From Nitratiruptor sp. SB155-2 (GTDB lineage Bacteria; Campylobacterota; Campylobacteria; Campylobacterales; Nitratiruptoraceae), in NCBI RefSeq assembly GCF_000010325.1, contig NC_009662.1:826501-890500 (forward strand): a stretch of 64,000 nucleotides of DNA. The letters are read 5' to 3'. The notes beneath the pieces were generated by a model. That model was given only the letters and a program-made list of their open reading frames with translations, was not told where the DNA came from and did not search any database. This document shows positions 1 to 64,000 of the stretch, piece after piece. The position numbers and the translations under genes are program-made. How positions within the stretch are numbered: the first letter of the stretch is position 1; every line of letters begins with the position of its first letter.

Positions 1-2
1 AA

Positions 3-266
3 CTCGTTCAAAAGGGTGAAATGTTATCTAGTGAAGACATTTTAGATATTTTGGAGATCGATTTAATAGGAAAAGTACCAGAGGACCAATATATTATAGA
101 AGCTTCCAATACAGGACATCCTGTCATTTTGAACAGCGAAAGTGAAGCAGGTAGAGCCTTTGATAGGATAAGCAGAAGGCTATGTGGGGAGGAAGTAGCG
201 TTTGAAGATGTAGAAACTCCTAAAAAAGGCGGTCTTTTGAAATCATTGAAAAAGATTTTCTCATGA
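3..266 (+). CDS. minD: Septum site-determining protein MinD, C-terminal part (5' truncated)
   Basis: The reading frame is open from the window edge, so only about the last 87 residues are present. MinD is the membrane-bound ATPase that, with MinC and MinE, keeps the division septum at mid-cell. The nucleotide-binding domain lies outside the window. Visible are the family's C-terminal part (DLIGKVPED, HPVILN, SEAGRAFDRI) and a terminal amphipathic helix, GGLLKSLKKIFS, typical of the MinD membrane-targeting sequence. The ATGA overlap with minE downstream fits a minDE operon. Identification is secure because of the neighbour and the tail sequence. Confidence 0.93.
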   Translation, partial: LVQKGEMLSSEDILDILEIDLIGKVPEDQYIIEASNTGHPVILNSESEAGRAFDRISRRLCGEEVAFEDVETPKKGGLLKSLKKIFS

Positions 267-502
267 GTTTGTTCGATTTTTTCAAGAAAAAAAAGAGTGC
301 TCAAAAAGCAAAAGACCGCCTTAGTGTAGCGATAGCTCTGGATCGCGACAGCAATATCTATCCCCACCTTGATCAGATGAAGCAAGAGATTATGGAAGTT
401 GTCAAAAAATATAGCCAAATCAAAGATGTCAATATCACCAAAGACAAAGTAGGTGATCAAGATATACTCGATATTGAAATCGTTTTGGAAGAGGGTCGAT
501 AG
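263..502 (+). CDS. minE: Cell division topological specificity factor MinE
   Basis: A 79-residue protein, the usual MinE length. It begins MSLFDFFKKKKSA, which resembles the MinE membrane-binding N-terminus, followed by a segment with the family pattern AKDRLSVAIALDRD that binds MinD and stimulates its ATPase. The C-terminal half is the beta-rich topological specificity domain. The start ATG overlaps the minD stop by four bases (ATGA), so the two are translationally coupled. The downstream strand carries convergent tRNA genes, so this is the end of the min transcript. Confidence 0.95.
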   Translation: MSLFDFFKKKKSAQKAKDRLSVAIALDRDSNIYPHLDQMKQEIMEVVKKYSQIKDVNITKDKVGDQDILDIEIVLEEGR

Positions 503-583
503 GGGATTCTCTTCTACTGCTTCTTTGCAGATGTATATTTCATATTGAGAACTGCTTGATGTTGCAATGAGAGGAATTGTTAA

Positions 584-659
<76 letters not shown>

Positions 660-661
660 AA

Positions 662-748
662 TGGTGCCGGGGGTGGGACTCGAACCCACACGGGCAAATG
701 CCCACGAGATTTTGAGTCTCGCGTGTCTACCAGTTTCACCACCCCGGC
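662..748 (-). tRNA. tRNA-Leu (anticodon CAA)
   Basis: An 87-nt class II tRNA on the minus strand. The acceptor stem is GCCGGGG with CCCCGGC and CCA is encoded. A long variable arm (TGGGCATTTGCCC) marks it as Leu/Ser/Tyr class. The anticodon stem CGAGA/TCTCG encloses the loop CTCAAAA, giving anticodon CAA, which reads UUG leucine codons. It is the first gene of a two-tRNA unit with tRNA-Gly. Confidence 0.95.
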
Positions 749-764
749 AACCATTTGGACTGAA

Positions 765-770
765 ATAATA
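765..770 (-). promoter_or_regulatory. Probable -10 element of the tRNA-Leu/tRNA-Gly unit
   Basis: On the minus strand TATTAT lies about 17 bases before the first base of tRNA-Leu, in the short gap after the HU terminator. No convincing -35 hexamer was seen. The location between a terminator and stable RNA genes is the main support. Confidence 0.4.
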
Positions 771-795
771 GCGAAATAAATCTTACATTAAATTT

Positions 796-820
796 AAACT
801 TGGGGACACTCCCCAAGTTT
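796..820 (-). terminator. Intrinsic terminator of the HU gene
   Basis: A perfect 10-bp inverted repeat, AAACTTGGGG and CCCCAAGTTT, with a 5-base loop starts two bases after the HU stop codon. On the minus strand it is followed by an A/T-rich run with short T stretches. It separates HU transcription from the tRNA genes downstream. Confidence 0.75.
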
Positions 821-822
821 TA

Positions 823-1098
823 TTATCCAGCTACTGCTTCTTTGAGTTTTTTACCAACTTTAAATTTTACAACTCTTGTTGCTGGAACTTTTACAACTCT
901 ATCAGTACCAGGAACTTTAGCTTCTCTAGCAGCTCTTTGTGCCGTAGTAAATGTGCCAAAACCGATAAATGCTACTTCGTCACCATTTTTCAAAGCATCA
1001 GTAATGACTTCCAATGCTGCGTCGATCACTTTTTGCGTATCTTTTTTGGAAAGGCCAGCTTTTTCAGCTACGATCTGAACGAATTCCGCTTTTTTCAT
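823..1098 (-). CDS. hup: DNA-binding protein HU/IHF family
   Basis: A 91-residue nucleoid-associated histone-like protein that binds and bends DNA as a dimer. The sequence begins MKKAEFVQIVAEKAGLSKK and contains the conserved GFGTF turn and the arm region rich in Arg/Lys/Pro (REAKVPGTD, VPATRVVKFK). The open frame extends nine codons further upstream, but the ATG at 1098 is chosen because AAAGGAAG lies just before it and the protein then has normal family length. It stands alone with its own terminator; the roughly 200-bp region upstream is shared with the divergent ftsK gene. Confidence 0.95.
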   Translation of the reverse strand: MKKAEFVQIVAEKAGLSKKDTQKVIDAALEVITDALKNGDEVAFIGFGTFTTAQRAAREAKVPGTDRVVKVPATRVVKFKVGKKLKEAVAG

Positions 1099-1297
1099 CG
1101 CTCTTCCTTTAGTATAATTTTTCATTACACTACAATTCTACAAATATTTTTTAAAAATTTCAAGGAAAATGAATCAATTTTTATGATACTTGTTACATTT
1201 CACGGCAAAACGTTTAATTGAACGATTTAAGTTATGATATTTTTTCTGTTTCGATTATAATTTCATAATCCGTTAATATAGAAAATAAAGGATATGT

Positions 1298-3406
1298 GTG
1301 AAGCAGATTCTCTTTCTTGTTGTTGCTGTATTATTTGTCTATTTAGGTATTTCTACTGTTTTCAATGATTTTCATTTTGTAGGCAAACTGGGTTCTACAT
1401 TTGGGAAATATAATAGATACTATTTCGGACTTCTCTCTTATGTTTACCCTTTTGCGCTGCTATTGCCATTGTGGAGTATCTACAGGCAAAAAACTTTTGA
1501 TAGGAAAAACGTTTCTTACATAATCATGGGCTCTTTCATTCTCTTCTTTTCGTTGGTGATATTGCAAGCTCTTTTGTTGCCAATGGCATATAAGGGTGCA
1601 TTTGGACGCGCAATCATAGACACCCTCACTCCTTATATCGGTAGCGTTGGCGTGTGGCTTTTATTGATTATATTCCTTGCTATCGCTTATATTGCTTTGT
1701 TCAAAGACTCTTTTGAAGGTTTTATCACTGAAAAATTGCAGAGGGATAAAGTTGAAGAAACAGCAAAAGAGAAAATTGAGAAGAAAAAAGTGACGAAAAG
1801 TCAAAAAAGATCTGAAGAGAAAAAGGAAGAAAAAGCTCATAATGAGACACAATCCAAAGAACCTAAACAAAAGAGTAAGATTGTCAAAAAAGAAGAGAAT
1901 AAAGAGAACACAACAGATTGCAATGTTAAGATTGTGCAGGAGCTAGAGGAGAATAAAAAACTACTAGAAGATATTGAACTTGGCAACGGTGTTGAAAAAC
2001 CGAAAGGTTTTCGTCTTCCTTCAATCGACTTTCTGCAAAAAGCGCCAAAAACAAAAAATGAGATCAATGAAGCCGAAATTGACAAGAAAGTCAAAGAACT
2101 CATAGAAAAACTTAAAAAATTTAAAATTGAAGGGGATGTCGTTCGAACGTATACAGGTCCATTGGTGACAACCTTTGAATTCAAGCCTGCACCGCATATC
2201 AAAGTTTCAAAAATTTTAAATCTTGCAGATGATCTCGCAATGGCTCTGAAAGCGCAAACCATACGCATCCAAGCGCCAATTCCTGGAAAAGACGTAGTAG
2301 GGATAGAAATTCCAAATAAAGAGTTTCAGACAATCTATCTTCGAGAGATCATACAGAGCGACCTATTTAAAAAGGCCACTTCTCCTTTGACTCTTGCTTT
2401 GGGTAAAGATATCGTCGGAAAACCATTCATAACAGATCTCAAAAAACTGCCGCATCTACTGATTGCTGGTACTACGGGAAGCGGGAAAAGTGTCGGCATC
2501 AATGCGATGGTGATCAGTTTACTCTATAGAAATGCGCCAGATAGACTCAAACTGATGATGATTGACCCCAAAATGCTTGAGTTTAGTATCTATAACGATA
2601 TTCCCCATCTATTGACTCCTGTCATCACCAGTTCGAAACAGGCGGTCGTTGCTTTAAGCAATATGGTTGGCGAGATGGAAAGACGCTATCAGCTTATGAG
2701 CCAGTATAAAACAAAAAATATTGAGAGTTTTAACAAAAAGGCAAAAAAAGAGGGGATTTCTGAACTTCCATATATAGTTGTAATAATCGATGAGTTGGCT
2801 GATTTAATGATGACAAGTGGAAAAGATGTGGAATATTCCATTGCAAGACTTGCACAAATGGCACGGGCGAGTGGAATTCACCTGATTGTCGCGACCCAAA
2901 GACCCAGCGTAGATGTGGTTACTGGGCTTATTAAAGCGAATCTCCCGGCAAGAATCAGTTTTCGCGTAGGACAAAAAATAGATAGTAAAGTCATTCTTGA
3001 TAGCATCGGAGCAGAATCGCTCCTTGGACGTGGTGATATGCTTTTCACACCACCGGGATCGGCTGGCCTTATTCGGCTGCATGCGCCATGGATCAGTGAG
3101 CAAGAGATTGAAACCATCGTCCAATATTTAAAAGAGCAGCAAGAGCCAGAATATGATGAGAAATTTTTGGCCGAAAATCTTGGAAGTAGTGATTCAAGTG
3201 AGGGAAAAGTAGGTTCAGACGACCTCGATGAACTTTTTGAAGAGGCAAAAAAAATTGTATTAAGTGAGAGAAAAACTTCCATCAGTTATCTTCAAAGAAG
3301 GTTACAAATAGGATACAACAGAGCTGCAAGAATCGTAGAACAGCTGGAAAATATGGGTGTCCTCTCTCCGCCAAATGCCAAAGGGAATAGAGAGATTTTG
3401 ATTTAG
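1298..3406 (+). CDS. ftsK: DNA translocase FtsK
   Basis: A 702-residue septal DNA pump that segregates chromosome ends and activates XerCD/XerH-type recombination. Four hydrophobic membrane segments fill roughly residues 1-135. A charged Lys/Glu-rich linker follows (about 150-260), then the RecA-like motor with Walker A GTTGSGKS at about 391-398 and Walker B IIDELADLM near 498. The C-terminal winged-helix gamma domain (about 635-702, ISYLQRRLQIGYNRAARI) reads KOPS-type sequences. The start is GTG, preceded by AAAGGA. It diverges from the HU gene and has no close downstream partner. Confidence 0.96.
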   Translation: MKQILFLVVAVLFVYLGISTVFNDFHFVGKLGSTFGKYNRYYFGLLSYVYPFALLLPLWSIYRQKTFDRKNVSYIIMGSFILFFSLVILQALLLPMAYKGAFGRAIIDTLTPYIGSVGVWLLLIIFLAIAYIALFKDSFEGFITEKLQRDKVEETAKEKIEKKKVTKSQKRSEEKKEEKAHNETQSKEPKQKSKIVKKEENKENTTDCNVKIVQELEENKKLLEDIELGNGVEKPKGFRLPSIDFLQKAPKTKNEINEAEIDKKVKELIEKLKKFKIEGDVVRTYTGPLVTTFEFKPAPHIKVSKILNLADDLAMALKAQTIRIQAPIPGKDVVGIEIPNKEFQTIYLREIIQSDLFKKATSPLTLALGKDIVGKPFITDLKKLPHLLIAGTTGSGKSVGINAMVISLLYRNAPDRLKLMMIDPKMLEFSIYNDIPHLLTPVITSSKQAVVALSNMVGEMERRYQLMSQYKTKNIESFNKKAKKEGISELPYIVVIIDELADLMMTSGKDVEYSIARLAQMARASGIHLIVATQRPSVDVVTGLIKANLPARISFRVGQKIDSKVILDSIGAESLLGRGDMLFTPPGSAGLIRLHAPWISEQEIETIVQYLKEQQEPEYDEKFLAENLGSSDSSEGKVGSDDLDELFEEAKKIVLSERKTSISYLQRRLQIGYNRAARIVEQLENMGVLSPPNAKGNREILI

Positions 3407-3483
3407 TGTTACTAAACTAAACACATAAGATTAGCATGTGATACAATACGTAACACATTGAGTTTGTATTGATAGATGTTTGA

Positions 3484-3489
3484 TACAAT
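3484..3489 (+). promoter_or_regulatory. Possible -10 element upstream of the coiled-coil/acnB unit
   Basis: TACAAT lies 25 bases upstream of the start codon at 3515 in the 108-bp gap after ftsK. The same GATACAAT string also occurs about 45 bases earlier. No good -35 hexamer is seen at normal spacing, which is common in Campylobacterota promoters. Assignment rests on position and sequence only. Confidence 0.35.
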
Positions 3490-3514
3490 ATTATTACAAT
3501 TATAAGGAGGAACA

Positions 3515-4021
3515 ATGGAAGAGTTCTTGAAGAAAATGGCTCAGAAGGTTGAGCATTTCGAAAAGCTCGTTGAGAGGGATAAAGAAGAGATTCAAGAGGT
3601 TGATTCGAAGCTCAAGGAAGTGAAAGAGAAGTTGGCAAGAATCGAATCTGAAATCCTTCAAGTTTCACGGGAACTAAGAGAACATGAACATAGAATGCAT
3701 GACATTCTCAATCATCTAAAGCGTATCCAACAAGCAACGCTGAAAGCTGAGACAGAGCGAGAAATTGAAATGCTTGAACGAGATCGTGCAAGGCTCATGA
3801 AAGAGCTTGATCAACATAAAGCAGTAATCAGTGAACTCAAAGAGAAATATGAAGAACTAACAAATAAAGAGATGAAACTTCTTGACGAAGAGATGGAACT
3901 TGAAGAGGAGAAATCTCGACTAATTCACGAAAAAGAGGTAAATCTTAAAAGACTTGAACATATCCTTAATCAGTTCCAAAAAAGAATTGATCAATTTAGA
4001 CACAATTATAATTTACGATAA
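3515..4021 (+). CDS. Unrecognised coiled-coil protein upstream of acnB
   Basis: A 168-residue, highly charged protein with no signal peptide or membrane segment. Almost its whole length shows heptad-like Leu/Ile spacing in a Lys/Glu-rich background, for example KELDQHKAVISELKEKYEEL, so a long helical coiled coil is expected. There are no cysteines and no catalytic motif that I recognise. A strong Shine-Dalgarno (AAGGAGG) precedes the ATG. Only nine bases separate it from acnB, so the two are probably cotranscribed. A structural or scaffolding role is possible, but function is unknown. Confidence 0.85.
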   Translation: MEEFLKKMAQKVEHFEKLVERDKEEIQEVDSKLKEVKEKLARIESEILQVSRELREHEHRMHDILNHLKRIQQATLKAETEREIEMLERDRARLMKELDQHKAVISELKEKYEELTNKEMKLLDEEMELEEEKSRLIHEKEVNLKRLEHILNQFQKRIDQFRHNYNLR

Positions 4022-4030
4022 GGAGTACAA

Positions 4031-6610
4031 ATGGGATTTATAGAAGAATACAAGAAAGCGGCTGAAGAGCGGGCAAAACTTGGGATTCCTCCAAAGCCTT
4101 TGACGGCGGAGCAAGTCAATGAAGTGATAAAGCTTTTAAAACAAGTTCCTATTGTTGAAGAAGAGTTTTTGATGGATCTCTTACTCAACCGTGTTCCTCC
4201 TGGTGTTGATGAAGCAGCATATGTAAAAGCGGCGTTTTTGCGAGATATTGTTCAGGGCCATGCAAAAACAGCAGCTATCAGTCCTAAACATGCAGTTGAA
4301 ATTTTAGGAACTATGCTCGGTGGATACAATGTTGGCCCACTTGTAGAAGCGCTTGATCACGAAGATCCAGAAGTTGCACAAGCGGCTGCCGATGCACTCA
4401 AAAAGACGCTTCTTGTTTACAATGCGTTCAATGATGTGGTTGAAAAAGCAAAAACGAACAAATATGCAAAAGAGGTTCTTGAGTCTTGGGCAAATGCAGA
4501 GTGGTTTTTCAGTAGAGATCCACTTCCAGAATCCATAAAAGCGGTTGTATTCAAAGTACCTGGCGAAACAAACACTGATGACCTCTCTCCTGCAAGTGAG
4601 GCTTGGAGCCGAAGTGATATTCCGTTGCATGCGCTTTCAATGCTCAAAGCGAAGATGCCAGATGCACAAGAGACTATCAAAAAACTAAAAGAAAAAGGGC
4701 TTCCTGTAGCGTTCGTAGGTGATGTTGTAGGAACCGGTTCTAGCCGAAAGTCTGGTATCAACTCTGTACAATGGTGGATTGGTGAAGATATTCCACACGT
4801 TCCGAACAAACGAACAGGCGGTATCATCATTGGTGGAATCATCGCTCCTATATTCTTCAACACTGCAGAAGATTCTGGTGCACTACCTATCGAAGCTCCA
4901 GTAGATAATCTCGAAACAGGCGATGTGATAGAGATTCGTCCATATGAAGGAAAAATCCTTAAAAACGGCGAGGTTGTAAGTGAATTTAAACTCAAGCCGA
5001 ACACGCTACCAGATGAGTATAGAGCAGGTGGACGAATCCCGATGATTATCGGTAGAGGCCTCACACGAAAAGCAAGAGCGGCGCTTGGAATGCCAGAAGA
5101 GGACTTTTTCACAAGACCTGAACAACCAGAAGGCAAAGAGGGCGTTGGCTATACATTAGCACAAAAGATGGTAGGAAAAGCCTGTGGAATGGAAGGCGTT
5201 CGACCTGGAATGTATGTAGAGCCTGAAACATTGACAGTAGGAAGCCAAGATACCACCGGTGCAATGACACGAGATGAGATCAAAGAACTTGCGGCTCTTA
5301 GTTTTGGAGCCGATTTTGTGTTGCAAAGTTTCTGTCATACAGCTGCCTATCCAAAACCGGCAGATATTGAGCTACAACACACGCTTCCTGAGTTTATTAC
5401 AAGTCGAGGTGGTGTGAGCTTGAAGCCAGGTGACGGGGTTATTCACTCATGGCTTAACAGAATGGTACTTCCTGACACTGTAGGAACAGGTGGAGACTCT
5501 CATACAAGATTTCCTATAGGTATCAGTTTTCCAGCTGGATCAGGTCTTGTGGCATTTGCGGCAGTTACTGGAACAATGCCACTGAATATGCCAGAATCTG
5601 TTCTTGTTCGATTCAAAGGGGAGTTGCAACCTGGAATTACTCTAAGAGATTTAGTAAACGCTATCCCATACTATGCGATTAAACAAGGACTATTGACTGT
5701 CGAGAAAAAGGGTAAGAAAAACATCTTTGCTGGACGAATTCTTGAAATTGAAGGTCTTCCTTTCTTAAAAGTTGAACAGGCATTTGAACTCAGTGATGCG
5801 AGTGCTGAGCGAAGTGCGGCAGCATGTACAGTGCAGCTTGATGAAGAGCCGGTGATCGAATATATCAAATCCAATATTACATTGATCGAAAAAATGATTG
5901 ACGCGGGATATCAAGATGCAAAAACACTTGAAAGACGTAAGAAAAAGATGGAAGAGTGGTTGAAAAACCCAACTCTTATGAAAGCGGATAAAAATGCAGA
6001 GTACGCTGCAGTGATCGAAATCGACCTCAATGAAATTACTGAGCCGATCGTAGCGTGTCCAAACGATCCGGATGATGTTGCAACAATTTCTGAAGTGCTT
6101 GCAGATCCAAACAGACCACACAAAATCGATGAAGTATTTGTCGGAAGTTGTATGACGAACATCGGTCACTATCGAGCACTCGGAGAGATTTTAAAAGGCG
6201 AAGGGCAAGTGCCAACAAGACTTTGGATTGCACCTCCGACAAAAATGGATGAAGAGGAGCTTATTGAAGAAGGATACTACTCTATTTTTGGTACGGCAGG
6301 AGCAAGAACCGAGCTTCCAGGATGTAGTTTGTGTATGGGGAACCAGGCACGAGTTCGAGATGGAGCGACTGTATTTAGTACCAGTACGAGAAATTTCGAT
6401 AACAGAATGGGTAAAGATGCAAAAGTTTACCTTGGAAGTGCAGAGCTTGCAGCCGTAACAGCAATGCTTGGTCGAATTCCTACAAAAGAGGAGTACTTAG
6501 ATATCGTTACCAAAAAACTTGCTGGTAAAGAGGAGAATGTCTACAGATATCTCAACTTTAACGAACTCGATCAAGATATGCTTGAAGAGATGATTCACAA
6601 ATACCTCTAA
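4031..6610 (+). CDS. acnB: Aconitate hydratase B (bifunctional aconitase / 2-methylisocitrate dehydratase)
   Basis: An 859-residue protein, the usual length for AcnB, which interconverts citrate and isocitrate through cis-aconitate using a [4Fe-4S] cluster. The N-terminal HEAT-like domain (about 1-160) is characteristic of the B type. It is followed by the swivelling domain with [12 protein letters not shown] and GTGSSRKSG. The three cluster cysteines are visible at about C707 (GSCMTN), C765 and C768 (GCSLCMG). It sits apart from the main TCA cluster at 14.5-24.6 kb but belongs to the same pathway. It is probably transcribed with the coiled-coil gene before it. Confidence 0.97.
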
Positions 6611-6613
6611 TTC

Positions 6614-6635
6614 TTTGCCGCCTTTGCGCGGCAAA
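6614..6635. terminator. Inverted repeat between convergent acnB and lolA, probable shared terminator
   Basis: A perfect 8-bp stem, TTTGCCGC and GCGGCAAA, with a 6-base loop fills the 27-bp gap between the two stop codons. Neither side has a long T-run, so termination strength is uncertain, but position and symmetry suit a bidirectional terminator. Confidence 0.55.
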
Positions 6636-6637
6636 AA

Positions 6638-7150
6638 CTACTCATAAATGACATCATATTCGGGGTCGATGTGATACTCGAACAATGATGGATCGATCTG
6701 TACATTTTGCTTTGGATTGATGAATTTGAGAGTGACATTATTTCCAAGTTCATCTTTATATTCTATTGTGTAGAGTTTGGAATTTTTTAGCAAAATAGTA
6801 AATTTTTTATTCTCATAATTCGCTTCAAATCTATCTTTTGAAATCTTTTTGGCGTTATGTAAAATTGTATCGAGTGAGAGTGTGTCATCAAGTCGTTTTA
6901 TGACAACCTGTTCGATTTCCGGCTCTATAATAACTGCTTTTTTTCCGTTGATATATATCTCTTTTCGAATAGGTGAAACATATTTCCAATAAAGATGGTT
7001 TGGCGCTTTGTAAACAACTTCACCTGTATAGGTGATTGTTTTGTTTTGATCATTTGTAATTTGTTGAATAAAGTGACTTTGAAGAGCCTCAATTTTTATA
7101 TCTGCCAAAATAGAGATTGCTGAAATGAAAATAATGAGCAGTTTTTTCAT
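6638..7150 (-). CDS. lolA: Outer-membrane lipoprotein carrier protein LolA
   Basis: A 170-residue periplasmic chaperone that takes lipoproteins released by the LolCDE-type ABC transporter to the outer membrane. The N-terminus MKKLLIIFISAISILA is a signal peptide. The mature part shows the LolA beta pattern, with a FIQQITN segment, YTGEVVYKAPNHLYWKY and the late VTLKF strand. It is shorter than the E. coli protein, as is common in Campylobacterota. It is divergent from secA, with a 65-bp intergenic region that must hold both promoters. A LolC/E-type permease lies on the other side of secA. Confidence 0.88.
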   Translation of the reverse strand: MKKLLIIFISAISILADIKIEALQSHFIQQITNDQNKTITYTGEVVYKAPNHLYWKYVSPIRKEIYINGKKAVIIEPEIEQVVIKRLDDTLSLDTILHNAKKISKDRFEANYENKKFTILLKNSKLYTIEYKDELGNNVTLKFINPKQNVQIDPSLFEYHIDPEYDVIYE

Positions 7151-7179
7151 ACTATTCCTTCAGGTTTATTAATTTGTGA

Positions 7180-7185
7180 TAAAAT
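7180..7185 (+). promoter_or_regulatory. Possible -10 element of secA
   Basis: TAAAAT (in GTGATAAAATGAC) lies about 30 bases before the secA start in the lolA/secA divergent gap. No clear -35 element is seen. Confidence 0.35.
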
Positions 7186-7215
7186 GACACAACGATTTTA
7201 AAAAGGAACGCATCG

Positions 7216-9807
7216 ATGATCAAAGGTGTTGTAAATAAGATTTTTGGTACAAAAAACGATCGTGAGATTAAACGATACCAAAAAAGAGTTGCCAAAATCA
7301 ATGCACTTGAACCAAAATATGAAAAATTAACGGACGAAGAACTCAAAAAAGCTTTCAATGAACTTAGGCAGAAGGTAAAATCTGGCCAAATGAGTATGGA
7401 TGAAGCGTTAGAGGACTCTTTTGCCATTACAAGAGAAGCGAGCAAAAGAGTCCTTGGTATGCGCCATTATGACGTGCAGCTTATCGGTGGAATGGTGTTG
7501 CATGAGGGAAAAATTGCCGAAATGAAAACGGGAGAGGGAAAAACCCTTGTTGCAACCCTTGCCGTTGCCCTCAATGCGATGACAGATGAGGGAGTCCACG
7601 TTGTCACCGTCAATGACTATTTGGCGAAACGCGATGCAACGGAAATGGGAAAGCTCTATGAATTTTTGGGCTATTCCACAGGATGTATCACTTCAGAGAT
7701 TCAAGACGATCAAGAGAGAAAAAAGCAGTATCAGTGTGATATCACCTATGGAACCAACAATGAATTTGGATTCGACTATCTGCGGGACAATATGAAATAC
7801 TCGCTCGACGAGATTGTTCAAAGAGGACACAACTTTGCGATAGTAGATGAAGTGGACTCCATTTTGATCGACGAAGCAAGAACTCCTCTTATCATTTCAG
7901 GTCCAACCAATAGAAAACTTGATAATTACGTCAAAGCTGATCAGATCGCCAAGCAGCTTGAAAAAGATAAACATTTTACCGTTGATGAAAAAGATAGAGT
8001 GATTCTTTTAACGCAAGAGGGTATCGCAAAGGCTGAAGAATTGTTTGGTGTGGAAAATCTTTACAGTCTCGAAAACGCAATTTTGGCGCATCATCTCGAT
8101 CAAGCTCTGAAAGCCAACTATCTTTTTCAAAAAGATGTGGATTATGTAGTACGAGATGGCGAAGTAATTATCGTAGATGAGTTCACGGGAAGGCTGAGTG
8201 AAGGAAGAAGATTTAGCGAAGGGTTGCACCAAGCTCTTGAGGCGAAAGAGGGTGTGCCCATTCAAGAAGAGAGTCAAACTCTGGCCGATATCACATTCCA
8301 AAACTATTTTCGCCTCTATAAAAAGCTTGCCGGTATGACAGGAACCGCACAAACCGAAGCGACGGAGTTCTCTGAAATTTATGGTCTTGAAGTTATCTCC
8401 ATTCCTACCAATAGGCCAGTGATTCGAAAAGATCTTGATGATCTCATTTTCAAAACAGAGAAAGAGAAGTTTGATGCGGTCGTTAAAAAGATAAAAGAGC
8501 TGCACCAAAAGGGGCAGCCTGTTCTTGTTGGTACAACTTCAATTGAGAAAAATGAGCTTTTACATAAGCTACTAAAAAAAGAGAAGATCCCCCATGCGGT
8601 GCTTAACGCAAAACATCATGAGAAAGAGGCAGAAATAATTGCTCAGGCGGGTCGAAAAGGTGCTGTAACCGTTGCTACCAACATGGCCGGACGAGGGGTG
8701 GATATCAAAATCGATGATGAAGTGAGAGAACTTGGCGGTCTTTTTATCTTAGGAACAGAACGCCATGAAAGTAGGCGAATCGATAATCAGCTTCGAGGTC
8801 GTGCTGGACGACAAGGAGATCCGGGTGCCAGCCAGTTTTTCCTGAGTCTTGAAGATAACCTTCTTCGCATCTTTGGAGGCGATCGAATCAAAAATATCAT
8901 GAACCGTCTGGGGATTGAAGAGGGTGAACATATTGAATCAAAAATGGTGACCCGTGCCGTGGAAAAGGCGCAAAAACGGGTAGAGAATATGCACTTTGAG
9001 TCACGAAAACATATTTTGGAATATGATGATGTGGCAAATGAACAGCGTAAAACTATCTACAAGTTTCGCCAAGAGCTTTTGAATCCTGAATATGATATTG
9101 CATCCAAGATAAGGGAGAACAGGGCGGAAGTCGTTGAAGAGCTTCTGTCCCAAAGTGAAATTTTTCCTGAAACACCTAAAGATGATTTTAATCTCGAAAA
9201 ACTATCTAAGGTAATTCAAGAAGAACTTGGAACGAAAATCGGTGTCGAAGAAATGAAAGACAAAGAGTATGACGAACTCAAAAATTTCTTGATAGAGCGT
9301 CTCGAAAAAGAGTATGAAGAGAAGATGGGACAGCTTGAAGAGGAGCAAAGAAGAGAAATTGAGAGGATTCTTTATTTGCAAGTTCTCGATAATGCCTGGC
9401 GAGAGCATCTGTATCAGATGGATATCTTAAAAACGGGTATTGGCCTGAGAGGATACAATCAAAAAGATCCTTTGGTGGAATATAAGAAAGAGTCCTTCAA
9501 TCTTTTTATGGAACTTGTCAACAGAATCAAAAAGGAGGCTATTAAAACGCTTCATCTCATAGAATTGAGAAACGAGCAAGAGGAAGAAGAGATACGAAGA
9601 CTCGAGGAAGAACTTGCTAAGATGGAAGCTCAGATTGCACAAGAAGCTGTCATGCAACATGGTGAGGAGGTAAAAACAGAGCCGGTCATCACAAAGAAAA
9701 AGCCGGCACGAAATGAGCCTTGCCCATGTGGTAGCGGAAAAAAATATAAGCACTGCTGTGGTAAGAGTGGTCCTAAAAAAGGTATTTTAGCTGCAGCAAA
9801 TGGATAA
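7216..9807 (+). CDS. secA: Preprotein translocase ATPase subunit SecA
   Basis: An 863-residue motor that drives proteins through the SecYEG channel. Walker A MKTGEGKT lies near residues 103-110 and the [12 protein letters not shown] Walker B region near 211. The [10 protein letters not shown] motif of the second helicase domain is present. The C-terminus carries the SEC-C zinc motif with cysteines at about 836, 838, 847 and 848 ([13 protein letters not shown]), which contacts SecB or ribosomes in other bacteria. The last eight bases overlap the start of the permease gene, so the two are cotranscribed. Confidence 0.98.
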
Positions 9808-10999
9808 ACGTTTTGTCAATTTCGTAGTCCGCAGATATCTGCGCTTTGACAAAGAGCAGCCGTTTATCTTCCTTTCTGCTCTTCTCGCTTTTTTAGGCAT
9901 AGCAATAGGAGTGATGGTTCTTATTGTGGCTATGGGTATCATGAATGGTATGGATAAAGAGTTTGAAAAAAAGCTCTTTACCATGAATTATCCGCTTACT
10001 ATCCTTCCCAAATTTAGTGCAAGAATCGATAAAACGGTTGTTGAACGTTTGCAAAAAAAATTTCCAAATCTCTTGATGAGCCCCTATATAACTGCCCAAG
10101 TTATCTATAAAAAGGGCAATAACTTAGAAGGCGGAGTGATTTTTGGAGTCGATTTTGACAAAGAGCGCAAAATAAATGATGTTTTCAAGCATTATGTCAA
10201 GCAACCACCCAAAAAATATGAAATAATTGTCGGTAAAGAGCTTTATAAAGAGTTTTACCTCACTCCAAACGAGAAAATCTTTGTCATTTTTCCGCAAAGT
10301 GAACCAAACGGTTTTTCCGTGACGCCTATTTTTAAGCGTTTTAGGGTAAAGGGATATTTTCATTCAGGCCTGATTGCATACGATAAAGCCTATTCCTATA
10401 CAACACTGGCGTCGTTACGAAAAATTCTTCATATGAAAAAGACCGATTTTAGTGGTATTCATGTTTACTCTTCTCAACCAAGAAAGGACAAGGAAAAAAT
10501 TGAGGCATTTTTGGGGGATGACTATTCGGTTATAGGATGGTGGCAACTCAATGGCAACTTCTTTTCCGCCCTTGCCATGGAAAAACGTGCTCTGTTTATC
10601 GTTCTTATGCTCATTATTCTTGTAGCGTCACTCAATATTGTCAGTTCTCTTTTGATGATGGTCATGAACAGAAGAAAAGAGATAGCATTGCAACTCTCCC
10701 TGGGTGCCACACAAAAAGAGATTGAATCGATCTTTTTTAGACTCGGCTCTATTATAGGTGGTTTTGGAATCGTTACTGGTGCTCTGCTGGGATTAATGGG
10801 GATCTATATTTTGAGCCATTTTGATATCGTTCAACTCCCGGCTGACGTTTATGGGACTTCTAGGCTTCCGATCGATTTGAGTATCTTAGATTTCTGTGCT
10901 GTTATCGCCGGTGCAATCATCATCACCGTTATATCTTCGATCTATCCAGCTAAAAAATCCGTTAAAATCAATATTATCGATGTTTTACGCAACGAATAG
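9800..10999 (+). CDS. LolC/LolE-family lipoprotein-releasing ABC permease
   Basis: A 399-residue inner-membrane protein. One hydrophobic segment lies near residues 24-46, followed by a periplasmic domain of about 220 residues and three further membrane segments (about 268-295, 318-345 and 362-388). This MacB/FtsX-type topology is that of LolC and LolE. The [17 protein letters not shown] cytoplasmic loop is typical of the family. It probably extracts outer-membrane lipoproteins for transfer to LolA, encoded 2.6 kb away. No LolD ATPase gene is beside it. It overlaps secA by eight bases, and its stop codon directly abuts the stop of the convergent AsmA-like gene. Confidence 0.85.
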
Positions 11000-13534
11000 C
11001 TAATCAAAAAGTTTGAATGGCAAAAGCAATGTCCTTTTGATAATATTGAGAGGCGCATGTAGTGTATCTTTTATAGTTTGAGTTTTGATTTTTGGATTGT
11101 CTAGATCCCCTGTTATTTTAATCGTAGTGGAGACACTACCATCTTTTCCTAGTAATATGTATCCTGCAACAGGAATTTTATTCAAAATATTTGTAACGGA
11201 TTTCAATGTTTTTAATTGTAGAACCATTCCAATTTTATTTGCCTTGAGATCGATAATACCCTCTCCGTCAAACGTTGTGGAATCGGAAACGAGATGAAGT
11301 TTCTTGATGTACAACAGCTCTTTTGAATAGATAAAATCGACATAGCCATTTTTTATAAAGAGCCCTTTTGTATTAAAACCTGGATTTTGAAACGTGATGA
11401 GGGCGGGAACGGAATTGATAAACGCGAAAAGATTGTTAAAAGCTTGAAGATTTTTGATATATGCCCTTTGAACGGAAAAGCGTCCTCTCATTTTGCCTAC
11501 CGGTCCATGTAATACAAGCTCATATTCTCCTTTGGAGAGAAAATTCATTTTAAAAAGTTTATGTAGCACTTCATCGTGCATATTTTTCATAGAAATATTT
11601 ACGTTATTGTTTTGATACATAAAAACATATCTAGTAGGACCATAATTGCCTGAAAAATGAATCGTCTCCCCAAGATTCAGATGACCAAACTCGATGGGAA
11701 GAACTCTTTTTTTGTAAAGAATTTTCATGTTGAAAAGTTTGAAAGAGGCACGAATGTCATTGAAAGGTGACTGGTCTATCTTGTTTTTCTTTTGAAACAG
11801 TGTATCGAGTTTAAGATCGAGATTCTTGAATGATCCGTTCACTTTTTTGTCTTTGAAAGAGATTGATATTTTATTGTTGATATCTAAACTCAATCCGGCA
11901 TTTCCAGCGAAACCACGGATGAAAAAATGATCGATATTTTTCCCGCCTTCATAGATAATATTGTTTTTTTTCACCAATTCTGCTTCAAATCGAATAGGCT
12001 TGTCGATGGTGACTTTTGCCCATCCTTTTTGTGGATCTAATTTTTGAAGGAAAGGCGAGTAGGGTTTGATGAGCGTAAGATCATTCAATCGTACCATAGT
12101 ACGCTTGTTAAAGAAGATATCGGTATTGAATCTTTTCAGATGTGCCTTGGAGTGTTTGAGATCTAGAAGAAGTTTTTCAGAGAGATTGTCAGCCTTTAGA
12201 ATAATATAACTCTTTTCCTTGATAGAGACGTTCGTATCATGCAGGTCTAATTTTGCATATTGTTTATGTAAATCTATTTTTCCTTGGACATCAGCTTTCA
12301 CAATGGGTGGTAGAGAAACGAGTGATGGGTGAATAGTGATCTGTTTATTGTGCAAAGAAAAATTCGCTTTTTGTAAAAAGAGATCAAAGTTTTGGATGTG
12401 AATCAAAGAGTTTTTTGTTGTGAAAGATCCTTGTACATCTGTAGAGTAGTCATGGAAATAGAGTTTTACGTTGACAATGCTGTCTAAAATTCCTTTTTTA
12501 TGAATAATGGGGATATGAACGTCATATGATGCAAGAACTTTTTTAATTTCTTTGTCAAATCTGGTTTTTATCTTAATGAGAATATCTATATAGCTTTTAG
12601 ATTGCCCTAGATGGTATATGGTGACTTTTGAGCCTTGCAAAGATCTTTTTTGAAATATGGGTTTACGCAGTGTAAAATAGAGATTATTGCTTTTATAGTC
12701 GAGTATGATCTGTTTAACAACTACTGGAGCAATGCCTTTTTGAAAATCTATGGTTCCATCGTAGGCGACTGCTCGACCTTTAAAAAGATTTGGATCGAAT
12801 CCTTTTTTTAAATCTATTTTACCTTCGAAAAACTGAAGCCGATATTTTTTAGCGCGTATCTTTTTACAACTCCAGGATTTGATCTCTTCGTTGATGGGTA
12901 TTTGTACAAAAAGATTTTGTAGCTGTCTATTGGTAAATGGTCGGCTTTCAAGATATATTTTTACGATATCGCCAATTTTTGAGAGACGAATATTCCCTAG
13001 TATATCGTGTGTATTGAATGTTCCTTTGAAGAGAAAATCTTTGGTTGTCGTTACGGCCCGTCCTTTAATGAGGGTTTTGTACTTTTTAAAAACAAGGCGC
13101 TTGATGTTTGCATAGATTTTGTTTTTATCATATTTCAATGTCGTTACAAGTTCAAATTTGGGTGTAATAAGCGTAAAAATATTATGAGTAAAATAGAACT
13201 CTATTTTTTGCTTGTGGATGATAAGTGTATCCAGTTCGATATATTCGAAATATTTTGGGATAAGATTGATAAGATACAGATTTTTTTTGGCGCTTTCAAC
13301 AGAAAAGTCTGTTTTTGATCGTTTATCGGATTCAAGATGGATCTTTTGGGCTTTGAGAATCAGTTTTTTATCCAGTTTGAGATACAATTTCTTGATATGA
13401 ATCGGATGGAAATCTAGATGCTCAATGTAAATCCCTTTTTTTAAAAAAAAGTATGTACCTCCCAAAAGGATGAGAGTGGCAAAAAGAGTGCTTAAAATTA
13501 CTTTGGTTATCGTTGAACTTGTTTTAGTAAGCAT
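11000..13534 (-). CDS. Large AsmA/YhdP-like envelope protein
   Basis: An 844-residue protein with one N-terminal membrane anchor (about 8-31) and then a long, beta-rich periplasmic region with repeated DLH/DLK-type strands. The last 200 residues resemble the AsmA-like C-terminal region of the YhdP/TamB/AsmA group (INSVPALITF, FDGEGIIDLKANKIGMVLQLKTL, IPVAGYILLGKDGSVSTTIKITGDLDNPKI). Such proteins are thought to bridge phospholipid transport between the membranes. Its 5' end overlaps the 5' end of mltG on the other strand. The start is not firmly fixed: AAAGAA seven bases before the ATG is a weak ribosome site. Confidence 0.8.
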   Translation of the reverse strand: MLTKTSSTITKVILSTLFATLILLGGTYFFLKKGIYIEHLDFHPIHIKKLYLKLDKKLILKAQKIHLESDKRSKTDFSVESAKKNLYLINLIPKYFEYIELDTLIIHKQKIEFYFTHNIFTLITPKFELVTTLKYDKNKIYANIKRLVFKKYKTLIKGRAVTTTKDFLFKGTFNTHDILGNIRLSKIGDIVKIYLESRPFTNRQLQNLFVQIPINEEIKSWSCKKIRAKKYRLQFFEGKIDLKKGFDPNLFKGRAVAYDGTIDFQKGIAPVVVKQIILDYKSNNLYFTLRKPIFQKRSLQGSKVTIYHLGQSKSYIDILIKIKTRFDKEIKKVLASYDVHIPIIHKKGILDSIVNVKLYFHDYSTDVQGSFTTKNSLIHIQNFDLFLQKANFSLHNKQITIHPSLVSLPPIVKADVQGKIDLHKQYAKLDLHDTNVSIKEKSYIILKADNLSEKLLLDLKHSKAHLKRFNTDIFFNKRTMVRLNDLTLIKPYSPFLQKLDPQKGWAKVTIDKPIRFEAELVKKNNIIYEGGKNIDHFFIRGFAGNAGLSLDINNKISISFKDKKVNGSFKNLDLKLDTLFQKKNKIDQSPFNDIRASFKLFNMKILYKKRVLPIEFGHLNLGETIHFSGNYGPTRYVFMYQNNNVNISMKNMHDEVLHKLFKMNFLSKGEYELVLHGPVGKMRGRFSVQRAYIKNLQAFNNLFAFINSVPALITFQNPGFNTKGLFIKNGYVDFIYSKELLYIKKLHLVSDSTTFDGEGIIDLKANKIGMVLQLKTLKSVTNILNKIPVAGYILLGKDGSVSTTIKITGDLDNPKIKTQTIKDTLHAPLNIIKRTLLLPFKLFD

Positions 13535-14435
13535 TATTACGATTCTTTATTATTTTGCAAGGCCTGTAAATATTGAAAGTCCTCAAATACGAATCCCCCC
13601 AGGCAATCTACCATCTTCCATATTATATCTAAACAAAGCAGTTGTCCCTGTAACACAACTGGATGCTGTCGTGATACATTTTTTTGGGTATCCACAAAAA
13701 GGGTGGATCGATATACAGAAGAGACACCTTTCAAGACTCGATTTTCTTTATAGACTTACAAAATCAAAAGCCGCTCTTTTTCCTGTAAAAGTGATACCAG
13801 GAGAAACAACTATTTGGTTTTTTCATATCTTGGCAGATAGATATGGCTATGATGAAAATATGTTACAAAAAGTTTATAATAAAGTTGCCCCTTACCCAGA
13901 GGGTATACTTTTTGCCGATACATACTATCTGCCAAAAGGGATTGATGAAGAACATCTTGTACACTATCTCGTACGATTTGGATTGCAAAAGCATCGCAAC
14001 ATTTCAATGAAGGTTTTTGGGAAATTTGATCAAAAACAGTGGTTTGAAAAAGTGGTGACTATAGCTTCCATCATACAAAAAGAGGCTGCCAGTAAGGAAG
14101 AGATGCCTATAGTCGCATCTGTTATATACAATAGATTGAAAAAAAAGATGCCGCTACAAATGGATGGTACACTCAATTACGGCATCTATTCCCATATTAA
14201 AGTAACACATCGAAGGATTGCAACTGATACAACGAGATTCAATACATACAAATATATAGGATTGCCGCCTTATCCAGTTTGTATTGTGGGACTAGATGCG
14301 ATAAAAGCTGCCATCAAACCGGCTAAAACAGATTATCTCTATTTTGTAAAAGGCAAGAATGGTAAGCATCTCTTTTCGAGAAGCTATAAAAAACATTTGA
14401 AGTATATACATAATGTGAAGAAAAGAAACAGATAG
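13476..14435 (+). CDS. mltG: Endolytic murein transglycosylase MltG
   Basis: About 319 residues. It cleaves nascent glycan strands and is proposed to set peptidoglycan chain length. A single membrane anchor lies near residues 8-28, followed by a LysM-like region and the catalytic domain with the conserved glutamate in SIIQKEAAS and the family motif MPIVASVIYNRLKKKMPLQMD. An ATG at 13470 is also in frame, but AAAAGG directly abuts it. The GTG at 13476 has normal spacing and is preferred. Either way, the coding region overlaps the divergent AsmA-like gene by about 60 bp. Confidence 0.88.
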   Translation: MAKRVLKITLVIVELVLVSIITILYYFARPVNIESPQIRIPPGNLPSSILYLNKAVVPVTQLDAVVIHFFGYPQKGWIDIQKRHLSRLDFLYRLTKSKAALFPVKVIPGETTIWFFHILADRYGYDENMLQKVYNKVAPYPEGILFADTYYLPKGIDEEHLVHYLVRFGLQKHRNISMKVFGKFDQKQWFEKVVTIASIIQKEAASKEEMPIVASVIYNRLKKKMPLQMDGTLNYGIYSHIKVTHRRIATDTTRFNTYKYIGLPPYPVCIVGLDAIKAAIKPAKTDYLYFVKGKNGKHLFSRSYKKHLKYIHNVKKRNR

Positions 14436-14531
14436 CCCCCTTTCTTTTTTTTCTATAGCGATTTGATGATTCTTATAAGAAGAAGTTGTTACTATTATAG
14501 AGTAATTAAATAAAATCAAAGAGGAGAAAAA

Positions 14532-16748
14532 ATGGGTAAAGCAAGGATTGTTTGGACAAAAATTGATGAAGCACCAGCGCTTGCAACATATTCATTACTG
14601 CCTATTGTAAAGGCTTTTACAAAAGATTCTGGTGTTGAAATTGAGCTTCGAGATATTTCACTAGCAGGAAGAGTTATCGCTGAATTTAGCGATAGACTTC
14701 CAGAAGATAAAAAGCAAGCTGATGAACTTGCTTACATGGGAGAGTTAGTTCTTAAACCAGAAGCAAATATTATCAAGCTACCAAATATTTCTGCTTCCAT
14801 TCCGCAGCTTGTAGCAACTATTAAAGAGTTGCAAGCACAAGGATACGATATTCCGGATTTTCCTGAAGAGCCAAAAACGGCTGAGGAAGTAGAACTCAGA
14901 AATCGATTCGCGAAACTTCTCGGATCTGCTGTAAACCCGGTACTTCGACAAGGGAACTCAGACAGACGTCTTAGCAAAGCGGTAAAAGAGTATGCCAAAA
15001 AATTTCCACATAAAATGAGAGATGTAAGTCCTGATAGCAAAAGCTATGTTGCACATATGGACAAAAATGACTTCTATCAAAATGAACAGTCTTTCATCAG
15101 CGATAAAGATCAGACGGTAAAACTCGTTTTTGAAGGCCAAGATGGCAAAACGGAAGTTTTAAAAGAAGTAGAAGTGAAAAAAGGTGAAGTATTTAGTGCA
15201 TCATTTTTGAATAGAAAAACCCTTCGAGAATTTTATGAGTGTGTTATCAATGATGCAAAAGAGAAAGACATTCTCTTCTCACTGCACGTAAAAGCCACAA
15301 TGATGAAAATCTCTGATCCAGTGCTTTTTGGAGATGCGATTCGAGTCTACTTCAAAGAACTTTTTGACGAATATGGTAAAGAGCTCGAAGAGATTGGCTT
15401 TGATCCAAACAACGGACTTGTAGATCTTGAAAATAAACTTTGCAAACTTCCTGAAGGTGTACAAAAAGATATCAAGGATAAAATCCAAGAGATCCTCAAG
15501 AAAAATGCACGAATGTATATGGTTGATAGCGATGCAGGCATCACCAATCTCCACGCTCCAAACGATGTTATTATCGATGCTTCTATTCCTGCAGTTGTTA
15601 AAAACGGTCTTCAAGGATGGGGACCAGATGGTGAGACGGCTGATACTGTGATTACTGTTCCAGATAGAACATATGCAAGAATGTACAAAGAGATCGTTGC
15701 TGATATCGTTAAAAATGGTCAGTTCGATCCTGCGAAAGTAGGAACTGTACAAAATATTGGTCTTATGGCGAAAAAAGCAGAAGAGTATGGAAGCCACGAC
15801 AAGACTTTCTTCCCACCAGAAGATGGATACATCAAAACTATCGATGAAGATGGCAATACATTAATGTGTCATGAAGTGGAAGAGGGAGATATCTGGAGAG
15901 CATACAGTGCAAAAGATGAGGCGATTGTTGACTGGGCCAAATTGGCTGTAAGACGAGCAAAAGAGAGCGGATACCCGATTGTTTTCTGGCTTGACAGCAA
16001 CAGAGCGCATGATGCGAACTTGATCAAAAAAGTAGTCAGTGTATTGAAAGATGAAGATTTGAGTGGTGTGGAATTCCATATTATGGCACCTGAAAAAGCG
16101 ATGCGATACACGCTTAGAAGATTTAGAGCAGGAGAGGGAACAATCAGCGTAACGGGTAACGTACTAAGAGACTACCTCACAGATCTCTTCCCGATTATAG
16201 AAGTTGGTACAAGTGCAAGAACTCTTTCAATCGTTCCACTTCTAGCCGGTGGGGGTGTTTTTGAAACAGGAGCCGGTGGTAGTGCACCAAAACATGTTGA
16301 GCAGTTCTTGAAAGAGGGACACCTTCGATGGGATAGCCTTGGTGAGTTTATGGCACTTGTAGAATCACTCAAGCTTGCAGTGAAACAAGGTGCTAGCGAG
16401 AAAACAACAATCATTGCAGAAGCACTTGACAGAGCAGTTGGCAAATATCTTAACAACGACAAAACGCCGAAACGAAAAGTGGGTGAACTTGATAACCGAG
16501 GAAGCCACTACTATCTTGCCACCTACTGGGCTGAAGAACTTGCAAGTTGTGGGGAGAGTGAACTAGAAGCGAAATTTGCTCCAGTAGCTGAAAAACTAAA
16601 AGCGAACGAAGAGCAAATACTTGCTGAAATTAAAGCAGCTGAAGGAAAACCGGTTGATATCGGCGGATACTATCATCCAGATGATTGTAAAGCTGAAACT
16701 GCAATGAGACCTAGCAAAATCTTCAATGAAATTATCGATAACATCTAA
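14532..16748 (+). CDS. icd: Isocitrate dehydrogenase, monomeric NADP type
   Basis: A 738-residue protein. This length and the start MGKARIVWTKIDEAPALATY are those of the monomeric class, unrelated in length to the common 400-residue dimeric enzyme. It interconverts isocitrate and 2-oxoglutarate plus CO2 with NADP(H). Conserved stretches include RQGNSDRR, ADTVITVPDRTYARMY, FWLDSNRAHDANLI and GGSAPKHVEQF. It opens the TCA cluster. A strong ribosome site (AGAGGAGAAAAA) precedes the ATG. A short hairpin separates it from mdh. In a reductive cycle it would act as the carboxylating enzyme next to the oor product. Confidence 0.96.
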   Translation: MGKARIVWTKIDEAPALATYSLLPIVKAFTKDSGVEIELRDISLAGRVIAEFSDRLPEDKKQADELAYMGELVLKPEANIIKLPNISASIPQLVATIKELQAQGYDIPDFPEEPKTAEEVELRNRFAKLLGSAVNPVLRQGNSDRRLSKAVKEYAKKFPHKMRDVSPDSKSYVAHMDKNDFYQNEQSFISDKDQTVKLVFEGQDGKTEVLKEVEVKKGEVFSASFLNRKTLREFYECVINDAKEKDILFSLHVKATMMKISDPVLFGDAIRVYFKELFDEYGKELEEIGFDPNNGLVDLENKLCKLPEGVQKDIKDKIQEILKKNARMYMVDSDAGITNLHAPNDVIIDASIPAVVKNGLQGWGPDGETADTVITVPDRTYARMYKEIVADIVKNGQFDPAKVGTVQNIGLMAKKAEEYGSHDKTFFPPEDGYIKTIDEDGNTLMCHEVEEGDIWRAYSAKDEAIVDWAKLAVRRAKESGYPIVFWLDSNRAHDANLIKKVVSVLKDEDLSGVEFHIMAPEKAMRYTLRRFRAGEGTISVTGNVLRDYLTDLFPIIEVGTSARTLSIVPLLAGGGVFETGAGGSAPKHVEQFLKEGHLRWDSLGEFMALVESLKLAVKQGASEKTTIIAEALDRAVGKYLNNDKTPKRKVGELDNRGSHYYLATYWAEELASCGESELEAKFAPVAEKLKANEEQILAEIKAAEGKPVDIGGYYHPDDCKAETAMRPSKIFNEIIDNI

Positions 16749-16750
16749 TA

Positions 16751-16770
16751 TCAGAGGCTTAGGCCTCTGA
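16751..16770 (+). other. Intra-operon hairpin between icd and mdh
   Basis: A perfect 8-bp stem, TCAGAGGC and GCCTCTGA, with a TTAG loop begins two bases after the icd stop. No T-run follows; AAAATAAAGGAG leads into the mdh ribosome site. It may act as a partial terminator, a processing site or a 3'-end stabiliser for the icd part of the transcript. Confidence 0.55.
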
Positions 16771-16786
16771 AAATAAAGGAGAGTGA

Positions 16787-17743
16787 ATGGCAAAAAGTTC
16801 AAAAGTATCTATTGTAGGCGCTGGTGGTAACGTTGGAAGCATTGTGGCATATTCAGTCGCTATGCAAGGACTTGCTCATGAAGTTATTTTAGTGGATAGA
16901 GATAAGGATAGAGCTCAAGGGAAAGCGCTTGATATGAACCAAGCTGCTGCAGCTATGAGAACCCATTCCATCGTTCGTGCTGCAAATGACTATACCGATA
17001 TTGAAGGAAGTAAAGTAGTTGTTATTACGGCTGGTTTTCCAAGGAAGCCCGGAATGAGCAGAGACGATCTACTCTTTGCAAATGCCGATATCGTAAGTGA
17101 AGTTGTAGAAAATGTTGTGAAACATGCTCCAGATTCTATTATTATCGTTGTTACAAATCCACTCGATACCATGACCTATGTCGCTTTAAAAAAGAGTGGT
17201 TTTCCAAAAAATAGAGTTATTGGAATGGCTGGGATTTTGGATGGTGCAAGAATGACACACTTTATCTATGAAAAACTCGGATTTGGTGCTGGTCAGATTC
17301 GTGCAACTGTCATCGGAGGACATGGTGATTATATGGTTCCTCTTCCAAGATATTCTACAGTCGCAGGCATTCCAATAACTGATTTGTTGACTCCGCAGGA
17401 GTTACAAGAGGTGGTAGAAGCCACTAAAAACGGCGGTGCCCAGATCGTAAAACTGATGGGAACAAGCGCTTATTTTGCCCCAGGAAAAGCAACGGCTATT
17501 ATGGTCGAAGCTATTTTGCAAGACTCCAAAAAAATCTATCCATGTTCTACGCTTCTTGAAGGTGAATATGGCGTCCATGGAATCCCAAATGGAGTGCCTG
17601 TAACGCTTGGTGCCAATGGTGTTGAAGAGATTATTGAACTACAACTTACACCACGTGAAAGAGAAGAGTTCCAACGAAGTGTCGATTCTGTAAAAGAGTT
17701 GATCGATGTGTTAGAAAATCAGAACTATTTTGGAGAGAAGTGA
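16787..17743 (+). CDS. mdh: Malate dehydrogenase (LDH-like, NAD-dependent)
   Basis: A 318-residue enzyme interconverting malate and oxaloacetate. The N-terminal Rossmann motif VGAGGNVGS and the following acidic residue (VDRD) suit NAD binding. The catalytic histidine is in IGGHGDYM and the active-site loop carries RKPGMSRDDL. It belongs to the LDH-like MDH group, common in autotrophs and archaea. The stop codon overlaps the start of the fumarase alpha gene (TGATG), so mdh and fumarase are translationally coupled. Confidence 0.94.
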   Translation: MAKSSKVSIVGAGGNVGSIVAYSVAMQGLAHEVILVDRDKDRAQGKALDMNQAAAAMRTHSIVRAANDYTDIEGSKVVVITAGFPRKPGMSRDDLLFANADIVSEVVENVVKHAPDSIIIVVTNPLDTMTYVALKKSGFPKNRVIGMAGILDGARMTHFIYEKLGFGAGQIRATVIGGHGDYMVPLPRYSTVAGIPITDLLTPQELQEVVEATKNGGAQIVKLMGTSAYFAPGKATAIMVEAILQDSKKIYPCSTLLEGEYGVHGIPNGVPVTLGANGVEEIIELQLTPREREEFQRSVDSVKELIDVLENQNYFGEK

Positions 17744-18606
17744 TGCGCACAGTAGCATACGAAGATATTGTCAAGGCGATACGAGATACCATTATCTATT
17801 CAACGACGCATCTTAGTGAAGATATGCACAAAGCCTTGCAAGAGGCATTGGAAAAAGAGGAGAGTCTTGTCAGCAAGGCAGTATTGGAACAACTCCTAGA
17901 AAATGCAGAAATTGCAGCGAGTGAAAACAAACCTCTTTGTCAAGATACAGGGCTTGCCATCTTTTTTGTGAAGGTTGGTGAAGATGTCCGTGTCGAAGGT
18001 GGCAGTTTAAAAGAAGCTATTTTTGAAGGCACGAAAAAGGGATATGAAGAAGGGTATCTCAGAGCCTCTACATGCGATTGTTTCACGAGAGCCAATCTCA
18101 AAGACAAAATTGGGTACAACCTACCGCCTGTGATCTATTTCGATATTGTTCCAGGAGACAAAATTGAGATAGAGTTTGCTGCAAAAGGTGGCGGAAGTGA
18201 AAATGGAAGTCGTGCAAGAGTCCTTGCTCCAGCGCAGGGGAAAGAGGGAATAAAAGAGTTTGTCAAGCAAGTTGTCAGTGATGCTGGGCCAAATGTATGT
18301 CCTCCGATCGTTGTAGGTGTTGGAATAGGTGGTAGCTTTGATTATGCAGCCGTTATGAGTAAACATGCTCTCTTTCGTGATATTGGTACGCCGAACCCAG
18401 ATCCAGAACTAGATGCCTTCGAAAAAGAGATTCTAGAAGAGCTCAATAAGCTCGGAATCGGCGCCATGGGAATGGGTGGTACGCAAACGGCACTTGCTGT
18501 ACATATCGAAACATATAAACCGGGTCGTATGTGTCACATTGCTTCACTTCCTGTTGCAGTCAATATCCAGTGCCACAGTTCTCGACATGCACATATAACC
18601 ATATAA
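17743..18606 (+). CDS. Fumarate hydratase class I, alpha (N-terminal) subunit
   Basis: About 287 residues. It forms the [4Fe-4S]-binding half of a two-subunit class I fumarase that interconverts malate and fumarate. Likely cluster ligands are the cysteines in LCQDTG, NVCPP and IQCHSSRH. Family blocks AAKGGGSENGS and GIGGSFDYAA are clear. The ATG at 17743 shares one base with the mdh stop; a GTG one codon earlier is also possible. The beta subunit gene follows after ten bases. Confidence 0.94.
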   Translation: MRTVAYEDIVKAIRDTIIYSTTHLSEDMHKALQEALEKEESLVSKAVLEQLLENAEIAASENKPLCQDTGLAIFFVKVGEDVRVEGGSLKEAIFEGTKKGYEEGYLRASTCDCFTRANLKDKIGYNLPPVIYFDIVPGDKIEIEFAAKGGGSENGSRARVLAPAQGKEGIKEFVKQVVSDAGPNVCPPIVVGVGIGGSFDYAAVMSKHALFRDIGTPNPDPELDAFEKEILEELNKLGIGAMGMGGTQTALAVHIETYKPGRMCHIASLPVAVNIQCHSSRHAHITI

Positions 18607-18616
18607 GGAAATAGAT

Positions 18617-19171
18617 ATGGCAGAGTATAAACTAAAAACCCCGTTGAGCAATGAAGATGTAGAGAAATTAAAAGCCGGAGACATCGTCTATCTTACAGGA
18701 ACCCTCTACACTGCAAGAGATGCAGCACATAAAAGACTGGTTGATTTGATTTTTGAGGGCAAAGAGCTTCCTTTTGATCTACACGGTGCAGTGATCTACT
18801 ATGTAGGACCAACTCCTCCAAAACCGGGAGAAGTGATAGGGAGTGCTGGTCCTACTACAAGTTACAGAATGGACAGTTATGCGCCTATTCTGATAGAGCA
18901 TGGACTCAAAGGGATGATAGGAAAAGGCAAAAGAAACGATGCAGTCAAAGAGGCATGCAAAAAACATAAAGCGGTCTATTTTGGTGCAGTAGGAGGAGCT
19001 GGAGCACTTTTGGCAAAACGAATAAAAGATGCTGAAGTTATAGCCTATCCAGAACTTGGACCAGAAGCAGTTCGAAGAATTGTAGTAGAAGATTTTCCTG
19101 TTGTTGTAGTCAATGATACCTACGGAAATGACCTTTACGAAGAGGGTCGAAAACAGTGGGCAAAAGCATAA
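18617..19171 (+). CDS. Fumarate hydratase class I, beta (C-terminal) subunit
   Basis: A 184-residue protein matching the C-terminal half of single-chain class I fumarases. Conserved parts are the early LKAGDIVYLTGTLYTARDAAHKR block, the GPTTSYRMD active-site stretch, and GAVGGAGALLAKRIK. It works only with the alpha subunit encoded just upstream. The stop is followed after 15 bases by sucC with an AAGGAG ribosome site. Confidence 0.94.
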   Translation: MAEYKLKTPLSNEDVEKLKAGDIVYLTGTLYTARDAAHKRLVDLIFEGKELPFDLHGAVIYYVGPTPPKPGEVIGSAGPTTSYRMDSYAPILIEHGLKGMIGKGKRNDAVKEACKKHKAVYFGAVGGAGALLAKRIKDAEVIAYPELGPEAVRRIVVEDFPVVVVNDTYGNDLYEEGRKQWAKA

Positions 19172-19186
19172 GAAAGGAGTAATGTA

Positions 19187-20359
19187 ATGAATATTCATGA
19201 GTATCAAGCAAAAGAGATTTTTCGAGAATATGGCGTTCCCGTTCCAAGAGGGGAAGTTGCTTTTACGGGACCAGAAGCACGAGAAGTGGCTCAACGCCTT
19301 GGTGGCGATTTGTGGGTTGTCAAGGCTCAAATTCACGCAGGTGGTCGCGGTAAAGCTGGTGGTGTAAAACTAGCAAGAAGCCTGGATGAAGTTGAAAAAA
19401 TAGCCGAAGAGATGCTTGGTATGACGCTGGTGACTCATCAAACAGGTCCAGAGGGCAAGAAAGTCGAAAAAGTGTACGTTGAAGAGGGCGCGGATATCCA
19501 AAAAGAGTACTATCTTGGAATGGTTCTCGATAGAAGTAGTGAGATGCCTGTTATGATGGCCTCTACCGAAGGCGGTATGGAGATTGAAGAAGTAGCTGCA
19601 AAAACTCCGGAAAAGATCATCAAAGTTGCAATAGATCCAACGATAGGTTTCCAGGGTTTTCATGGTAGAAAACTAGCTTTTGGATTGGGTCTAGCAAAAG
19701 AGGAGATTCGTCCATTCATCCAATTTGCTGAAGCACTGTATAAAGTCTATATGGATAAAGACGCGAACCTCATAGAAATCAATCCTCTCATTAAAACTGG
19801 TGACGGCAGATTTTTGGCTCTTGATGCAAAGATGGGATTTGATGACAATGCTCTATACAAACACCCAGATATCCATGAGATGAGAGACTTGAGCGAAGAG
19901 GATCCAGTTGAAGTAGAAGCCGCCAAATATGGACTGAGCTATGTGAATTTGGATGGAAATGTGGGTTGTATGGTAAATGGAGCAGGACTTGCGATGGCTA
20001 CTATGGATATCATCAAGCATGAGGGTGGAGAGCCTGCAAACTTTTTGGATGTAGGGGGTGGTGCAAACCCTGATACAGTTGCAAAAGGGTTTGAACTCAT
20101 TTTAAGTGATGAGAATGTTAAAAGTATCTTTGTAAACATTTTTGGCGGAATCGTTCGATGTGACCGTATAGCCAATGGTATATTGCAAGCAACGCAGCAA
20201 GTGGAGGTCAATGTTCCGGTTGTTGTTCGACTCGACGGAACAAATGCCGAGGAGGCAGCTCAAATTTTGAAAAACGCGAATATCAAAAACATTATTCCAG
20301 CGACAGATTTGGCTGATGGTGCAAGAAAAGCAGTAGCTGCAGCGAAAGGAGAATTGTAA
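19187..20359 (+). CDS. sucC: Succinyl-CoA synthetase (ADP-forming) beta subunit
   Basis: A 390-residue ATP-grasp subunit that binds nucleotide and, with SucD, interconverts succinate and succinyl-CoA. It begins [20 protein letters not shown], the classic SucC start, and contains [18 protein letters not shown] and the C-terminal [13 protein letters not shown] phosphate-binding block. Its stop overlaps the sucD start by one base (TAATG). Placed before oorDABC, it would supply succinyl-CoA for reductive carboxylation or use it in the oxidative direction. Confidence 0.97.
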
Positions 20360-21231
20360 TGAGTATTTTGGTAAACAAAGATACAAAAGTTATAGTCCAG
20401 GGTTTTACAGGAAAAGAGGGAACATTTCATAGTGAGCAGTGTATTGAGTACGGAACGCAGATTGTAGGTGGTGTTACTCCTGGTAAAGGTGGGCAGACCC
20501 ATTTAGATAGACCTGTATTTAATACAGTAAAAGAAGCTGTTGATGCAACTGGTGCAACTGTAAGTATGATTTTCGTTCCACCTGCATTTACTGCAGATGC
20601 TGTTATGGAAGCTGCCGATGCTGGTATTGAATTGGCCGTTATCATTACTGAAGGTGCTCCAGTGAAAGATATGATGTACGCAAAGATGTATGCAACCAAA
20701 AAGGGAATGAAAACAATTGGGCCAAACTGTCCGGGAATCATAACGGCCGAAGAGTGTAAGATAGGTATTATGCCAGGATTTATCTTTAAAAAAGGACCTG
20801 TGGGACTTATCAGTAAATCTGGTACACTAACCTATGAAGCAAGTAATCAGGTTGTCAAAGAGGGATACGGTATTACAACAGCTGTTGGTATCGGAGGAGA
20901 CCCGATTATTGGTCTTAGTTACAAGCAGCTCCTTCCTATGTTCGAAGCAGATCCTGAAACAGAAGCTATCGTTATGATTGGTGAGATCGGTGGTACTTTA
21001 GAAATTGAGGCTGCTGAATTTATCAAAGAAAATATTACAAAGCCGGTCGTTGCTTTTATAGCTGGACAGACTGCTCCTAAAGGCAAACGTATGGGGCATG
21101 CCGGAGCTATCATCAGCGGTGGTCAAGGAACGGCACAAGAGAAGATGGACGCACTTGCTGCAGCTGGAGTGCATGTTGTGAAATCTCCTGCTGATATTGG
21201 AAAAACTGTAGCGAAAGTACTTGGAAAATAA
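20359..21231 (+). CDS. sucD: Succinyl-CoA synthetase (ADP-forming) alpha subunit
   Basis: A 290-residue subunit that binds CoA and carries the phosphohistidine intermediate. [15 protein letters not shown] is the CoA-binding N-terminal block, GPNCPGII is the conserved middle motif, and the phosphorylated histidine is about H247 in GHAGAI. The gene overlaps sucC by one base upstream and the small HMA gene by one base downstream (TAATG at both ends). Confidence 0.97.
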
Positions 21232-21524
21232 TGAGAAAGAGTTTTGCCGTAGCAAATATCAGGTGCGAGGGGTGCGCAAATAGTATCAAAAAAGCCCTCT
21301 CCCCATATTTTAGTTTTGTAGATGTTGATCTGACAAAAGAGCCTCGAATTGTAACAGTTGAATTACAAAATGAGAAAGATGAAGAGAAATTCAAAGAGAT
21401 ATTAATAGGTCTAGGTTATCCTTTATATGACCAGAAGTTATCCACTATGGATAAATTGGGCCTAAAAACAAAAAGCTTTGTTAGTTGCGCTGTAGGCAAA
21501 TTTACTTTAGATAAAGGAGAATGA
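21231..21524 (+). CDS. Small heavy-metal-associated (HMA) domain protein
   Basis: A 97-residue soluble protein. The first 70 residues have the HMA fold pattern with a CxxC metal site at about C12 and C15 (NIRCEGCANSIKK). This resembles CopZ and the N-terminal domains of metal ATPases. A short tail (about 70-97) carries one more cysteine (FVSCAVG) and is not part of a normal HMA domain. It shares one base with the sucD stop and ends one base before oorD, so it is embedded in the TCA operon rather than beside any metal transporter. Metal specificity and role cannot be read from sequence. Confidence 0.85.
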   Translation: MRKSFAVANIRCEGCANSIKKALSPYFSFVDVDLTKEPRIVTVELQNEKDEEKFKEILIGLGYPLYDQKLSTMDKLGLKTKSFVSCAVGKFTLDKGE

Positions 21525-21525
21525 A

Positions 21526-21864
21526 ATGGGATTGTTAAAAGCCCCTGAAAACACACCTGTATGGGTAGAAGAGAAGAACTGTAAGGCGTGTGACCTTTGT
21601 GTTGCATACTGCCCGGCAGGTGTTTTGGCAATGGTTCCTGAACCTAAGACTATTCTTGGTGCTATGGTAAAGGTTGTTTATCCAGATAGCTGCATCGGTT
21701 GTAATGACTGTGAACTTGAATGTCCAGATTTTGCGATTATGGTTGCTGACCGAAAAGAGTATAAATTCGCAAAACTTTCAAAAGAAGCAAAAGAGCGAGC
21801 TGAAGCAATTAAGAAAAATCACTATATGGCTCGTGAAGAAGATATTAAAGCACTTTGTGCGTAA
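21526..21864 (+). CDS. oorD: 2-oxoglutarate:ferredoxin oxidoreductase delta subunit
   Basis: A 112-residue ferredoxin-like subunit with two [4Fe-4S] motifs: CKACDLCVAYCP near residues 20-31 and CIGCNDCELECP near 56-67. It carries electrons between the oxidoreductase core and ferredoxin/flavodoxin. Order D-A-B-C is that of the Campylobacter and Helicobacter oor operons. A good AAAGGAG ribosome site precedes the start, and nine bases separate it from oorA. Confidence 0.95.
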   Translation: MGLLKAPENTPVWVEEKNCKACDLCVAYCPAGVLAMVPEPKTILGAMVKVVYPDSCIGCNDCELECPDFAIMVADRKEYKFAKLSKEAKERAEAIKKNHYMAREEDIKALCA

Positions 21865-21873
21865 GGAGAGGTA

Positions 21874-23022
21874 ATGGCAAGAGAAGTAATTTCTAGTGGT
21901 AATGAACTTGCTGCAAAAGCGGCAATTGATGCAGGCTGTAGATTTTTTGGAGGGTATCCTATTACACCTTCAAGTGAAGTAGCACATGAGATGAGTGTAT
22001 TGCTTCCAAGAGTTGGAGGAAAATTTATCCAGATGGAAGATGAAATCGGAGGTATTGCAGTTGCACTTGGTGCAAGTATGAGTGGTGTTAAATCTATGAC
22101 AAACACTTCTGGACCTGGTATCAGCCTCAAAGCTGAGCAAATTGGTCTGGGATTTATGACAGAAACGCCACTAGTCATTACGAACGTAATGCGAGGTGGT
22201 CCATCGACCGGTCTTCCTACACGAGTACAACAAGGTGACATTAACCAGGCAAAATCACCTACACATGGTGATTATAAATCTATCACTTTTTGCCCTGGAA
22301 GCCTGGAAGAGTGTTATACGGAAGTGGTTCGAGCATTCAACGTAGCAGAAGAACTTATGACGCCAGTATTTGTCCTTTTGGATGAGACATTGGGACATAT
22401 GCATGGAAAAGCGGTATTGCCGGATTTGGAAGAGGTACAAGCTTCTATCGTTGATCGTGCAAAGCCAGATCCGTCTATTCCAAAAGAGGAGTTCAAGCCT
22501 TTTGATGTGCCACAGGATAAACCGGCAGTAATTCCACCGATGTTTCAAGGATATAGATTCCATTTGACAGGTCTTCATCATGGACCAACTGGTTTCCCAA
22601 CAGAAGATGCCGAAATTTGTCAAAACTTGATCGAGCGTCTTCATAGAAAAATAGACTCTAGAAGAAAAGATCTTCTTGATAGCTATGAAGAGTACATGCT
22701 TGATGATGCTGAGTGGCTTATCATCGCTTATGGAAGTGTAAGTAGAAGTGCACGAGAAGCGATTAACAGACTTCGAGAACAAGGCATTAAAATCGGGATG
22801 TTTAGACCGATTACTCTATGGCCAAGTCCAGAAGATAAAATGCGAGAGATTGGTGAGAGATTCCCAGCTGAAAAGATCTTGATGCCAGAACTTAACATGG
22901 GACAGTACATTGACGAAGTAGAGAGAGTTATGAAGAAGCGACCAGTAGCACTCAATAAAGCGAATGGTCGACCAATCAGTCCAGCTGAAATAATCGATAA
23001 ACTCAAAGCAATGGGTATATAA
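21874..23022 (+). CDS. oorA: 2-oxoglutarate:ferredoxin oxidoreductase alpha subunit
   Basis: A 382-residue subunit with the PFOR domain I and II arrangement. It begins MAREVISSGNELAAKAAIDAG with FFGGYPITPSSE, the conserved substrate/CoA region, then QMEDEIGGIAVALGASMSGVK and TNTSGPGISLKAE. With OorB it forms the thiamine-diphosphate active unit that converts 2-oxoglutarate plus CoA to succinyl-CoA and CO2, or runs in reverse with reduced ferredoxin. A branched-chain 2-oxoacid substrate is a less likely alternative given the TCA neighbours. Confidence 0.95.
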   Translation: MAREVISSGNELAAKAAIDAGCRFFGGYPITPSSEVAHEMSVLLPRVGGKFIQMEDEIGGIAVALGASMSGVKSMTNTSGPGISLKAEQIGLGFMTETPLVITNVMRGGPSTGLPTRVQQGDINQAKSPTHGDYKSITFCPGSLEECYTEVVRAFNVAEELMTPVFVLLDETLGHMHGKAVLPDLEEVQASIVDRAKPDPSIPKEEFKPFDVPQDKPAVIPPMFQGYRFHLTGLHHGPTGFPTEDAEICQNLIERLHRKIDSRRKDLLDSYEEYMLDDAEWLIIAYGSVSRSAREAINRLREQGIKIGMFRPITLWPSPEDKMREIGERFPAEKILMPELNMGQYIDEVERVMKKRPVALNKANGRPISPAEIIDKLKAMGI

Positions 23023-23032
23023 GGGGGAGAAA

Positions 23033-23887
23033 ATGGCTTTTAATTACAATGAATACCTTAGAACGGACAAGATGCCAACACTTTGGTGTTGGGGATGTGG
23101 CGATGGAATTATTCTTAAAGCTGTAATTCGAGCAATCGACAGCCTTGGATGGAATATGGATGATGTGTGTGTTGTATCTGGAATTGGATGTAGTGGTCGA
23201 TTTAGCTCTTATCTAAATTGTAATACAGTGCATACTACACATGGACGAACGGTTGCCTATGCGACTGGGATCAAGTTGGCAAATCCTGATAAGCACGTTA
23301 TTGTAGTAGCAGGTGATGGTGACGGGCTTGCAATCGGTGGGAACCACACAATCCATGGTTGTAGACGAAACATCGATCTTAATTTCATTTTGATCAATAA
23401 CTTCATCTATGGTCTTACAAACTCACAAGTAAGTCCTACCACGCCAAAAGGAATGTGGGCAGTTACTACGCAGTTTGGTAATATCGATCCTACATTTGAT
23501 GCGTGTGAACTTGCAAAAGGTGCGGGAGCTACCTTTATCGCGAGAGAAAATGTTACGGATCCGAAGAAACTTGAAAAAATCTTCATTAAAGGATTCCAGC
23601 ACAGAGGATTTAGCTTCTTCGATATATTCAGTAACTGTCATGTTAACCTTGGACGAAAAAATAAAATGGGAGAAGCTATCGAAAATCAAGAGTGGATTGA
23701 TAGTATCACGCTTCCAAAAGCAAAATATGACAAGCTTCCTGAAGAGGAAAAAATCAACTACTTTCCAACAGGAATCTTGCATCATGTAACTGATCAGATG
23801 GAGTATTGTGACGCGTATGATTTAGTCATAGAAGCGGCACAAAATAAGAAAAAAGTGGATATTCCTATCCAAGTGAAACCATTCTAA
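23033..23887 (+). CDS. oorB: 2-oxoglutarate:ferredoxin oxidoreductase beta subunit
   Basis: A 284-residue thiamine-diphosphate-binding subunit. Cysteines in LWCWGCGDG and SGIGCSGR probably bind a [4Fe-4S] cluster. GDGDGLAIGGNHTIH is the cofactor-binding motif (GDG followed by an N-containing stretch). TPKGMWAVTTQFGNIDP is the usual later block. The 83-bp gap before oorC contains two hairpins, unlike the tight spacing elsewhere in this cluster. Confidence 0.96.
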   Translation: MAFNYNEYLRTDKMPTLWCWGCGDGIILKAVIRAIDSLGWNMDDVCVVSGIGCSGRFSSYLNCNTVHTTHGRTVAYATGIKLANPDKHVIVVAGDGDGLAIGGNHTIHGCRRNIDLNFILINNFIYGLTNSQVSPTTPKGMWAVTTQFGNIDPTFDACELAKGAGATFIARENVTDPKKLEKIFIKGFQHRGFSFFDIFSNCHVNLGRKNKMGEAIENQEWIDSITLPKAKYDKLPEEEKINYFPTGILHHVTDQMEYCDAYDLVIEAAQNKKKVDIPIQVKPF

Positions 23888-23890
23888 TTT

Positions 23891-23938
23891 GGGGTTTTTG
23901 CCCCTTTGAATTGCTACACTCATAGTAGTTATTCAAAG
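23891..23938 (+). other. Tandem hairpins in the oorB-oorC gap
   Basis: GGGG (23891-23894) can pair with CCCC (23901-23904). From 23904 a larger imperfect stem forms: CTTTGAAT plus CTAC pairing with GTAG plus ATTCAAAG, closed by a 7-base loop ending at 23938. The two share base 23904, so they compete slightly. No T-run follows. An RNA processing or attenuation site within the operon is possible. Confidence 0.45.
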
Positions 23939-23970
23939 AAATAACAAAACAAACTCAAAGGAAGTTGACT

Positions 23971-24585
23971 ATGAGACATCAATTACGATTTACAGGAGTT
24001 GGCGGTCAAGGTGTTTTGCTAGCGGGTGAGATTTTGGCTGCTGCGAAGATTAAAGCAGGTGGATATGGCGTAAAAGCCGCAACTTATACTTCACAGGTTC
24101 GAGGTGGTCCTACGAAAGTGGATATCATCTTGGACGATGAAGAGATCTTGTATCCGTACGCAAATGAGGGTGAGATTGAATATATGCTTTCTACCGCACA
24201 GGTTAGCTACAATCAGTTTAAAAGTGGTGTAAAAGATGGTGGAATCATCGTATTTGAGCCAAATCTTGTAACACCTACCCAAGAGGACCTCGATAGATGG
24301 GAGATGTATGCGATCCCGATCATTTCTATCGCAAAAGAAGAGGTTGGAAACGTTGTTACTCAGTCAGTTGTTGCACTGGGTGTAACCATAGAGATGACAA
24401 AAGTTTTACCAGAAGAACTTGTATATGAGACAATGATCGCAAAAGTTCCACCGAAATTTGTAGAATTGAACAAAACTGCATATAATCTCGGTGTACAATA
24501 TGCAAGAGAAGCCAAAGAGAAGGGCAGAATCAAAACTGTAGCAGAAGCTGAAGCTCTCAAAGCAAAGGATATCTGTCACGCTTAA
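23971..24585 (+). CDS. oorC: 2-oxoglutarate:ferredoxin oxidoreductase gamma subunit
   Basis: A 204-residue subunit of the PFOR gamma family, beginning MRHQLRFTGVGGQGVLLAGEILA, with the conserved TYTSQVRGGPTKVDIIL block that closes the active site against the alpha subunit. A TTG two codons upstream is in frame, but AAAGGAAG is correctly spaced for the ATG at 23971. It is the last gene of the TCA cluster and is followed by a strong terminator-like hairpin. Confidence 0.95.
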   Translation: MRHQLRFTGVGGQGVLLAGEILAAAKIKAGGYGVKAATYTSQVRGGPTKVDIILDDEEILYPYANEGEIEYMLSTAQVSYNQFKSGVKDGGIIVFEPNLVTPTQEDLDRWEMYAIPIISIAKEEVGNVVTQSVVALGVTIEMTKVLPEELVYETMIAKVPPKFVELNKTAYNLGVQYAREAKEKGRIKTVAEAEALKAKDICHA

Positions 24586-24607
24586 TCGTTAGCCATTTGG
24601 CTAACGA
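24586..24607 (+). terminator. Terminator after oorC
   Basis: A perfect 9-bp stem, TCGTTAGCC and GGCTAACGA, with a 4-base loop begins immediately after the oorC stop. A T-rich stretch (CTTTTTATTTTTTCT) follows eight bases later. It lies between convergent genes and closes the TCA operon. Confidence 0.75.
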
Positions 24608-24610
24608 ATG

Positions 24611-25054
24611 TTAACTTTTTATTTTTTCTACTTTTATCAGATCTTTCTTAGCTACTCTCAAATAACAAAAAGTATCGGGAAGTTCTTTATCTAGCAGCTT
24701 ATAACTTTGACACAGGAGCTCTTTTTGTCCTTTTTTGAGCTTTTCTCTATACTTTTTCCAGTCATCCATCCTCATGACATATTTTATCCCGCTTTTTTGA
24801 TCGATAACAATATTTTGCGACAATTTTATGGAATGAGAAACATATTGATCATGTTCTAACATTGCAATAACGCCTCCATATAAAAAGACGGCGAAAACAG
24901 TGGATAAAGCCAAGGATTTATAATTAGTGACGATGAAGAGCCCCATGGCTATCAGTGATAAAATAAGAATCCATCCAATATTAATCTTGAAAGTTAATAC
25001 AACTTGTATGGCAAGTACCACAATTGTCATCAGAGCAACGAAGAGTTTATTCAT
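24611..25054 (-). CDS. Hypothetical membrane protein
   Basis: About 147 residues, not recognised. Three hydrophobic stretches fill roughly the first 70 residues, and the remaining half is soluble and Lys-rich with two cysteines (LLCQSYKLL, DTFCYLRV). An ATG two codons upstream (25060) is possible, but AAAAAGGA is better spaced for the ATG at 25054. It is a single-gene unit, convergent with oorC and divergent from the RNase P RNA gene. Confidence 0.75.
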   Translation of the reverse strand: MNKLFVALMTIVVLAIQVVLTFKINIGWILILSLIAMGLFIVTNYKSLALSTVFAVFLYGGVIAMLEHDQYVSHSIKLSQNIVIDQKSGIKYVMRMDDWKKYREKLKKGQKELLCQSYKLLDKELPDTFCYLRVAKKDLIKVEKIKS

Positions 25055-25138
25055 GATCATTCCTTTTTGAGTTTATTATATCAGCTAAGAAGCATTGTTT
25101 TTGTATCATAGCACCTTTACTTTAAGATAAAATTAAGA

Positions 25139-25144
25139 TATAAT
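25139..25144 (+). promoter_or_regulatory. -10 element of the RNase P RNA gene
   Basis: A consensus TATAAT hexamer ends four bases before the 5' strand of the P1 helix of rnpB, at the right distance for transcription to begin at the mature RNA 5' end. The preceding region is strongly A/T-rich; a clear -35 hexamer is not seen. Confidence 0.65.
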
Positions 25145-25148
25145 TGGT

Positions 25149-25492
25149 GTGGCGCAACGGATAGCTGCTTGGGAAACCAAGAGGAAAGTCCGAGCTGCAG
25201 TGAGGCAGGGTTCCACCTAACCGGTGGCCAGCGAAGCCCTTTGGGATAAGCTGAGGGAAAGTGCAACAGAAAGCAGACCGCCGATGGCCTTTTGGCACAG
25301 GCAAGGGTGAAAGGGTGAGGTAAGAGCTCACCGCTTCTGTGGCAACACAGAAGGCAGTGTAAACCCAACCCGCAGCAAGTCGCACCTGGTTAAAGCCTCA
25401 CATTTTTGAGTGCGACGCTAGAGCTTAGTGGTGACACTAAGCGTAGATAAATAGCTATCCACGACAGAACTCGGCTTACAGTTGCGCCACCT
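25149..25492 (+). ncRNA. rnpB: RNase P RNA (bacterial type A)
   Basis: About 344 nt forming the catalytic RNA that trims tRNA 5' leaders. The ends pair as helix P1: GTGGCGCAAC (25149-25158) with GTTGCGCCAC (25481-25490). Universally conserved core segments are present: GAGGAAAGTCCGAGCTGC near the 5' side, AGGGTGAAAGGGTGAGGTAAGAG in the middle, AACCC in the 3' half, and ACAGAACTCGGCTTACAG near the 3' end. The exact ends are inferred from P1 and the promoter. Its protein partner rnpA is 30 kb away. Confidence 0.96.
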
Positions 25493-25545
25493 CTTATTTT
25501 CTTCATATTTCTGCTTTGTTACAATACAATCAAAAAGGCTTTTGT

Positions 25546-27345
25546 ATGGATTTGATCGATATTTTAAAAAATGAGGGTGGTCTGAAAATTATCGAAGAAG
25601 AGCTTGATGTCAATCTTGAAATTCCACATATTGCCTATATAGAAGTAAAAAAAGCTGATTCCAAGCCCATTCTTTTTACCAATCCGGTAGATAGGAAATT
25701 GGATAAAAAGTATGATTATCCAATTTTGATGAATATTTTTGCCAATTTTGAATTAACGTCAAAAATTCTTGGAAAACATCCTGATGAAATCGCCAAAGAG
25801 ATAGAAGAGCTTTTGCATCTGAAGCCACCATCTAGTTGGAGAGAAAAATTTGATCTTTTATCAATGCTTTTTAAACTTAAAAACGTTTTTCCAAAAAGAG
25901 TATCTCAAAAAGGTGAGTGTCAAGAGATTGAGATCGATTCTTTGCATGATTTACCAGTTTTAAAAACGTGGCCTTTGGATGGCGGAAAATTTATAACTAC
26001 TGGACAGGTTTATACAAAAGATTTGCATTCTAATGTGCAAAACGTTGGGATGTACCGCTTGCAAGTCTATGATGATATGCGCCTTGGTATGCACTGGCAG
26101 ATTCATAAAGATGGGGCCCATTTTTTTCATGAATATAAAAAAGCTGGGAAAAAGATGCCGGTGACGGTTGCTATCGGTGGCGACCCACTCTACATTTGGT
26201 GTGGGCAGGCTCCGATGCCACCAAAGGTATTTGAACTGCTTCTGTACGGATTTATACGTAATGAAAATCCAGAACTAGTAAAGTCGCTCACTAACGATAT
26301 CTGGATACCAAAAGATGTGGATTTTGTGATTGAAGGATATGTAGATCCAAATAGTTTCGCTATAGAGGGTCCGTTTGGAGATCATACCGGGTACTATACA
26401 TTGCCAGAATCCTTTCCAGTCATGGAAGTGACAAAAATTACAGCCAAAAAGAATCCAGTCTTCACAGCTACTGTCGTCGGAAAACCACCACTGGAAGATA
26501 AATATATGGGCTGGGGAACCGAGCGGATATTTTTGCCGCTTCTCAAAACGACTGCAAGCGACTTGATCGATTATCATATGCCCGAAAATGGAGTCTTTCA
26601 CAACCTCATCTTGGCAAAAATGGATGTTCGTTATCCAGCACATGCAAAGCAGTTTATGCATGCCTTTTGGGGAGTGGGGCAGATGAGTTTCGTAAAACAT
26701 GCAATATTTGTGGATAAAGATGCTCCCCATTTGACAGATTATGAAGCAATTGCCAAATATATCTGTGAGCGAATTTCACCGGATCGGCTATTGATAAGTG
26801 AGGGAGTGGTAGATCATCTCGATCACTCCAGTCCAAAGCAGTTTGAGGGTGGAAAACTTGGGATTGATGCAACTGGTGAAGAGGTAAAAGAGGGAGTGGA
26901 AGAGCTTATAGATGATGAAGAACTTCTTGATAAATTGCAAAGCATTGATAGCAACTTTTTGGATGTAAAACAGTATATGACAGATACCAAAAATCCAATT
27001 GCCGTTGCTTCTTATAAAAAAGAGAAAAGTGTTCTTGAGCTTTTTGAAAAACTTGGCTCCTTGCAAAAAAATTGTAAAGTATTAATTATTGTAAATGAAT
27101 TTGATGATCTCGATAATCCGTATATGTTGGTTTGGAGAGTCGTAAATAATATCGATGCACAAAGAGATGTGATCTTGGAGCCATTTATTATGATAGACGG
27201 GACCAATAAAGATCCGAAAATCGATAATTTTAATAGAGAGTGGCCACCAGATGTGGTGTGCGATAAAAAGGTGATAGAGGATCTAAGAAAAAGAGGAATT
27301 TTAGATATTGATGAGTCGTTTATCAAAAAGTTCGGGATTATATAG
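25546..27345 (+). CDS. UbiD-family decarboxylase
   Basis: A 599-residue protein of the prenylated-FMN-dependent UbiD family. Typical blocks are WPLDGGKFITTGQVYTKD, HWQIHKDGAHFF, AIGGDPLYIWCGQAPMP, EGPFGDHTGYYT and the catalytic Glu/Asp region around DKYMGWGTERIFLPLL. In Campylobacterota lacking ubiquinone, a UbiD-like enzyme is proposed to act late in the futalosine menaquinone pathway; that assignment is inference. The frame opens at a TTG ten codons earlier, but AAAAAGG before the ATG at 25546 favours this start. The end overlaps ogt by 35 bases. Confidence 0.9.
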   Translation: MDLIDILKNEGGLKIIEEELDVNLEIPHIAYIEVKKADSKPILFTNPVDRKLDKKYDYPILMNIFANFELTSKILGKHPDEIAKEIEELLHLKPPSSWREKFDLLSMLFKLKNVFPKRVSQKGECQEIEIDSLHDLPVLKTWPLDGGKFITTGQVYTKDLHSNVQNVGMYRLQVYDDMRLGMHWQIHKDGAHFFHEYKKAGKKMPVTVAIGGDPLYIWCGQAPMPPKVFELLLYGFIRNENPELVKSLTNDIWIPKDVDFVIEGYVDPNSFAIEGPFGDHTGYYTLPESFPVMEVTKITAKKNPVFTATVVGKPPLEDKYMGWGTERIFLPLLKTTASDLIDYHMPENGVFHNLILAKMDVRYPAHAKQFMHAFWGVGQMSFVKHAIFVDKDAPHLTDYEAIAKYICERISPDRLLISEGVVDHLDHSSPKQFEGGKLGIDATGEEVKEGVEELIDDEELLDKLQSIDSNFLDVKQYMTDTKNPIAVASYKKEKSVLELFEKLGSLQKNCKVLIIVNEFDDLDNPYMLVWRVVNNIDAQRDVILEPFIMIDGTNKDPKIDNFNREWPPDVVCDKKVIEDLRKRGILDIDESFIKKFGII

Positions 27346-27796
27346 AGGGTATTTCGATTCGCCTATTGGAACGATAGAGATTTTGGCAAACAAAAAGGAA
27401 ATTGTTCATATTCATTTTACGATACATAAAGAGACATCGAAAGAGAACGAATTGGTCGTAAAAACGAAAGAGTGGTTCGAGGGGTATTTTGCAAAAAATG
27501 TCCACCCGTTCACACTGCCATTGATTGAAGCCAAAAACAGTTTTTCTAAAATAGTGAGAGAAGTAGTACAAGATATTCCTTTTGGAGCATGTCTATCATA
27601 TCAGGAGGTTGCAAAACGTAGCGGCAACGCAAAAGCGGCCCAAGCTGTAGGTCAGATCATGAAACGCAATCCTTATGCCATCGTTGTGCCTTGTCATAGA
27701 GTTATTTCAAAACAAGGAATCGGAGGCTATAATGGTGGTATTGAAATAAAAAAAGCGTTATTGGAGTTTGAAGGGTGCGAATCGATAAGTTTATGA
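27311..27796 (+). CDS. ogt: Methylated-DNA--protein-cysteine methyltransferase
   Basis: About 161 residues. A suicide repair enzyme that moves alkyl groups from O6-alkylguanine to its own cysteine. The active-site motif PCHRV is present, preceded by the helix-turn-helix DNA-binding part (SYQEVAKRSGNAKAAQAVGQIMKRNP) and followed by GGYNGGIEIKKALLEFE. The length is that of the Ogt type without the Ada N-terminal domain. It overlaps the decarboxylase gene upstream and the S4 gene downstream, so it lies inside a tightly packed operon. Confidence 0.93.
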   Translation: MSRLSKSSGLYRGYFDSPIGTIEILANKKEIVHIHFTIHKETSKENELVVKTKEWFEGYFAKNVHPFTLPLIEAKNSFSKIVREVVQDIPFGACLSYQEVAKRSGNAKAAQAVGQIMKRNPYAIVVPCHRVISKQGIGGYNGGIEIKKALLEFEGCESISL

Positions 27797-28020
27797 ATGC
27801 GGTCAATATAGTAAAAAGAAGAAGCGTTGCACAAGATATGATCAAAAATGAAGTCGTTCTGCTTAATGGTCTGTTGGCTAAAGCGAGCAAAGATGTCAAA
27901 ATAGGGGACATCATTACCATCAAATACCTCAAAGGGGACAAAAGCTACAAAGTTTTGGCAATTCCCACAACAAAGAATGTACCAAAAGCAAGAATGAGTG
28001 AATATGTCGAGGAGATATAA
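27775..28020 (+). CDS. S4-domain RNA-binding protein (HslR/RqcP type)
   Basis: An 81-residue protein that is essentially one S4 domain: RIDKFMNAVNIVKRRSVAQDMI, then the VLLNGLLAKASKDVKIGDIITIKY loop. Proteins of this size act in rescue of stalled 50S subunits (HslR, RqcP); which function applies here is unknown. It starts with GTG inside the end of ogt (22-base overlap), with AAGGG-like pairing just upstream. It ends sharing one base with the trpD start. Confidence 0.85.
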   Translation: MRIDKFMNAVNIVKRRSVAQDMIKNEVVLLNGLLAKASKDVKIGDIITIKYLKGDKSYKVLAIPTTKNVPKARMSEYVEEI

Positions 28021-28991
28021 TGTTTGAAAAACTATTCAATAACGAATTGAACGAAAATGAAGCAAAAGATTTTTTGATCAAATTGTATGAAAAAGGGGAG
28101 AGTGCCCAAGAAATAGCACAAGCGGCAAAAATAATGAGGGAGCATTCTATCAAACTTCCCATTACCGAAGATGTACAGGAAAAATTGATCGATGTGGTAG
28201 GAACAGGTGGCGATAAGAGTGGGAGTTTTAATGTTTCCAGTACCGTCGCTCTTTTGTTACCATCACTAGGTTGTTATGTGGCAAAACATGGCAACAGAAG
28301 TGTTACCAGTAAAAGCGGAAGTGCCGATATGCTTGAAACTCTCGGAATTGAACTTGATTTAACCCCAGAAAAACAGGTAGAAATGCTACAAAGGTGCGGG
28401 TTTTGTTTTATTTTCGCCAAAAATCACCATCCTGTCATGAAACATATTATGCCCATTCGAAAAAGCATTTCCCATAGAACGATATTCAATATTTTAGGAC
28501 CATTGACGAATCCCGCAGGAGCGAAAAAGTATCTGTTGGGTGTTTTTGATAAAGAGTTTGTGCCGAAATTGGCAGAGGCTTTGAGAGAGCTTGGTGCGAA
28601 AAGGGCACTTGTGGTAGCTAGTGAAGAGGGAATGGATGAGATAAGCATCAGTGGAAGAACCTATGTGGCGGAGTTGAATGAAGGTCATATTACATACTAT
28701 GAAATAGCTCCTGAAGATTTTGGGCTGCAAAGAGCCTCTTTTGACTCCATTCTCGGTGGTGATGCCATTCATAATGCCAAAATAACTCGAGCGATATTGA
28801 GTGGAGAGGAATTAGGGCCAAAAAGAGATATGGTACTACTAAATGCTGGAGCAGCACTCTATGCCGATGGAAAAGTTTCATCGATCGCCGAGGGGATAGA
28901 GATGGCAAGAGAAGCGATAGAGACTAAAAGAGCGCAAGAAAAATTGGATCAGATAATTCAAACATCAAAAGAGTTGTCTCATGGTCTATGA
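28020..28991 (+). CDS. trpD: Anthranilate phosphoribosyltransferase
   Basis: A 323-residue enzyme of tryptophan biosynthesis that joins anthranilate to PRPP. The PRPP and anthranilate motifs DVVGTGGDKSGSFNVSS and KHGNRSVTSKSGSADMLE are clear, as is FAKNHHPVMKHIMPIRK. No other trp gene is nearby, so trpD is dispersed in this genome. It begins sharing one base with the S4 gene and ends overlapping tsaE by 11 bases. Confidence 0.93.
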   Translation: MFEKLFNNELNENEAKDFLIKLYEKGESAQEIAQAAKIMREHSIKLPITEDVQEKLIDVVGTGGDKSGSFNVSSTVALLLPSLGCYVAKHGNRSVTSKSGSADMLETLGIELDLTPEKQVEMLQRCGFCFIFAKNHHPVMKHIMPIRKSISHRTIFNILGPLTNPAGAKKYLLGVFDKEFVPKLAEALRELGAKRALVVASEEGMDEISISGRTYVAELNEGHITYYEIAPEDFGLQRASFDSILGGDAIHNAKITRAILSGEELGPKRDMVLLNAGAALYADGKVSSIAEGIEMAREAIETKRAQEKLDQIIQTSKELSHGL

Positions 28992-29379
28992 ATTGGATGA
29001 AAATCATTTGGAACCTATTATAGAATGCATTCAAAAAAGTGGGAAAAACATCATCTTGTTAAATGGCGATCTTGGTGCGGGAAAAACAACTTTGGTAAAA
29101 GCTTTCGCCCAGAAAATGGGGCGAAATGGTGTGACCTCTCCTACATTTTCAATCCAACAGGTGTACGGGGAGGCAATTTACCATTATGATCTGTACAATG
29201 CAGGATTTGCAAAATTCATGGAACTTGGATTATTTGAGGAACTTGAAAAACCTGGATACCATTTTATCGAATGGCCTGATGAGAATCTTAAAAATTTCTT
29301 ACAAGAACTGGGATATGAATATTTGGAAATAGAGATTATTCCAAAAAAAGAGAAAAGAGAGTATCGATGCATCGATTAG
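28981..29379 (+). CDS. tsaE: tRNA threonylcarbamoyladenosine biosynthesis ATPase TsaE
   Basis: A 132-residue P-loop protein of the TsaBDE complex that makes t6A at position 37 of ANN-decoding tRNAs. Walker A GDLGAGKTTL lies near residues 27-36. TSPTFSIQQVYGE and YHYDLYN are family signatures, and FIEWPDEN is the late conserved motif. It overlaps trpD at its start and lptB by 13 bases at its end. Confidence 0.94.
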   Translation: MVYELDENHLEPIIECIQKSGKNIILLNGDLGAGKTTLVKAFAQKMGRNGVTSPTFSIQQVYGEAIYHYDLYNAGFAKFMELGLFEELEKPGYHFIEWPDENLKNFLQELGYEYLEIEIIPKKEKREYRCID

Positions 29380-30089
29380 TTGCACAAGGGTTATACAAAG
29401 AGATAAAGAAAAAACCGATCGTTAGAGGTGTTACTCTAGAAGTACAGAGTTCAGAAGTAGTGGGACTGCTAGGTCCAAATGGCGCTGGGAAGACAACAAC
29501 ATTTTATATGATATGCGGTCTCATTCATCCAACGAAAGGAACGGTCGAGATGGATGGGGATGATATCACAAAACTTCCACTGCACGAAAAAGCAAGAAAG
29601 GGGATAGGATATCTTCCACAAGAGTCTAGCGTTTTTAAAGATTTGACAGTCGAAGAGAATCTTTATATCGCGGCAGAATCCGCATATGACTCGGTTCAAG
29701 AGCGGGAAAAAATCGTTGAAGATCTCTTGGAACTCTTTGGCATTGAACCAATCCGTCATAGGAAAGGAATTGCGTTAAGTGGTGGAGAGCGAAGAAGATG
29801 TGAAATTGCAAGATCACTGGTGATGAAACCGAAATTTTTACTTCTTGATGAGCCTTTTGCTGGAGTGGATCCTATAGCTGTAGCAGATATTCAAAAAGTG
29901 ATCAATGAACTGAAGAAATCGGGTATAGGAATTTTAATTACCGATCACAATGTACGTGAAACACTTTCTGTGTGTGATAGGGCGTATGTTTTGAAGGATG
30001 GTGAGATTCTGGCTAGTGGCAGCTCAATGGAAGTTGCAAAAGATCCGATGGTGAGAAAGTTTTATCTGGGAGAAAACTTCAAGTTTTGA
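29367..30089 (+). CDS. lptB: Lipopolysaccharide export ABC ATPase LptB
   Basis: A 240-residue ATPase that powers LPS extraction from the inner membrane with LptF/LptG. Walker A GPNGAGKTTTF lies near residues 36-46, the Q-loop in YLPQESSVF, the signature LSGGERRRCEIARSL and Walker B LLLDEPFAGVDPIA. These match LptB rather than other ABC ATPases. No lptA, lptC or lptFG is adjacent. The TGA stop overlaps the TTG start of the next gene. Confidence 0.94.
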   Translation: MHRLVAQGLYKEIKKKPIVRGVTLEVQSSEVVGLLGPNGAGKTTTFYMICGLIHPTKGTVEMDGDDITKLPLHEKARKGIGYLPQESSVFKDLTVEENLYIAAESAYDSVQEREKIVEDLLELFGIEPIRHRKGIALSGGERRRCEIARSLVMKPKFLLLDEPFAGVDPIAVADIQKVINELKKSGIGILITDHNVRETLSVCDRAYVLKDGEILASGSSMEVAKDPMVRKFYLGENFKF

Positions 30090-30823
30090 GCCTGAAAAAG
30101 TTACTGGATGAGGAGTATAAAAAACGAGATACTGCAAAGGAACTCTCCTATGAAAAACCTGACCCGTTATTGATAGCTTCTCGCTATAAAAATGAGAAGA
30201 TAGCACTTGCTTGCGCCCTTTTCTCATACGGCAGTGCAAAACAGATCGTTTCTTTTTTGGATAGACTCGATTTTTCGCTACTGCACGAAAACCCATTGGA
30301 TCAAAAAAAGTTTCCCTATTACCGTTTTCAAACATCACAAGATGTGGCGAATCTTTTTCTTGCTTTGCATTCCATCGATTCTCTTGAGGATATCTTTATG
30401 GATGCCTATAAGAAAAACAAAAATGTAATGGATGGTATATCTTCAGTGATTCGAAGAATTTATGAAGCGAACTCCTATCGGTCCAGGGGATATCGTTTTC
30501 TAATCGGGAAGATACCGCCTCCAAACAAGATGAAAGAGATAGGAGCATATAAACGGTGGCATATGTTTTTGCGATGGATGGTTCGAAAAGACCATCTCGA
30601 TATGGGATTGTGGAACGAAGTGGATCCAAGTGATCTCATCATACCTCTTGATACGCACACTTTTCATATTGGACATAAACTTGGTCTTTTAGATAGAAAA
30701 ACACAAGATCTTTATGCGGCTTACTTGCTGACCCAATCGTTAAAAAAGTTCGACCCGGAAGATCCACTGAAATATGACTTTGTATTGTACCGGCTGGGAC
30801 AAGAGCATTTAGTCGTTTCTTAA
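30086..30823 (+). CDS. TIGR02757 (DUF2400) family protein
   Basis: A 245-residue soluble protein recognised as the TIGR02757 family by its layout: an N-terminal PDPLLIASRYKN segment, ALFSYGSAKQI, and the late RRLNMFLRWM-like block RWHMFLRWMVRKDHLDMG with PLDTHTFHIG. Function is not established; the RWMVR-H fold has been compared with helix-hairpin-helix DNA glycosylases, which is only a suggestion. It starts with TTG in a TTGA overlap with lptB. Confidence 0.82.
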   Translation: MSLKKLLDEEYKKRDTAKELSYEKPDPLLIASRYKNEKIALACALFSYGSAKQIVSFLDRLDFSLLHENPLDQKKFPYYRFQTSQDVANLFLALHSIDSLEDIFMDAYKKNKNVMDGISSVIRRIYEANSYRSRGYRFLIGKIPPPNKMKEIGAYKRWHMFLRWMVRKDHLDMGLWNEVDPSDLIIPLDTHTFHIGHKLGLLDRKTQDLYAAYLLTQSLKKFDPEDPLKYDFVLYRLGQEHLVVS

Positions 30824-30867
30824 GGAAGTTTTGGGTAAAATTAGCAAAACTTTAAATAGGAGAAAGA

Positions 30868-31548
30868 ATGGAGGGAATCTTTACGTTCTTTGGTGTGATT
30901 TCGGAAAACCATACCTTTTTGTTTGTTTCTCATATGTTCCTAGCAGCACTTTTGACACTTATTGTAGCAAAACTTGCTACAAAGAGATTGCAGGTTGTTC
31001 CCACAGGTTGTCAAAATGTTATGGAAGCATACCTGGAAGGTGTTGTAGCAATGGGACGGGATGTAATTGGTGAAAGTTATGCGAAAAAATATCTGCCTCT
31101 TGTGGCTACTTTGGGTCTTTTTATCTTTTTTGCGAACTTAATGGAGATTATTCCTGGATTTGAACCACCTTCAGGCAATATCAACTTTACACTTGCGCTT
31201 GCTCTTATCGTTTTCATCTATTACAATTTTGAAGGAATCAGAAAAAACGGTGTTATCCACTATTTTGCCCATTTTGCAGGACCAGTGAAGCTTTTGGCAC
31301 CACTTATGTTTCCTATAGAAATCGTATCTCACATCTCTCGAATCATCTCTTTGTCGTTCCGGCTTTTTGGGAATATCAAAGGGGATGACCTTTTTGTATG
31401 GGTTCTTTTGATGCTCGCACCTTGGATTGTACCATTGCCAGGATTTGCATTGATGACATTTTCGGCATTTTTGCAAACATTTATCTTCATGATTTTGACA
31501 TATGTATATCTTGCAGGAGCAGTCTTGCTTCACGAAGAGTCCCTATAA
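30868..31548 (+). CDS. atpB: ATP synthase F0 subunit a
   Basis: A 226-residue membrane protein with five or more hydrophobic helices that forms the proton half-channels against the c-ring. The essential arginine lies in the conserved SLSFRLFGN block. It is also characteristic that [18 protein letters not shown] precedes it. It is not beside other atp genes, a separation typical of Campylobacterota. A 44-bp gap upstream contains TAAAAT (30836-30841), a possible -10 element. Start ATG with GGAGAAAG ribosome site. Confidence 0.95.
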
Positions 31549-31551
31549 TTG

Positions 31552-31794
31552 ATGAGTAAAAAGCTCCTACGGGCCGCTGTACATTTTCTCATGGGTGTCT
31601 TCTGGGCGCTCATGGCTCTTTCCTTGTTTCTTGTTTTTACCTCTTTATACCCTATAGACCTTCCCATCGCCCTGATGTCTTCTTTGCTCATTTTTTGCTT
31701 TTGGCTTTTTTGGATTGTTATGTTGGAATTGGTTCTTATTGCCTTAGATATTCTCCAAAAATTGGAGTACCAAAAGAATGAAAAAGAATCTTGA
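31552..31794 (+). CDS. Small two-helix membrane protein
   Basis: An 80-residue protein with two hydrophobic segments (about 9-32 and 40-68) joined by a short loop (YPIDLPIA), and a charged tail ending NEKES. Not recognised. It starts three bases after the atpB stop and overlaps the thiE-like gene by 17 bases, so it is cotranscribed with atpB. An assembly or accessory role for the ATP synthase would fit the position but has no direct support. Confidence 0.7.
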   Translation: MSKKLLRAAVHFLMGVFWALMALSLFLVFTSLYPIDLPIALMSSLLIFCFWLFWIVMLELVLIALDILQKLEYQKNEKES

Positions 31795-32344
31795 TGGATT
31801 TTTTTCCTATCTCATAACAGATCCATCGCAGTATGGAAAAAGTTCTATAGCTTTTAAAGTTTATCTGCACAGTGTATTTCGGAAACATACCCCCATTTTT
31901 TTGCTATATCGGGACAAAACAGATTTTCAAAAAAGAAAAGCACTCGCACTTTTACAAATAGCCAGTATATATGGCTCTATTCCTATTGTACATTCCGATC
32001 TAAAACTTGCAAAAAGATATCCATTTCTTGGCATTCATATTCCCTCTGACAGTTTCGAGAAAATTCTTTTGACTAAAAGGCTAGGAATTTTTACGATTGT
32101 GAGTACACACTCTGAAGAAGAGATTGAAAAAGCTGTAAGACTTGGAGCCGATTTTGTCACGTACAGTCCCATTTTCTCTACTCCCGGGAAAGGAGAGCCA
32201 AAGGGAGTCAGGCAGCTTCGAAAAGTATGTAAAAAGTATCCAAAAAAGATCATTGCTCTTGGTGGTATAGTGGGTCATAAAGAGATACGAAGAGTGTTGA
32301 GAGCTAAAGCGGCTGGTTTTGCATCGATTAGGTACTTTTCATGA
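31778..32344 (+). CDS. Thiamine-phosphate synthase-like protein (ThiE/TenI)
   Basis: A 188-residue TIM-barrel protein, shorter than typical ThiE (about 210). The family signature GADFVTYSPIFSTPGKGEPKG and the phosphate-binding IALGGIVGHKEIRRVLRAKAAGFASI are visible. The early part (LITDPSQYGK, IFLLYRDK) matches the start of the barrel. ThiE joins the pyrimidine and thiazole halves of thiamine, while TenI relatives aromatise the thiazole; which one applies cannot be decided here. It overlaps both neighbours. Confidence 0.78.
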   Translation: MKKNLDGFFSYLITDPSQYGKSSIAFKVYLHSVFRKHTPIFLLYRDKTDFQKRKALALLQIASIYGSIPIVHSDLKLAKRYPFLGIHIPSDSFEKILLTKRLGIFTIVSTHSEEEIEKAVRLGADFVTYSPIFSTPGKGEPKGVRQLRKVCKKYPKKIIALGGIVGHKEIRRVLRAKAAGFASIRYFS

Positions 32345-32718
32345 AAAGTTTTGCCAACAAGCCTTGTCCATGTGGCAGTAATAGAAAATATAAAAAGTGT
32401 TGTATGCTTTTACACAAAGGTAAAAGTGCAAATTCGGCTCTGGAACTTATGAAGAGTAGATACAGTGCATATGCGACAAAAAACTATAGGTATATTCTCA
32501 AAACCGAACATCCATCGAAACAGATATGTGAAGACGAGATAAAAGCGTTTTGTGAATATAGATTTAAAAAGCTCGAAATACTCGATTGTGTGCAAAATGA
32601 TCAAGAAGCCTTTGTAGAATTCAAAGCATATATAGATGATTTCATCTTACATGAGAGAAGTAGATTTGTAAAAGAGGATGGCGTCTGGTATTACATAGAT
32701 GGAATCATCTTTGATTAA
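32341..32718 (+). CDS. YchJ-family SEC-C zinc protein
   Basis: A 125-residue protein with an N-terminal SEC-C zinc motif, CPCGSNRKYKKCC (about 9-21), followed by the UPF0225/YchJ-type NTF2-like domain starting ELMKSRYSAYATKNYRYILKT and ending RFVKEDGVWYYIDGI. Function unknown. The motif is like that at the end of SecA in this same window. The start overlaps the thiE-like stop by four bases (ATGA). Confidence 0.88.
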   Translation: MKSFANKPCPCGSNRKYKKCCMLLHKGKSANSALELMKSRYSAYATKNYRYILKTEHPSKQICEDEIKAFCEYRFKKLEILDCVQNDQEAFVEFKAYIDDFILHERSRFVKEDGVWYYIDGIIFD

Positions 32719-32772
32719 TGCCCATTTTATCAACTTTTGAGTACAATCAAAAGAAAAAATCAAAGGATTTTT

Positions 32773-34203
32773 ATGGAGTTTGAGGTAGTTATTGGCCTTG
32801 AAGTACATGTTCAGCTTAATACAAAAACAAAAATGTTTTGTGCCTGTGCGACGAGTTTCGCAGACGAGCAGAATAAAAACACCTGTCCTACATGTTTAGC
32901 ACTCCCTGGCGCCTTGCCAGTAATCAATGAAGAAGCAGTAAAAAAAGCGATGATGTTTGGATGGGCTATCAACGCAACGATTAATAAAAAATCTATTTTC
33001 AACAGAAAAAACTACTTCTATCCAGATCTTCCAAAAGGGTATCAAATCAGCCAATTCGAAATACCGATTGTTGAAAATGGATATCTTTTTGTTGATAAAG
33101 AGGATGGTACAAAGAGAAAGATAGGTATCACAAGAGCACATCTTGAAGAAGATGCTGGGAAAAATATCCATGAAGGGGATCACAGTAAAGTGGATCTCAA
33201 TCGAGCTGGAACACCGCTTTTGGAAATAGTCAGTGAACCAGATATCAGGAGCAGTGAAGAGGCGGTGCAGTATCTAAAAAAGTTACACGCAATTGTACGT
33301 TATCTTGATATCAGTGATGCAAATATGCAAGAAGGATCGTTCAGGTGCGATGCAAATGTTTCTATCCGACCAAAAGGGGATGAGAAACTCTATACTCGAG
33401 TAGAGATAAAAAACCTCAACTCCTTCCGATTTATACAAAGAGCGATCGAGTATGAGGTAGAGCGACATATCGAAGCGTGGGAAGATGGCGTCTACGATCA
33501 AGAAGTAGTACAAGAGACGAGACTTTTTGACTCGCAAAAAGGTGTTACACGAAGTATGCGAGGAAAAGAAGAGAGTGCAGACTATCGGTATTTCCCTGAT
33601 CCAGATCTTTTGCCACTTGTAATTCCTGAAAGTTTTTATGAAGAGACAAAAAATATTCCAGAACTTCCAGATGAGAAAGAGGAGAGGTTTGTTCAAGAGT
33701 ATGGTATCAAACCATATGATGCAGCGTTGATCGCTTCTTCTTTGGAGACTGCACAATATTTTGAGTCTATGATGGAAGAGGGGATTGATGCCAAAAATGC
33801 CGTGACATGGCTTACCGTAGAACTTGCAGCACGCCTCAATAAAGCTGGACTGGATATTACTACATCTCCGGTTGATGCGAAAAAACTTGCGAAGCTTGTT
33901 CAGCGAATCGAAGATAAAACTATCAGTGGAAAAGCGGCTAAAGATGTGCTTGATTTCTTGATGGAAAACAGCATCGACGTGGATGAAGCAATCGATAAAC
34001 TTGGTTTGAAACAGATAAGCGATACGGGTGCTATTGAAGCCATGATAGATGAAATATTGGCTAATAATGAGGATAAAGTTGCCGAATATAAAGCTGGAAA
34101 AGAGAAACTCTTTGGATTCTTTGTGGGACAAGTTATGAAAGCGAGTAAAGGGAAAGCCGATCCAAAACTCGTCAATGAACTTCTGAGGAAGAAGCTCTCT
34201 TGA
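32773..34203 (+). CDS. gatB: Aspartyl/glutamyl-tRNA(Asn/Gln) amidotransferase subunit B
   Basis: A 476-residue subunit of the GatCAB complex that converts mischarged Glu-tRNA(Gln) and Asp-tRNA(Asn) to the amide forms. [21 protein letters not shown] is the classic start. Further blocks are [37 protein letters not shown] and [14 protein letters not shown]. The C-terminal YqeY-like helical tail (about 330-476) binds tRNA. The ATG at 32773 follows AAAGGA; an upstream in-frame extension of 12 codons is rejected. TACAAT about 30 bases upstream may be its -10. Confidence 0.96.
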
Positions 34204-35780
34204 GTTTCTCCAAGCTCCTCATAGATCTAGCATTTTTGCTAGACAACTCTCCGCGATATAAAAAAATAAAACTCTTTTTTTGGAATCTTCTAAACAACGA
34301 TGATTATACATATAAAAAATATTTCGATCTGTTTATGGTCTTTCTGATTATCAGCAGTGTGATAATTATAATTCATGAAGTCACTTCACCAATCTCAAAA
34401 ATTTTATATTATTACGATGTCTATTTCGTTACGGGTATTTTCCTGATTGAGTATATATTGCGTTTATGGGTCTATAACGATATACATAAAATTATACTCG
34501 AAGAGTACGAAGAGTCACTTTTTCTTGATAAAGAGTTTGATACGAAAAAAGTATTGAAACAGATTATCACATCGAAACTTGAATATATCTTCTCTCCATT
34601 GGCTATCGTTGATCTTTTGGCCATATTACCAAGTTACAGAGAAGTGAGAATCTTAAGAATATTCATACTTTTTAGGGTATTCAAACTTCTACGATACTCC
34701 CATAATCTTACCCATTTTTTCCAGGTGATCGCTACTAAAAAGATAGAGCTTTATACCCTTTTTATGCTGATGGCTTTTGTGATTTTGGTTTCTGGTATCA
34801 GCCTTTATGTATTTGAAGATCGAGTCAATCCTAATATCAATTCATTGTTCGACGCGTTTTACTGGGCACTGGTGACGATATCGACAGTGGGTTTTGGTGA
34901 TATCACCCCCGTAACCCATGAGGGGCGAAGTATTACCATGATTATTATTTTGATCGGTGTTGGGATGATCTCATTTGCTACATCGATTATCGTCTCTGCT
35001 TTTAGCGAACAGCTTGAACAGGTAAGGAACAATCGTGTACGGCATACAATTAAAAAATTGGCAGATTTTTATATCATATGCGGATATACAAATATGGCAC
35101 AACTCTTCATCAAACGGCTTGAACTTGAAAAACACCCTTTTATTATTATCGATCAAGATAAGAAAGTGGTGGAGTCACTACTGTTACAAGGAAAATTGGC
35201 AATCGCAGAAGATGCAACGAAGAAAAATGCCTTTAAGACCATAGACTTTGATAAGGTTAAAGCGGTTCTTCTATTGACAAATAGCGATATGCACAACATC
35301 TATATCGCATTAAATGTCAGAAGTTTCAGTAAAAAAGTCTATTTGCTTTCGAGGACTGTCGATAATAACTCCTATAAAAAACTAAAACTTGCCGGTGTGG
35401 ATGAAGTTATTTCACCCTATTTGACTTCTGGTTATTTTTCCTCGTTGATACTTGAACAGCCAATAGCACTTCAAGCAATCAACGATATTTTAACTGCACG
35501 AAAAAATGCTCTTTGTGATCAGATCGAAGTTACGGAGGGTTCTTTTTTGGAAAACAGAACGATAGGCGAGATCGAGGTGAATCGGTTTAAAATTTTAATT
35601 TTGGGTGTTGTTCGATACCATCCAGAAAAGAAGATAAAATATTTGAAATCAGAGTTTATTTTCAATCCTAAGGAGGATTTTGTTTTACGAGCCAATGATG
35701 TCATCGTTATTATGGGATACAGTATCAGTATAAGTAGCTTTAAATCCTACATCATAGAAAGTAGTCTCAAATATGTCTGA
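34200..35780 (+). CDS. Six-helix potassium channel with voltage-sensor-like S4 and RCK domain
   Basis: A 526-residue protein. Membrane segments lie near residues 43-60, 73-92, 130-144, 150-168 (S4-like), 185-205 and 245-268, with a pore loop carrying the K+ filter TVGFGD at about 229-234. The S4-like helix has basic residues every third position: R147, R150, R153, R159, K162 and R165. A TrkA-N/RCK domain (about 285-400) and a TrkA-C-like end (about 420-526) follow. It should conduct K+ and be gated by a cytoplasmic ring and perhaps by voltage. It starts with TTG in a TTGA overlap with gatB and overlaps the RCK gene downstream. Confidence 0.9.
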
Positions 35781-36486
35781 AAAGAAAGATAAGATCCTTC
35801 TGTTTGGATATGGCCGTTATGGGGAACAGATAGCACAGAGCCTTTTATCCGGGGGATATGAGGTGTATGTTGTCGATGAGAGTAAAGAGGCATTGAAAAG
35901 AGCTTCAATGCACGATATAGAAAATCTCTTCTTGATTGATATCGATGATGATGAAAAATTGACAGATCTCCTTTTTGATTATGGATTCGAAAAAATTTTT
36001 TGTGCGTATGATGAGGAAGAAAAGAATATATATTTGACTATAACATTCAAAGCGCTTTTTCATCATGTCCAAGTTTTCGCTCTTTGTGAGTCGAAAGAGA
36101 GTGAACGGAAACTCCATCTTGCAGGAGCTGACAGAGTGATAGATACGATGGAGGCAGCAGCAAACAGAATGTTTTTTTTAGTTGAAAAACCCGCAGTTGC
36201 CGAGGCGTTTGATCATATCCTTCTAAAAGATCCAAATATCATATTCAAAGAGATTGTTGTACCGAAAGGCTCTTTTTTGGATGGAGTCAACATCAAAGAG
36301 ATCAATTTTTCAAAAGAGTATGATATTTTACTTATTGGTATCGTCGATAAAGAGCTTGGAGATCATTTTACGTTTGTCACGAGAGGAATCAATCACAAAA
36401 TCGATGCAGAGGATATACTGGTGGTCATTGGCAAACGAGAAAAAATCGAGCATTTTGAACAAATACTTGAGGAGAAAAAAGAATGA
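35773..36486 (+). CDS. Soluble RCK (TrkA-N/TrkA-C) protein
   Basis: A 237-residue cytoplasmic protein with no membrane helix. The N-terminal Rossmann motif is LFGYGRYGEQIAQSL (about 10-24) with acidic VVDES after strand 2, as in NAD(H)- or nucleotide-binding RCK domains. A TrkA-C-like domain begins near residue 155 (EIVVPKGSFLDGVNIKEI), parallel to the [16 protein letters not shown] stretch in the channel upstream. It overlaps the channel gene by eight bases and gpsA by four. It may be a partner subunit of the channel's gating ring. Confidence 0.85.
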   Translation: MSEKKDKILLFGYGRYGEQIAQSLLSGGYEVYVVDESKEALKRASMHDIENLFLIDIDDDEKLTDLLFDYGFEKIFCAYDEEEKNIYLTITFKALFHHVQVFALCESKESERKLHLAGADRVIDTMEAAANRMFFLVEKPAVAEAFDHILLKDPNIIFKEIVVPKGSFLDGVNIKEINFSKEYDILLIGIVDKELGDHFTFVTRGINHKIDAEDILVVIGKREKIEHFEQILEEKKE

Positions 36487-37382
36487 AATTGGGCATCATA
36501 GGAGCTGGCAAATGGGGTAGTGCTCTACATTTTGCTCTTTCAAAGAAAAATGATGTCTATATTACTAGTAGACATTATCATGATTTGAAAAATTTCGTCT
36601 CTTTAGAAGAGATTTTACGTCTAGAGTATCTGATTCTTGTCTTGCCTGCCCAAGTAATCGGACCATGGCTGGAAAAACATCCATTAAGAAAGGATCATAA
36701 AGTCCTTCTTGCTTCAAAGGGAATTGATATAAAAAAGAAGAAATTTTTGAACGAAATTTTGCAGCAGTTTATTCCTCAAGAACATTTAGCCGTTCTTTCC
36801 GGTCCCTCTTTTGCAGCAGAAGTGCAAAAAGGGCTTCCTACAGCCGTAGTGGTGAGTTCAAGTAACGAGATTTTGGCTAAAACGTATGCACAGATGTTTC
36901 CTGATTTTATGAAAGCCTATGTGGATGATGATGTTGTCGGTGCAGAGATTGCAGGTGCGTACAAAAACGTCATTGCGATAGCTAGCGGCATATGTGACGG
37001 CTTGAAACTTGGCAACAATGCAAGAGCTGCACTTTTGGCAAGAGGTCTGGTGGAGATGGAGCGTTTTGCAAGCCATTTTGGTGCGAGAATGAGAACCTTT
37101 TTGGGACTGAGTGGAGCAGGAGATCTTTTCTTGACTGCAAGTAGTACCCTTTCAAGAAATTACAGAGTCGGTTTGGGTCTTGCCCTAGGAAAAGATCTCC
37201 AAAGGATACTCAACGATCTTGGTGAAGTGGCTGAAGGTGTATATACGGTTGAGGCGATTATAGAGATAGCAAAAGAACACTCGATATATGTTCCTATAGC
37301 GCGTGAAGTGTATGAGATTATTCACGGAAAAAATCCGAAGTTAAGCATTATTCACCTTTTGGAAAGGAATGGAGATGATTGA
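36483..37382 (+). CDS. gpsA: Glycerol-3-phosphate dehydrogenase [NAD(P)+]
   Basis: A 299-residue enzyme that reduces dihydroxyacetone phosphate to sn-glycerol 3-phosphate for phospholipids. The N-terminal motif GIIGAGKWGSALHFAL binds the nucleotide. VLSGPSFAAEVQKGLPTAVVV, the catalytic lysine in GAYKNVIAIASGICDGLKLGNNARAAL, and GLSGAGDLFLTASS are conserved. It starts in an ATGA overlap with the RCK gene. Confidence 0.96.
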   Translation: MKLGIIGAGKWGSALHFALSKKNDVYITSRHYHDLKNFVSLEEILRLEYLILVLPAQVIGPWLEKHPLRKDHKVLLASKGIDIKKKKFLNEILQQFIPQEHLAVLSGPSFAAEVQKGLPTAVVVSSSNEILAKTYAQMFPDFMKAYVDDDVVGAEIAGAYKNVIAIASGICDGLKLGNNARAALLARGLVEMERFASHFGARMRTFLGLSGAGDLFLTASSTLSRNYRVGLGLALGKDLQRILNDLGEVAEGVYTVEAIIEIAKEHSIYVPIAREVYEIIHGKNPKLSIIHLLERNGDD

Positions 37383-38112
37383 AGAGATACTACAAAAAAT
37401 CGAGCAGCTTCCGCCTATACCAAATGTTGTCAATGAATTGCAGGAGTTGTACTATTCAGATATGTACAACGCCCATGACATTGAACAAGTCATCAACAAA
37501 GATCCCAATCTGGTTGCTGATATTTTAAAAACGGCCAACTCTCCTTATTACGGTTTTCCAAGAGAGATTCATGATATAAGGCAAGCTGTTGTTCTATTTG
37601 GCCTGGATCAAATCATTGAATTTGCTCTTGCATCCACTGTGGAACAGATGTTGCAATTCAATCTCGATTTTTATGGTATAAATCCAGATCAATTTATGAA
37701 AATGTCCGTTTTAAAAAGTAGTATCGCAAAAGAGTTGGTACCGGTAAAAAAGGATAAATTTTTAGTTTCCACCACTGCATTTTTATGCGACGTATCAAAG
37801 GTTATCCTTTCCAATTACGCCATGGAACACAGCATACAACCTATCAAAGAAGCGTTAAGACTCAATATATTAGATGGCATCGAAAAGGAACGAATAGGTG
37901 AAGATTCAATAGAAGTGGCGATCTTAATGTTCGAAAATTGGAATTTTAGCGTGGAGATGATCAAATTATTGAAAAATTTTAAAACAGAACAAAAACCAAA
38001 TGAAAAAGCACTGTTTATTGCAAGAGATATTGTCAAAATTGATGGAACTGTTGACAAGGAGTATGCTCAAACTTTGCCTGAGTATGCGACATTACAGAAG
38101 GTTATAGGTTAA
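37369..38112 (+). CDS. HDOD-domain signalling protein
   Basis: A 247-residue protein that is one HDOD domain: IEQLPPIPNVVNELQ at the start, then VINKDPNLVADILKTANSPYYGFPREIHDIRQAVVLFGLDQII. HDOD proteins are HD-related but often lack catalytic residues and act in regulatory signalling. No other domain is attached. It overlaps gpsA by 14 bases and is followed closely by proA. Nearby cheB and cheR may hint at a motility link, but that is only proximity. Confidence 0.88.
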   Translation: MEMIEEILQKIEQLPPIPNVVNELQELYYSDMYNAHDIEQVINKDPNLVADILKTANSPYYGFPREIHDIRQAVVLFGLDQIIEFALASTVEQMLQFNLDFYGINPDQFMKMSVLKSSIAKELVPVKKDKFLVSTTAFLCDVSKVILSNYAMEHSIQPIKEALRLNILDGIEKERIGEDSIEVAILMFENWNFSVEMIKLLKNFKTEQKPNEKALFIARDIVKIDGTVDKEYAQTLPEYATLQKVIG

Positions 38113-38121
38113 GGAGGGAAT

Positions 38122-39360
38122 ATGGAGCATTTTTTGAAAAAGGCAAAAGCATCAGCATCTGAACTTCTACGAATCGATGGAGCAAAGAAAAAATCTGTTT
38201 TGTTGCAAATAGCTGATGACATTGAAAAAAATAGTAACAAAATATTGGCAGCGAATGAAAAAGATATGGCACTTGCCAGGGAGATGAACCTCTCTTCGGC
38301 TTTGATCGATAGACTCTTTTTAGATGAAAAGAGAGTTCGTTCAATGGCAGAGTCTGTTAGAGAAATTGCCATGTTGAAAGATCCTGTCGGTAGAGTACTG
38401 GATGGGTGGGTCCTGGACAATGGACTTCGCATCGAGAAGGTTTCTATACCAATAGGTGTCATAGGCATAATCTACGAATCCAGACCAAATGTTACCAGTG
38501 ATGCAGCGGCTTTGTGCTTCAAATCCGGAAATGTCTCTATTTTAAAAGGTGGAAAAGAGGCAAAAAACTCCAATGAGGCGATAGCAGAAACTATTCAAGC
38601 GGTTCTTGAAAAAAACGATCTTCCTAAAGAACTTGTTTCACTTCTTCCCGACTATAGCAGAGAAGGCGTCGAAAAATTGATCAAGATGGATAAATATGTG
38701 GATCTTATCATTCCACGAGGAGGAGAAGGTCTCATACGATATGTGAGCGAAAATGCAACCGTACCGGTTGTTAAACATGATAAAGGTTTATGTCACACCT
38801 ATATCGATAAGGATGCAGATTTTGATAAAGCGGTCGCGATTGCGGTTAATGCAAAAGTACAACGTCCAGGTGTATGTAACGCCATGGAGACACTTTTGGT
38901 AGATTATGCGATAAAAGATGAGATTCTTTTGAAACTCTATGAAGCATTTAAGCCTCATATGACAACACTTAAAGGGTGTGCATTAACGAAGGAGGTTTTG
39001 CCTGATATTGAAACGGCAAGCGAAGAGGATTTTCATACGGAATATCTTGAAAATATTCTCTCTATCAAGGTTGTGGATGGTGTAGAAGAAGCGATAGAAC
39101 ATATCAGAAAATATGGAAGTGGTCATAGCGAAGCGATTGTAACAGAAAACTATACCACGGCTGAAAAATTTATGAATGAAGTGGATGCTGCATGTGTATA
39201 TGTAAACGCTTCCACAAGATTTACCGATGGAGGTGTGTTCGGATTTGGTGCTGAAGTGGGTATTTCTACCAATAAACTTCATGCAAGAGGTCCCATGGGA
39301 ATTAATGACTTGACAACATATAAATACAAAATATATGGCGAGGGCCAGATACGGCAATGA
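38122..39360 (+). CDS. proA: Gamma-glutamyl phosphate reductase
   Basis: A 412-residue enzyme of proline biosynthesis that reduces gamma-glutamyl phosphate to the semialdehyde. The catalytic cysteine is in RPGVCNAMETLLV. VIYESRPNVTSDAAALCFKSGN-type sequence, LIIPRGGEGLIRYVSENATVPVVKH and the C-terminal FGFGAEVGISTNKLHARGPMG are family signatures. No proB is adjacent. The TGA stop overlaps the cheB start (ATGA). Confidence 0.97.
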   Translation: MEHFLKKAKASASELLRIDGAKKKSVLLQIADDIEKNSNKILAANEKDMALAREMNLSSALIDRLFLDEKRVRSMAESVREIAMLKDPVGRVLDGWVLDNGLRIEKVSIPIGVIGIIYESRPNVTSDAAALCFKSGNVSILKGGKEAKNSNEAIAETIQAVLEKNDLPKELVSLLPDYSREGVEKLIKMDKYVDLIIPRGGEGLIRYVSENATVPVVKHDKGLCHTYIDKDADFDKAVAIAVNAKVQRPGVCNAMETLLVDYAIKDEILLKLYEAFKPHMTTLKGCALTKEVLPDIETASEEDFHTEYLENILSIKVVDGVEEAIEHIRKYGSGHSEAIVTENYTTAEKFMNEVDAACVYVNASTRFTDGGVFGFGAEVGISTNKLHARGPMGINDLTTYKYKIYGEGQIRQ

Positions 39361-39941
39361 CGCCGCAAAAATGTGTCTTGATTGGTGCTTCCACAGGGGG
39401 TCCAGAATTTATAGAAAAGATTGCAATGGTATTGCCTAAGGCTTATCCTTATCCGATATGCGTTGTTTTACACTTCCCTATGCATTTTTCTGCTTCCTAT
39501 GCAAAAAGACTTGATGAACACAGCGCTGTGCATGTTACAGAAGCCGAAGATGGTATGAAATTGTATCCGGGAACGATGTACATAGCAAAGAGCGGCCGGC
39601 ATATGTGTTTTGGGAAGGATGGGCATAATATTGTAATACAACTGAAAAATAAAAATAGAGAAGAACTTTTCACTCCTAGTGTCGATGCGATGTTCCTGAG
39701 TGCAAAAGATGTTTTTGATCCTAAACATATATTGGCCGTTTTGCTGACGGGAATCGGGAGTGATGGTGCTTTAGGAATGGTTGAACTTAAAAAGGCAGGC
39801 GCTTTGACCATCGCCCAGGATGAAAAGAGCTCTATAGTATATGGTATGCCTAAAGAGGCTTTTGCAAGAGGGGGCGTTGTAAAGATACTTCCTTTTCATG
39901 AAATAGTGAAAGAGATACTTCGTTTTGGAGAGAAAAGATAA
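39357..39941 (+). CDS. cheB: Chemoreceptor methylesterase CheB (catalytic domain only)
   Basis: A 194-residue protein that removes methyl groups from chemoreceptor glutamates. The catalytic Ser lies in IGASTGGPE, His in VLHFPMHFS, and Asp in TGIGSDGALGMVELKKAGA. The receiver domain found in E. coli CheB is absent, as in Campylobacter and related species, so it cannot be regulated by CheA phosphorylation in the usual way. It is separated from cheR by a gene of unknown function. Confidence 0.93.
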   Translation: MTPQKCVLIGASTGGPEFIEKIAMVLPKAYPYPICVVLHFPMHFSASYAKRLDEHSAVHVTEAEDGMKLYPGTMYIAKSGRHMCFGKDGHNIVIQLKNKNREELFTPSVDAMFLSAKDVFDPKHILAVLLTGIGSDGALGMVELKKAGALTIAQDEKSSIVYGMPKEAFARGGVVKILPFHEIVKEILRFGEKR

Positions 39942-40450
39942 TGGGTTTTAAAAAAGGGGTACAAACACAAAAAATCATACGTTTCAAAGAGTTTGATGAA
40001 GCAAGGGATTATATTGAAAATTTCCAAAAATATCATCAAGACAATATCTATGCAGCGATCGACTATATGATAAGTCATAAAGAGTACTATTTTCTTTTGA
40101 AAAATCTTTTAAGACATCAACAAAACGGAAAAATTGAAAAGTTCGTAGAATATCTTTTTTCAAGATTAGAGTGTCTTAAACGTAATGAAGATCGGAAACT
40201 ATTAAAGCAGTTGTTACAGTGTAGGAATACTTACTTGCAAGAAAAAACATTTTCATTCATCATCAATTGCTGTGAGACTTTTGATATAAGTGACATGCTT
40301 GAGGATTATGAACCTTCTTTGCAACAGATAGAGCTTATCGTAAACCATTTGGAATGTGAATCAATCAAAAAATACACAGAAGCGCTTCAGAAAAAACTCT
40401 TAGAAAAATATCGTTTGTTAAGCAGGAACAAAGATGCTGAACTTGGATGA
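39941..40450 (+). CDS. Unrecognised helical protein between cheB and cheR
   Basis: A 169-residue soluble protein, predicted mostly helical from its Leu/Lys/Glu pattern, with no signal peptide and no membrane segment. Repeated helix pairs (YFLLKNLLRHQQNGKIEKF, RKLLKQLLQCRNTYLQEKTF) suggest an alpha-solenoid or HEAT-like fold. Cysteines occur at LECLKR, LQCRNT, INCCET and LECESI. It shares a TAATG junction with cheB and overlaps cheR by 17 bases, so the three are translationally coupled. An adaptor role in receptor methylation is a guess from position. Confidence 0.8.
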   Translation: MGFKKGVQTQKIIRFKEFDEARDYIENFQKYHQDNIYAAIDYMISHKEYYFLLKNLLRHQQNGKIEKFVEYLFSRLECLKRNEDRKLLKQLLQCRNTYLQEKTFSFIINCCETFDISDMLEDYEPSLQQIELIVNHLECESIKKYTEALQKKLLEKYRLLSRNKDAELG

Positions 40451-41249
40451 ATTGAAAAAAATCCGCGATTATATCGATGAAAAAACCGGTATTTTCATAG
40501 AGGATGATATTCTAACGACTGTATATAAAAGAAAAATAGAAAATTTTATGAAAGAAAATGATTTCGATCTTTTTTCGGATTTTTTCCATGCACTTCAAGA
40601 TAGGGCCATTTTGCAAGACTTTATCAATATCATTACGATCAATGAAAGCTATTTTTTTAGAGAAAAACACCAATTTGACGTGTTGGTCAAGTATGTATTG
40701 CCAGAACTTGATACAGTACGTCCATCTAGCGATACGATAAACATTCTCTCTTCACCATGCTCTTCTGGTGAGGAGATTTATACGATAGCCATGGTCATTA
40801 AACAGGAATCACCCGTTTTTCACAAAAGAGATTTTTCTCTTGTAGGAATCGATATCAACTCTTTCATTTTGCAAATGGCGAAAAAAGGAGTTTATAATTC
40901 ACGAAGTGTTATGGCCGTTCCAAAAACCTATCTTGATACTTATTTTCATAAGATGGAAGATGGGTATCTTATCGATAAAGAATTTGTAAACAATGTTGAA
41001 TTTCACAATATCAATGTCATGGACTATTACGCTATGAGGCGCCTTGGAGTGTTCGATATCATATTTTCTAGAAATATGCTTATCTATTTCAGTTCAAAGG
41101 CAAGAAAGAGTATACTTTCGACATACTATTCTATGCTCAAGCCCGGAGGATATCTATTTTTAGGCCATGCGGAACAGATACCCAAAGATATGGATCTTTT
41201 TAAACAGATCAATATTCAAGGAACCACTTTGTACAAAAAATTAGTTTAA
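40434..41249 (+). CDS. cheR: Chemotaxis protein methyltransferase CheR
   Basis: A 271-residue enzyme that methylates chemoreceptor glutamates using S-adenosylmethionine. The N-terminal helical domain precedes the methyltransferase domain with [34 protein letters not shown] and [31 protein letters not shown] and [13 protein letters not shown] are also conserved. It has no C-terminal TPR or receptor-tethering pentapeptide sensor that I can see. Overlap with the unknown gene upstream links it to cheB. Confidence 0.94.
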
Positions 41250-41259
41250 AGGAGATGTT

Positions 41260-41586
41260 ATGAACATACCAAAGTGTCCAAAATGCGAAAGCGAATATGT
41301 TTACGAAGATGGAGAACTCTTTATCTGTCCTGAATGTGGATTCGAATTTGACAAAGAGTACAAAGAGGAGGGGCTCATTGTCAAAGACGCACATGGCAAT
41401 ATTTTGCAAGATGGCGATACCGTCGTAGTGATGAAAGATTTGAAGGTCAAAGGAGCAAGTGGTTCCGTAAAAGCTGGAACGAAAGTGAAAAATATCAGAC
41501 TTTGTGAAGGCGATCACAATATTGACTGCAAAATCCCAGGTTTTGGTGCAATGAAGTTAAAAAGCGAATTTGTCAAAAAAGCCTAA
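41260..41586 (+). CDS. PhnA/YjdM-family zinc-ribbon protein
   Basis: A 108-residue protein. An N-terminal zinc ribbon has [25 protein letters not shown] (two CxxC pairs), shown here only as its pattern CPKC and CPEC about 19 residues apart. The C-terminal part has the PhnA signature [25 protein letters not shown] and the ending [14 protein letters not shown]. Despite the old name, no phosphonate genes are nearby, and the molecular role is not known. Confidence 0.88.
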
Positions 41587-41593
41587 TTGCTTC

Positions 41594-42169
41594 ATGGAAA
41601 AAGTTTTAGAGATTGAGGATCTGACTTTTGGGTATACCAAAGATAGGCCACTCTTTTCCAACTTTTCCATAAGTGTCCAAAAAGGGGAATTGGTCTCTAT
41701 TGTTGGACCAAGTGGAATCGGAAAAAGCACGCTTTTTGAACTTATTAGCGGTTTTTTAAAACCATGGAGTGGTACTATCCGGGCCCAAAAACTATCCACC
41801 ATTTTTCAAGATCCCTATAGCTCTTTTCATCCAACATATACAATTTTGGAACAAATTAAGGATGTGGCTTCTTTGGAAGGTCTTGAAGAGTTGGCAAAAA
41901 GCATGGATATCGAAAAAGAGATTTTAAATAAATATCCTCATGAAATTTCAGGTGGACAGTTGCAGCGGTGTTCCATTTTAAGAGCAATTTTGATGAAGCC
42001 AAAACTGTTACTTGCTGATGAGCCGACAAGTGCACTAGATAATGTCACACAACTCAAAGTCATGAAAACACTTTTGCAATTTTTGGATCGAGTAGGTATT
42101 TTATTGATTACACATGACCTTGAACTGGCAAAATGGTGCAGTGATAAAATTATAGAAATTTCAGAGTAG
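41594..42169 (+). CDS. Orphan ABC transporter ATP-binding protein
   Basis: About 191 residues, short for an ABC ATPase. Walker A GPSGIGKSTL, a Q-loop in TIFQDPYSSFHPT, signature SGGQLQRCSIL, Walker B LLLADEPTSALD and the H-loop THDLEL are all intact. The DPYSSFHP block resembles peptide/nickel (Dpp/Opp) family ATPases. It lacks the C-terminal extension of that family, and no permease or binding protein gene is adjacent. The start is uncertain: an in-frame TTG at 41570 overlaps the zinc-ribbon gene, and neither start has a strong ribosome site. Confidence 0.82.
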   Translation: MEKVLEIEDLTFGYTKDRPLFSNFSISVQKGELVSIVGPSGIGKSTLFELISGFLKPWSGTIRAQKLSTIFQDPYSSFHPTYTILEQIKDVASLEGLEELAKSMDIEKEILNKYPHEISGGQLQRCSILRAILMKPKLLLADEPTSALDNVTQLKVMKTLLQFLDRVGILLITHDLELAKWCSDKIIEISE

Positions 42170-42171
42170 CT

Positions 42172-44127
42172 CTAGATTAGCCATTTTTTTTCAAAATCGT
42201 CTTTACAAAGCGGTTTATCAAAATAGTATCCTTGAATCAGATGGCAATCAAGATCAAGTAATATATCCAACTGTTCTTGATCTTCTACCCCTTCAGCAAT
42301 GATTTTATAACCAAGACCTTTAGCAATCTCTACAATTGCATGTACAATAATTCTATCATCTTTATTTTTTACAATATCATCGATGAATGTTTTATCTATT
42401 TTAATCTTATCAACAGGAAATTTTTTGATGTAAAAAAGTGAGGAGTACCCAGTACCAAAATCATCGATAGAGATGGAAAATCCATGATCATGCAGTTTTT
42501 TGAGCATTCGTAAAGTAGTTTCTAGGTTTTGCATAATGGATGTCTCTGTAATTTCTAACTCAATCGAAGATGTATCAATACCATTTTTCTGAATTAGGTT
42601 TGTGAATTTGTAATAGAAATTACTTTGTGCAAAATGGTTAGCAGAGATATTGATAGCAATTTTTTGTGAAAATCCATAGCGCTCTTTCCACTCTTTAATA
42701 TCCTGGACAACATGAGAAAAGACTATTTGATCAATTTGTTGAATCAAATTACGCTCTTCTGCAAGTGGAATGAAATGATAGGGAGTCAGTATCCCTTTTT
42801 GGGGATGTTTCCATCGAATAAGTGCTTCTGCTCCAATAAGTTTGTTAGATCGTGCATCAATTTGTGGTTGATAATAGATTAAGAATTGATCTTTTTGTAT
42901 TGCAATTTTTAGTTCATGTTCCAATATAAATTTAGATTCAACTTTATCTGCAAGCTGTTTATTGAAAAAAGAGAATCTATTTTTGCCTCGTTCTTTTGAA
43001 CGATACATTGCAATATCAGCATTTTTTAGAATATCTTCAACACTTTTCCCATCTTTAGGAAACTCAACAATACCAATGCTTATAGAAATATGGTACATAT
43101 TTTTGGATGGGGAGAGGACTATAGGGGGCTGTAATTTGTGAAAAATTTTATCGACAATTTTTGTTATGATTTTGGGACTATCTATGTTTTGGATAATAAT
43201 AACAAATTCATCCCCACCGACTCTTGCAAAGATATCATCTTTTCTTAAAATATTTCTAATACGATTTGCGAAATTTTTTAATATTTCATCACCAACATTA
43301 TGTCCTTTCGTATCATTAATAGTTTTGAAATTATCGATATCGATAAAAAGAAGATAAAACGGAATATTTTTTGTAATTAAATCGCGTAATTTCGTTTCAA
43401 GAAAAGAACGATTGTATAATCCTGTAAGAAGATCAAAATTTGCTCTTTTTATAAGTTTAACTTCATATTGTGTGAGCATTTTGAAAAGTTCATGAAAATT
43501 GTTAGTAAGTGAGCCGATTTCATTATCGATTCTCTTTTTAATTTTTTTATCAAAGCGCTCTTCATAATAGTGCAAAACTTTTTTATTGAGTCTTTCAAGA
43601 GGTATAATTATATTACTTTTAGTAAATTTTCTAATATTATATAAAGCGATTACAGAAATAGTTACAATTATAAATATAATCGTAATTAATTCTATAATAA
43701 TATTGTGCAATTGTCGTTGGAATGAGGCAACTAAAATGATTTTACCTAAATAGTTGTTGTTGTCATCATATATGGATAGAGGGAAGTACAGATCAAAATC
43801 ATCAAATGTAGGAGAATTGATAGATTGATGATGAAGAGGAAAAGATCTAGGATATAAAATTTGTCCATCATGTGTGTAAACAACTACATTCTTTACATCC
43901 TTAAATCCTAAAATTAAAGGAAAACTGTCTTGTATGTATTGTATATCTTTGAAAACTAAAGCGTCTTTTATATAATCGCCGTAGATCTTCGTCATATTTT
44001 CTACTTTTTCCCTGAAATCATTTATTGCACTATTAAATAAAAAAATGGCAATTGCTATTATAGATATTGTTATGGATAGTATGGCATTTTTTAAAAAATT
44101 TTTTTGAAATGTTTTAGCGAGTCCCAT
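42172..44127 (-). CDS. Membrane-bound GGDEF-EAL cyclic-di-GMP protein
   Basis: A 651-residue inner-membrane protein. Two membrane helices (about 13-32 and 142-163) flank a periplasmic sensor of about 110 residues. A HAMP-like linker follows. The GGDEF domain has an intact GGDEF at 304-308 and an I-site RKDD at 295-298. The EAL domain has EALIR near 434, DDFGTGYSS, AEGVE and QGYYF, so both synthesis and breakdown of c-di-GMP look chemically possible. The architecture of the N-terminal half parallels YfiN/TpbB. Three bases separate it from the YfiR-like gene, which is expected to act on its periplasmic domain. Confidence 0.92.
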   Translation of the reverse strand: MGLAKTFQKNFLKNAILSITISIIAIAIFLFNSAINDFREKVENMTKIYGDYIKDALVFKDIQYIQDSFPLILGFKDVKNVVVYTHDGQILYPRSFPLHHQSINSPTFDDFDLYFPLSIYDDNNNYLGKIILVASFQRQLHNIIIELITIIFIIVTISVIALYNIRKFTKSNIIIPLERLNKKVLHYYEERFDKKIKKRIDNEIGSLTNNFHELFKMLTQYEVKLIKRANFDLLTGLYNRSFLETKLRDLITKNIPFYLLFIDIDNFKTINDTKGHNVGDEILKNFANRIRNILRKDDIFARVGGDEFVIIIQNIDSPKIITKIVDKIFHKLQPPIVLSPSKNMYHISISIGIVEFPKDGKSVEDILKNADIAMYRSKERGKNRFSFFNKQLADKVESKFILEHELKIAIQKDQFLIYYQPQIDARSNKLIGAEALIRWKHPQKGILTPYHFIPLAEERNLIQQIDQIVFSHVVQDIKEWKERYGFSQKIAINISANHFAQSNFYYKFTNLIQKNGIDTSSIELEITETSIMQNLETTLRMLKKLHDHGFSISIDDFGTGYSSLFYIKKFPVDKIKIDKTFIDDIVKNKDDRIIVHAIVEIAKGLGYKIIAEGVEDQEQLDILLDLDCHLIQGYYFDKPLCKDDFEKKWLI

Positions 44128-44130
44128 AAT

Positions 44131-44601
44131 TCAATACTTTCTAACAGCTAGACGTAATAGTCGTGAACTGATTTTTATACGAGATTTTTTTATACTGTTT
44201 AAGTTGACTTCAAAACGGATGTTTTTGCCTATTTGTACTAAATTAATCATACCTCCTAATTTTCCTAAATTTTCACCATCAGTGATAAGCAGGATTTTGT
44301 TGTCTCTATTTACAATTTGATGAACAAGTTTCTGATCATTAGTGACTACGACGTTACATGCATCTATATCTTGAAGATAGTGTAAAATAATCTTTCCTTC
44401 TTGAACTCTTCTTTTTTCTAATATTCTCAATTTTTTTGCGTATGGTAAATTTGGATCAATGCATAAATGAATTGTTGACACATTCTTCCATTGTATATAT
44501 TTTAAAAAATTATATATGTATGCTACTTTAATATCATCTATATTTGCACTTTTCGCAAAAAGGAAGAGAGTGAAGAGAATACTGAAAAGTATCTTTTTCA
44601 A
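44131..44601 (-). CDS. YfiR-like (DUF4154) periplasmic protein
   Basis: A 156-residue protein with signal peptide MKKILFSILFTLFLFA. The DUF4154/YfiR pattern is visible: VAYIYNFLKYIQW early, a middle nucleotide-free beta region, and the terminal block GGMINLVQIGKNIRFEVNL then RIKISSRLLRLA. In Pseudomonas YfiR binds the periplasmic part of diguanylate cyclase YfiN and holds it off. It starts with TTG overlapping the TGA stop of the receptor gene (TTGA) and is followed after three bases by a membrane GGDEF-EAL gene, so the same type of control is likely here. Confidence 0.86.
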   Translation of the reverse strand: MKKILFSILFTLFLFAKSANIDDIKVAYIYNFLKYIQWKNVSTIHLCIDPNLPYAKKLRILEKRRVQEGKIILHYLQDIDACNVVVTNDQKLVHQIVNRDNKILLITDGENLGKLGGMINLVQIGKNIRFEVNLNSIKKSRIKISSRLLRLAVRKY

Positions 44602-46466
44602 AATTTATATCCTATATTGATACGTACTGTTCTACCATGATCGGAATTAAAATCTTGTAGATGCTCTTTCCCAACAGGCGTTTTATAATGGGTATTGAAA
44701 ATATTATCTATTGATAATTTGAATTTAAATCTTCTATTTTGATGTTGTAATGTGAAATGGGGAATGATTCTATTATTGAGTGTCCGTTGCCATGATTTGA
44801 TTTTGGAAAGGTAATCAATCCAAAACATAATATTGAAATGGTTTTTATGATAAATAGTTTTGAAATCGAACATATGCTTTGGAGCATTTATAAGCCAACT
44901 ACCTAGATAATCTTTGGCATAGGTATATGTATATCCGAAATCATATGAAAAATTCATGTAGTTAATTCGAAAATTGCAGTCAAAGCCTTGTGATGTAATA
45001 TAAGGTATATTAGTATATTCAAGTGGTGACGAATCTTTTTGTATGATAAGATCTTCAATTTTAGTGTAGAATAAAGAAGTACTGAATTTCCAATTATCAT
45101 GTATTGTTTGATATAGAATTTCATAATTGTATGCAGTTTCCGGTCTAATATCTCTTTTTCCTGAAAAATTTGGATCATCACTATAATACAGTTCATATGA
45201 ATTTGGAACTCGAAAAGCAGTGGAAAAAAGAAATTTAATTGAGGACATTTCATCGATTGAAAATATATAAGCACATCTTGGTGAGAGTTTTTCTCCCCTA
45301 TTGTCTATATGATCATACCGGATACCAAATGAAAAATTGGATGGTCCGTTGTAGTACTCGAATTGAGAAAAGAGCGCTTTTTTGTGATCTCTGTGATTTG
45401 TATCGAGTATTTTAATGGAATTACTGTTGGCTATTTGTCTATTTTCTAATGAATAAACAATATCAAACCCTAGGAGAAATCTCAATCTATCCAATTTTTG
45501 GATTGCTATGGTTTCAAAATCGATCCAACTATTTTTAGCTGTATCAATCCATGGACCTGTATCATATAAAAAAGATCCTTCATATTGATAGATATTATAG
45601 GAAAATCTATTTTGTAGTGTTATGGTATCATAGTCTTTTCTATAAGAATATCCAAATATAATTCTTTCATCAATATTATATTGTTCGGATCCGGGAATGA
45701 CATTCCATGGAAAAGTAGGGTCATATTTTTTTCTTTTGACGTAACCACCATGAAGTGTTAATGTATCGCTTAAAGCATATTTGAAATATATTTTTTTTGC
45801 ATATTCTCGATCATTCGCATAAAAATTTTTTTGTAAGGAATATGAATAATAAGTATCTATTCCTTTTCGATCAAAAACAGAACTAAATATTTGAAAGTTA
45901 TTTATACTATAAGACAAGAGAGCCTTTTTCTCATCTTTGCTCCCATACAGTAATGATACTCTAGAATCGTTTTGTTTTGTAATGATATTAACAATAGCTA
46001 AAAAAGCATTGGAGCCATACAAAGATGAAGAAGGATTTCTAATTATTTCTATTCGCTGAATATTGTCAAGATCAAGTAAACTTCCGTTTTGGAAAAAACT
46101 TGAGGAGAAGATATTATCATTTAACCGAAAACCATCAACCAATATAATGAATTTTGAGCCCCAATCTCCAAACATTCCATATCCGTGGAAACCCATATAT
46201 CCATATGCATGATCATTACTGAAGTAAAAACCATTAATACTTTGTAAAAGCTCACCCAATGTTTGGTAAGGGCCTTCTTGAATTTCCTCTTCATTGATAA
46301 CGATAATGTCTGCGGGAGCTTTTAATATAGATTGTGTATATTTTGAAGCTGTAGATACTTTGGTTATTTCGATTGCCCCTAGCTCTTCTATATCCAGGTC
46401 CAGGAGCTGTTCATCTTGGGCGAACAAAAAAATGGAAATGAAAAAAAGTATAAGTGCATAACGCAC
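44598..46466 (-). CDS. TonB-dependent outer-membrane receptor
   Basis: A 622-residue protein with signal peptide (MRYALILFFISIFLFAQ), a TonB-box-like segment (GAIEITKVSTASK), a plug domain (about 45-150, APADIIVINEEEI, RIEIIRNPSSSLYGSNAFLAIVNIITK) and a 22-strand-type barrel ending in an aromatic residue (RINIGYKF). The closest broad class is the FepA/BtuB/vitamin-B12 and siderophore group; the ligand cannot be told. It starts with GTG after AAGGG. It is the first gene of a three-gene unit with the YfiR-like and GGDEF-EAL genes, and is more A/T-rich than its neighbours. Confidence 0.92.
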   Translation of the reverse strand: MRYALILFFISIFLFAQDEQLLDLDIEELGAIEITKVSTASKYTQSILKAPADIIVINEEEIQEGPYQTLGELLQSINGFYFSNDHAYGYMGFHGYGMFGDWGSKFIILVDGFRLNDNIFSSSFFQNGSLLDLDNIQRIEIIRNPSSSLYGSNAFLAIVNIITKQNDSRVSLLYGSKDEKKALLSYSINNFQIFSSVFDRKGIDTYYSYSLQKNFYANDREYAKKIYFKYALSDTLTLHGGYVKRKKYDPTFPWNVIPGSEQYNIDERIIFGYSYRKDYDTITLQNRFSYNIYQYEGSFLYDTGPWIDTAKNSWIDFETIAIQKLDRLRFLLGFDIVYSLENRQIANSNSIKILDTNHRDHKKALFSQFEYYNGPSNFSFGIRYDHIDNRGEKLSPRCAYIFSIDEMSSIKFLFSTAFRVPNSYELYYSDDPNFSGKRDIRPETAYNYEILYQTIHDNWKFSTSLFYTKIEDLIIQKDSSPLEYTNIPYITSQGFDCNFRINYMNFSYDFGYTYTYAKDYLGSWLINAPKHMFDFKTIYHKNHFNIMFWIDYLSKIKSWQRTLNNRIIPHFTLQHQNRRFKFKLSIDNIFNTHYKTPVGKEHLQDFNSDHGRTVRINIGYKF

Positions 46467-46501
46467 AATAATACCCTTAGATAAAAATTTGGATTATTTT
46501 C

Positions 46502-46507
46502 ATTATA
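46502..46507 (-). promoter_or_regulatory. -10 element of the receptor-YfiR-GGDEF/EAL operon
   Basis: On the minus strand TATAAT lies 36 bases before the GTG start of the receptor gene, in the 63-bp gap after plsC's stop. The surroundings are very A/T-rich. No Fur-box palindrome was recognised. Confidence 0.45.
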
Positions 46508-46529
46508 TAATATTAAGTTTAAAGAATGC

Positions 46530-47222
46530 TTATGGGCAGAGTCGAGATTTTCCTTTGTCTACTGTTTCTTGCATTTTATGGCGAAGCTCTTTGAACCATT
46601 CATCTTGCGGATCTGGATAGAAGCTTGGCATGTAGATCACTTTGATGGTGCCCGGATTGAGTTCTAATGTTTTGCTATCGAAACGTTTTCTTGCACAAAC
46701 GATGACAATAGGTTGGACTTTTAGTTTTAGTTTTTCCGCTATGATCTTTGCTCCCGGTTTGAAGGGGAGTAGTTTGTCTCCTCTGGCACGAGTTCCTTCT
46801 GGAAAAATCGCAATCGTCTTCTTTTTCGATTTCTCTTTAGACTCTTTAAGAAGATGTATCAAAGATTTTCTATCTTCCCGATCTAGGCGAATATTTCCGG
46901 GAAGTTTTAAGAGAAGACCGAAAAAGGGGGTGTCGAAGAGTTCTTTTTTTGCAATCCAGACCATATCCCATGGATAGACAGATTCAATTACCGGTATATC
47001 GATGAGGCTTGAATGATTCATGATTATCATTTTTGCATCGGGATCTGGTTCCCCTTCTGTCACTACATTTATGCCAAGAAGAAAAAGGATTGCTTTCGTA
47101 AAGAATCGTTTTATCGATTTATACTGTTTTTTTGGGAAAATGATAAAAGTAAGAATATTCAAAGTAACCATTAGTACAATTATAAAAGCTGCGTATATAC
47201 CTCTAATCTTTGCAAACATCAT
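46530..47222 (-). CDS. plsC: 1-acyl-sn-glycerol-3-phosphate acyltransferase
   Basis: A 230-residue membrane-bound enzyme that adds the second acyl chain to make phosphatidic acid. The catalytic HX4D motif is in NHSSLIDIPV, and the substrate motif is IFPEGTRARGDKLLPFKPGA. One or two N-terminal hydrophobic segments (about 8-30) anchor it. The first two codons are both ATG, so the start is ambiguous by one residue. It overlaps the unknown membrane protein gene upstream by 20 bases and ends the ctpA-pur operon. Confidence 0.92.
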   Translation of the reverse strand: MMFAKIRGIYAAFIIVLMVTLNILTFIIFPKKQYKSIKRFFTKAILFLLGINVVTEGEPDPDAKMIIMNHSSLIDIPVIESVYPWDMVWIAKKELFDTPFFGLLLKLPGNIRLDREDRKSLIHLLKESKEKSKKKTIAIFPEGTRARGDKLLPFKPGAKIIAEKLKLKVQPIVIVCARKRFDSKTLELNPGTIKVIYMPSFYPDPQDEWFKELRHKMQETVDKGKSRLCP

Positions 47223-48237
47223 CTTCTTTGACCCATCCTATTTTTTTATCTGGAAGCATTATTTTTATATATCCATTTGCTTCATTAAGTTTGAAGAAAC
47301 TATTTTTTTTATTATTAATCTTGAAAATGGTACTCTGTTTCGTAGGCAATATATATATCTTACTCCCTTTTTTAATGCACACTTTTTCCGCAGGAATCAA
47401 CAAATATCCCATATATCCAAGCATTACAACGGCCAAAAGTATCCAGAAAATACCTCTTTTCCATATTCCATAGAGCAAGAAGAGTATGCCAAACATTCCC
47501 AGAAGAGCTATTTTGGTAAAACGGCTTTTATCCTCGGTAGGATTGATATCTGATTGTGTACTGACAATCTCGTCTTTGACAATGATAGGAATACTTATCA
47601 GTTTAAACTCTCTAGCGTCAGGGTCGAAATAATGGAATCGAAGCTGTGAAAAATGCGAAGGCAATATCGCGTAGTAAAGAATATCCATGACTGGAAACGA
47701 TTCATTTATCTCTTTGATTTTTTGGAGTCTTGCAAAAGGGAGTTTAAAATCTTCAAGATTTGCGTACAATCCGACGATGCGCATCAAAATGAGATTAGAT
47801 GTACGGTCATACTGGACAGAATCAAACTCTTTTATATCAAGCCTCTTTGCTAAGACATGGCAAAAATTTTCCGGTGCATTGAGCTGTTTTACTTGAAGAG
47901 GGAGGCCTGTCAGTCTTTGTCGGATCTCTTGAAAAGAGAATATGACATCTGGGAGTTTAGCAGGCACCCCCGTCACTTTGAAATAGATCTTTTTAACGGC
48001 ATAGCCATCAACTATTTGCAAAGGTTCTTCACTGTATCGCATCTGTAGATTCAGTTCATTTTGGAATACCATAGGAATCTGATCTTCGGGAGTTAAACCA
48101 GGGATAAAAAATTTGATTGTAACTGGGAAGATCTCCCCGACAAACAGAGAGTCAGGGACTTTATCCCATTTCGCCAATGAAGTAGCGGCGTGAAGTTGAA
48201 AAAAAAGAAGACCCAAAAAGAGTATGAGTCGTTTAAT
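47203..48237 (-). CDS. Unrecognised envelope protein with SH3-like tail, probable ATT start
   Basis: About 344 residues. From an ATT at 48237 the protein begins MKRLILFLGLLFFQLHA, a full signal peptide. A long periplasmic beta-rich part follows (LAKWDKVPDSLFVGEIFPVTIKFFIPG, faintly like the BatD oxygen-tolerance family), then two adjacent membrane helices (about 243-285) and a C-terminal SH3-like domain (IKIMLPDKKIGWVKEDDV). AAGGA lies seven bases before the ATT. The only ordinary start, a TTG at 48216, cuts the signal peptide and has no ribosome site. It overlaps the purQ stop by five bases and plsC by 20. Function unknown. Confidence 0.72.
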   Translation of the reverse strand: MKRLILFLGLLFFQLHAATSLAKWDKVPDSLFVGEIFPVTIKFFIPGLTPEDQIPMVFQNELNLQMRYSEEPLQIVDGYAVKKIYFKVTGVPAKLPDVIFSFQEIRQRLTGLPLQVKQLNAPENFCHVLAKRLDIKEFDSVQYDRTSNLILMRIVGLYANLEDFKLPFARLQKIKEINESFPVMDILYYAILPSHFSQLRFHYFDPDAREFKLISIPIIVKDEIVSTQSDINPTEDKSRFTKIALLGMFGILFLLYGIWKRGIFWILLAVVMLGYMGYLLIPAEKVCIKKGSKIYILPTKQSTIFKINNKKNSFFKLNEANGYIKIMLPDKKIGWVKEDDVCKD

Positions 48238-48904
48238 GGAGAAATCCTTCTATCATTTTTATGCCATCATCACTCCCCAGGATTTTTTCACAGGCACGCT
48301 CAGGGTGGGGCATTAATCCAAAAACGTTTTTTGTTTCATTGCATATCCCGGCAATCGCATCAATACTACCGTTTGGATTGTCATAGTCACCATCTTTATC
48401 GCAATATTGTAGAAGTACTTGTTGATTCTCATACATCTGTTTCAATTTTTCTGGCTCCACATAATAGTTTCCTTCCGCATGAGCGATGGGGATATTGAGG
48501 ATATCGCCTATTTGTAATTTTTTTAAGAAGGCATTGTTGTTATTGAGAACTTTAATATATTGAAATTTGGAGACAAAATGAAGGTTTTCATTGCGTTTCA
48601 TTGCACCTGGCAGAAGGTGAGACTCCAAAAGGATTTGAAAACCATTACAAATCCCAAGAACATAGCCTCCTTTTTTGGCAAATTCAACGACCGCTTTCAT
48701 AATAGGACTGAATCTTGCGATAGCACCGCTTCTGAGATAATCGCCGTAACTAAATCCTCCAGGCAATACTACAAGGTCCGTATTTTGAGGAAGGGAGTCG
48801 TGTTTATGCCATACGATTTGGGTTTGAGCACCGATAAGTGAAAAAGCATAATCGGTATCGAACTCGCAGTTTGTCCCTGGAAAACGTATGATGGCTACTT
48901 TCAT
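48233..48904 (-). CDS. purQ: Phosphoribosylformylglycinamidine synthase glutaminase subunit
   Basis: A 223-residue glutamine amidotransferase that supplies ammonia to PurL in purine synthesis. The nucleophilic cysteine is in VLGICNGFQILLE, and the His-Glu pair in MPHPERACE. VAIIRFPGTNCEFDT and LPGGFSYGDYLRSGAIA are PurQ signatures. Together with the separate PurS just upstream it shows the three-part PurLSQ type; purL is not in the window. Confidence 0.97.
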   Translation of the reverse strand: MKVAIIRFPGTNCEFDTDYAFSLIGAQTQIVWHKHDSLPQNTDLVVLPGGFSYGDYLRSGAIARFSPIMKAVVEFAKKGGYVLGICNGFQILLESHLLPGAMKRNENLHFVSKFQYIKVLNNNNAFLKKLQIGDILNIPIAHAEGNYYVEPEKLKQMYENQQVLLQYCDKDGDYDNPNGSIDAIAGICNETKNVFGLMPHPERACEKILGSDDGIKMIEGFLH

Positions 48905-49146
48905 CGTACTATCTCTATATCGTAATCTTCTATAACAGTATTTGCAAGAAGTTTTTCACACATCTGCTCAACCTCTTTTTTTGCCTCCTCTTCACTCATT
49001 GTACCTGAGAGTTGCAGTACGATCTGTTTTCCCACACGGACATCTTCCACGTTTCGAAAACCGAGCTGCTGCAGTGCATGATGAACAGCTTTCCCTTGAG
49101 GATCGAGAACACCCTCTTTCAAATAGATATTGACTATCGCTTTCAT
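48901..49146 (-). CDS. purS: Phosphoribosylformylglycinamidine synthase subunit PurS
   Basis: An 81-residue dimerising subunit that brings PurQ and PurL together. Family features are [27 protein letters not shown] and [14 protein letters not shown]. It overlaps purC upstream and purQ downstream by four bases each. Confidence 0.96.
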
Positions 49147-49862
49147 TGCATCACCTTTGTAATTCTTTTTAACACCTCTTCGTATGCCACTTTTACATTG
49201 CCAAGATCATGTCTGAAAAGATCTTTGTCCAGTTTTTCGCCACTGGTTTTATCCCAGAATCGACAGCTGTCTGGACTAATCTCGTCTGCAAGGATAATGT
49301 TACCTTCACTATCTTTTCCAAATTCTACTTTAAAATCTACTAGGTTGAGGTTTGCTTTATCGAAGAAACTTTTGAGGACCACGTTGATCTCTCGACCCAG
49401 GCGTTTCAACTCTTCCAATTCGCTTTCATGATCGACAAGTTCCAAAATGAGTGCGTGCTCATCATTGATCAAAGGGTCATGAAGTGCATCATTTTTGTAG
49501 TAAAATTCGACCAAGGCAAAAGGAAGCTTTGTTCCATCAGGAATCCCAAGCCTTTTTGTTAACGATCCAGTGGCAATATTGCGCACAACCACTTCGATCA
49601 TGATCATTTCTGCTTTTTTGATAACCATCTCATTTTCACTGATACATTCTACAAAGTGGGTTTTGATGCCTTGTTCTTCCAAAAGTTTGAAAAGATTGGC
49701 GCTTATTTTACAATTGAGTGCACCTTTTCCAGCTTCTTCGGATTTTTTTTGTGCATCAAAGGCGGTGAGGGAGTCCTTGAATTCGGCTATTAATATATTT
49801 TCATCATCCGTTTTCCATATCTTTTTTGCTTTACCTTCATACAAAAGCTCTGTTTTTTTCAT
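49143..49862 (-). CDS. purC: SAICAR synthetase (phosphoribosylaminoimidazole-succinocarboxamide synthase)
   Basis: A 239-residue purine enzyme joining CAIR and aspartate. It begins [16 protein letters not shown], and contains [49 protein letters not shown], all typical (given here as short blocks). It overlaps ctpA by four bases, so purine genes here are read from the ctpA promoter or one within ctpA. Confidence 0.97.
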
Positions 49863-51160
49863 TTATGCTCCTTAGCTATAATCAAGGCTTTAAGAATGTC
49901 ATAAGCCTCTTTGAGTTGCGCGTCATTGTATAGTGCTGTTTCATCAATGAGGTTCTTTTGCTCTTTTTTCGTCTCTTTTTTAGGTTTTTTGCCTTCTATC
50001 TTTTCTAGTTCACTTTTGAGGTGTGCTTTGAGCTCGGCCTCTTTAATCATGAACTCATCCTCTTTTTTCTCTACTTTTCCTGGGTAAACCGTAATATCAG
50101 GTGTAATACCTTTTGCCTGAATAGTTCTTCCGCTTGGAAGGTAGTATCTTGCTATAGTAAGTTTGATCGCCTCATCTTTATCGATCGGCAAGATAACTTG
50201 TACGCTTCCTTTCCCAAAGGTTTTTTCTCCAACGATCACAGCCCTGTGATGGTCTTGCAATGCACCGCTGACGATTTCACTGGCACTTGCGCTTCCACCA
50301 TTGACGAGTACAACAATGGGAGTATCTTTGATCGTTCCTATGCTGTGTGCTTTATAGACTCTATTTTCTGATTTTATCCGTCCTTTTTGCGATACGATCA
50401 CTCCTTTGTCGATAAAAAGGTCAGAAAGTCCCACTGCTTGATCGAGTAGACCGCCTGGATTGTTTCTAAGATCTATAACGATCCCTTTCGTTTTAGGATT
50501 GGCTTTGAGATATTTTTTTACATCATGGACCACTTTTTTATCGAAATTGGTGATTCGAAGATAGAGGTATTCGGGATTTAGGATATGTTTTGCATAGACC
50601 GATTGTACTTTGATTATCGCACGAGTGATTTCGACGACGAAAGGCTTCGCTGTTCCTTTTCGAAAAATTGTGAGTTTGATTTTTGTACCGGGCTTGCCTC
50701 GCATAAGGTTAACGGCTTCATCAAGTGTCATATCCAAAGTGGATTTATCGTTTATTTTTAGAATGATATCGCCTGCTTTGAGGCCAGCTTTATCTGCAGG
50801 AGTTCCTTCCAGTGGTGCAATAACCGTAAGTGCCCCATCTCTCATGCCCACAGTGATGCCAAGCCCTCCAAACTCTCCTCGTGTTTGTATCTGCAGTTCT
50901 TTATAATGTTTTTTGTCAAGGTAGGCCGAATGTGCGTCAAGATTGCTCAAAAGCCCGGCAATCGCTTTGTTGATAATCTCCTCGATATTGAGTGGATCGA
51001 CATAGTATCTTTCTACTGTATTGACAACTTTCGTAAACTTGGCAACAGCCTGTAGTTTCGTTGTCAAGTTGTCATCGTAACTGTTTTTTGCAAGCATAGT
51101 GCTGGCACTAAGCAAAAACGCGACAGAAACACCTATGTAAAATGGTTTGCTTTTTTTCAT
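49859..51160 (-). CDS. ctpA: C-terminal processing protease CtpA (S41 family)
   Basis: A 433-residue periplasmic serine protease with a signal/anchor at about residues 7-24. The PDZ domain lies near 85-170 ([23 protein letters not shown], then [19 protein letters not shown]). The catalytic serine is in [16 protein letters not shown] and the general-base lysine in [10 protein letters not shown] charged Lys/Glu-rich tail follows (about 370-433). It is the first gene of the minus-strand run to plsC. The 232-bp gap to clpB carries both promoters. Confidence 0.95.
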
Positions 51161-51330
51161 CTATTCCCTTGTATAGGCTGATATTGTAGTGCAATATTAT
51201 AAGGAATCATTACTAAAAGTTGGCTAAATGGCAAATGCAACTTTAGTATCACTATGGAATGAGAAAGTTTGCTATGATTGAGAAGTGTAAAAAAGTCTTA
51301 AATAATTTTTGTCAAACAAGATCAAATAAC

Positions 51331-51359
51331 TTGACAATATTAGACTAAAATAATATAAT
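51331..51359 (+). promoter_or_regulatory. Consensus housekeeping promoter of clpB
   Basis: TTGACA (51331-51336) and TATAAT (51354-51359) are separated by exactly 17 bases, an exact match to the sigma-70 consensus, and lie 34 bases before the clpB start. The arms GTCAA (51311-51315) and TTGAC (51331-51335) form an inverted repeat overlapping the -35, which could be an operator. Confidence 0.8.
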
Positions 51360-51392
51360 TGAAAAAGAATAAATATTATGAAAGGAGAAAAT

Positions 51393-53981
51393 ATGAGCAA
51401 TATTTTCGAAAAGTTGACACACAAAATGACGGAGACTTTAGATAGTGCTGTCAGTCTTGCTTTGCACAATAAAAATCCGGAAGTGGATGTGGCTCATGTA
51501 CTGTGGGCACTTTTGACTGATACAGGCTCTATTCTGAATCAAGCGCTCAATAAAATGGGAGTAGATAAAACTCCAATTGAACTTGAAGTAAAAAGCGTAG
51601 CTGATAGACTGCCTAAAGTCTCTTCTATTACAAAAGAGAGTATCAAAATCTCTCGGAACCTTGCCGAAAGTCTTCAGAAAGCCGAAGGCTTGATGGTGAG
51701 GAATGGCGATCAGTACCTGGCTGTCGATACTTGGATTGAAGCCAATACGGATAATCCAGTCTTTAAAGAGGTTCTTGGAAAGTATGTAGATCTTTTTGAA
51801 CTCAAAAAAACCCTTGAAGCGATTCGCGGTGGTAAGAAAATAGAGTCTCAAACAGCAGATGAAACCCTCGAAGCACTTGAAAAGTATGGGATCGATTTAA
51901 CGAAAAAAGCAGCAGAAGGCGAGCTCGATCCAGTGATTGGGCGGGATGAAGAGATCCATAGAGTGATGCAGATTTTGATTCGAAAAACAAAAAACAATCC
52001 AATCTTGCTTGGTGAACCGGGTGTTGGTAAAACTGCTATCGTAGAAGGACTGGCACAAAGAATCATCAATAAAGAAGTTCCTTTGAGTTTGCAAAATAAG
52101 CGAGTCATTGCTCTTGATATGACCTCATTGGTGGCTGGGGCGAAATATCGAGGTGAATTTGAAGATAGGCTCAAAGCGGTTATTGATGAAGTGAAAAATG
52201 CGGGGAATATCATACTTTTTATCGATGAGATTCATACAATCGTTGGAGCGGGTGCCAGTGAAGGAAGTATGGATGCAGCGAATATCTTAAAACCAGCTTT
52301 GGCACGAGGTGAACTCCATACAATCGGTGCGACAACTTTGAAAGAGTATAGAAAATATTTTGAAAAAGATGCGGCGCTGCAAAGACGTTTTCAACCTGTA
52401 AAAGTGGAAGAACCGAGTATCAATGAAGCGTTGCAGATTTTAAGAGGACTTAGAGAGCGTCTTGAAGCGCATCACAATGTACAGATCTTAGATAGTGCTT
52501 TGGTTGCTGCTGTGAAGCTCTCAAGCAGATACATTACTGATAGATATTTGCCAGATAAGGCAATTGACTTGATCGATGAAGCAGCGGCAGAACTGAAAAT
52601 GCAAATCGAGTCTGAACCGTTTGAGCTTAGTAAAGTCAAACGCGAAATTCAGCAGCTCTTAGTTGAAAAAGAAGCACTTTTAATGGAAAAGAGCAAGAAA
52701 AATGAAGAACGGCTCAAAGAGATAGAAAAAGAATTGGCCGATCTTGAAGAGAAAAAGCGTGCGCTCGAATCACAGTTTGAAACAGAGAAGAAGATTTTCA
52801 AAGAGATTGCAGAAATTAAAGAGAAAATCGAACGACTTAAAGCAGAAGCCGAAAAAGCCAAACGAGAAGGTGACTATAACAAAGCGGCTGAAATCGAATA
52901 TGGTCAGATTCCACAAATGGAGCAAAAGCTTGCTGAACTCAATGAACAGTGGAATCGAATGCAAGAAGCCGGAACCCTTTTGAAAAACGCCGTTGACGAA
53001 GAGATGATAGCCAAGATTGTGAGTAAATGGACGGGTATTCCAGTTACAAAAATGCTTCAAAGTGAAAAAGAGAAAATCTTGCATGTTGAAGATGAACTTA
53101 AAAAATATGTTGTTGGACAAGATGCCGCTATCAAAGCAGTTGCAAGAGCGATCAAGAGAAACAAAGCGGGACTTTCTGATACCAACAGACCAATTGGTAG
53201 TTTTATGTTCTTAGGACCGACAGGTGTGGGTAAAACGGAAACAGCGAAAACGTTGGCACGATTCCTGTTTGATACGGAAAAATCGCTCATACGAATAGAT
53301 ATGAGTGAATATATGGAAAAACATGCAGTGAGCAGACTCGTTGGTGCACCTCCAGGATATGTTGGATATGAAGAGGGTGGTCAGCTTACTGAAGCGGTAC
53401 GAAGAAAGCCATATAGTGTCGTGCTTTTTGACGAGATAGAAAAAGCGCATCCAGATGTATTCAACATTCTTTTGCAAGTGCTTGATGATGGGCGCCTAAC
53501 GGACAACAAAGGTGTGACAGTCGACTTTAGAAACACTATCATCATTATGACAAGTAACATTGCAAGCGATAAGATCATGGAATTCAAAGATCCTGAAGAT
53601 AGAGAGAAAGCGGTCAAAGACGAGTTGAAGCGCTATTTTAAACCAGAATTTTTGAACCGGCTTGATGATATCGTGATATTCAATCCTCTTGGCGAGCAAG
53701 AGATTGTCAAGATTGTGGATATCATGTTTGCAAGGATCCAAGAAAAACTCAAAGAGCGAGATATCAAGATCGAGCTTACTGAAAGCGCGAAAAAACTGGT
53801 TGCAAAAGCCGGGTTCGATCCGGTATATGGAGCTAGACCGCTCAAACGAGCCCTTTATGAGATCGTGGAAGATACATTGGCTGAGCTTATCTTGGAAGAT
53901 AAAGTCAAAGAGGGCGACAGCGTAAAATTCGACGCTGAAGGTGATCAGGTAGTTGTTTATGTCAATGGTCAAAGAGTCTAG
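51393..53981 (+). CDS. clpB: ATP-dependent disaggregase ClpB
   Basis: An 862-residue Hsp100 protein that rescues aggregated proteins together with DnaK. The order is an N-terminal Clp domain (about 1-145), first AAA domain with GEPGVGKTA near 206-214, the long coiled-coil M-domain (about 405-525), and second AAA domain with GPTGVGKTE near 610. [37 protein letters not shown]-type sequence follows. The frame opens five codons earlier, but AAGGAG sits ideally before the ATG at 51393. It stands alone, and its stop overlaps the convergent GGDEF gene by four bases. Confidence 0.97.
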
Positions 53982-55279
53982 TCTCTTTGGCCCTTGATAG
54001 CCTTTTTGTTTTTGTACATTCTTTTGTCTGCTACTTCGATCAGTTTTTTGATATCTTCACCGTCATCTGGAAACAAAGAAGCTCCTATTGCCGCACTCAC
54101 TGAAAATTCTATATTCCTATGATGGATCGGTTTTGACAGAAGATTGTCAATTTTTGTTGTGATTGCATCAATATTCTTTTTCCCCACATTTTTAATACAC
54201 AAAATAAATTCATCTCCTCCATATCGGCAAACGAAGTCATCTTGGCGAATAATGTTTTGTAATCGTTTTGAAATAATCTGTAGACAATAATCCCCGAATT
54301 GATGCCCATATGTATCGTTGACAGGCTTAAAATCATTGAGATCAACAAAAAATATGGCAAATTTTTTCTTGTTTTCGACAAATTCATTCAGTGTTTGATT
54401 TAAAAACGTAAAACATGCAGCTCTACTGTACGTTTTTGTCAGTTCATCAATATGTGCCTGTTCTTTGAGAAGTGCTTTTTGTTTTACATGATCTGTTATC
54501 TCTTTGATTAATATGCTTATGGTATCATCCAAAACAATGATTTGAATGTCGAAAAATCTGTTTTTCAAACCCAAATGATCTTGAAAAGCAATCTTTCTCT
54601 TTTTTGTGGAAGATACGATTTTTGATCTGTTTTCAATGTCTATATATTCTAAAAAGTTGTTTCTGTTTTTTTGTTCTATATTTTTCCAATATTTTGAACT
54701 TTCCAAGATACTAAAATGAAGATCAGTGATGAGGACAATATCTTTTTTCAAATAGGAGAAAAGATCGAAAAGTGATCGTTCTATTTTTCTTTTATGAATA
54801 TTTTCTTGAATGAGATGGAGCAGATTTGATGTCATTGATTGAATATCATCTTTTTCCCTGTCGAGCTCTTTGAGGCACTCTTCATTGAGAGAGTTCGTTT
54901 GTAAAAAATCCTGTAAAAAGACTGCTAGTACATAAATCCGTTTTAAAAATTGATCAATAAGTCTGTAAACCATCAGATATAAAACGAAAAATAGAGAAAC
55001 CAATAAAATGTTTGGTGTAATGATGAAGCGATAATAGGAAAAAGATGGTCTGTATCGTATGATGCCATCTTGAACATGAATCTCTAAAGGCGTATTGCGA
55101 ATTGCATTCCATATGGTATCAAAAAAGGAGAGAGGTGCTATTTGGGAGTATTTTAAAGTAAGTTCTTGTTGTATGATGGAGTAGTATTGATAATTTGCGG
55201 CCACTATAAAAAAGAGATATATAATCAAAAAGGTTAGTACAATTCTCGTACGGAAGGTTTTGAGGAGATACTTTTCCAT
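53978..55279 (-). CDS. Membrane-bound diguanylate cyclase (GGDEF)
   Basis: A 433-residue inner-membrane protein. Two membrane helices (about 12-31 and 85-105) bracket a periplasmic loop of about 55 residues. A linker with coiled-coil and a PAS-like stretch (about 170-260) precedes the GGDEF domain. The active site is intact ([10 protein letters not shown]) with an RQDD I-site five residues before it, so it probably makes c-di-GMP with product feedback. No EAL domain. The sensor differs from the GGDEF-EAL protein at 42-44 kb. It is a single-gene unit convergent with clpB. Confidence 0.92.
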
Positions 55280-55418
55280 AACGAATCCTTATCTTTAACC
55301 ATTATATCACGTTCGTGTATCCTCTATCATTGCATAAATTCTCTATTTTAGGAACTAATCTCGAATTAAGTTCAGTTTTAGTAAACTTAGGCTCAAAATT
55401 TTATGGAAAAGGACGTGT

Positions 55419-55553
55419 ATGAAACGAACATACCAACCGCATAACACGAGACGAAAAAGAACGCACGGTTTTAGAGCTCGAATGAAAACCAAAAATGGCC
55501 GGAAAGTGATCAATGCTAGAAGAAGAAAAGGTAGAAAAAGATTGGCAGTATAA
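55419..55553 (+). CDS. rpmH: 50S ribosomal protein L34
   Basis: A 44-residue, very basic protein of normal L34 length. [20 protein letters not shown] at the start and a [18 protein letters not shown] tail are the family pattern. AAAAGGACG precedes the ATG. It heads the conserved rpmH-rnpA-yidD-yidC-jag-mnmE order. Confidence 0.97.
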
Positions 55554-55879
55554 AAGGGGTTCAAACTCTCAAAACGAAAAGGGAGTTTGATTATGTTTAT
55601 AAAAGGGGAATAGCTTTTCATTCCCCATATTTTGTTCTATTTTACATACCAGATAAAGATATGAGAATAGGGTTTGTCGCAAGTAAAAAAGTCGGCAAAG
55701 CAGTTCAAAGAAACAGGGCGAAACGAGTTCTCAAAGCTCTTTTCATACAATATTTTGATCAACTCCCAATAGGACGGTATGTTTTTGTTGCCAAGCCAAA
55801 ATTGTTGGGGGCGGATTTTAAAAGAATTGACCAGGAGATGACCAAGATCCTGGAACGAATAAAGAGACGAAAATGGTAA
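55541..55879 (+). CDS. rnpA: RNase P protein component, non-canonical start
   Basis: About 112 residues if read from ATT at 55541. The conserved N-terminal block [20 protein letters not shown] and the RNR-type motif [18 protein letters not shown] (about 50-67) identify RnpA, which binds RNase P RNA. An in-frame stop at 55532-55534 bounds the frame, and between it and the conserved block no ATG, GTG or TTG exists. The first ATG (55661) would lose the first 40 residues. ATT at 55541 (after AAAAGG) or ATA at 55550 are the best candidates. The start lies inside rpmH, and the end overlaps yidD by seven bases. Confidence 0.8.
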
Positions 55880-56190
55880 AAAAGAGTCTACTTGTCTTGC
55901 TAAAAATCTATCAAAAGGTTTTTACACTTCTTTCATATGGTAGCTGTAGATACTATCCAACTTGTTCGGAATATGCTGTTTGGAAGTTAGAGCAAGACAA
56001 TCTGTTTCGAGCTCTTTTTCATACCACATTTCGCATTCTTCGATGCAATCAACTCTTCCCAGGTGGAATAGAGTATCCTACAATTCGAAAAGAAATTTGT
56101 AATGTGTCATACAAAAAAATAGCCGTGAAATACTGGCTTATTCCTAAAAGTGAATCGGAATATTTTCTCATAAAAAATTTTAAAAGGTAG
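55873..56190 (+). CDS. yidD: Membrane protein insertion efficiency factor YidD
   Basis: A 105-residue protein thought to help YidC insert membrane proteins. The family motif SYGSCRYYPTCSEYA (about 22-36) and RILRCNQLFPGGIEYP are present. It has an amphipathic N-terminus and a C-terminal tail of about 30 residues beyond the usual family core. It overlaps rnpA by seven bases and is four bases from yidC. Confidence 0.94.
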   Translation: MVKKSLLVLLKIYQKVFTLLSYGSCRYYPTCSEYAVWKLEQDNLFRALFHTTFRILRCNQLFPGGIEYPTIRKEICNVSYKKIAVKYWLIPKSESEYFLIKNFKR

Positions 56191-56193
56191 CCA

Positions 56194-57780
56194 ATGTTAG
56201 AAAAGATGAGTACAAATCAACGTGTATTACTTGCTACAATAATCTCTTTAGTAGTGTTTTTCGCATACGATTTTTTCTTTATGCCTCAGCAGCCAAAACA
56301 GCCTCTTGAGAACAACGCATCAACCAAAACAGTAGCTCAAGCTACTACAGCAGCTGCTCCCATGCAAAATAGTGGTCAAAATATGAAAGCACCGTTAGGT
56401 AAGGAGAGCGATAAGCCAAGTCAACAGCTGGTTAAAATCACATCAGCGAAATTTGATCTGTTTATCGATAATCTAGGAAGAGTTTCGCAAGTAATTTTGG
56501 AAGAGAAAAAATATAAAAATGAGTCCGGTTCTCAAATAAAGCTTTTTGATCAAAACAGGCTTCCAAAGCCTTTAGAGATCCGATTTAGCGACAATGCTTT
56601 GAACGAAAAAGCTTTTAAAACACCTTATAGATATGATGGGCCAAAAGAGATCTCTTTGTCTGGTCCCACTACGATTACACTCAAACAAGATTTAGGGGTA
56701 ACGGAAGTTACGAAAAAGATTACCGTCTATCCAGATGGCCATTATGAAGCGTCTATAACTCTTACAAAGAGTAGTCCATACTACATCTCACCAGGTTACA
56801 GACCAGATGTCCGTGTCGATGGATATACGCTTCATGGAGCGTTGATCAAAGAAGCAGATGATACGATAACAATCATTGAAGATGGCGATGCAAAAGGGAC
56901 GGAAGTTTTCAAAAAAGCAAAAATAGCTGCAGCTTTCGATAGATACTATGCGACACTTTTTTATGATCTGAAAAATGGCCTTAATGTGGTTGTATCGAAA
57001 GACAGTGAAGAAAATCCAATTCTTTTTGTTCAAGGATCTCAAAATTTTCATGTTGACGGCTATTTCGGTCCTAAAGAGTACGAAACTCTCAAAGCAATAA
57101 ATCCAGAATTAACAGATGTAATAGAATATGGGTTCTTTACATTTATTGCCAAACCGATGTTTAAAGCACTTTTGGCACTTTACCATCTCATAGGCAATTG
57201 GGGTTGGGCTATCGTTGTATTGACTATCATCATACGAATTATTCTTTTCCCTTTGACGCTCAAGGGAATGCTCTCTATGCAAAAGCTCAAAGACCTCGCA
57301 CCAAAAATCAAAGAGCTTCAGCAAAAATATAAAGGCGATCCACAAAAACTCAATGCCCATATGATGCAACTCTATAAAAAACATGGTGCAAATCCAATGG
57401 GTGGCTGTCTTCCTATGCTTTTGCAAATTCCTGTCTTTTTTGCAATTTACCGGGTTTTACTCAATGCGATCGAACTCAAAGGAGCCCCTTGGATCTTGTG
57501 GATTACGGATCTCAGTAGTAAAGACCCATACTTTATTTTGCCTGTTTTGATGGGTGCCACGATGTATATTCATCAAAAAATTACTCCAACCACTATTACA
57601 GATCCTATGCAGAAGAAAATTTTTGAATGGTTGCCGATTGTCTTTACATTCTTTTTCTTGACATTCCCAGCCGGTTTGACTCTATACTGGTTTGTAAACA
57701 ATATCCTATCAATCATTCAGCAGCTTATTGTCAACAAGATTTTTGAAGCCAGGAAAGTGGCGCAAAAGGAAAAAGCATGA
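56194..57780 (+). CDS. yidC: Membrane protein insertase YidC
   Basis: A 528-residue protein. A first membrane helix (about 10-28) is followed by a large periplasmic domain (about 60-310), as in Gram-negative YidC. The conserved five-helix core follows, with NWGWAIVVLTIIIRIILFPLT including the cytoplasm-facing arginine, the coiled-coil C1 loop, PMGGCLPMLLQIPVFFAIYRVL, and PAGLTLYWFVNN. It inserts membrane proteins alone or with Sec. AAAAGG is well spaced for the first ATG. Its end overlaps jag by four bases. Confidence 0.97.
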   Translation: MLEKMSTNQRVLLATIISLVVFFAYDFFFMPQQPKQPLENNASTKTVAQATTAAAPMQNSGQNMKAPLGKESDKPSQQLVKITSAKFDLFIDNLGRVSQVILEEKKYKNESGSQIKLFDQNRLPKPLEIRFSDNALNEKAFKTPYRYDGPKEISLSGPTTITLKQDLGVTEVTKKITVYPDGHYEASITLTKSSPYYISPGYRPDVRVDGYTLHGALIKEADDTITIIEDGDAKGTEVFKKAKIAAAFDRYYATLFYDLKNGLNVVVSKDSEENPILFVQGSQNFHVDGYFGPKEYETLKAINPELTDVIEYGFFTFIAKPMFKALLALYHLIGNWGWAIVVLTIIIRIILFPLTLKGMLSMQKLKDLAPKIKELQQKYKGDPQKLNAHMMQLYKKHGANPMGGCLPMLLQIPVFFAIYRVLLNAIELKGAPWILWITDLSSKDPYFILPVLMGATMYIHQKITPTTITDPMQKKIFEWLPIVFTFFFLTFPAGLTLYWFVNNILSIIQQLIVNKIFEARKVAQKEKA

Positions 57781-58517
57781 GCGAACAGATGAAGTTTGAA
57801 GCACCGACACTGGAAGAAGCCTATACAAAAGCTTCGGAAACGTTTGGGAAATCTATAACAGAACTTGATGTGAAGATCTTGCAGCATCCATCGAAAGGGA
57901 TTTTAGGTATCGGTAAAAAAAATGCCATTATCTTGGTTTCTGAAAAATCTGAGGAACCAGAAGAAATTTCACCTATCGCAGAAGCCCCATTGCCTAAAAT
58001 CGAGACAGACACGGAAGAGAAAGAGATTTTCGACAATTTTTACAAAGAGGAAAAAGATATCAATGAGATCGCAAAAGAAGTGCAAAAAGATATCAATAGA
58101 CTCTTTCAAAATGCTTGCTTCGAAATTGATACTATTGAGGTAAAACCGTATGACAAAGAGACGCTATTGATCGAGTTCAATGGAAATGATGCTGCGTTGC
58201 TTATTGGAAAAGAGGGGTATCGCTATAAGGCGCTCTCCTATATGCTTTTTAATTGGATCAATCCAAAGTATGGCCTTCAGCTTCGGCTTGAAATCGCCGA
58301 ATTTCTCAAAACGCAAGAGGAGATGATTGCAAACTACCTCGCACCCATTATCGAAAGGATTAAAGAAGAGGGTAAAGGACAGACAAAACCGCTCGATGGT
58401 GTCCTTGTTCAAATAGCCCTCAAACAACTCCGAGAAGCTTTCCCAGATAAATATGTAGCTATGCGAGAGAATAGATACGGACAAAAATACGTCATTGTCA
58501 ATGAATTTCGAAAATAA
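57777..58517 (+). CDS. Jag/KhpB-type RNA-binding protein
   Basis: A 246-residue protein with the Jag N-terminal domain (about 1-55, FEAPTLEEAYTKASETFG, GILGIGKKNAII), an acidic linker, a KH domain (LIGKEGYRYKALSYMLFNWI near 140-160) and a C-terminal R3H-like region (about 190-246). Jag proteins bind RNA and are encoded next to yidC in many bacteria. The end overlaps mnmE by 17 bases. Confidence 0.9.
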   Translation: MSEQMKFEAPTLEEAYTKASETFGKSITELDVKILQHPSKGILGIGKKNAIILVSEKSEEPEEISPIAEAPLPKIETDTEEKEIFDNFYKEEKDINEIAKEVQKDINRLFQNACFEIDTIEVKPYDKETLLIEFNGNDAALLIGKEGYRYKALSYMLFNWINPKYGLQLRLEIAEFLKTQEEMIANYLAPIIERIKEEGKGQTKPLDGVLVQIALKQLREAFPDKYVAMRENRYGQKYVIVNEFRK

Positions 58518-59847
58518 TTCCACCATAGCCGCTATCGCTACAGCCTATGGAGTGGGCTCCATAGCGATTGTTCGTATCAGTGGTCCAAAATCGTTGAGCA
58601 TTGCGCAAAAACTCTCCAAAAAAAAGGATATTCAACCAAGAGTAGCCCATCTCGTAACGCTTTACGATGATCAAAGTGAACCAATTGATCAAGCGATCCT
58701 CATCTATTTCCAGGCACCCAAAAGTTTCACCGGCGAAGATGTTGTAGAGTTTCAGTGCCATGGTGGAGTTGTTGTTGCAAATATGATTTTGCAAGAGCTG
58801 CTCAAAGCTGGTGCCAGACTCGCAAATCCCGGTGAATTTAGCAAACGTGCCTTTTTCAATGGTAAAATAGATCTTAGTGAAGCAGAAGCGATCGCGAAGA
58901 TGATCGAGGCTAAAAGTGAAGATGCTGCGAAAATTTTGGCCAAGCAGATTAAAGGAGAGCTCAAAAACTATATAGAAAATCTGCGAGAAAAACTGATCCG
59001 CATTTTAGCTTATGTAGAGGTCAATATCGACTATGCCGAAGAGGATCTGCCCAAAGATTTACAGGAACAGATAGAACAGCAACTCAACGATATCCAAGAG
59101 GAGCTCCAAAAAATCGTTGCATCAAGTAAGCGAAGGGCTGGACTGATCGAAGGTTTTAAAGTCGCTATCATTGGAAAACCGAATACCGGAAAAAGCTCTT
59201 TACTCAACGCCTTGCTCGATTATGAGCGAGCGATTGTCAGCGATATAGCTGGAACAACAAGAGACACCATTGAAGAGAGCGTTCGCATAGGAACGCATCT
59301 TGTAAGGTTCGTAGATACCGCCGGTATCAGAGAAGCGCACGATACGATAGAAAAAATAGGAATTGAAAGAAGCATTCAAGCGATCGAAGAGAGTGATATC
59401 GTTATAGCTATGTTTGATGCTTCAAAACCCTTAGATGCGGAAGATAAAAAGATATTGGAACTGATTGAGAGCTATAAAGACCAAAAAGAGTTCATCGTAG
59501 TAGCCAATAAGGTAGATAAAGGAAAGCATCTAGACCTATCCGATTTTGACGCTTTGTATATGAGTGTAAAAAAAGAGATTACACCTTTGACTCAAAAACT
59601 CCAAAAACTCCTTGATAGTTTCGCAAATACAGAGGAGATCATGCTTGTAACAAGCAGGCAGATAGAAGCGGTGACATATGCCCTAGAAAACATAAATCAA
59701 GCACGTACACCTTTGCAGATGGGCGAGCTTGAGATATTCGCTTTTCATATCAACAGGGTCATTGAATCGATAGGTTCTATTACCAGACCGATGCAAAGTA
59801 GTGAACTGTTAGATAAAATGTTTGGGGAGTTCTGTCTTGGCAAGTAG
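58501..59847 (+). CDS. mnmE: tRNA modification GTPase MnmE
   Basis: A 448-residue enzyme that, with MnmG, makes the cmnm5 group on wobble uridines. N-terminal folate-binding domain (IAAIATAYGVGSIAIVRISG), helical domain, and inserted G domain with GKPNTGKSSLLN near 220, DTAGIRE and NKVDKG. The C-terminal cysteine motif CLGK is intact. A TTG two codons upstream is in frame; ATG is preferred. The end overlaps ruvX by 11 bases. Confidence 0.96.
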   Translation: MNFENNSTIAAIATAYGVGSIAIVRISGPKSLSIAQKLSKKKDIQPRVAHLVTLYDDQSEPIDQAILIYFQAPKSFTGEDVVEFQCHGGVVVANMILQELLKAGARLANPGEFSKRAFFNGKIDLSEAEAIAKMIEAKSEDAAKILAKQIKGELKNYIENLREKLIRILAYVEVNIDYAEEDLPKDLQEQIEQQLNDIQEELQKIVASSKRRAGLIEGFKVAIIGKPNTGKSSLLNALLDYERAIVSDIAGTTRDTIEESVRIGTHLVRFVDTAGIREAHDTIEKIGIERSIQAIEESDIVIAMFDASKPLDAEDKKILELIESYKDQKEFIVVANKVDKGKHLDLSDFDALYMSVKKEITPLTQKLQKLLDSFANTEEIMLVTSRQIEAVTYALENINQARTPLQMGELEIFAFHINRVIESIGSITRPMQSSELLDKMFGEFCLGK

Positions 59848-60229
59848 GATTGCAGCAATTGACGTTGGTCTGAAACGAATAGGAACGGCTATCTGTTTGG
59901 ATGGAAAAATAGTATTGCCTCAAACCCCTATTATACGAAAAAATAGAAATCAAGCTGCTCGTGATGTAAGCAGTTTTTTACGAGAGTGGAATATCGATAC
60001 GTTGGTTGTTGGGATACCTGATGGAACTTCAAAAGAGGAGATGCAAAGGCGTATTGCCCATTTTGTCTCTTTGTTGGATTTTGATGGCGTAGTGGAATTT
60101 GTGGATGAAGGGTTTACCTCCCATGAAGCGAAGGAGGCAACAAAAGGTGTCATAAAACACAAAAAAGACGGAAAAATAGACTCTATTGCCGCACAAAAAA
60201 TCCTTGAGAGGTGGCTGCTTGGTCGCTAA
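59837..60229 (+). CDS. ruvX: RuvX/YqgF-type Holliday junction resolvase-like nuclease
   Basis: About 130 residues with an RNase H-like fold. The N-terminal acidic motif AIDVGLKRIGTAIC and the later VVGIPDG and FVDEGFTSHEA blocks match the family, which acts in 16S rRNA maturation or junction cleavage. Start is TTG at 59837, correctly spaced after GGGGAG. An in-frame TTG at 59822 lies before that ribosome site and is less likely. Confidence 0.9.
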   Translation: MASRIAAIDVGLKRIGTAICLDGKIVLPQTPIIRKNRNQAARDVSSFLREWNIDTLVVGIPDGTSKEEMQRRIAHFVSLLDFDGVVEFVDEGFTSHEAKEATKGVIKHKKDGKIDSIAAQKILERWLLGR

Positions 60230-60638
60230 AGGTTTTGGAAAAAACTATTTTCGGCTTACTGCCATTACAGCTACCGTGAATGCTGTAACTCTTCAAAAAG
60301 AGGCCGTTCGTTGCAAATATTTTTTCCTCGTGCATCTATTTGATCAAAAATGTGATTCTCCCCCGGATGAGATAGTTGAAGAACAACCTATAGAAATCGA
60401 ATCTACAGAAGAGGGTTCGAAACCTTGCTATTGCAATCTCTTCTTTGCATGTCTGGCCCATAAAGTTTTACGACTCTCTCGTATAAAAAAACCGCCGATT
60501 TGCAAATGTCGCTACACAAAAACAGGTATCGCTCCTCCTTTTTCTTTATCAACCTGCCAAATCAATACACCGAAACAGACTATAAAAAGAAGAAGGAGAA
60601 GATATGACATATGTAACAGGATTCCCAAGAATTGGTGA
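60219..60638 (+). CDS. Uncertain ORF between ruvX and metE
   Basis: An open frame of 139 codons from a TTG inside the end of ruvX, preceded by AGAGG, and running 35 bases into metE. The translation has no recognisable domain. Its first half looks protein-like (ending acidic: DEIVEEQPIEIESTEEG), while the second half is unusually rich in cysteine, proline and basic residues and ends in a run of arginines that is simply the metE ribosome site. It may be a short lineage-specific gene, a decayed gene, or chance. Without it, 60230-60603 would be a 374-bp gap, in which I see only the inverted repeat TTACAGC/GCTGTAA. Confidence 0.25.
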   Translation: MVAKGFGKNYFRLTAITATVNAVTLQKEAVRCKYFFLVHLFDQKCDSPPDEIVEEQPIEIESTEEGSKPCYCNLFFACLAHKVLRLSRIKKPPICKCRYTKTGIAPPFSLSTCQINTPKQTIKRRRRRYDICNRIPKNW

Positions 60639-62862
60639 ACAAAGAGAACTCAAATTTGCTTTGGAAAAGTACTGGAATAAAGAGATCGCTTTAGACGAAC
60701 TGCAAAACGTTGCAAAATCACTTCGTAAGCGACACTGGAATTACCAAAAAGAGGCGGGAATAGACTTTATCAGCTCAAACGATTTCAGTTTTTACGATCA
60801 GATGATTGACACGATCGTTATGGTTGGGGCAGAACCTGAGGAGTATAAAGATTTGGAAGGGTTGGATCGCTATTTCGCGATGGCTCGAGGTGACAAAAAT
60901 CATAAAGCGCTCGCAATGACGAAATGGTTCAATACAAACTACCACTATTTCGTGCCGATACTCCATAAAGACCAAACATTTTCTCTCAATCTGGATAAAG
61001 TAACAAACGAATATCAAGAGGCGAAAGAACTGGGTATAGAGACAAAGATCAACCTTATCGGGCCGGTAACCTTCTTGGCACTTTCAAGAACGACTGATGG
61101 TTCAAATCCGCTCGATCTTCTAGATAGGCTTCTTCCAATCTATCAAGAAGCGTTAAACAGACTTGAAAAGATTGGTGCTAAATACGTTCAACTTGATGAA
61201 CCGGCATTGGTGAGAGATCCGGATGAAAAACTCCTCGCTGCATTACAAAAATCGTATGAAACCTTAAAAGCAGATAGTCTTGAACTTTTTGTCGTAACCT
61301 ATTTTGAGCATGCAAATGAAGCTGTCCAAATACTCGTCGATACCTCCATTGATGGAATTGGTCTCGATTTCGTACATGGTCCTAACAATAGAGAATCTGT
61401 TGAAAGAATTGCAAAAAGTGGAAAAAAACTTATCGCCGGCGTAGTTGATGGTAGAAACATCTGGATAAGTGATATAGAGAAGAAAGTGGAATTTTTAAAC
61501 ACACTCCCGATAGACAAGGACCAGCTCGTCGTCTCAACAAGCTGCTCACTTTTGCACGTTCCATATACTTTGGAATATGAAGAGAAACTGGACAGCAACA
61601 TAAAGACCTGGCTCGCTTTTGCAAAAGAGAAATTAAATGAGCTTAGAATCATTGATAAGCTTTATAGAAGCAAAGAGCTTGGAGATGATGAAGCACTTTT
61701 GGAAGCCAATAAAAAAGCAAATGCAACTAGAAAAAGCTCTACTCAGATTCACAACAAAAGTGTCCAAGATAGACTTGCAAACTTGACAAAAGAGGAATGT
61801 GAACGATCTATGCCAGCAACAAAGAGACTTGAGCTTCAGCATGAAATCCTCGGATATCCGATCTTGCCGACTACGACAATCGGAAGTTTTCCACAAACAA
61901 AAGAGGTTAGGGCCATTAGAAAAGCTTACAAAGATGGTGTGATGAGTGAAGAGGAGTACAAAGAGAAGATCAAAGAGCAGATTGCATACTGCGTCAAAGT
62001 GCAAGAAGATATCGGTCTTGATGTTTTGGTGCATGGCGAGTTTGAGAGAAACGATATGGTGGAGTATTTCGGCGAGTTTCTTGAAGGGGTGACATTTAGC
62101 CAAAATGGATGGGTGCAAAGCTATGGAAGCAGATGCGTCAAACCTCCTATCATTTTCGGGGATGTCAGCAGACCAAAACCGATGACGGTAGAGTGGATTA
62201 CCTATGCACAAAGTCTCACGGACAAACCGATGAAAGGGATGTTAACCGGTCCTGTGACGATGCTCAACTGGAGTTTTGTACGAGATGATCTTAAACGGGA
62301 GTCGGTCTATAAGCAGATGGCGTTGGCGATTGCCGATGAAGTGAAAGATTTGCAAGAAGCCGGTATTAAGATTATCCAAGTAGATGAAGCGGCTTTCAAA
62401 GAGGGGTATCCTTTGCGAGATGCAAATAGAAGCGAGTATGAAAGAGTCGCTGTTGAGAGTTTTAAAATCGCAACCGCCGTGGCTAAACCCGAAACACAAA
62501 TTCACACCCATATGTGTTACAGCGACTTTAACGATATCATGCCGACAATTGATGCGATGGATGCAGATGTGATTTCCATCGAGACGGCACGAAACGGAAA
62601 CAGACTCTTGGAGGCTTTTAAAAACTACAACTACCAAAAAGAGGTTGGTGCGGGCGTTTACGATATTCACTCTCCGAGAATTCCGAGTAAAGAAGAACTT
62701 ATTAAAGAGATTGAACAAAGAATGCAGGTTTTCCCAGCCAGTAAACTTTGGATCAATCCGGACTGCGGGCTTAAAACCAGAAAATGGGAAGAAGTGATTC
62801 CGGCTTTGACAAATATGGTAGAAGCAACGAAAGAGGTGCGAAAACGTATTGTTAAGCTATAA
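60604..62862 (+). CDS. metE: Cobalamin-independent methionine synthase
   Basis: A 752-residue zinc enzyme that transfers the methyl group of methyltetrahydropteroyl-polyglutamate to homocysteine. It starts VTGFPRIGEQRELKFALEKY. The C-terminal catalytic barrel holds the zinc ligands in THMCYSDF, the glutamate in SIETARNG, and the cysteine in NPDCGLKTR. LPTTTIGSFPQTKE marks the start of the second barrel. AGAAGGAG precedes the ATG. A strong hairpin follows the stop. Confidence 0.97.
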   Translation: MTYVTGFPRIGEQRELKFALEKYWNKEIALDELQNVAKSLRKRHWNYQKEAGIDFISSNDFSFYDQMIDTIVMVGAEPEEYKDLEGLDRYFAMARGDKNHKALAMTKWFNTNYHYFVPILHKDQTFSLNLDKVTNEYQEAKELGIETKINLIGPVTFLALSRTTDGSNPLDLLDRLLPIYQEALNRLEKIGAKYVQLDEPALVRDPDEKLLAALQKSYETLKADSLELFVVTYFEHANEAVQILVDTSIDGIGLDFVHGPNNRESVERIAKSGKKLIAGVVDGRNIWISDIEKKVEFLNTLPIDKDQLVVSTSCSLLHVPYTLEYEEKLDSNIKTWLAFAKEKLNELRIIDKLYRSKELGDDEALLEANKKANATRKSSTQIHNKSVQDRLANLTKEECERSMPATKRLELQHEILGYPILPTTTIGSFPQTKEVRAIRKAYKDGVMSEEEYKEKIKEQIAYCVKVQEDIGLDVLVHGEFERNDMVEYFGEFLEGVTFSQNGWVQSYGSRCVKPPIIFGDVSRPKPMTVEWITYAQSLTDKPMKGMLTGPVTMLNWSFVRDDLKRESVYKQMALAIADEVKDLQEAGIKIIQVDEAAFKEGYPLRDANRSEYERVAVESFKIATAVAKPETQIHTHMCYSDFNDIMPTIDAMDADVISIETARNGNRLLEAFKNYNYQKEVGAGVYDIHSPRIPSKEELIKEIEQRMQVFPASKLWINPDCGLKTRKWEEVIPALTNMVEATKEVRKRIVKL

Positions 62863-62891
62863 TTTCAAAGGGGCCTTATGCCTCTTTGAAA
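62863..62891 (+). other. Hairpin after metE overlapping the next ribosome site
   Basis: TTTCAAAGGGGC pairs with GCCTCTTTGAAA across a CTTAT loop; 12 bp with one G-U pair. It begins directly after the metE stop, and its 3' arm runs into the AAAGGAG site of the next gene. No T-run follows, so it is more likely an attenuating or translation-modulating hairpin than a plain terminator. Confidence 0.6.
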
Positions 62892-62899
62892 GGAGCAAA

Positions 62900-63715
62900 A
62901 TGAAAGTTACAATTAGTGGCGGTGTTCATGGAAATGAGCTTACAGGGGTTTATATTGTTAAAAAACTAATGCATGATGACTTTCAAGTTAAAAATCTTCA
63001 ACTTGATTTTCTCCTAGCCAATCCAAAAGCAATAAAAGAGTGCAGACGCTATGTCGATAAAGATCTTAATAGATCTTTTAGTAAAGATGCATTGCAAAGC
63101 GATGAACCAATATATGAGTATGAACGGGCAAAAGTGATTACTCAAAAATTACAAGATTGTGACTTTTTAATAGATCTGCATACCACAACAGCCAATATGG
63201 GTATTACTATCGTACTTAGCAACCAGGATAGCTTGAGTGAAAATGTGGCTAAAATCTTGGCAAGTGAATATGAGAATGTCCGAATATTGCAATGGCTCAG
63301 TAACGATGAAGGTGCTTTTATCAACTCAATCGTTCCATCTTCCATTACTATAGAAGTTGGTCCTGTGTGTCAAGGAGTGTTGGATGCAAATCTCTATTTC
63401 CAAACTCTTAAAGTTGTAAAAAGGGCCATCGATATTTTGGAAAAAGAAGAGGCATTGCAAGAAAAGGTTCAAGCCTTTCGCATATACGATGCAATCGACT
63501 TCCCAAGAAAGGATAGGGATTTGAATGGAATGATCCATCCAGAGCTTGCAGGTAAAGACTATCAACTCCTACACCCGGGAGATCCTATTTTTCTGACCTT
63601 TGATGAACGAGAAATTTTTTATGAAGGAAAAGAAGCGTACCCCGTTTTTATCAACGAAGCGGCGTATTACGAAAAAGGGATGGCCTTTTGTTTGAGTGAA
63701 TCGATTTTCCTCTGA
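62900..63715 (+). CDS. Aspartoacylase / succinylglutamate desuccinylase family zinc hydrolase
   Basis: About 271 residues. Zinc ligands are visible in GGVHGNELTGVY (His and Glu) and DLHTTTANMG (His). EVGPVCQGVLDANLY holds the conserved glutamate region. KDLNRSF carries the Asn-Arg substrate pair. The layout is that of aspartoacylase, which deacylates N-acylated amino acids; the true substrate is unknown. The frame opens 17 codons earlier, but AAAGGAG and the ATG at 62900 fit best. Confidence 0.85.
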   Translation: MKVTISGGVHGNELTGVYIVKKLMHDDFQVKNLQLDFLLANPKAIKECRRYVDKDLNRSFSKDALQSDEPIYEYERAKVITQKLQDCDFLIDLHTTTANMGITIVLSNQDSLSENVAKILASEYENVRILQWLSNDEGAFINSIVPSSITIEVGPVCQGVLDANLYFQTLKVVKRAIDILEKEEALQEKVQAFRIYDAIDFPRKDRDLNGMIHPELAGKDYQLLHPGDPIFLTFDEREIFYEGKEAYPVFINEAAYYEKGMAFCLSESIFL

Positions 63716-63853
63716 TATGCTTGACTCTCGCTGAAAATATGGTATATTTAGCTTACCTTATATAAAAATTTGAAGATTCCCGTTAAATGTAGTCTTTTAT
63801 AGCAATAAAGTATTAATTTTTTACAATTGAAAAAAAATAATGAAGGAGTGTAA

Positions 63854-64000
63854 ATGGGTATCATTCTCTTTTTACTGATGAACCTAGCCGTTATGGCTTC
63901 AATATATTTCACTATTTTTCTTCTTGAGCTCTTTTTTGGTATCAGACTCGATCATAATACTATTTCCGGACTTTTGATACTCTCCTTCATCGTAGGATTC
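63854..64000 (+). CDS. HtpX-like membrane protease, N-terminal fragment (cut by window end)
   Basis: Forty-nine codons are present. Two hydrophobic segments are seen (about 2-28, including LLMNLAVMAS, and 38-49). A LFLLMNLAVM start followed by a GLLILSFIVGF helix matches the beginning of HtpX metalloproteases, but the HEXXH zinc motif lies beyond the window, so this is provisional. GAAGGAG precedes the ATG. The 138-bp gap upstream is A/T-rich; no clear promoter was picked out. Confidence 0.6.
   Translation, partial: MGIILFLLMNLAVMASIYFTIFLLELFFGIRLDHNTISGLLILSFIVGF

Follow-up and report, generated by a model that had tools for sequence, protein, structure and literature searches.

The two divergent genes mltG and yhdP start head to head in the window (the whole stretch of 64,000 nucleotides that was analysed), and the question raised by this locus is whether they really share coding DNA, how one segment can then encode the membrane anchors of two envelope proteins, and what such an arrangement would do to their expression. 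Both genes were identified by profile matches: the rightward product belongs to the MltG / YceG family (PF02618, 192.1 bits, cut-off 32.4) and the leftward product is YhdP (PF13116, 278.2 bits, cut-off 46). The earlier note had called the latter AsmA-like; its start and its reality as a gene stood, and its identity could be made more precise. MltG acts in peptidoglycan chain termination and YhdP in phospholipid transport. In C. jejuni we take the pair to be Cj0529c and Cj0530. The features of the locus are collected in Table 1.

Table 1. Coordinates of genes, starts, anchors and predicted promoter elements at the mltG/yhdP locus of the window.
Feature	Position	Strand	Remarks
mltG, endolytic murein transglycosylase (PF02618)	13476..14435	+	GTG 13476 favoured over ATG 13470
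yhdP (PF13116, AsmA-like superfamily)	11000..13534	-	ATG 13534-13532
Head-to-head coding overlap, 59 bp	13476..13534	.	codon pairing 123:213
AAAAGGA ribosome-binding site of mltG	13464..13470	+	5 nt 5' of GTG 13476
AAAGAA, weak candidate ribosome-binding site of yhdP	13543..13548	-	upstream of yhdP ATG, from sequence
MltG membrane-anchor core	13488..13544	+	best 19-residue hydropathy window
YhdP membrane-anchor core	13445..13501	-	best 19-residue hydropathy window
Predicted yhdP -10 box TATAAT	13622..13627	-	within mltG codons; 93 bp from yhdP start; without TG extension
Predicted mltG -10 box TACAAT	13383..13388	+	within yhdP codons; 93 bp from mltG start; weaker evidence than for the yhdP box
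Predicted stretch common to both mRNAs, about 221 nt	13395..13615	.	starts set 7 nt after each -10 box

Each start codon lies within the other gene on the opposite strand, which places the pair among the divergent overlapping genes, and the claim that about 60 bp code for both proteins agreed with the open reading frames. Two mltG starts had been proposed. The GTG most likely is the true one, because a same-genus relative (L003, MltG 86% identical) has ATT at the position of the ATG and keeps both the GTG and AAAAGGA; also other same-genus relatives were used for this choice.

The comparison included 145 Campylobacterales genomes with a readable mltG 5' region, consisting of 137 of the 143 mltG-positive genomes and eight further genus members. 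Six mltG-positive genomes with a partial or contig-edge mltG (G022, G051, G081, G104, G109 and G112) were left out. Together with six second mltG copies, not counted as genomes, the set amounted to 151 mltG loci. All genomes of the phylum-wide draw belong to this one order. A second set of 99 loci, partly duplicating the first genome set, was made up of 80 loci from named records, including Campylobacter, Helicobacter, Sulfurimonas, Sulfurovum and Arcobacter, and 19 from the phylum-wide draw.

An antisense yhdP was present beside mltG in 122 of the 151 loci. The earlier note had proposed aligning orthologues to see if the overlap persists, and with membrane segments beginning at most 50 bp apart as the criterion it was kept in 120 of the 145 genomes and 16 of the 21 families. 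In one further locus, L142 of family f3, the automatic search for membrane segments went wrong, and the locus enters the counts only where stated; by eye it has the same arrangement, which raises the number to 121 genomes. Starts could be chosen from ribosome site and codon in 116 of the 120 loci, and all 116 overlap, with a median of 68 bp and 59 bp as the most frequent length; of the 16 loci of family f1 whose starts could be called, 12 share exactly 59 bp. In 22 loci both genes have a single canonical start ahead of the membrane segment, and all these overlap, by 56–116 bp. With the starts nearest the membrane segment chosen for both genes, the overlap persisted in 114 of 119 loci. The codons of the two genes are paired as 123:213 (positions 1-2, 2-1 and 3-3) in 121 of the 122 loci with an antisense yhdP, the exception being L146, where the genes lie apart. 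In the second set 93 loci had an antisense yhdP, 92 of them in the same phase. The six misses include L180 and L210, where a contig edge cuts mltG; L219 shows another phase and a large offset, and L214 a large offset.

That the overlap is an annotation artefact, one gene truly beginning further downstream as the earlier note had conceded might be the case, is refuted by these comparative data and has next to no chance of being right: although the nearest-start choice abolishes the overlap in 5 of the 119 loci, truncation would cost a membrane anchor or its positive tail, the unique-start loci overlap without exception, and the phase is constant. On this comparative evidence the head-to-head overlap is real and old.

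One genus of the window's family shows unusual mltG 5' ends (L019, L023, L025, L031 and L265). Four of these five genomes lack any in-frame ATG, GTG or TTG of mltG ahead of the membrane segment, and L019 offers only a pair of TTG codons, 14 and 21 codons farther upstream. In all five, AGGAG-type sites are followed by ATT (two loci) or ATA (three loci), which suggests a non-canonical start codon for mltG in this genus.

How the same DNA can encode two anchors is accounted for by the codon pairing. In the 123:213 phase a yhdP codon is the complement of base 2 and base 1 of an mltG codon, followed by base 3 of the preceding codon. By the genetic code, codons with T in the middle (Ile, Val, Leu, Phe and Met) thus become codons with A in the first position on the other strand (Ile, Met, Thr, Asn, Lys, Ser and Arg), and opposite a T-middle codon no stop is possible. 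The double anchor is tolerable because a membrane segment is in this way read on the other strand as an open tail rich in Lys, Thr, Ser and Ile. Isoleucine pairs with isoleucine, and opposite the remaining hydrophobic residues stand mostly Thr, Ser, Lys or Asn. The puzzle put by the earlier note, that hydrophobic codons should face A/G-rich ones and that both strands nevertheless read as hydrophobic, is resolved by this pairing together with the staggering of the anchors. According to the hydropathy windows both strands are hydrophobic over only about 14 bp, where the membrane segments face each other; otherwise each segment lies mostly opposite the partner's Lys/Thr/Ser-rich tail or past the partner's start. 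Averaged over the overlap, hydropathy is 1.8 for MltG and 0.9 for YhdP. The claim that both anchors need the shared segment needs the correction that the two are largely staggered.

The tail preceding the MltG anchor differs between loci with and without the overlap. In a 12-codon tail the proportion of A-first codons is 0.76 with overlap (n = 114) and 0.49 without (n = 12, the tail being too short in 17 of the 29 loci without the neighbour), and in a 6-codon tail it is 0.74 (n = 120) against 0.53 (n = 27). The difference persists between family means (p = 0.001). Within family f6, which holds most of both states, the tail is no different (0.50 with overlap, 0.53 without).

Substitutions in 23 close pairs were counted by codon position in the mltG frame. 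The rates at positions 1 and 2 are 0.063 and 0.074 in the overlap, 0.092 and 0.046 in DNA coding for mltG only, and 0.064 and 0.130 in DNA coding for yhdP only. The position 1:2 ratio of the overlap (0.85) lies between those of mltG-only (2.0) and yhdP-only DNA (0.49), a pattern that fits selection on both proteins. Overall the overlap is less variable than yhdP-only DNA (0.121 vs 0.146, p = 0.02) and not more conserved than mltG-only DNA (0.121 vs 0.123, p = 0.77). No extra conservation that would mark the overlap as a regulatory element was found, its overall rate being equal to that of mltG-only sequence.

Promoters were searched for in 116 loci; L023, L025, L031 and L077, which overlap but have no canonical mltG start close to the anchor, were omitted. 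Matches to the -10 box of at least five of six positions cluster within mltG 76–90 bp before the yhdP start (95 matches), the other 15-bp bins upstream of yhdP holding 0–32. A perfect TATAAT is found at -125 to -60 of yhdP in 100 of the 116 loci, while 200 synonymous-codon shuffles of mltG gave 21.9 on average and 34 at most. The extended form TGnTATAAT is present in 73 loci (4.7 expected from synonymous shuffles, maximum 13) and absent in families f15 (7 loci) and f16 (11 loci). No TATAAT excess was found in five windows shifted 75–375 bp into mltG. With one locus per family the box was retained in 12–15 of 16 loci against 2.7–4.0 expected (three draws). Loci with mltG lacking the neighbour (n = 29; 23 genomes and six second copies) have TATAAT in three cases and TGnTATAAT in none. 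The yhdP motif is the same as the consensus of C. jejuni housekeeping promoters as set out in PMC3656092, i.e. an extended -10 box TGxTATAAT without a clear -35 box for sigma-70.

In the FastTree phylogeny of the 145 MltG proteins, which includes some long branches, the overlap state changes about ten times. Among eight independent pairs on supported branches the box tracks the overlap in 5–7 and opposes it in none (sign test, median p 0.03, range 0.016–0.063).

The box could also be a mere by-product of a conserved MltG peptide, Ile-Ile-x-Tyr, rather than a promoter, and where the box is perfect, ATT ATA indeed encodes Ile-Ile in the mltG frame in 85 of 100 loci. This explanation is very improbable: the synonymous shuffles keep the peptide and lose the box, both in its plain and in its extended form, the box is read in the two other mltG frames at 15 loci (85/10/5 over the three frames), and by eye Ile-Ile occurs at this place in only about 3 of the 29 MltG rows lacking the neighbour (L098, L116 and L145). 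In the window TATAAT lies within Ile-Leu-Tyr of mltG, most other loci having Ile-Ile. Since the box stands in differing frames, it has moved while staying a box. The comparisons show that the predicted yhdP -10 box is selected beyond the protein code.

For mltG, a perfect -10 box inside yhdP was found in 39 of the 116 loci (14.6 expected, maximum 23 in synonymous shuffles) and a box of at least five of six positions in 98 (70.8 expected, maximum 81). With one locus per family the perfect box is present in 7–9 of 16 loci against 2.0–2.6 expected; the less strict box, in 14 of 16, is barely above the shuffles (9.8–10.3 expected, maximum 13–14). Shifted windows gave no excess of mltG boxes past the shuffle range. 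None of the mltG boxes in the 116 loci is a TGnTATAAT, and in family f15 (7 loci) even a match at five of six positions is missing for mltG. Third-position divergence in 27 pairs dips near both boxes (0.175 and 0.174 vs about 0.3), with a further dip in one bin close to the start of yhdP. The earlier note had placed the promoters inside the opposite genes; predicted -10 boxes were found there, pointing to putative sigma-70 promoters that would face each other at short range, of which the yhdP box is strongly and the mltG box moderately supported. A generic sigma-70 scan found neither box (3 sites vs 1.6 expected), and it is uninformative here because it needs a -35 box, which Campylobacter promoters lack. 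The predicted leaders in the window, about 81 nt, are above the 20–50 nt that PMC3656092 names as the range in C. jejuni.

The overlap is dispensable, as the changes on the MltG tree show, and mostly these concern genomes where no yhdP was found. Among the 23 genomes in which no antisense yhdP adjoins mltG, a PF13116 match is present elsewhere in three and absent in 20, although the search misses some genes (no match in G056 despite the presence of yhdP) and G003 is only 71% complete. In families f7, f18 and f21 mltG has no yhdP next to it in any of the 13 genomes examined, and none of these gave a PF13116 match, which suggests loss of the transporter; G139 (f7), outside these 13, has a weak match. 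Six f6 genomes have a second, diverged mltG (L147–L152), and the DNA retrieved around it shows no antisense yhdP beside it in any of the six.

A natural counter-example to the interlocked arrangement is formed by genus g56 (G132 and G172; loci L260 and L261), where mltG and yhdP are still divergent neighbours but un-nested: a true intergenic gap lies between them, which in G172 measures 131 bp from one candidate ATG start to the other, and it holds TATAAT boxes upstream of mltG. To judge from these genomes the arrangement can be undone, but only rarely while both genes remain.

We consider it slightly more probable than not that mltG and yhdP are interlocked as a divergent pair with nested, facing promoters, whose mutual interference leads to negative coupling. 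The start codon and N-terminal tail of each gene lie in or beside the anchor-coding region of the partner, and the predicted sigma-70 promoter of each lies in the partner's coding sequence downstream of that region, so placed that the two promoters would be face to face about 230 bp apart. Transcripts would then start near 13395 (mltG) and 13615 (yhdP). Both boxes are present in 87 of the 116 loci; there the predicted mRNAs are complementary over a median of 213 nt, and pairing would be possible over both ribosome-binding sites. Polymerases from one promoter would cross the other, occlude it or collide there, yhdP probably dominating because its -10 box is stronger; the RNA duplex may be cut by RNase III, and the outcome would be a negative coupling of two envelope functions. 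The use of each predicted promoter is an inference from the boxes. Mutual antisense control or interference, which the earlier note had suggested as a consequence, would be the likely result of the predicted promoters and the length of complementarity, 213 nt typically and 221 nt in the window. That a promoter can repress one facing it is indicated by helD of Bacillus subtilis, where, according to PMC12802891, a stronger antisense promoter represses the sense one.

The main rival of the interference reading is an ancestral interlock without regulation, which is hard to undo and in which interference is slight and tolerated. As each promoter, ribosome site and anchor is inside the partner, parting the genes would need a rare duplication or insertion. 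Such an interlock would account for the fixed phase, for the ordinary overall substitution rate in the overlap and for the finding that the genomes lacking the neighbour in 20 of 23 cases have no PF13116 match instead of a moved yhdP; also the third-position profile includes no conserved stretch beyond what promoters, ribosome sites or starts explain. Against it, the separation in genus g56 makes un-nesting reachable, yet rare. We regard this alternative as a real possibility, even if one that we do not expect to prevail.

Mutual interference would also be part of a wider reading, which we put forward tentatively, leaning slightly against it as a whole: that the locus is an ancient module which an early ancestor of the sampled Campylobacterales probably already had, about 230 bp encoding two anchors in a pairing that suits both and carrying two facing promoters, and giving built-in reciprocal control of a peptidoglycan-terminating enzyme and a lipid-transport protein, with a promoter constraining the protein on the opposite strand.

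Divergent gene overlaps, excludons and convergent promoters have all been described before. A survey of 58 prokaryotic species (PMC2174442) lists 274 divergent overlaps of more than 4 bp, half of them in 123:213 pairing, a phase that it calls the least mutationally robust. Like these, the mltG and yhdP reading frames share their 5' ends on opposite strands; unlike them, the pair is kept in 16–17 of the 21 sampled families, both shared parts are membrane-anchor regions, and promoter boxes can be traced in the partners. With the excludons of Listeria and Staphylococcus, as defined in PMC7154746, the locus would have in common divergent mRNAs that overlap at their 5' ends, each possibly antisense to the other. 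This likeness, like any reciprocal repression at the locus, is a prediction from the -10 boxes; the mltG/yhdP overlap, unlike that of an excludon, is symmetrical and takes in both coding starts, instead of being one long untranslated leader. The convergent pair at helD resembles the locus in having two promoters, here predicted, that face each other, but differs from it in that both predicted mltG/yhdP promoters would drive protein genes and lie within coding DNA. No report of the mltG/yhdP overlap was found in the openly licensed literature searched, mostly by listing, and C. jejuni papers naming MltG held nothing on the gene arrangement in their accessible parts. As far as the literature searched shows, an order-wide, phase-fixed case in which both anchors share DNA, with promoter boxes within the coding sequences of the partners, is new.

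Long head-to-head coding overlaps in bacteria are easily mistaken for annotation errors or passing accidents. Here the phase is fixed across the sampled order, the natural losses serve as controls, and the constraint of an antisense promoter on the protein of the opposite strand can be measured. The locus also provides a simple rule: 123:213 pairing makes a membrane segment read as an open, positively charged tail, and two signal anchors can share their DNA. If the interference reading is true, peptidoglycan chain termination would be linked to phospholipid transport in Campylobacter, Helicobacter and their relatives.

Follow-up and report, generated by a model that had tools for sequence, protein, structure and literature searches.

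The window analysed here is a stretch of 64,000 nucleotides from Nitratiruptor sp. SB155-2, in which three adjacent minus-strand genes occupy positions 42172 to 46466. Based on their open reading frames and Pfam matches, they encode, in order, a TonB-dependent receptor (TBDR; 44598..46466, GTG start, 622 amino acids), a YfiR/HmsC-like (DUF4154) protein (44131..44601, TTG start, 156 amino acids) and a GGDEF-EAL membrane protein (42172..44127, ATG start, 651 amino acids). The stop codon of the TBDR gene and the start codon of yfiR overlap in the sequence TTGA, and only 3 bases separate yfiR from the GGDEF-EAL gene, exactly as a first-pass annotation had described. That annotation also called attention to a promoter-like TATAAT before the TBDR gene. 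The hexamer is present (46502..46507, minus strand) as a possible -10 element without a recognisable -35. However, a -35/-10 pair ahead of the TBDR gene is missing from the output of the promoter scan, and promoter-like sites in the region are not in excess (30 found versus 28.3 +/- 4.6 expected). Thus, the promoter of the cassette is unproven.

The cassette lies within an insertion (42170..46529) between convergent genes for an ABC ATPase and a PlsC-type acyltransferase. In all seven genomes of the same genus that were examined this site is empty, and the same two genes are convergent neighbours whose ends leave a gap of at most 12 bp or overlap by up to 26 bp. Because the flanks touch in these 7/7 congeners, and because the closest of them (92% identity in PlsC) aligns on either side of the insertion, this 4.36-kb segment represents a gain in this lineage, and the cassette was gained as one unit by this bacterium. 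The higher A/T content noted at the outset, and the later acquisition that it was taken to suggest, are both borne out. The insert has 29.4% G+C versus about 38.2-38.3% for the window, which is approximately the lowest value among all segments of equal size across the stretch, and the GC3 of the cassette genes is 22-23% versus mostly 30-38% in neighbouring genes. A search for DUF4154 (E 0.001) reported no match in genomes of the same genus or family, and divergent members of the DUF4154 family were detected in congeners with a custom-built profile.

The three encoded proteins

The TBDR carries a signal peptide and matches the Pfam profiles for the plug (PF07715, 62 bits) and the barrel (PF00593, 87 bits), both over the cut-off. 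These were the only domains found in the Pfam scan, which did not detect the N-terminal secretin/TonB signalling domain of FecA-type receptors. Residues 21-37 (LLDLDIEELGAIEITKV, encoded at 46356..46406 on the minus strand) include a box of the 'LEEL' type located just before a TonB-box-like segment, IEITKV. The nearest full-length relatives of this receptor (25-30% identity) are likewise followed by yfiR, and the genome encodes TonB/ExbD.

The second protein also carries a signal peptide and matches PF13689 with 110 bits (cut-off 24.9, E 1.4e-31). Its predicted YfiR fold is confirmed by an AlphaFold model (pLDDT 92) that aligns with Pseudomonas aeruginosa YfiR structures at TM scores of 0.73-0.78 (Foldseek). 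This model also resembles the periplasmic substrate-binding proteins 6k1x and 3lkv. Malone et al. located the YfiR-YfiN contact in the AAVVF motif of the PAS domain of YfiN on one side and in hydrophobic residues close to the C-terminus of YfiR on the other (PMC3375315). In our alignment, the P. aeruginosa contact residues F162, E163, L166, I169, L181 and L183, whose roles are taken from PMC3375315 and PMC4887326, have identical counterparts in F130, E131, L134, I137, L149 and L151, respectively. Cys47 (44463-44461) and Cys82 (44358-44356), together spanning 44356..44463 on the minus strand, align with the redox pair C71/C110 (numbering of PMC4887326).

The third protein is composed of a transmembrane segment, a periplasmic PAS/CHASE8-like domain, a second transmembrane segment, a HAMP-like linker, and GGDEF (157 bits) and EAL (267 bits) domains. 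An I-site, RKDD (residues 295-298), is located five residues before the GGDEF motif (304-308), and both are encoded at 43204..43245 on the minus strand. The EAL motif (434-436; 42820..42828, minus strand) is followed downstream by DDFGTG, KIDK, AEGVE and QGY. GGDEF and all EAL catalytic motifs are intact, and so is the I-site; the first-pass annotation had likewise called the EAL domain and the I-site intact. The periplasmic domain is diverged: it scores 13.9 bits against CHASE8, for which the cut-off is 27, and clear CHASE8 domains are present in relatives (L034, L035, L048 and L050). Its model is PAS-like with only moderate confidence (pLDDT 77), and the structures that it matches best are sensor domains of the PAS type and a LapD-type domain, not YfiN. 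Within this domain, DALVF (residues 55-59; 43951..43965, minus strand) is the equivalent of the YfiN AAVVF motif, the proposed binding site for YfiR. Three of the five letters are identical, the key F is kept as F59, and most YfiR-linked output proteins have a similar motif that ends in F.

Recurrence of the gene order

There are DUF4154 proteins in 40 of 299 Campylobacterales genomes, and we compared 42 of their loci by labelling neighbours with custom profiles, supplemented by a Pfam check on ten proteins. A TBDR gene is the immediate same-strand neighbour in 31 of the 42 (L055 included), the divergent neighbour in three, and one gene further away in two. Thus, 36 of the 42 have a TBDR within two genes, and several of the remaining loci sit at contig ends. 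A Campylobacterales genome has few TBDRs, yet most DUF4154 loci adjoin one, which puts this gene order far above chance. The first-pass annotation had suggested that Campylobacterota be searched for this gene order, and its reading would have lost its footing had the three genes been adjacent in no relative; they are adjacent in many.

The third component varies among these loci and can be a GGDEF protein, a GGDEF-EAL protein, a CHASE8-SpoIIE phosphatase or a histidine kinase, where the CHASE8 label is approximate because HAMP is included in the custom CHASE8 profile. Seven loci encode YfiR and the output as a single chain, with GGDEF in L058 and L059, SpoIIE in L060 and L061, and a kinase in L062-L064, and these natural fusions tie YfiR to the output. 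Genome contigs were scanned with an alignment of the TBDR pair. Among named genomes, the nearest relatives of the cassette TBDR come from one MAG each of Sulfurospirillum and Gallionella, in which the order is TBDR, YfiR and CHASE8-HAMP-GGDEF-EAL, and from two Phycisphaerales MAGs with the order TBDR, YfiR and CHASE8, of which the complete locus has a hybrid kinase at its end. Searching plasmids with the window YfiR gave no match, and searching them with the Gallionella YfiR gave eight plasmids. A Pseudoalteromonas plasmid, like the Sulfurospirillum and Gallionella MAGs, has the same trio, with TBDR, YfiR and an EAL protein, and a Sphingobium plasmid record carries TBDR, YfiR and an ATP-binding protein (kinase). 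Since distantly related bacteria combine the TBDR-YfiR pair with other enzymes, the pair resembles a general outer-membrane-to-cytoplasm relay. The cassette is a real, mobile and recurrent module.

Two other explanations can be considered in light of these findings. One is that three unrelated genes arrived together and share no functional link, which is exceedingly improbable given the conserved trio, the natural fusions, the overlapping genes and the joint insertion. The other casts YfiR as a redox sensor that controls the enzyme in response to the thiol state of the periplasm, which it would read with Cys47-Cys82, while the TBDR is a co-transcribed passenger. Redox control is known for YfiR (PMC4887326) and HmsC (PMC5550408), and both cysteines of the C71/C110 pair are kept in the window YfiR as well as in the closest aligned relatives linked to GGDEF. 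However, the pair is missing in about half of the aligned YfiRs, and a mere passenger should not turn up next to YfiR at most loci in several classes and phyla, which makes this explanation very unlikely.

There are six plug proteins encoded in the SB155-2 genome. A second operon at about 509.5-514.3 kb contains a TBDR, a divergent YfiR (26 bits) and a PAS-GGDEF-EAL protein. The class to which this divergent YfiR belongs matches YfiR at 98.5% probability by profile comparison. A third operon at about 298.8-303.0 kb contains a TBDR, a 147-amino-acid protein without a Pfam match and a GGDEF-EAL protein. Counting the cassette and these two operons, half of the TBDRs of this genome (3/6) head such operons. 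The genome also encodes a dense c-di-GMP network (35 matches for GGDEF and 3 for PilZ). The 35 GGDEF matches raise the chance of finding a GGDEF neighbour, but not that of finding the trio.

Relatives of the 147-amino-acid protein occur in 105 of the 299 Campylobacterales genomes and carry the signature GGF(Y/F)WQKGRPN. Among 30 loci that were fetched, a relative of the third-operon TBDR is located upstream of the small protein in 28 (it is not shown in L212 and L213), and a GGDEF protein is located downstream in 29, with EAL in sight in 27. Homology of this GGFYWQKGRPN family to YfiR is suggestive only. The profile comparison is weak (a probability of 4.9% against YfiR and 54% against the divergent YfiR class), and we therefore do not claim it.

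A possible relay from the outer membrane

YfiR-adjacent TBDRs share an N-terminal (S/D)LE(E/Q)L-type box before the plug, whereas other TBDRs of the same genomes mostly have a classical TonB-box-like segment where the box would stand. A strict form of this pattern, which was picked after the linked sequences had been viewed, is present in 19 of 35 YfiR-linked TBDRs versus 6 of 62 others (Fisher p=4e-6, with kinship ignored). This contrast is understated, because four of the six 'other' TBDRs that bear the box (L062, L063, L064 and L093) actually adjoin a yfiR gene. Given that the pattern is post hoc and that the test carries no correction for relatedness, the box may be the hallmark of a subfamily of TBDRs and not a site of docking. 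YfiB of P. aeruginosa contacts YfiR via an N-terminal segment that includes F48, W55 and F57 (PMC4887326), and we recognised no element in common between that protein and the cassette TBDR. We infer that the LEEL-type box is the preferred candidate for a YfiR-docking element, with a role like that of the YfiB N-terminal segment.

The cassette probably constitutes a signalling relay that runs from the TBDR via YfiR to the GGDEF-EAL enzyme, and thus from the outer membrane to the cytoplasm, and that was acquired as one unit. The best reading is that the receptor would take the place of YfiB, and that YfiR would relay the state of the receptor to the enzyme. In this reading, the TBDR would sense, and perhaps import, an external ligand, and would touch YfiR with its plug or with the N-terminus that faces the periplasm. 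YfiR would also bind the CHASE8/PAS-like periplasmic domain of the enzyme by means of a conserved hydrophobic patch (F130/L149/L151) that faces DALVF, and would thereby keep the enzyme in one state. A ligand-induced change in the TBDR could then draw YfiR to, or release it from, the outer membrane, and this movement would shift the enzyme's balance of c-di-GMP synthesis and breakdown. The contacts between the proteins, the way in which control runs, the ligand sensed and the net effect on c-di-GMP are all our inference. The diverged periplasmic domain of the enzyme, which falls below the CHASE8 cut-off and matches structures other than YfiN best, speaks against this reading, as does the lack of a recognised element common to YfiB and the TBDR. 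The first-pass annotation had proposed much the same arrangement, which is partly supported by the adjacency in relatives, the YfiR fold, the contact residues and the insertion.

Another possibility is that the TBDR imports a small molecule, which a ligand-binding YfiR carries to the periplasmic domain without ever touching the receptor. A similar model has been put forward for VpvABC, in which VpvB is regarded as a periplasmic binding protein (PMC12456836), and the YfiR model does resemble 6k1x and 3lkv. In addition, P. aeruginosa YfiR is a weak binder of vitamin B6 or Trp, but the reported affinity in the ten-millimolar range (PMC4887326) speaks against such delivery. The residues kept in the window YfiR are those for protein contact, and the box that marks YfiR-adjacent TBDRs likewise suggests contact. 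Delivery is therefore unlikely, and we favour a relay in which the receptor itself contacts YfiR.

Comparison with known systems

The cassette resembles YfiBNR of P. aeruginosa and HmsCDE of Yersinia in its periplasmic YfiR of the same fold with hydrophobic contact residues, its membrane GGDEF protein with a periplasmic PAS-like domain, and its outer-membrane partner. It differs in that this partner is a TBDR instead of an OmpA/Pal-like lipoprotein, YfiB, that the output carries EAL besides GGDEF, and that C145/C152 of P. aeruginosa YfiR are absent in the aligned window YfiR. Because YfiB is absent, the cassette is not YfiBNR by definition. Malone 2012 presents the modular YfiR-YfiN core as a common one that mostly lacks YfiB and has GGDEF-EAL or kinase outputs, and the section on it names no TBDR.

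VpvABC of Vibrio cholerae has the same order of outer-membrane protein, periplasmic protein and membrane GGDEF protein (PMC12456836). However, VpvA is described there as a porin, and VpvC as a diguanylate cyclase with no mention of EAL. The same study, which surveyed Pseudomonadota only, found the vpvAB pair without vpvC in many Proteobacteria and suggested that it is a sensing unit (PMC12456836). With this system and the YfiB-less core of 2012 already published, the idea of a receptor, YfiR and cyclase is less new than first assumed. Another likeness is to TOL_0244/TOL_0243, the source of curated TBDR and YfiR-like families (NCBIfam NF053590 and NF053591) whose loci are adjacent in number, and levels of TOL_0244 go up when cells grow on long alkanes. 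The window proteins reach 82.7 and 71.8 bits, well below the respective cut-offs of 645 and 125 bits. Two papers that were checked, on Pseudoalteromonas wrinkled variants and on Campylobacterota signalling, do not describe the system in the passages found.

We found no description of TBDR-YfiR as a general unit in the literature searched, which included few subscription papers. What is new here is the TBDR as a regular partner of YfiR, the N-terminal box of YfiR-adjacent TBDRs and the small protein family without a Pfam match. We tentatively suggest that a TBDR and a YfiR-like protein could together form a general outer-membrane sensing unit, docked through the LEEL box and equipped with interchangeable inner-membrane outputs (c-di-GMP synthesis or breakdown, PP2C phosphatase or histidine kinase). 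The version in Campylobacterota with the hitherto undescribed small, presumably periplasmic GGFYWQKGRPN protein might then mean that a large share of the TonB receptors there are c-di-GMP signal receptors. If true, many receptors annotated as nutrient transporters would be sensors, the input that many YfiR systems without YfiB lack would be identified, and c-di-GMP could be tied to a specific external molecule.

How receptors in the outer membrane signal to the cytoplasm has been worked out in detail mainly for sigma-factor systems of the FecA type. Unlike FecA-FecR-FecI, the cassette has a TBDR in which the Pfam scan detects no N-terminal signalling domain, and its operon contains no anti-sigma or sigma factor gene. 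In both cases, though for the cassette only as proposed here, a TBDR would signal across the periplasm to the inner membrane.

Further TonB-dependent receptor operons of the genome

A second operon of the source genome encodes a TonB-dependent receptor (TBDR), a divergent YfiR and a PAS-GGDEF-EAL protein, in that order (locus L003, 5513-10348; about 509512-514347 on the contig, G000:C1). Congener G036 has a close counterpart of it (L181), and congener G018 has a similar operon (L183).

The third operon has the order TBDR, small periplasmic protein and GGDEF-EAL protein (locus L177, 1268-5522; G000:C1 about 298767-303021). Its small protein of 147 amino acids, which carries the signature GGFYWQKGRPN, has no match in Pfam. 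Relatives of this protein are found in 105 of the 299 Campylobacterales genomes, and the gene order is kept in nearly all of their loci that were examined.

Directly after the gene for a fourth TBDR comes one that contains PAS and gives a match to a histidine-kinase profile (locus L179, 3-3406; G000:C1 about 1629002-1632405), and no gene for a small periplasmic protein lies between the two.

The c-di-GMP network and the cheR region

The whole genome (1.88 Mb) has 35 GGDEF matches and 3 PilZ matches, and its c-di-GMP network is dense relative to genome size.

At window 39941-41249, two genes, one of them cheR and the other coding for 169 amino acids, have 31-34% G+C. Both are absent from the corresponding locus of the closest congener (L110), wherein cheB is directly followed by the counterpart of the small gene at window 41260. 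These two genes possibly represent another recent gain or loss.

YfiR fusions and phosphatase outputs

At loci L058, L059, L060, L061, L062, L063 and L064, the YfiR domain is naturally fused to GGDEF, a SpoIIE phosphatase or a hybrid histidine kinase. A TBDR gene adjoins the fusion gene at every one of these except L061, which is at a contig end. A SpoIIE/PP2C phosphatase, not named as a YfiR-system output in the available portions of published accounts of these systems, forms the end of CHASE8-HAMP-type proteins (the CHASE8 label is approximate) whose genes adjoin those for YfiR and a TBDR at L042, L044, L045, L050 and L057.
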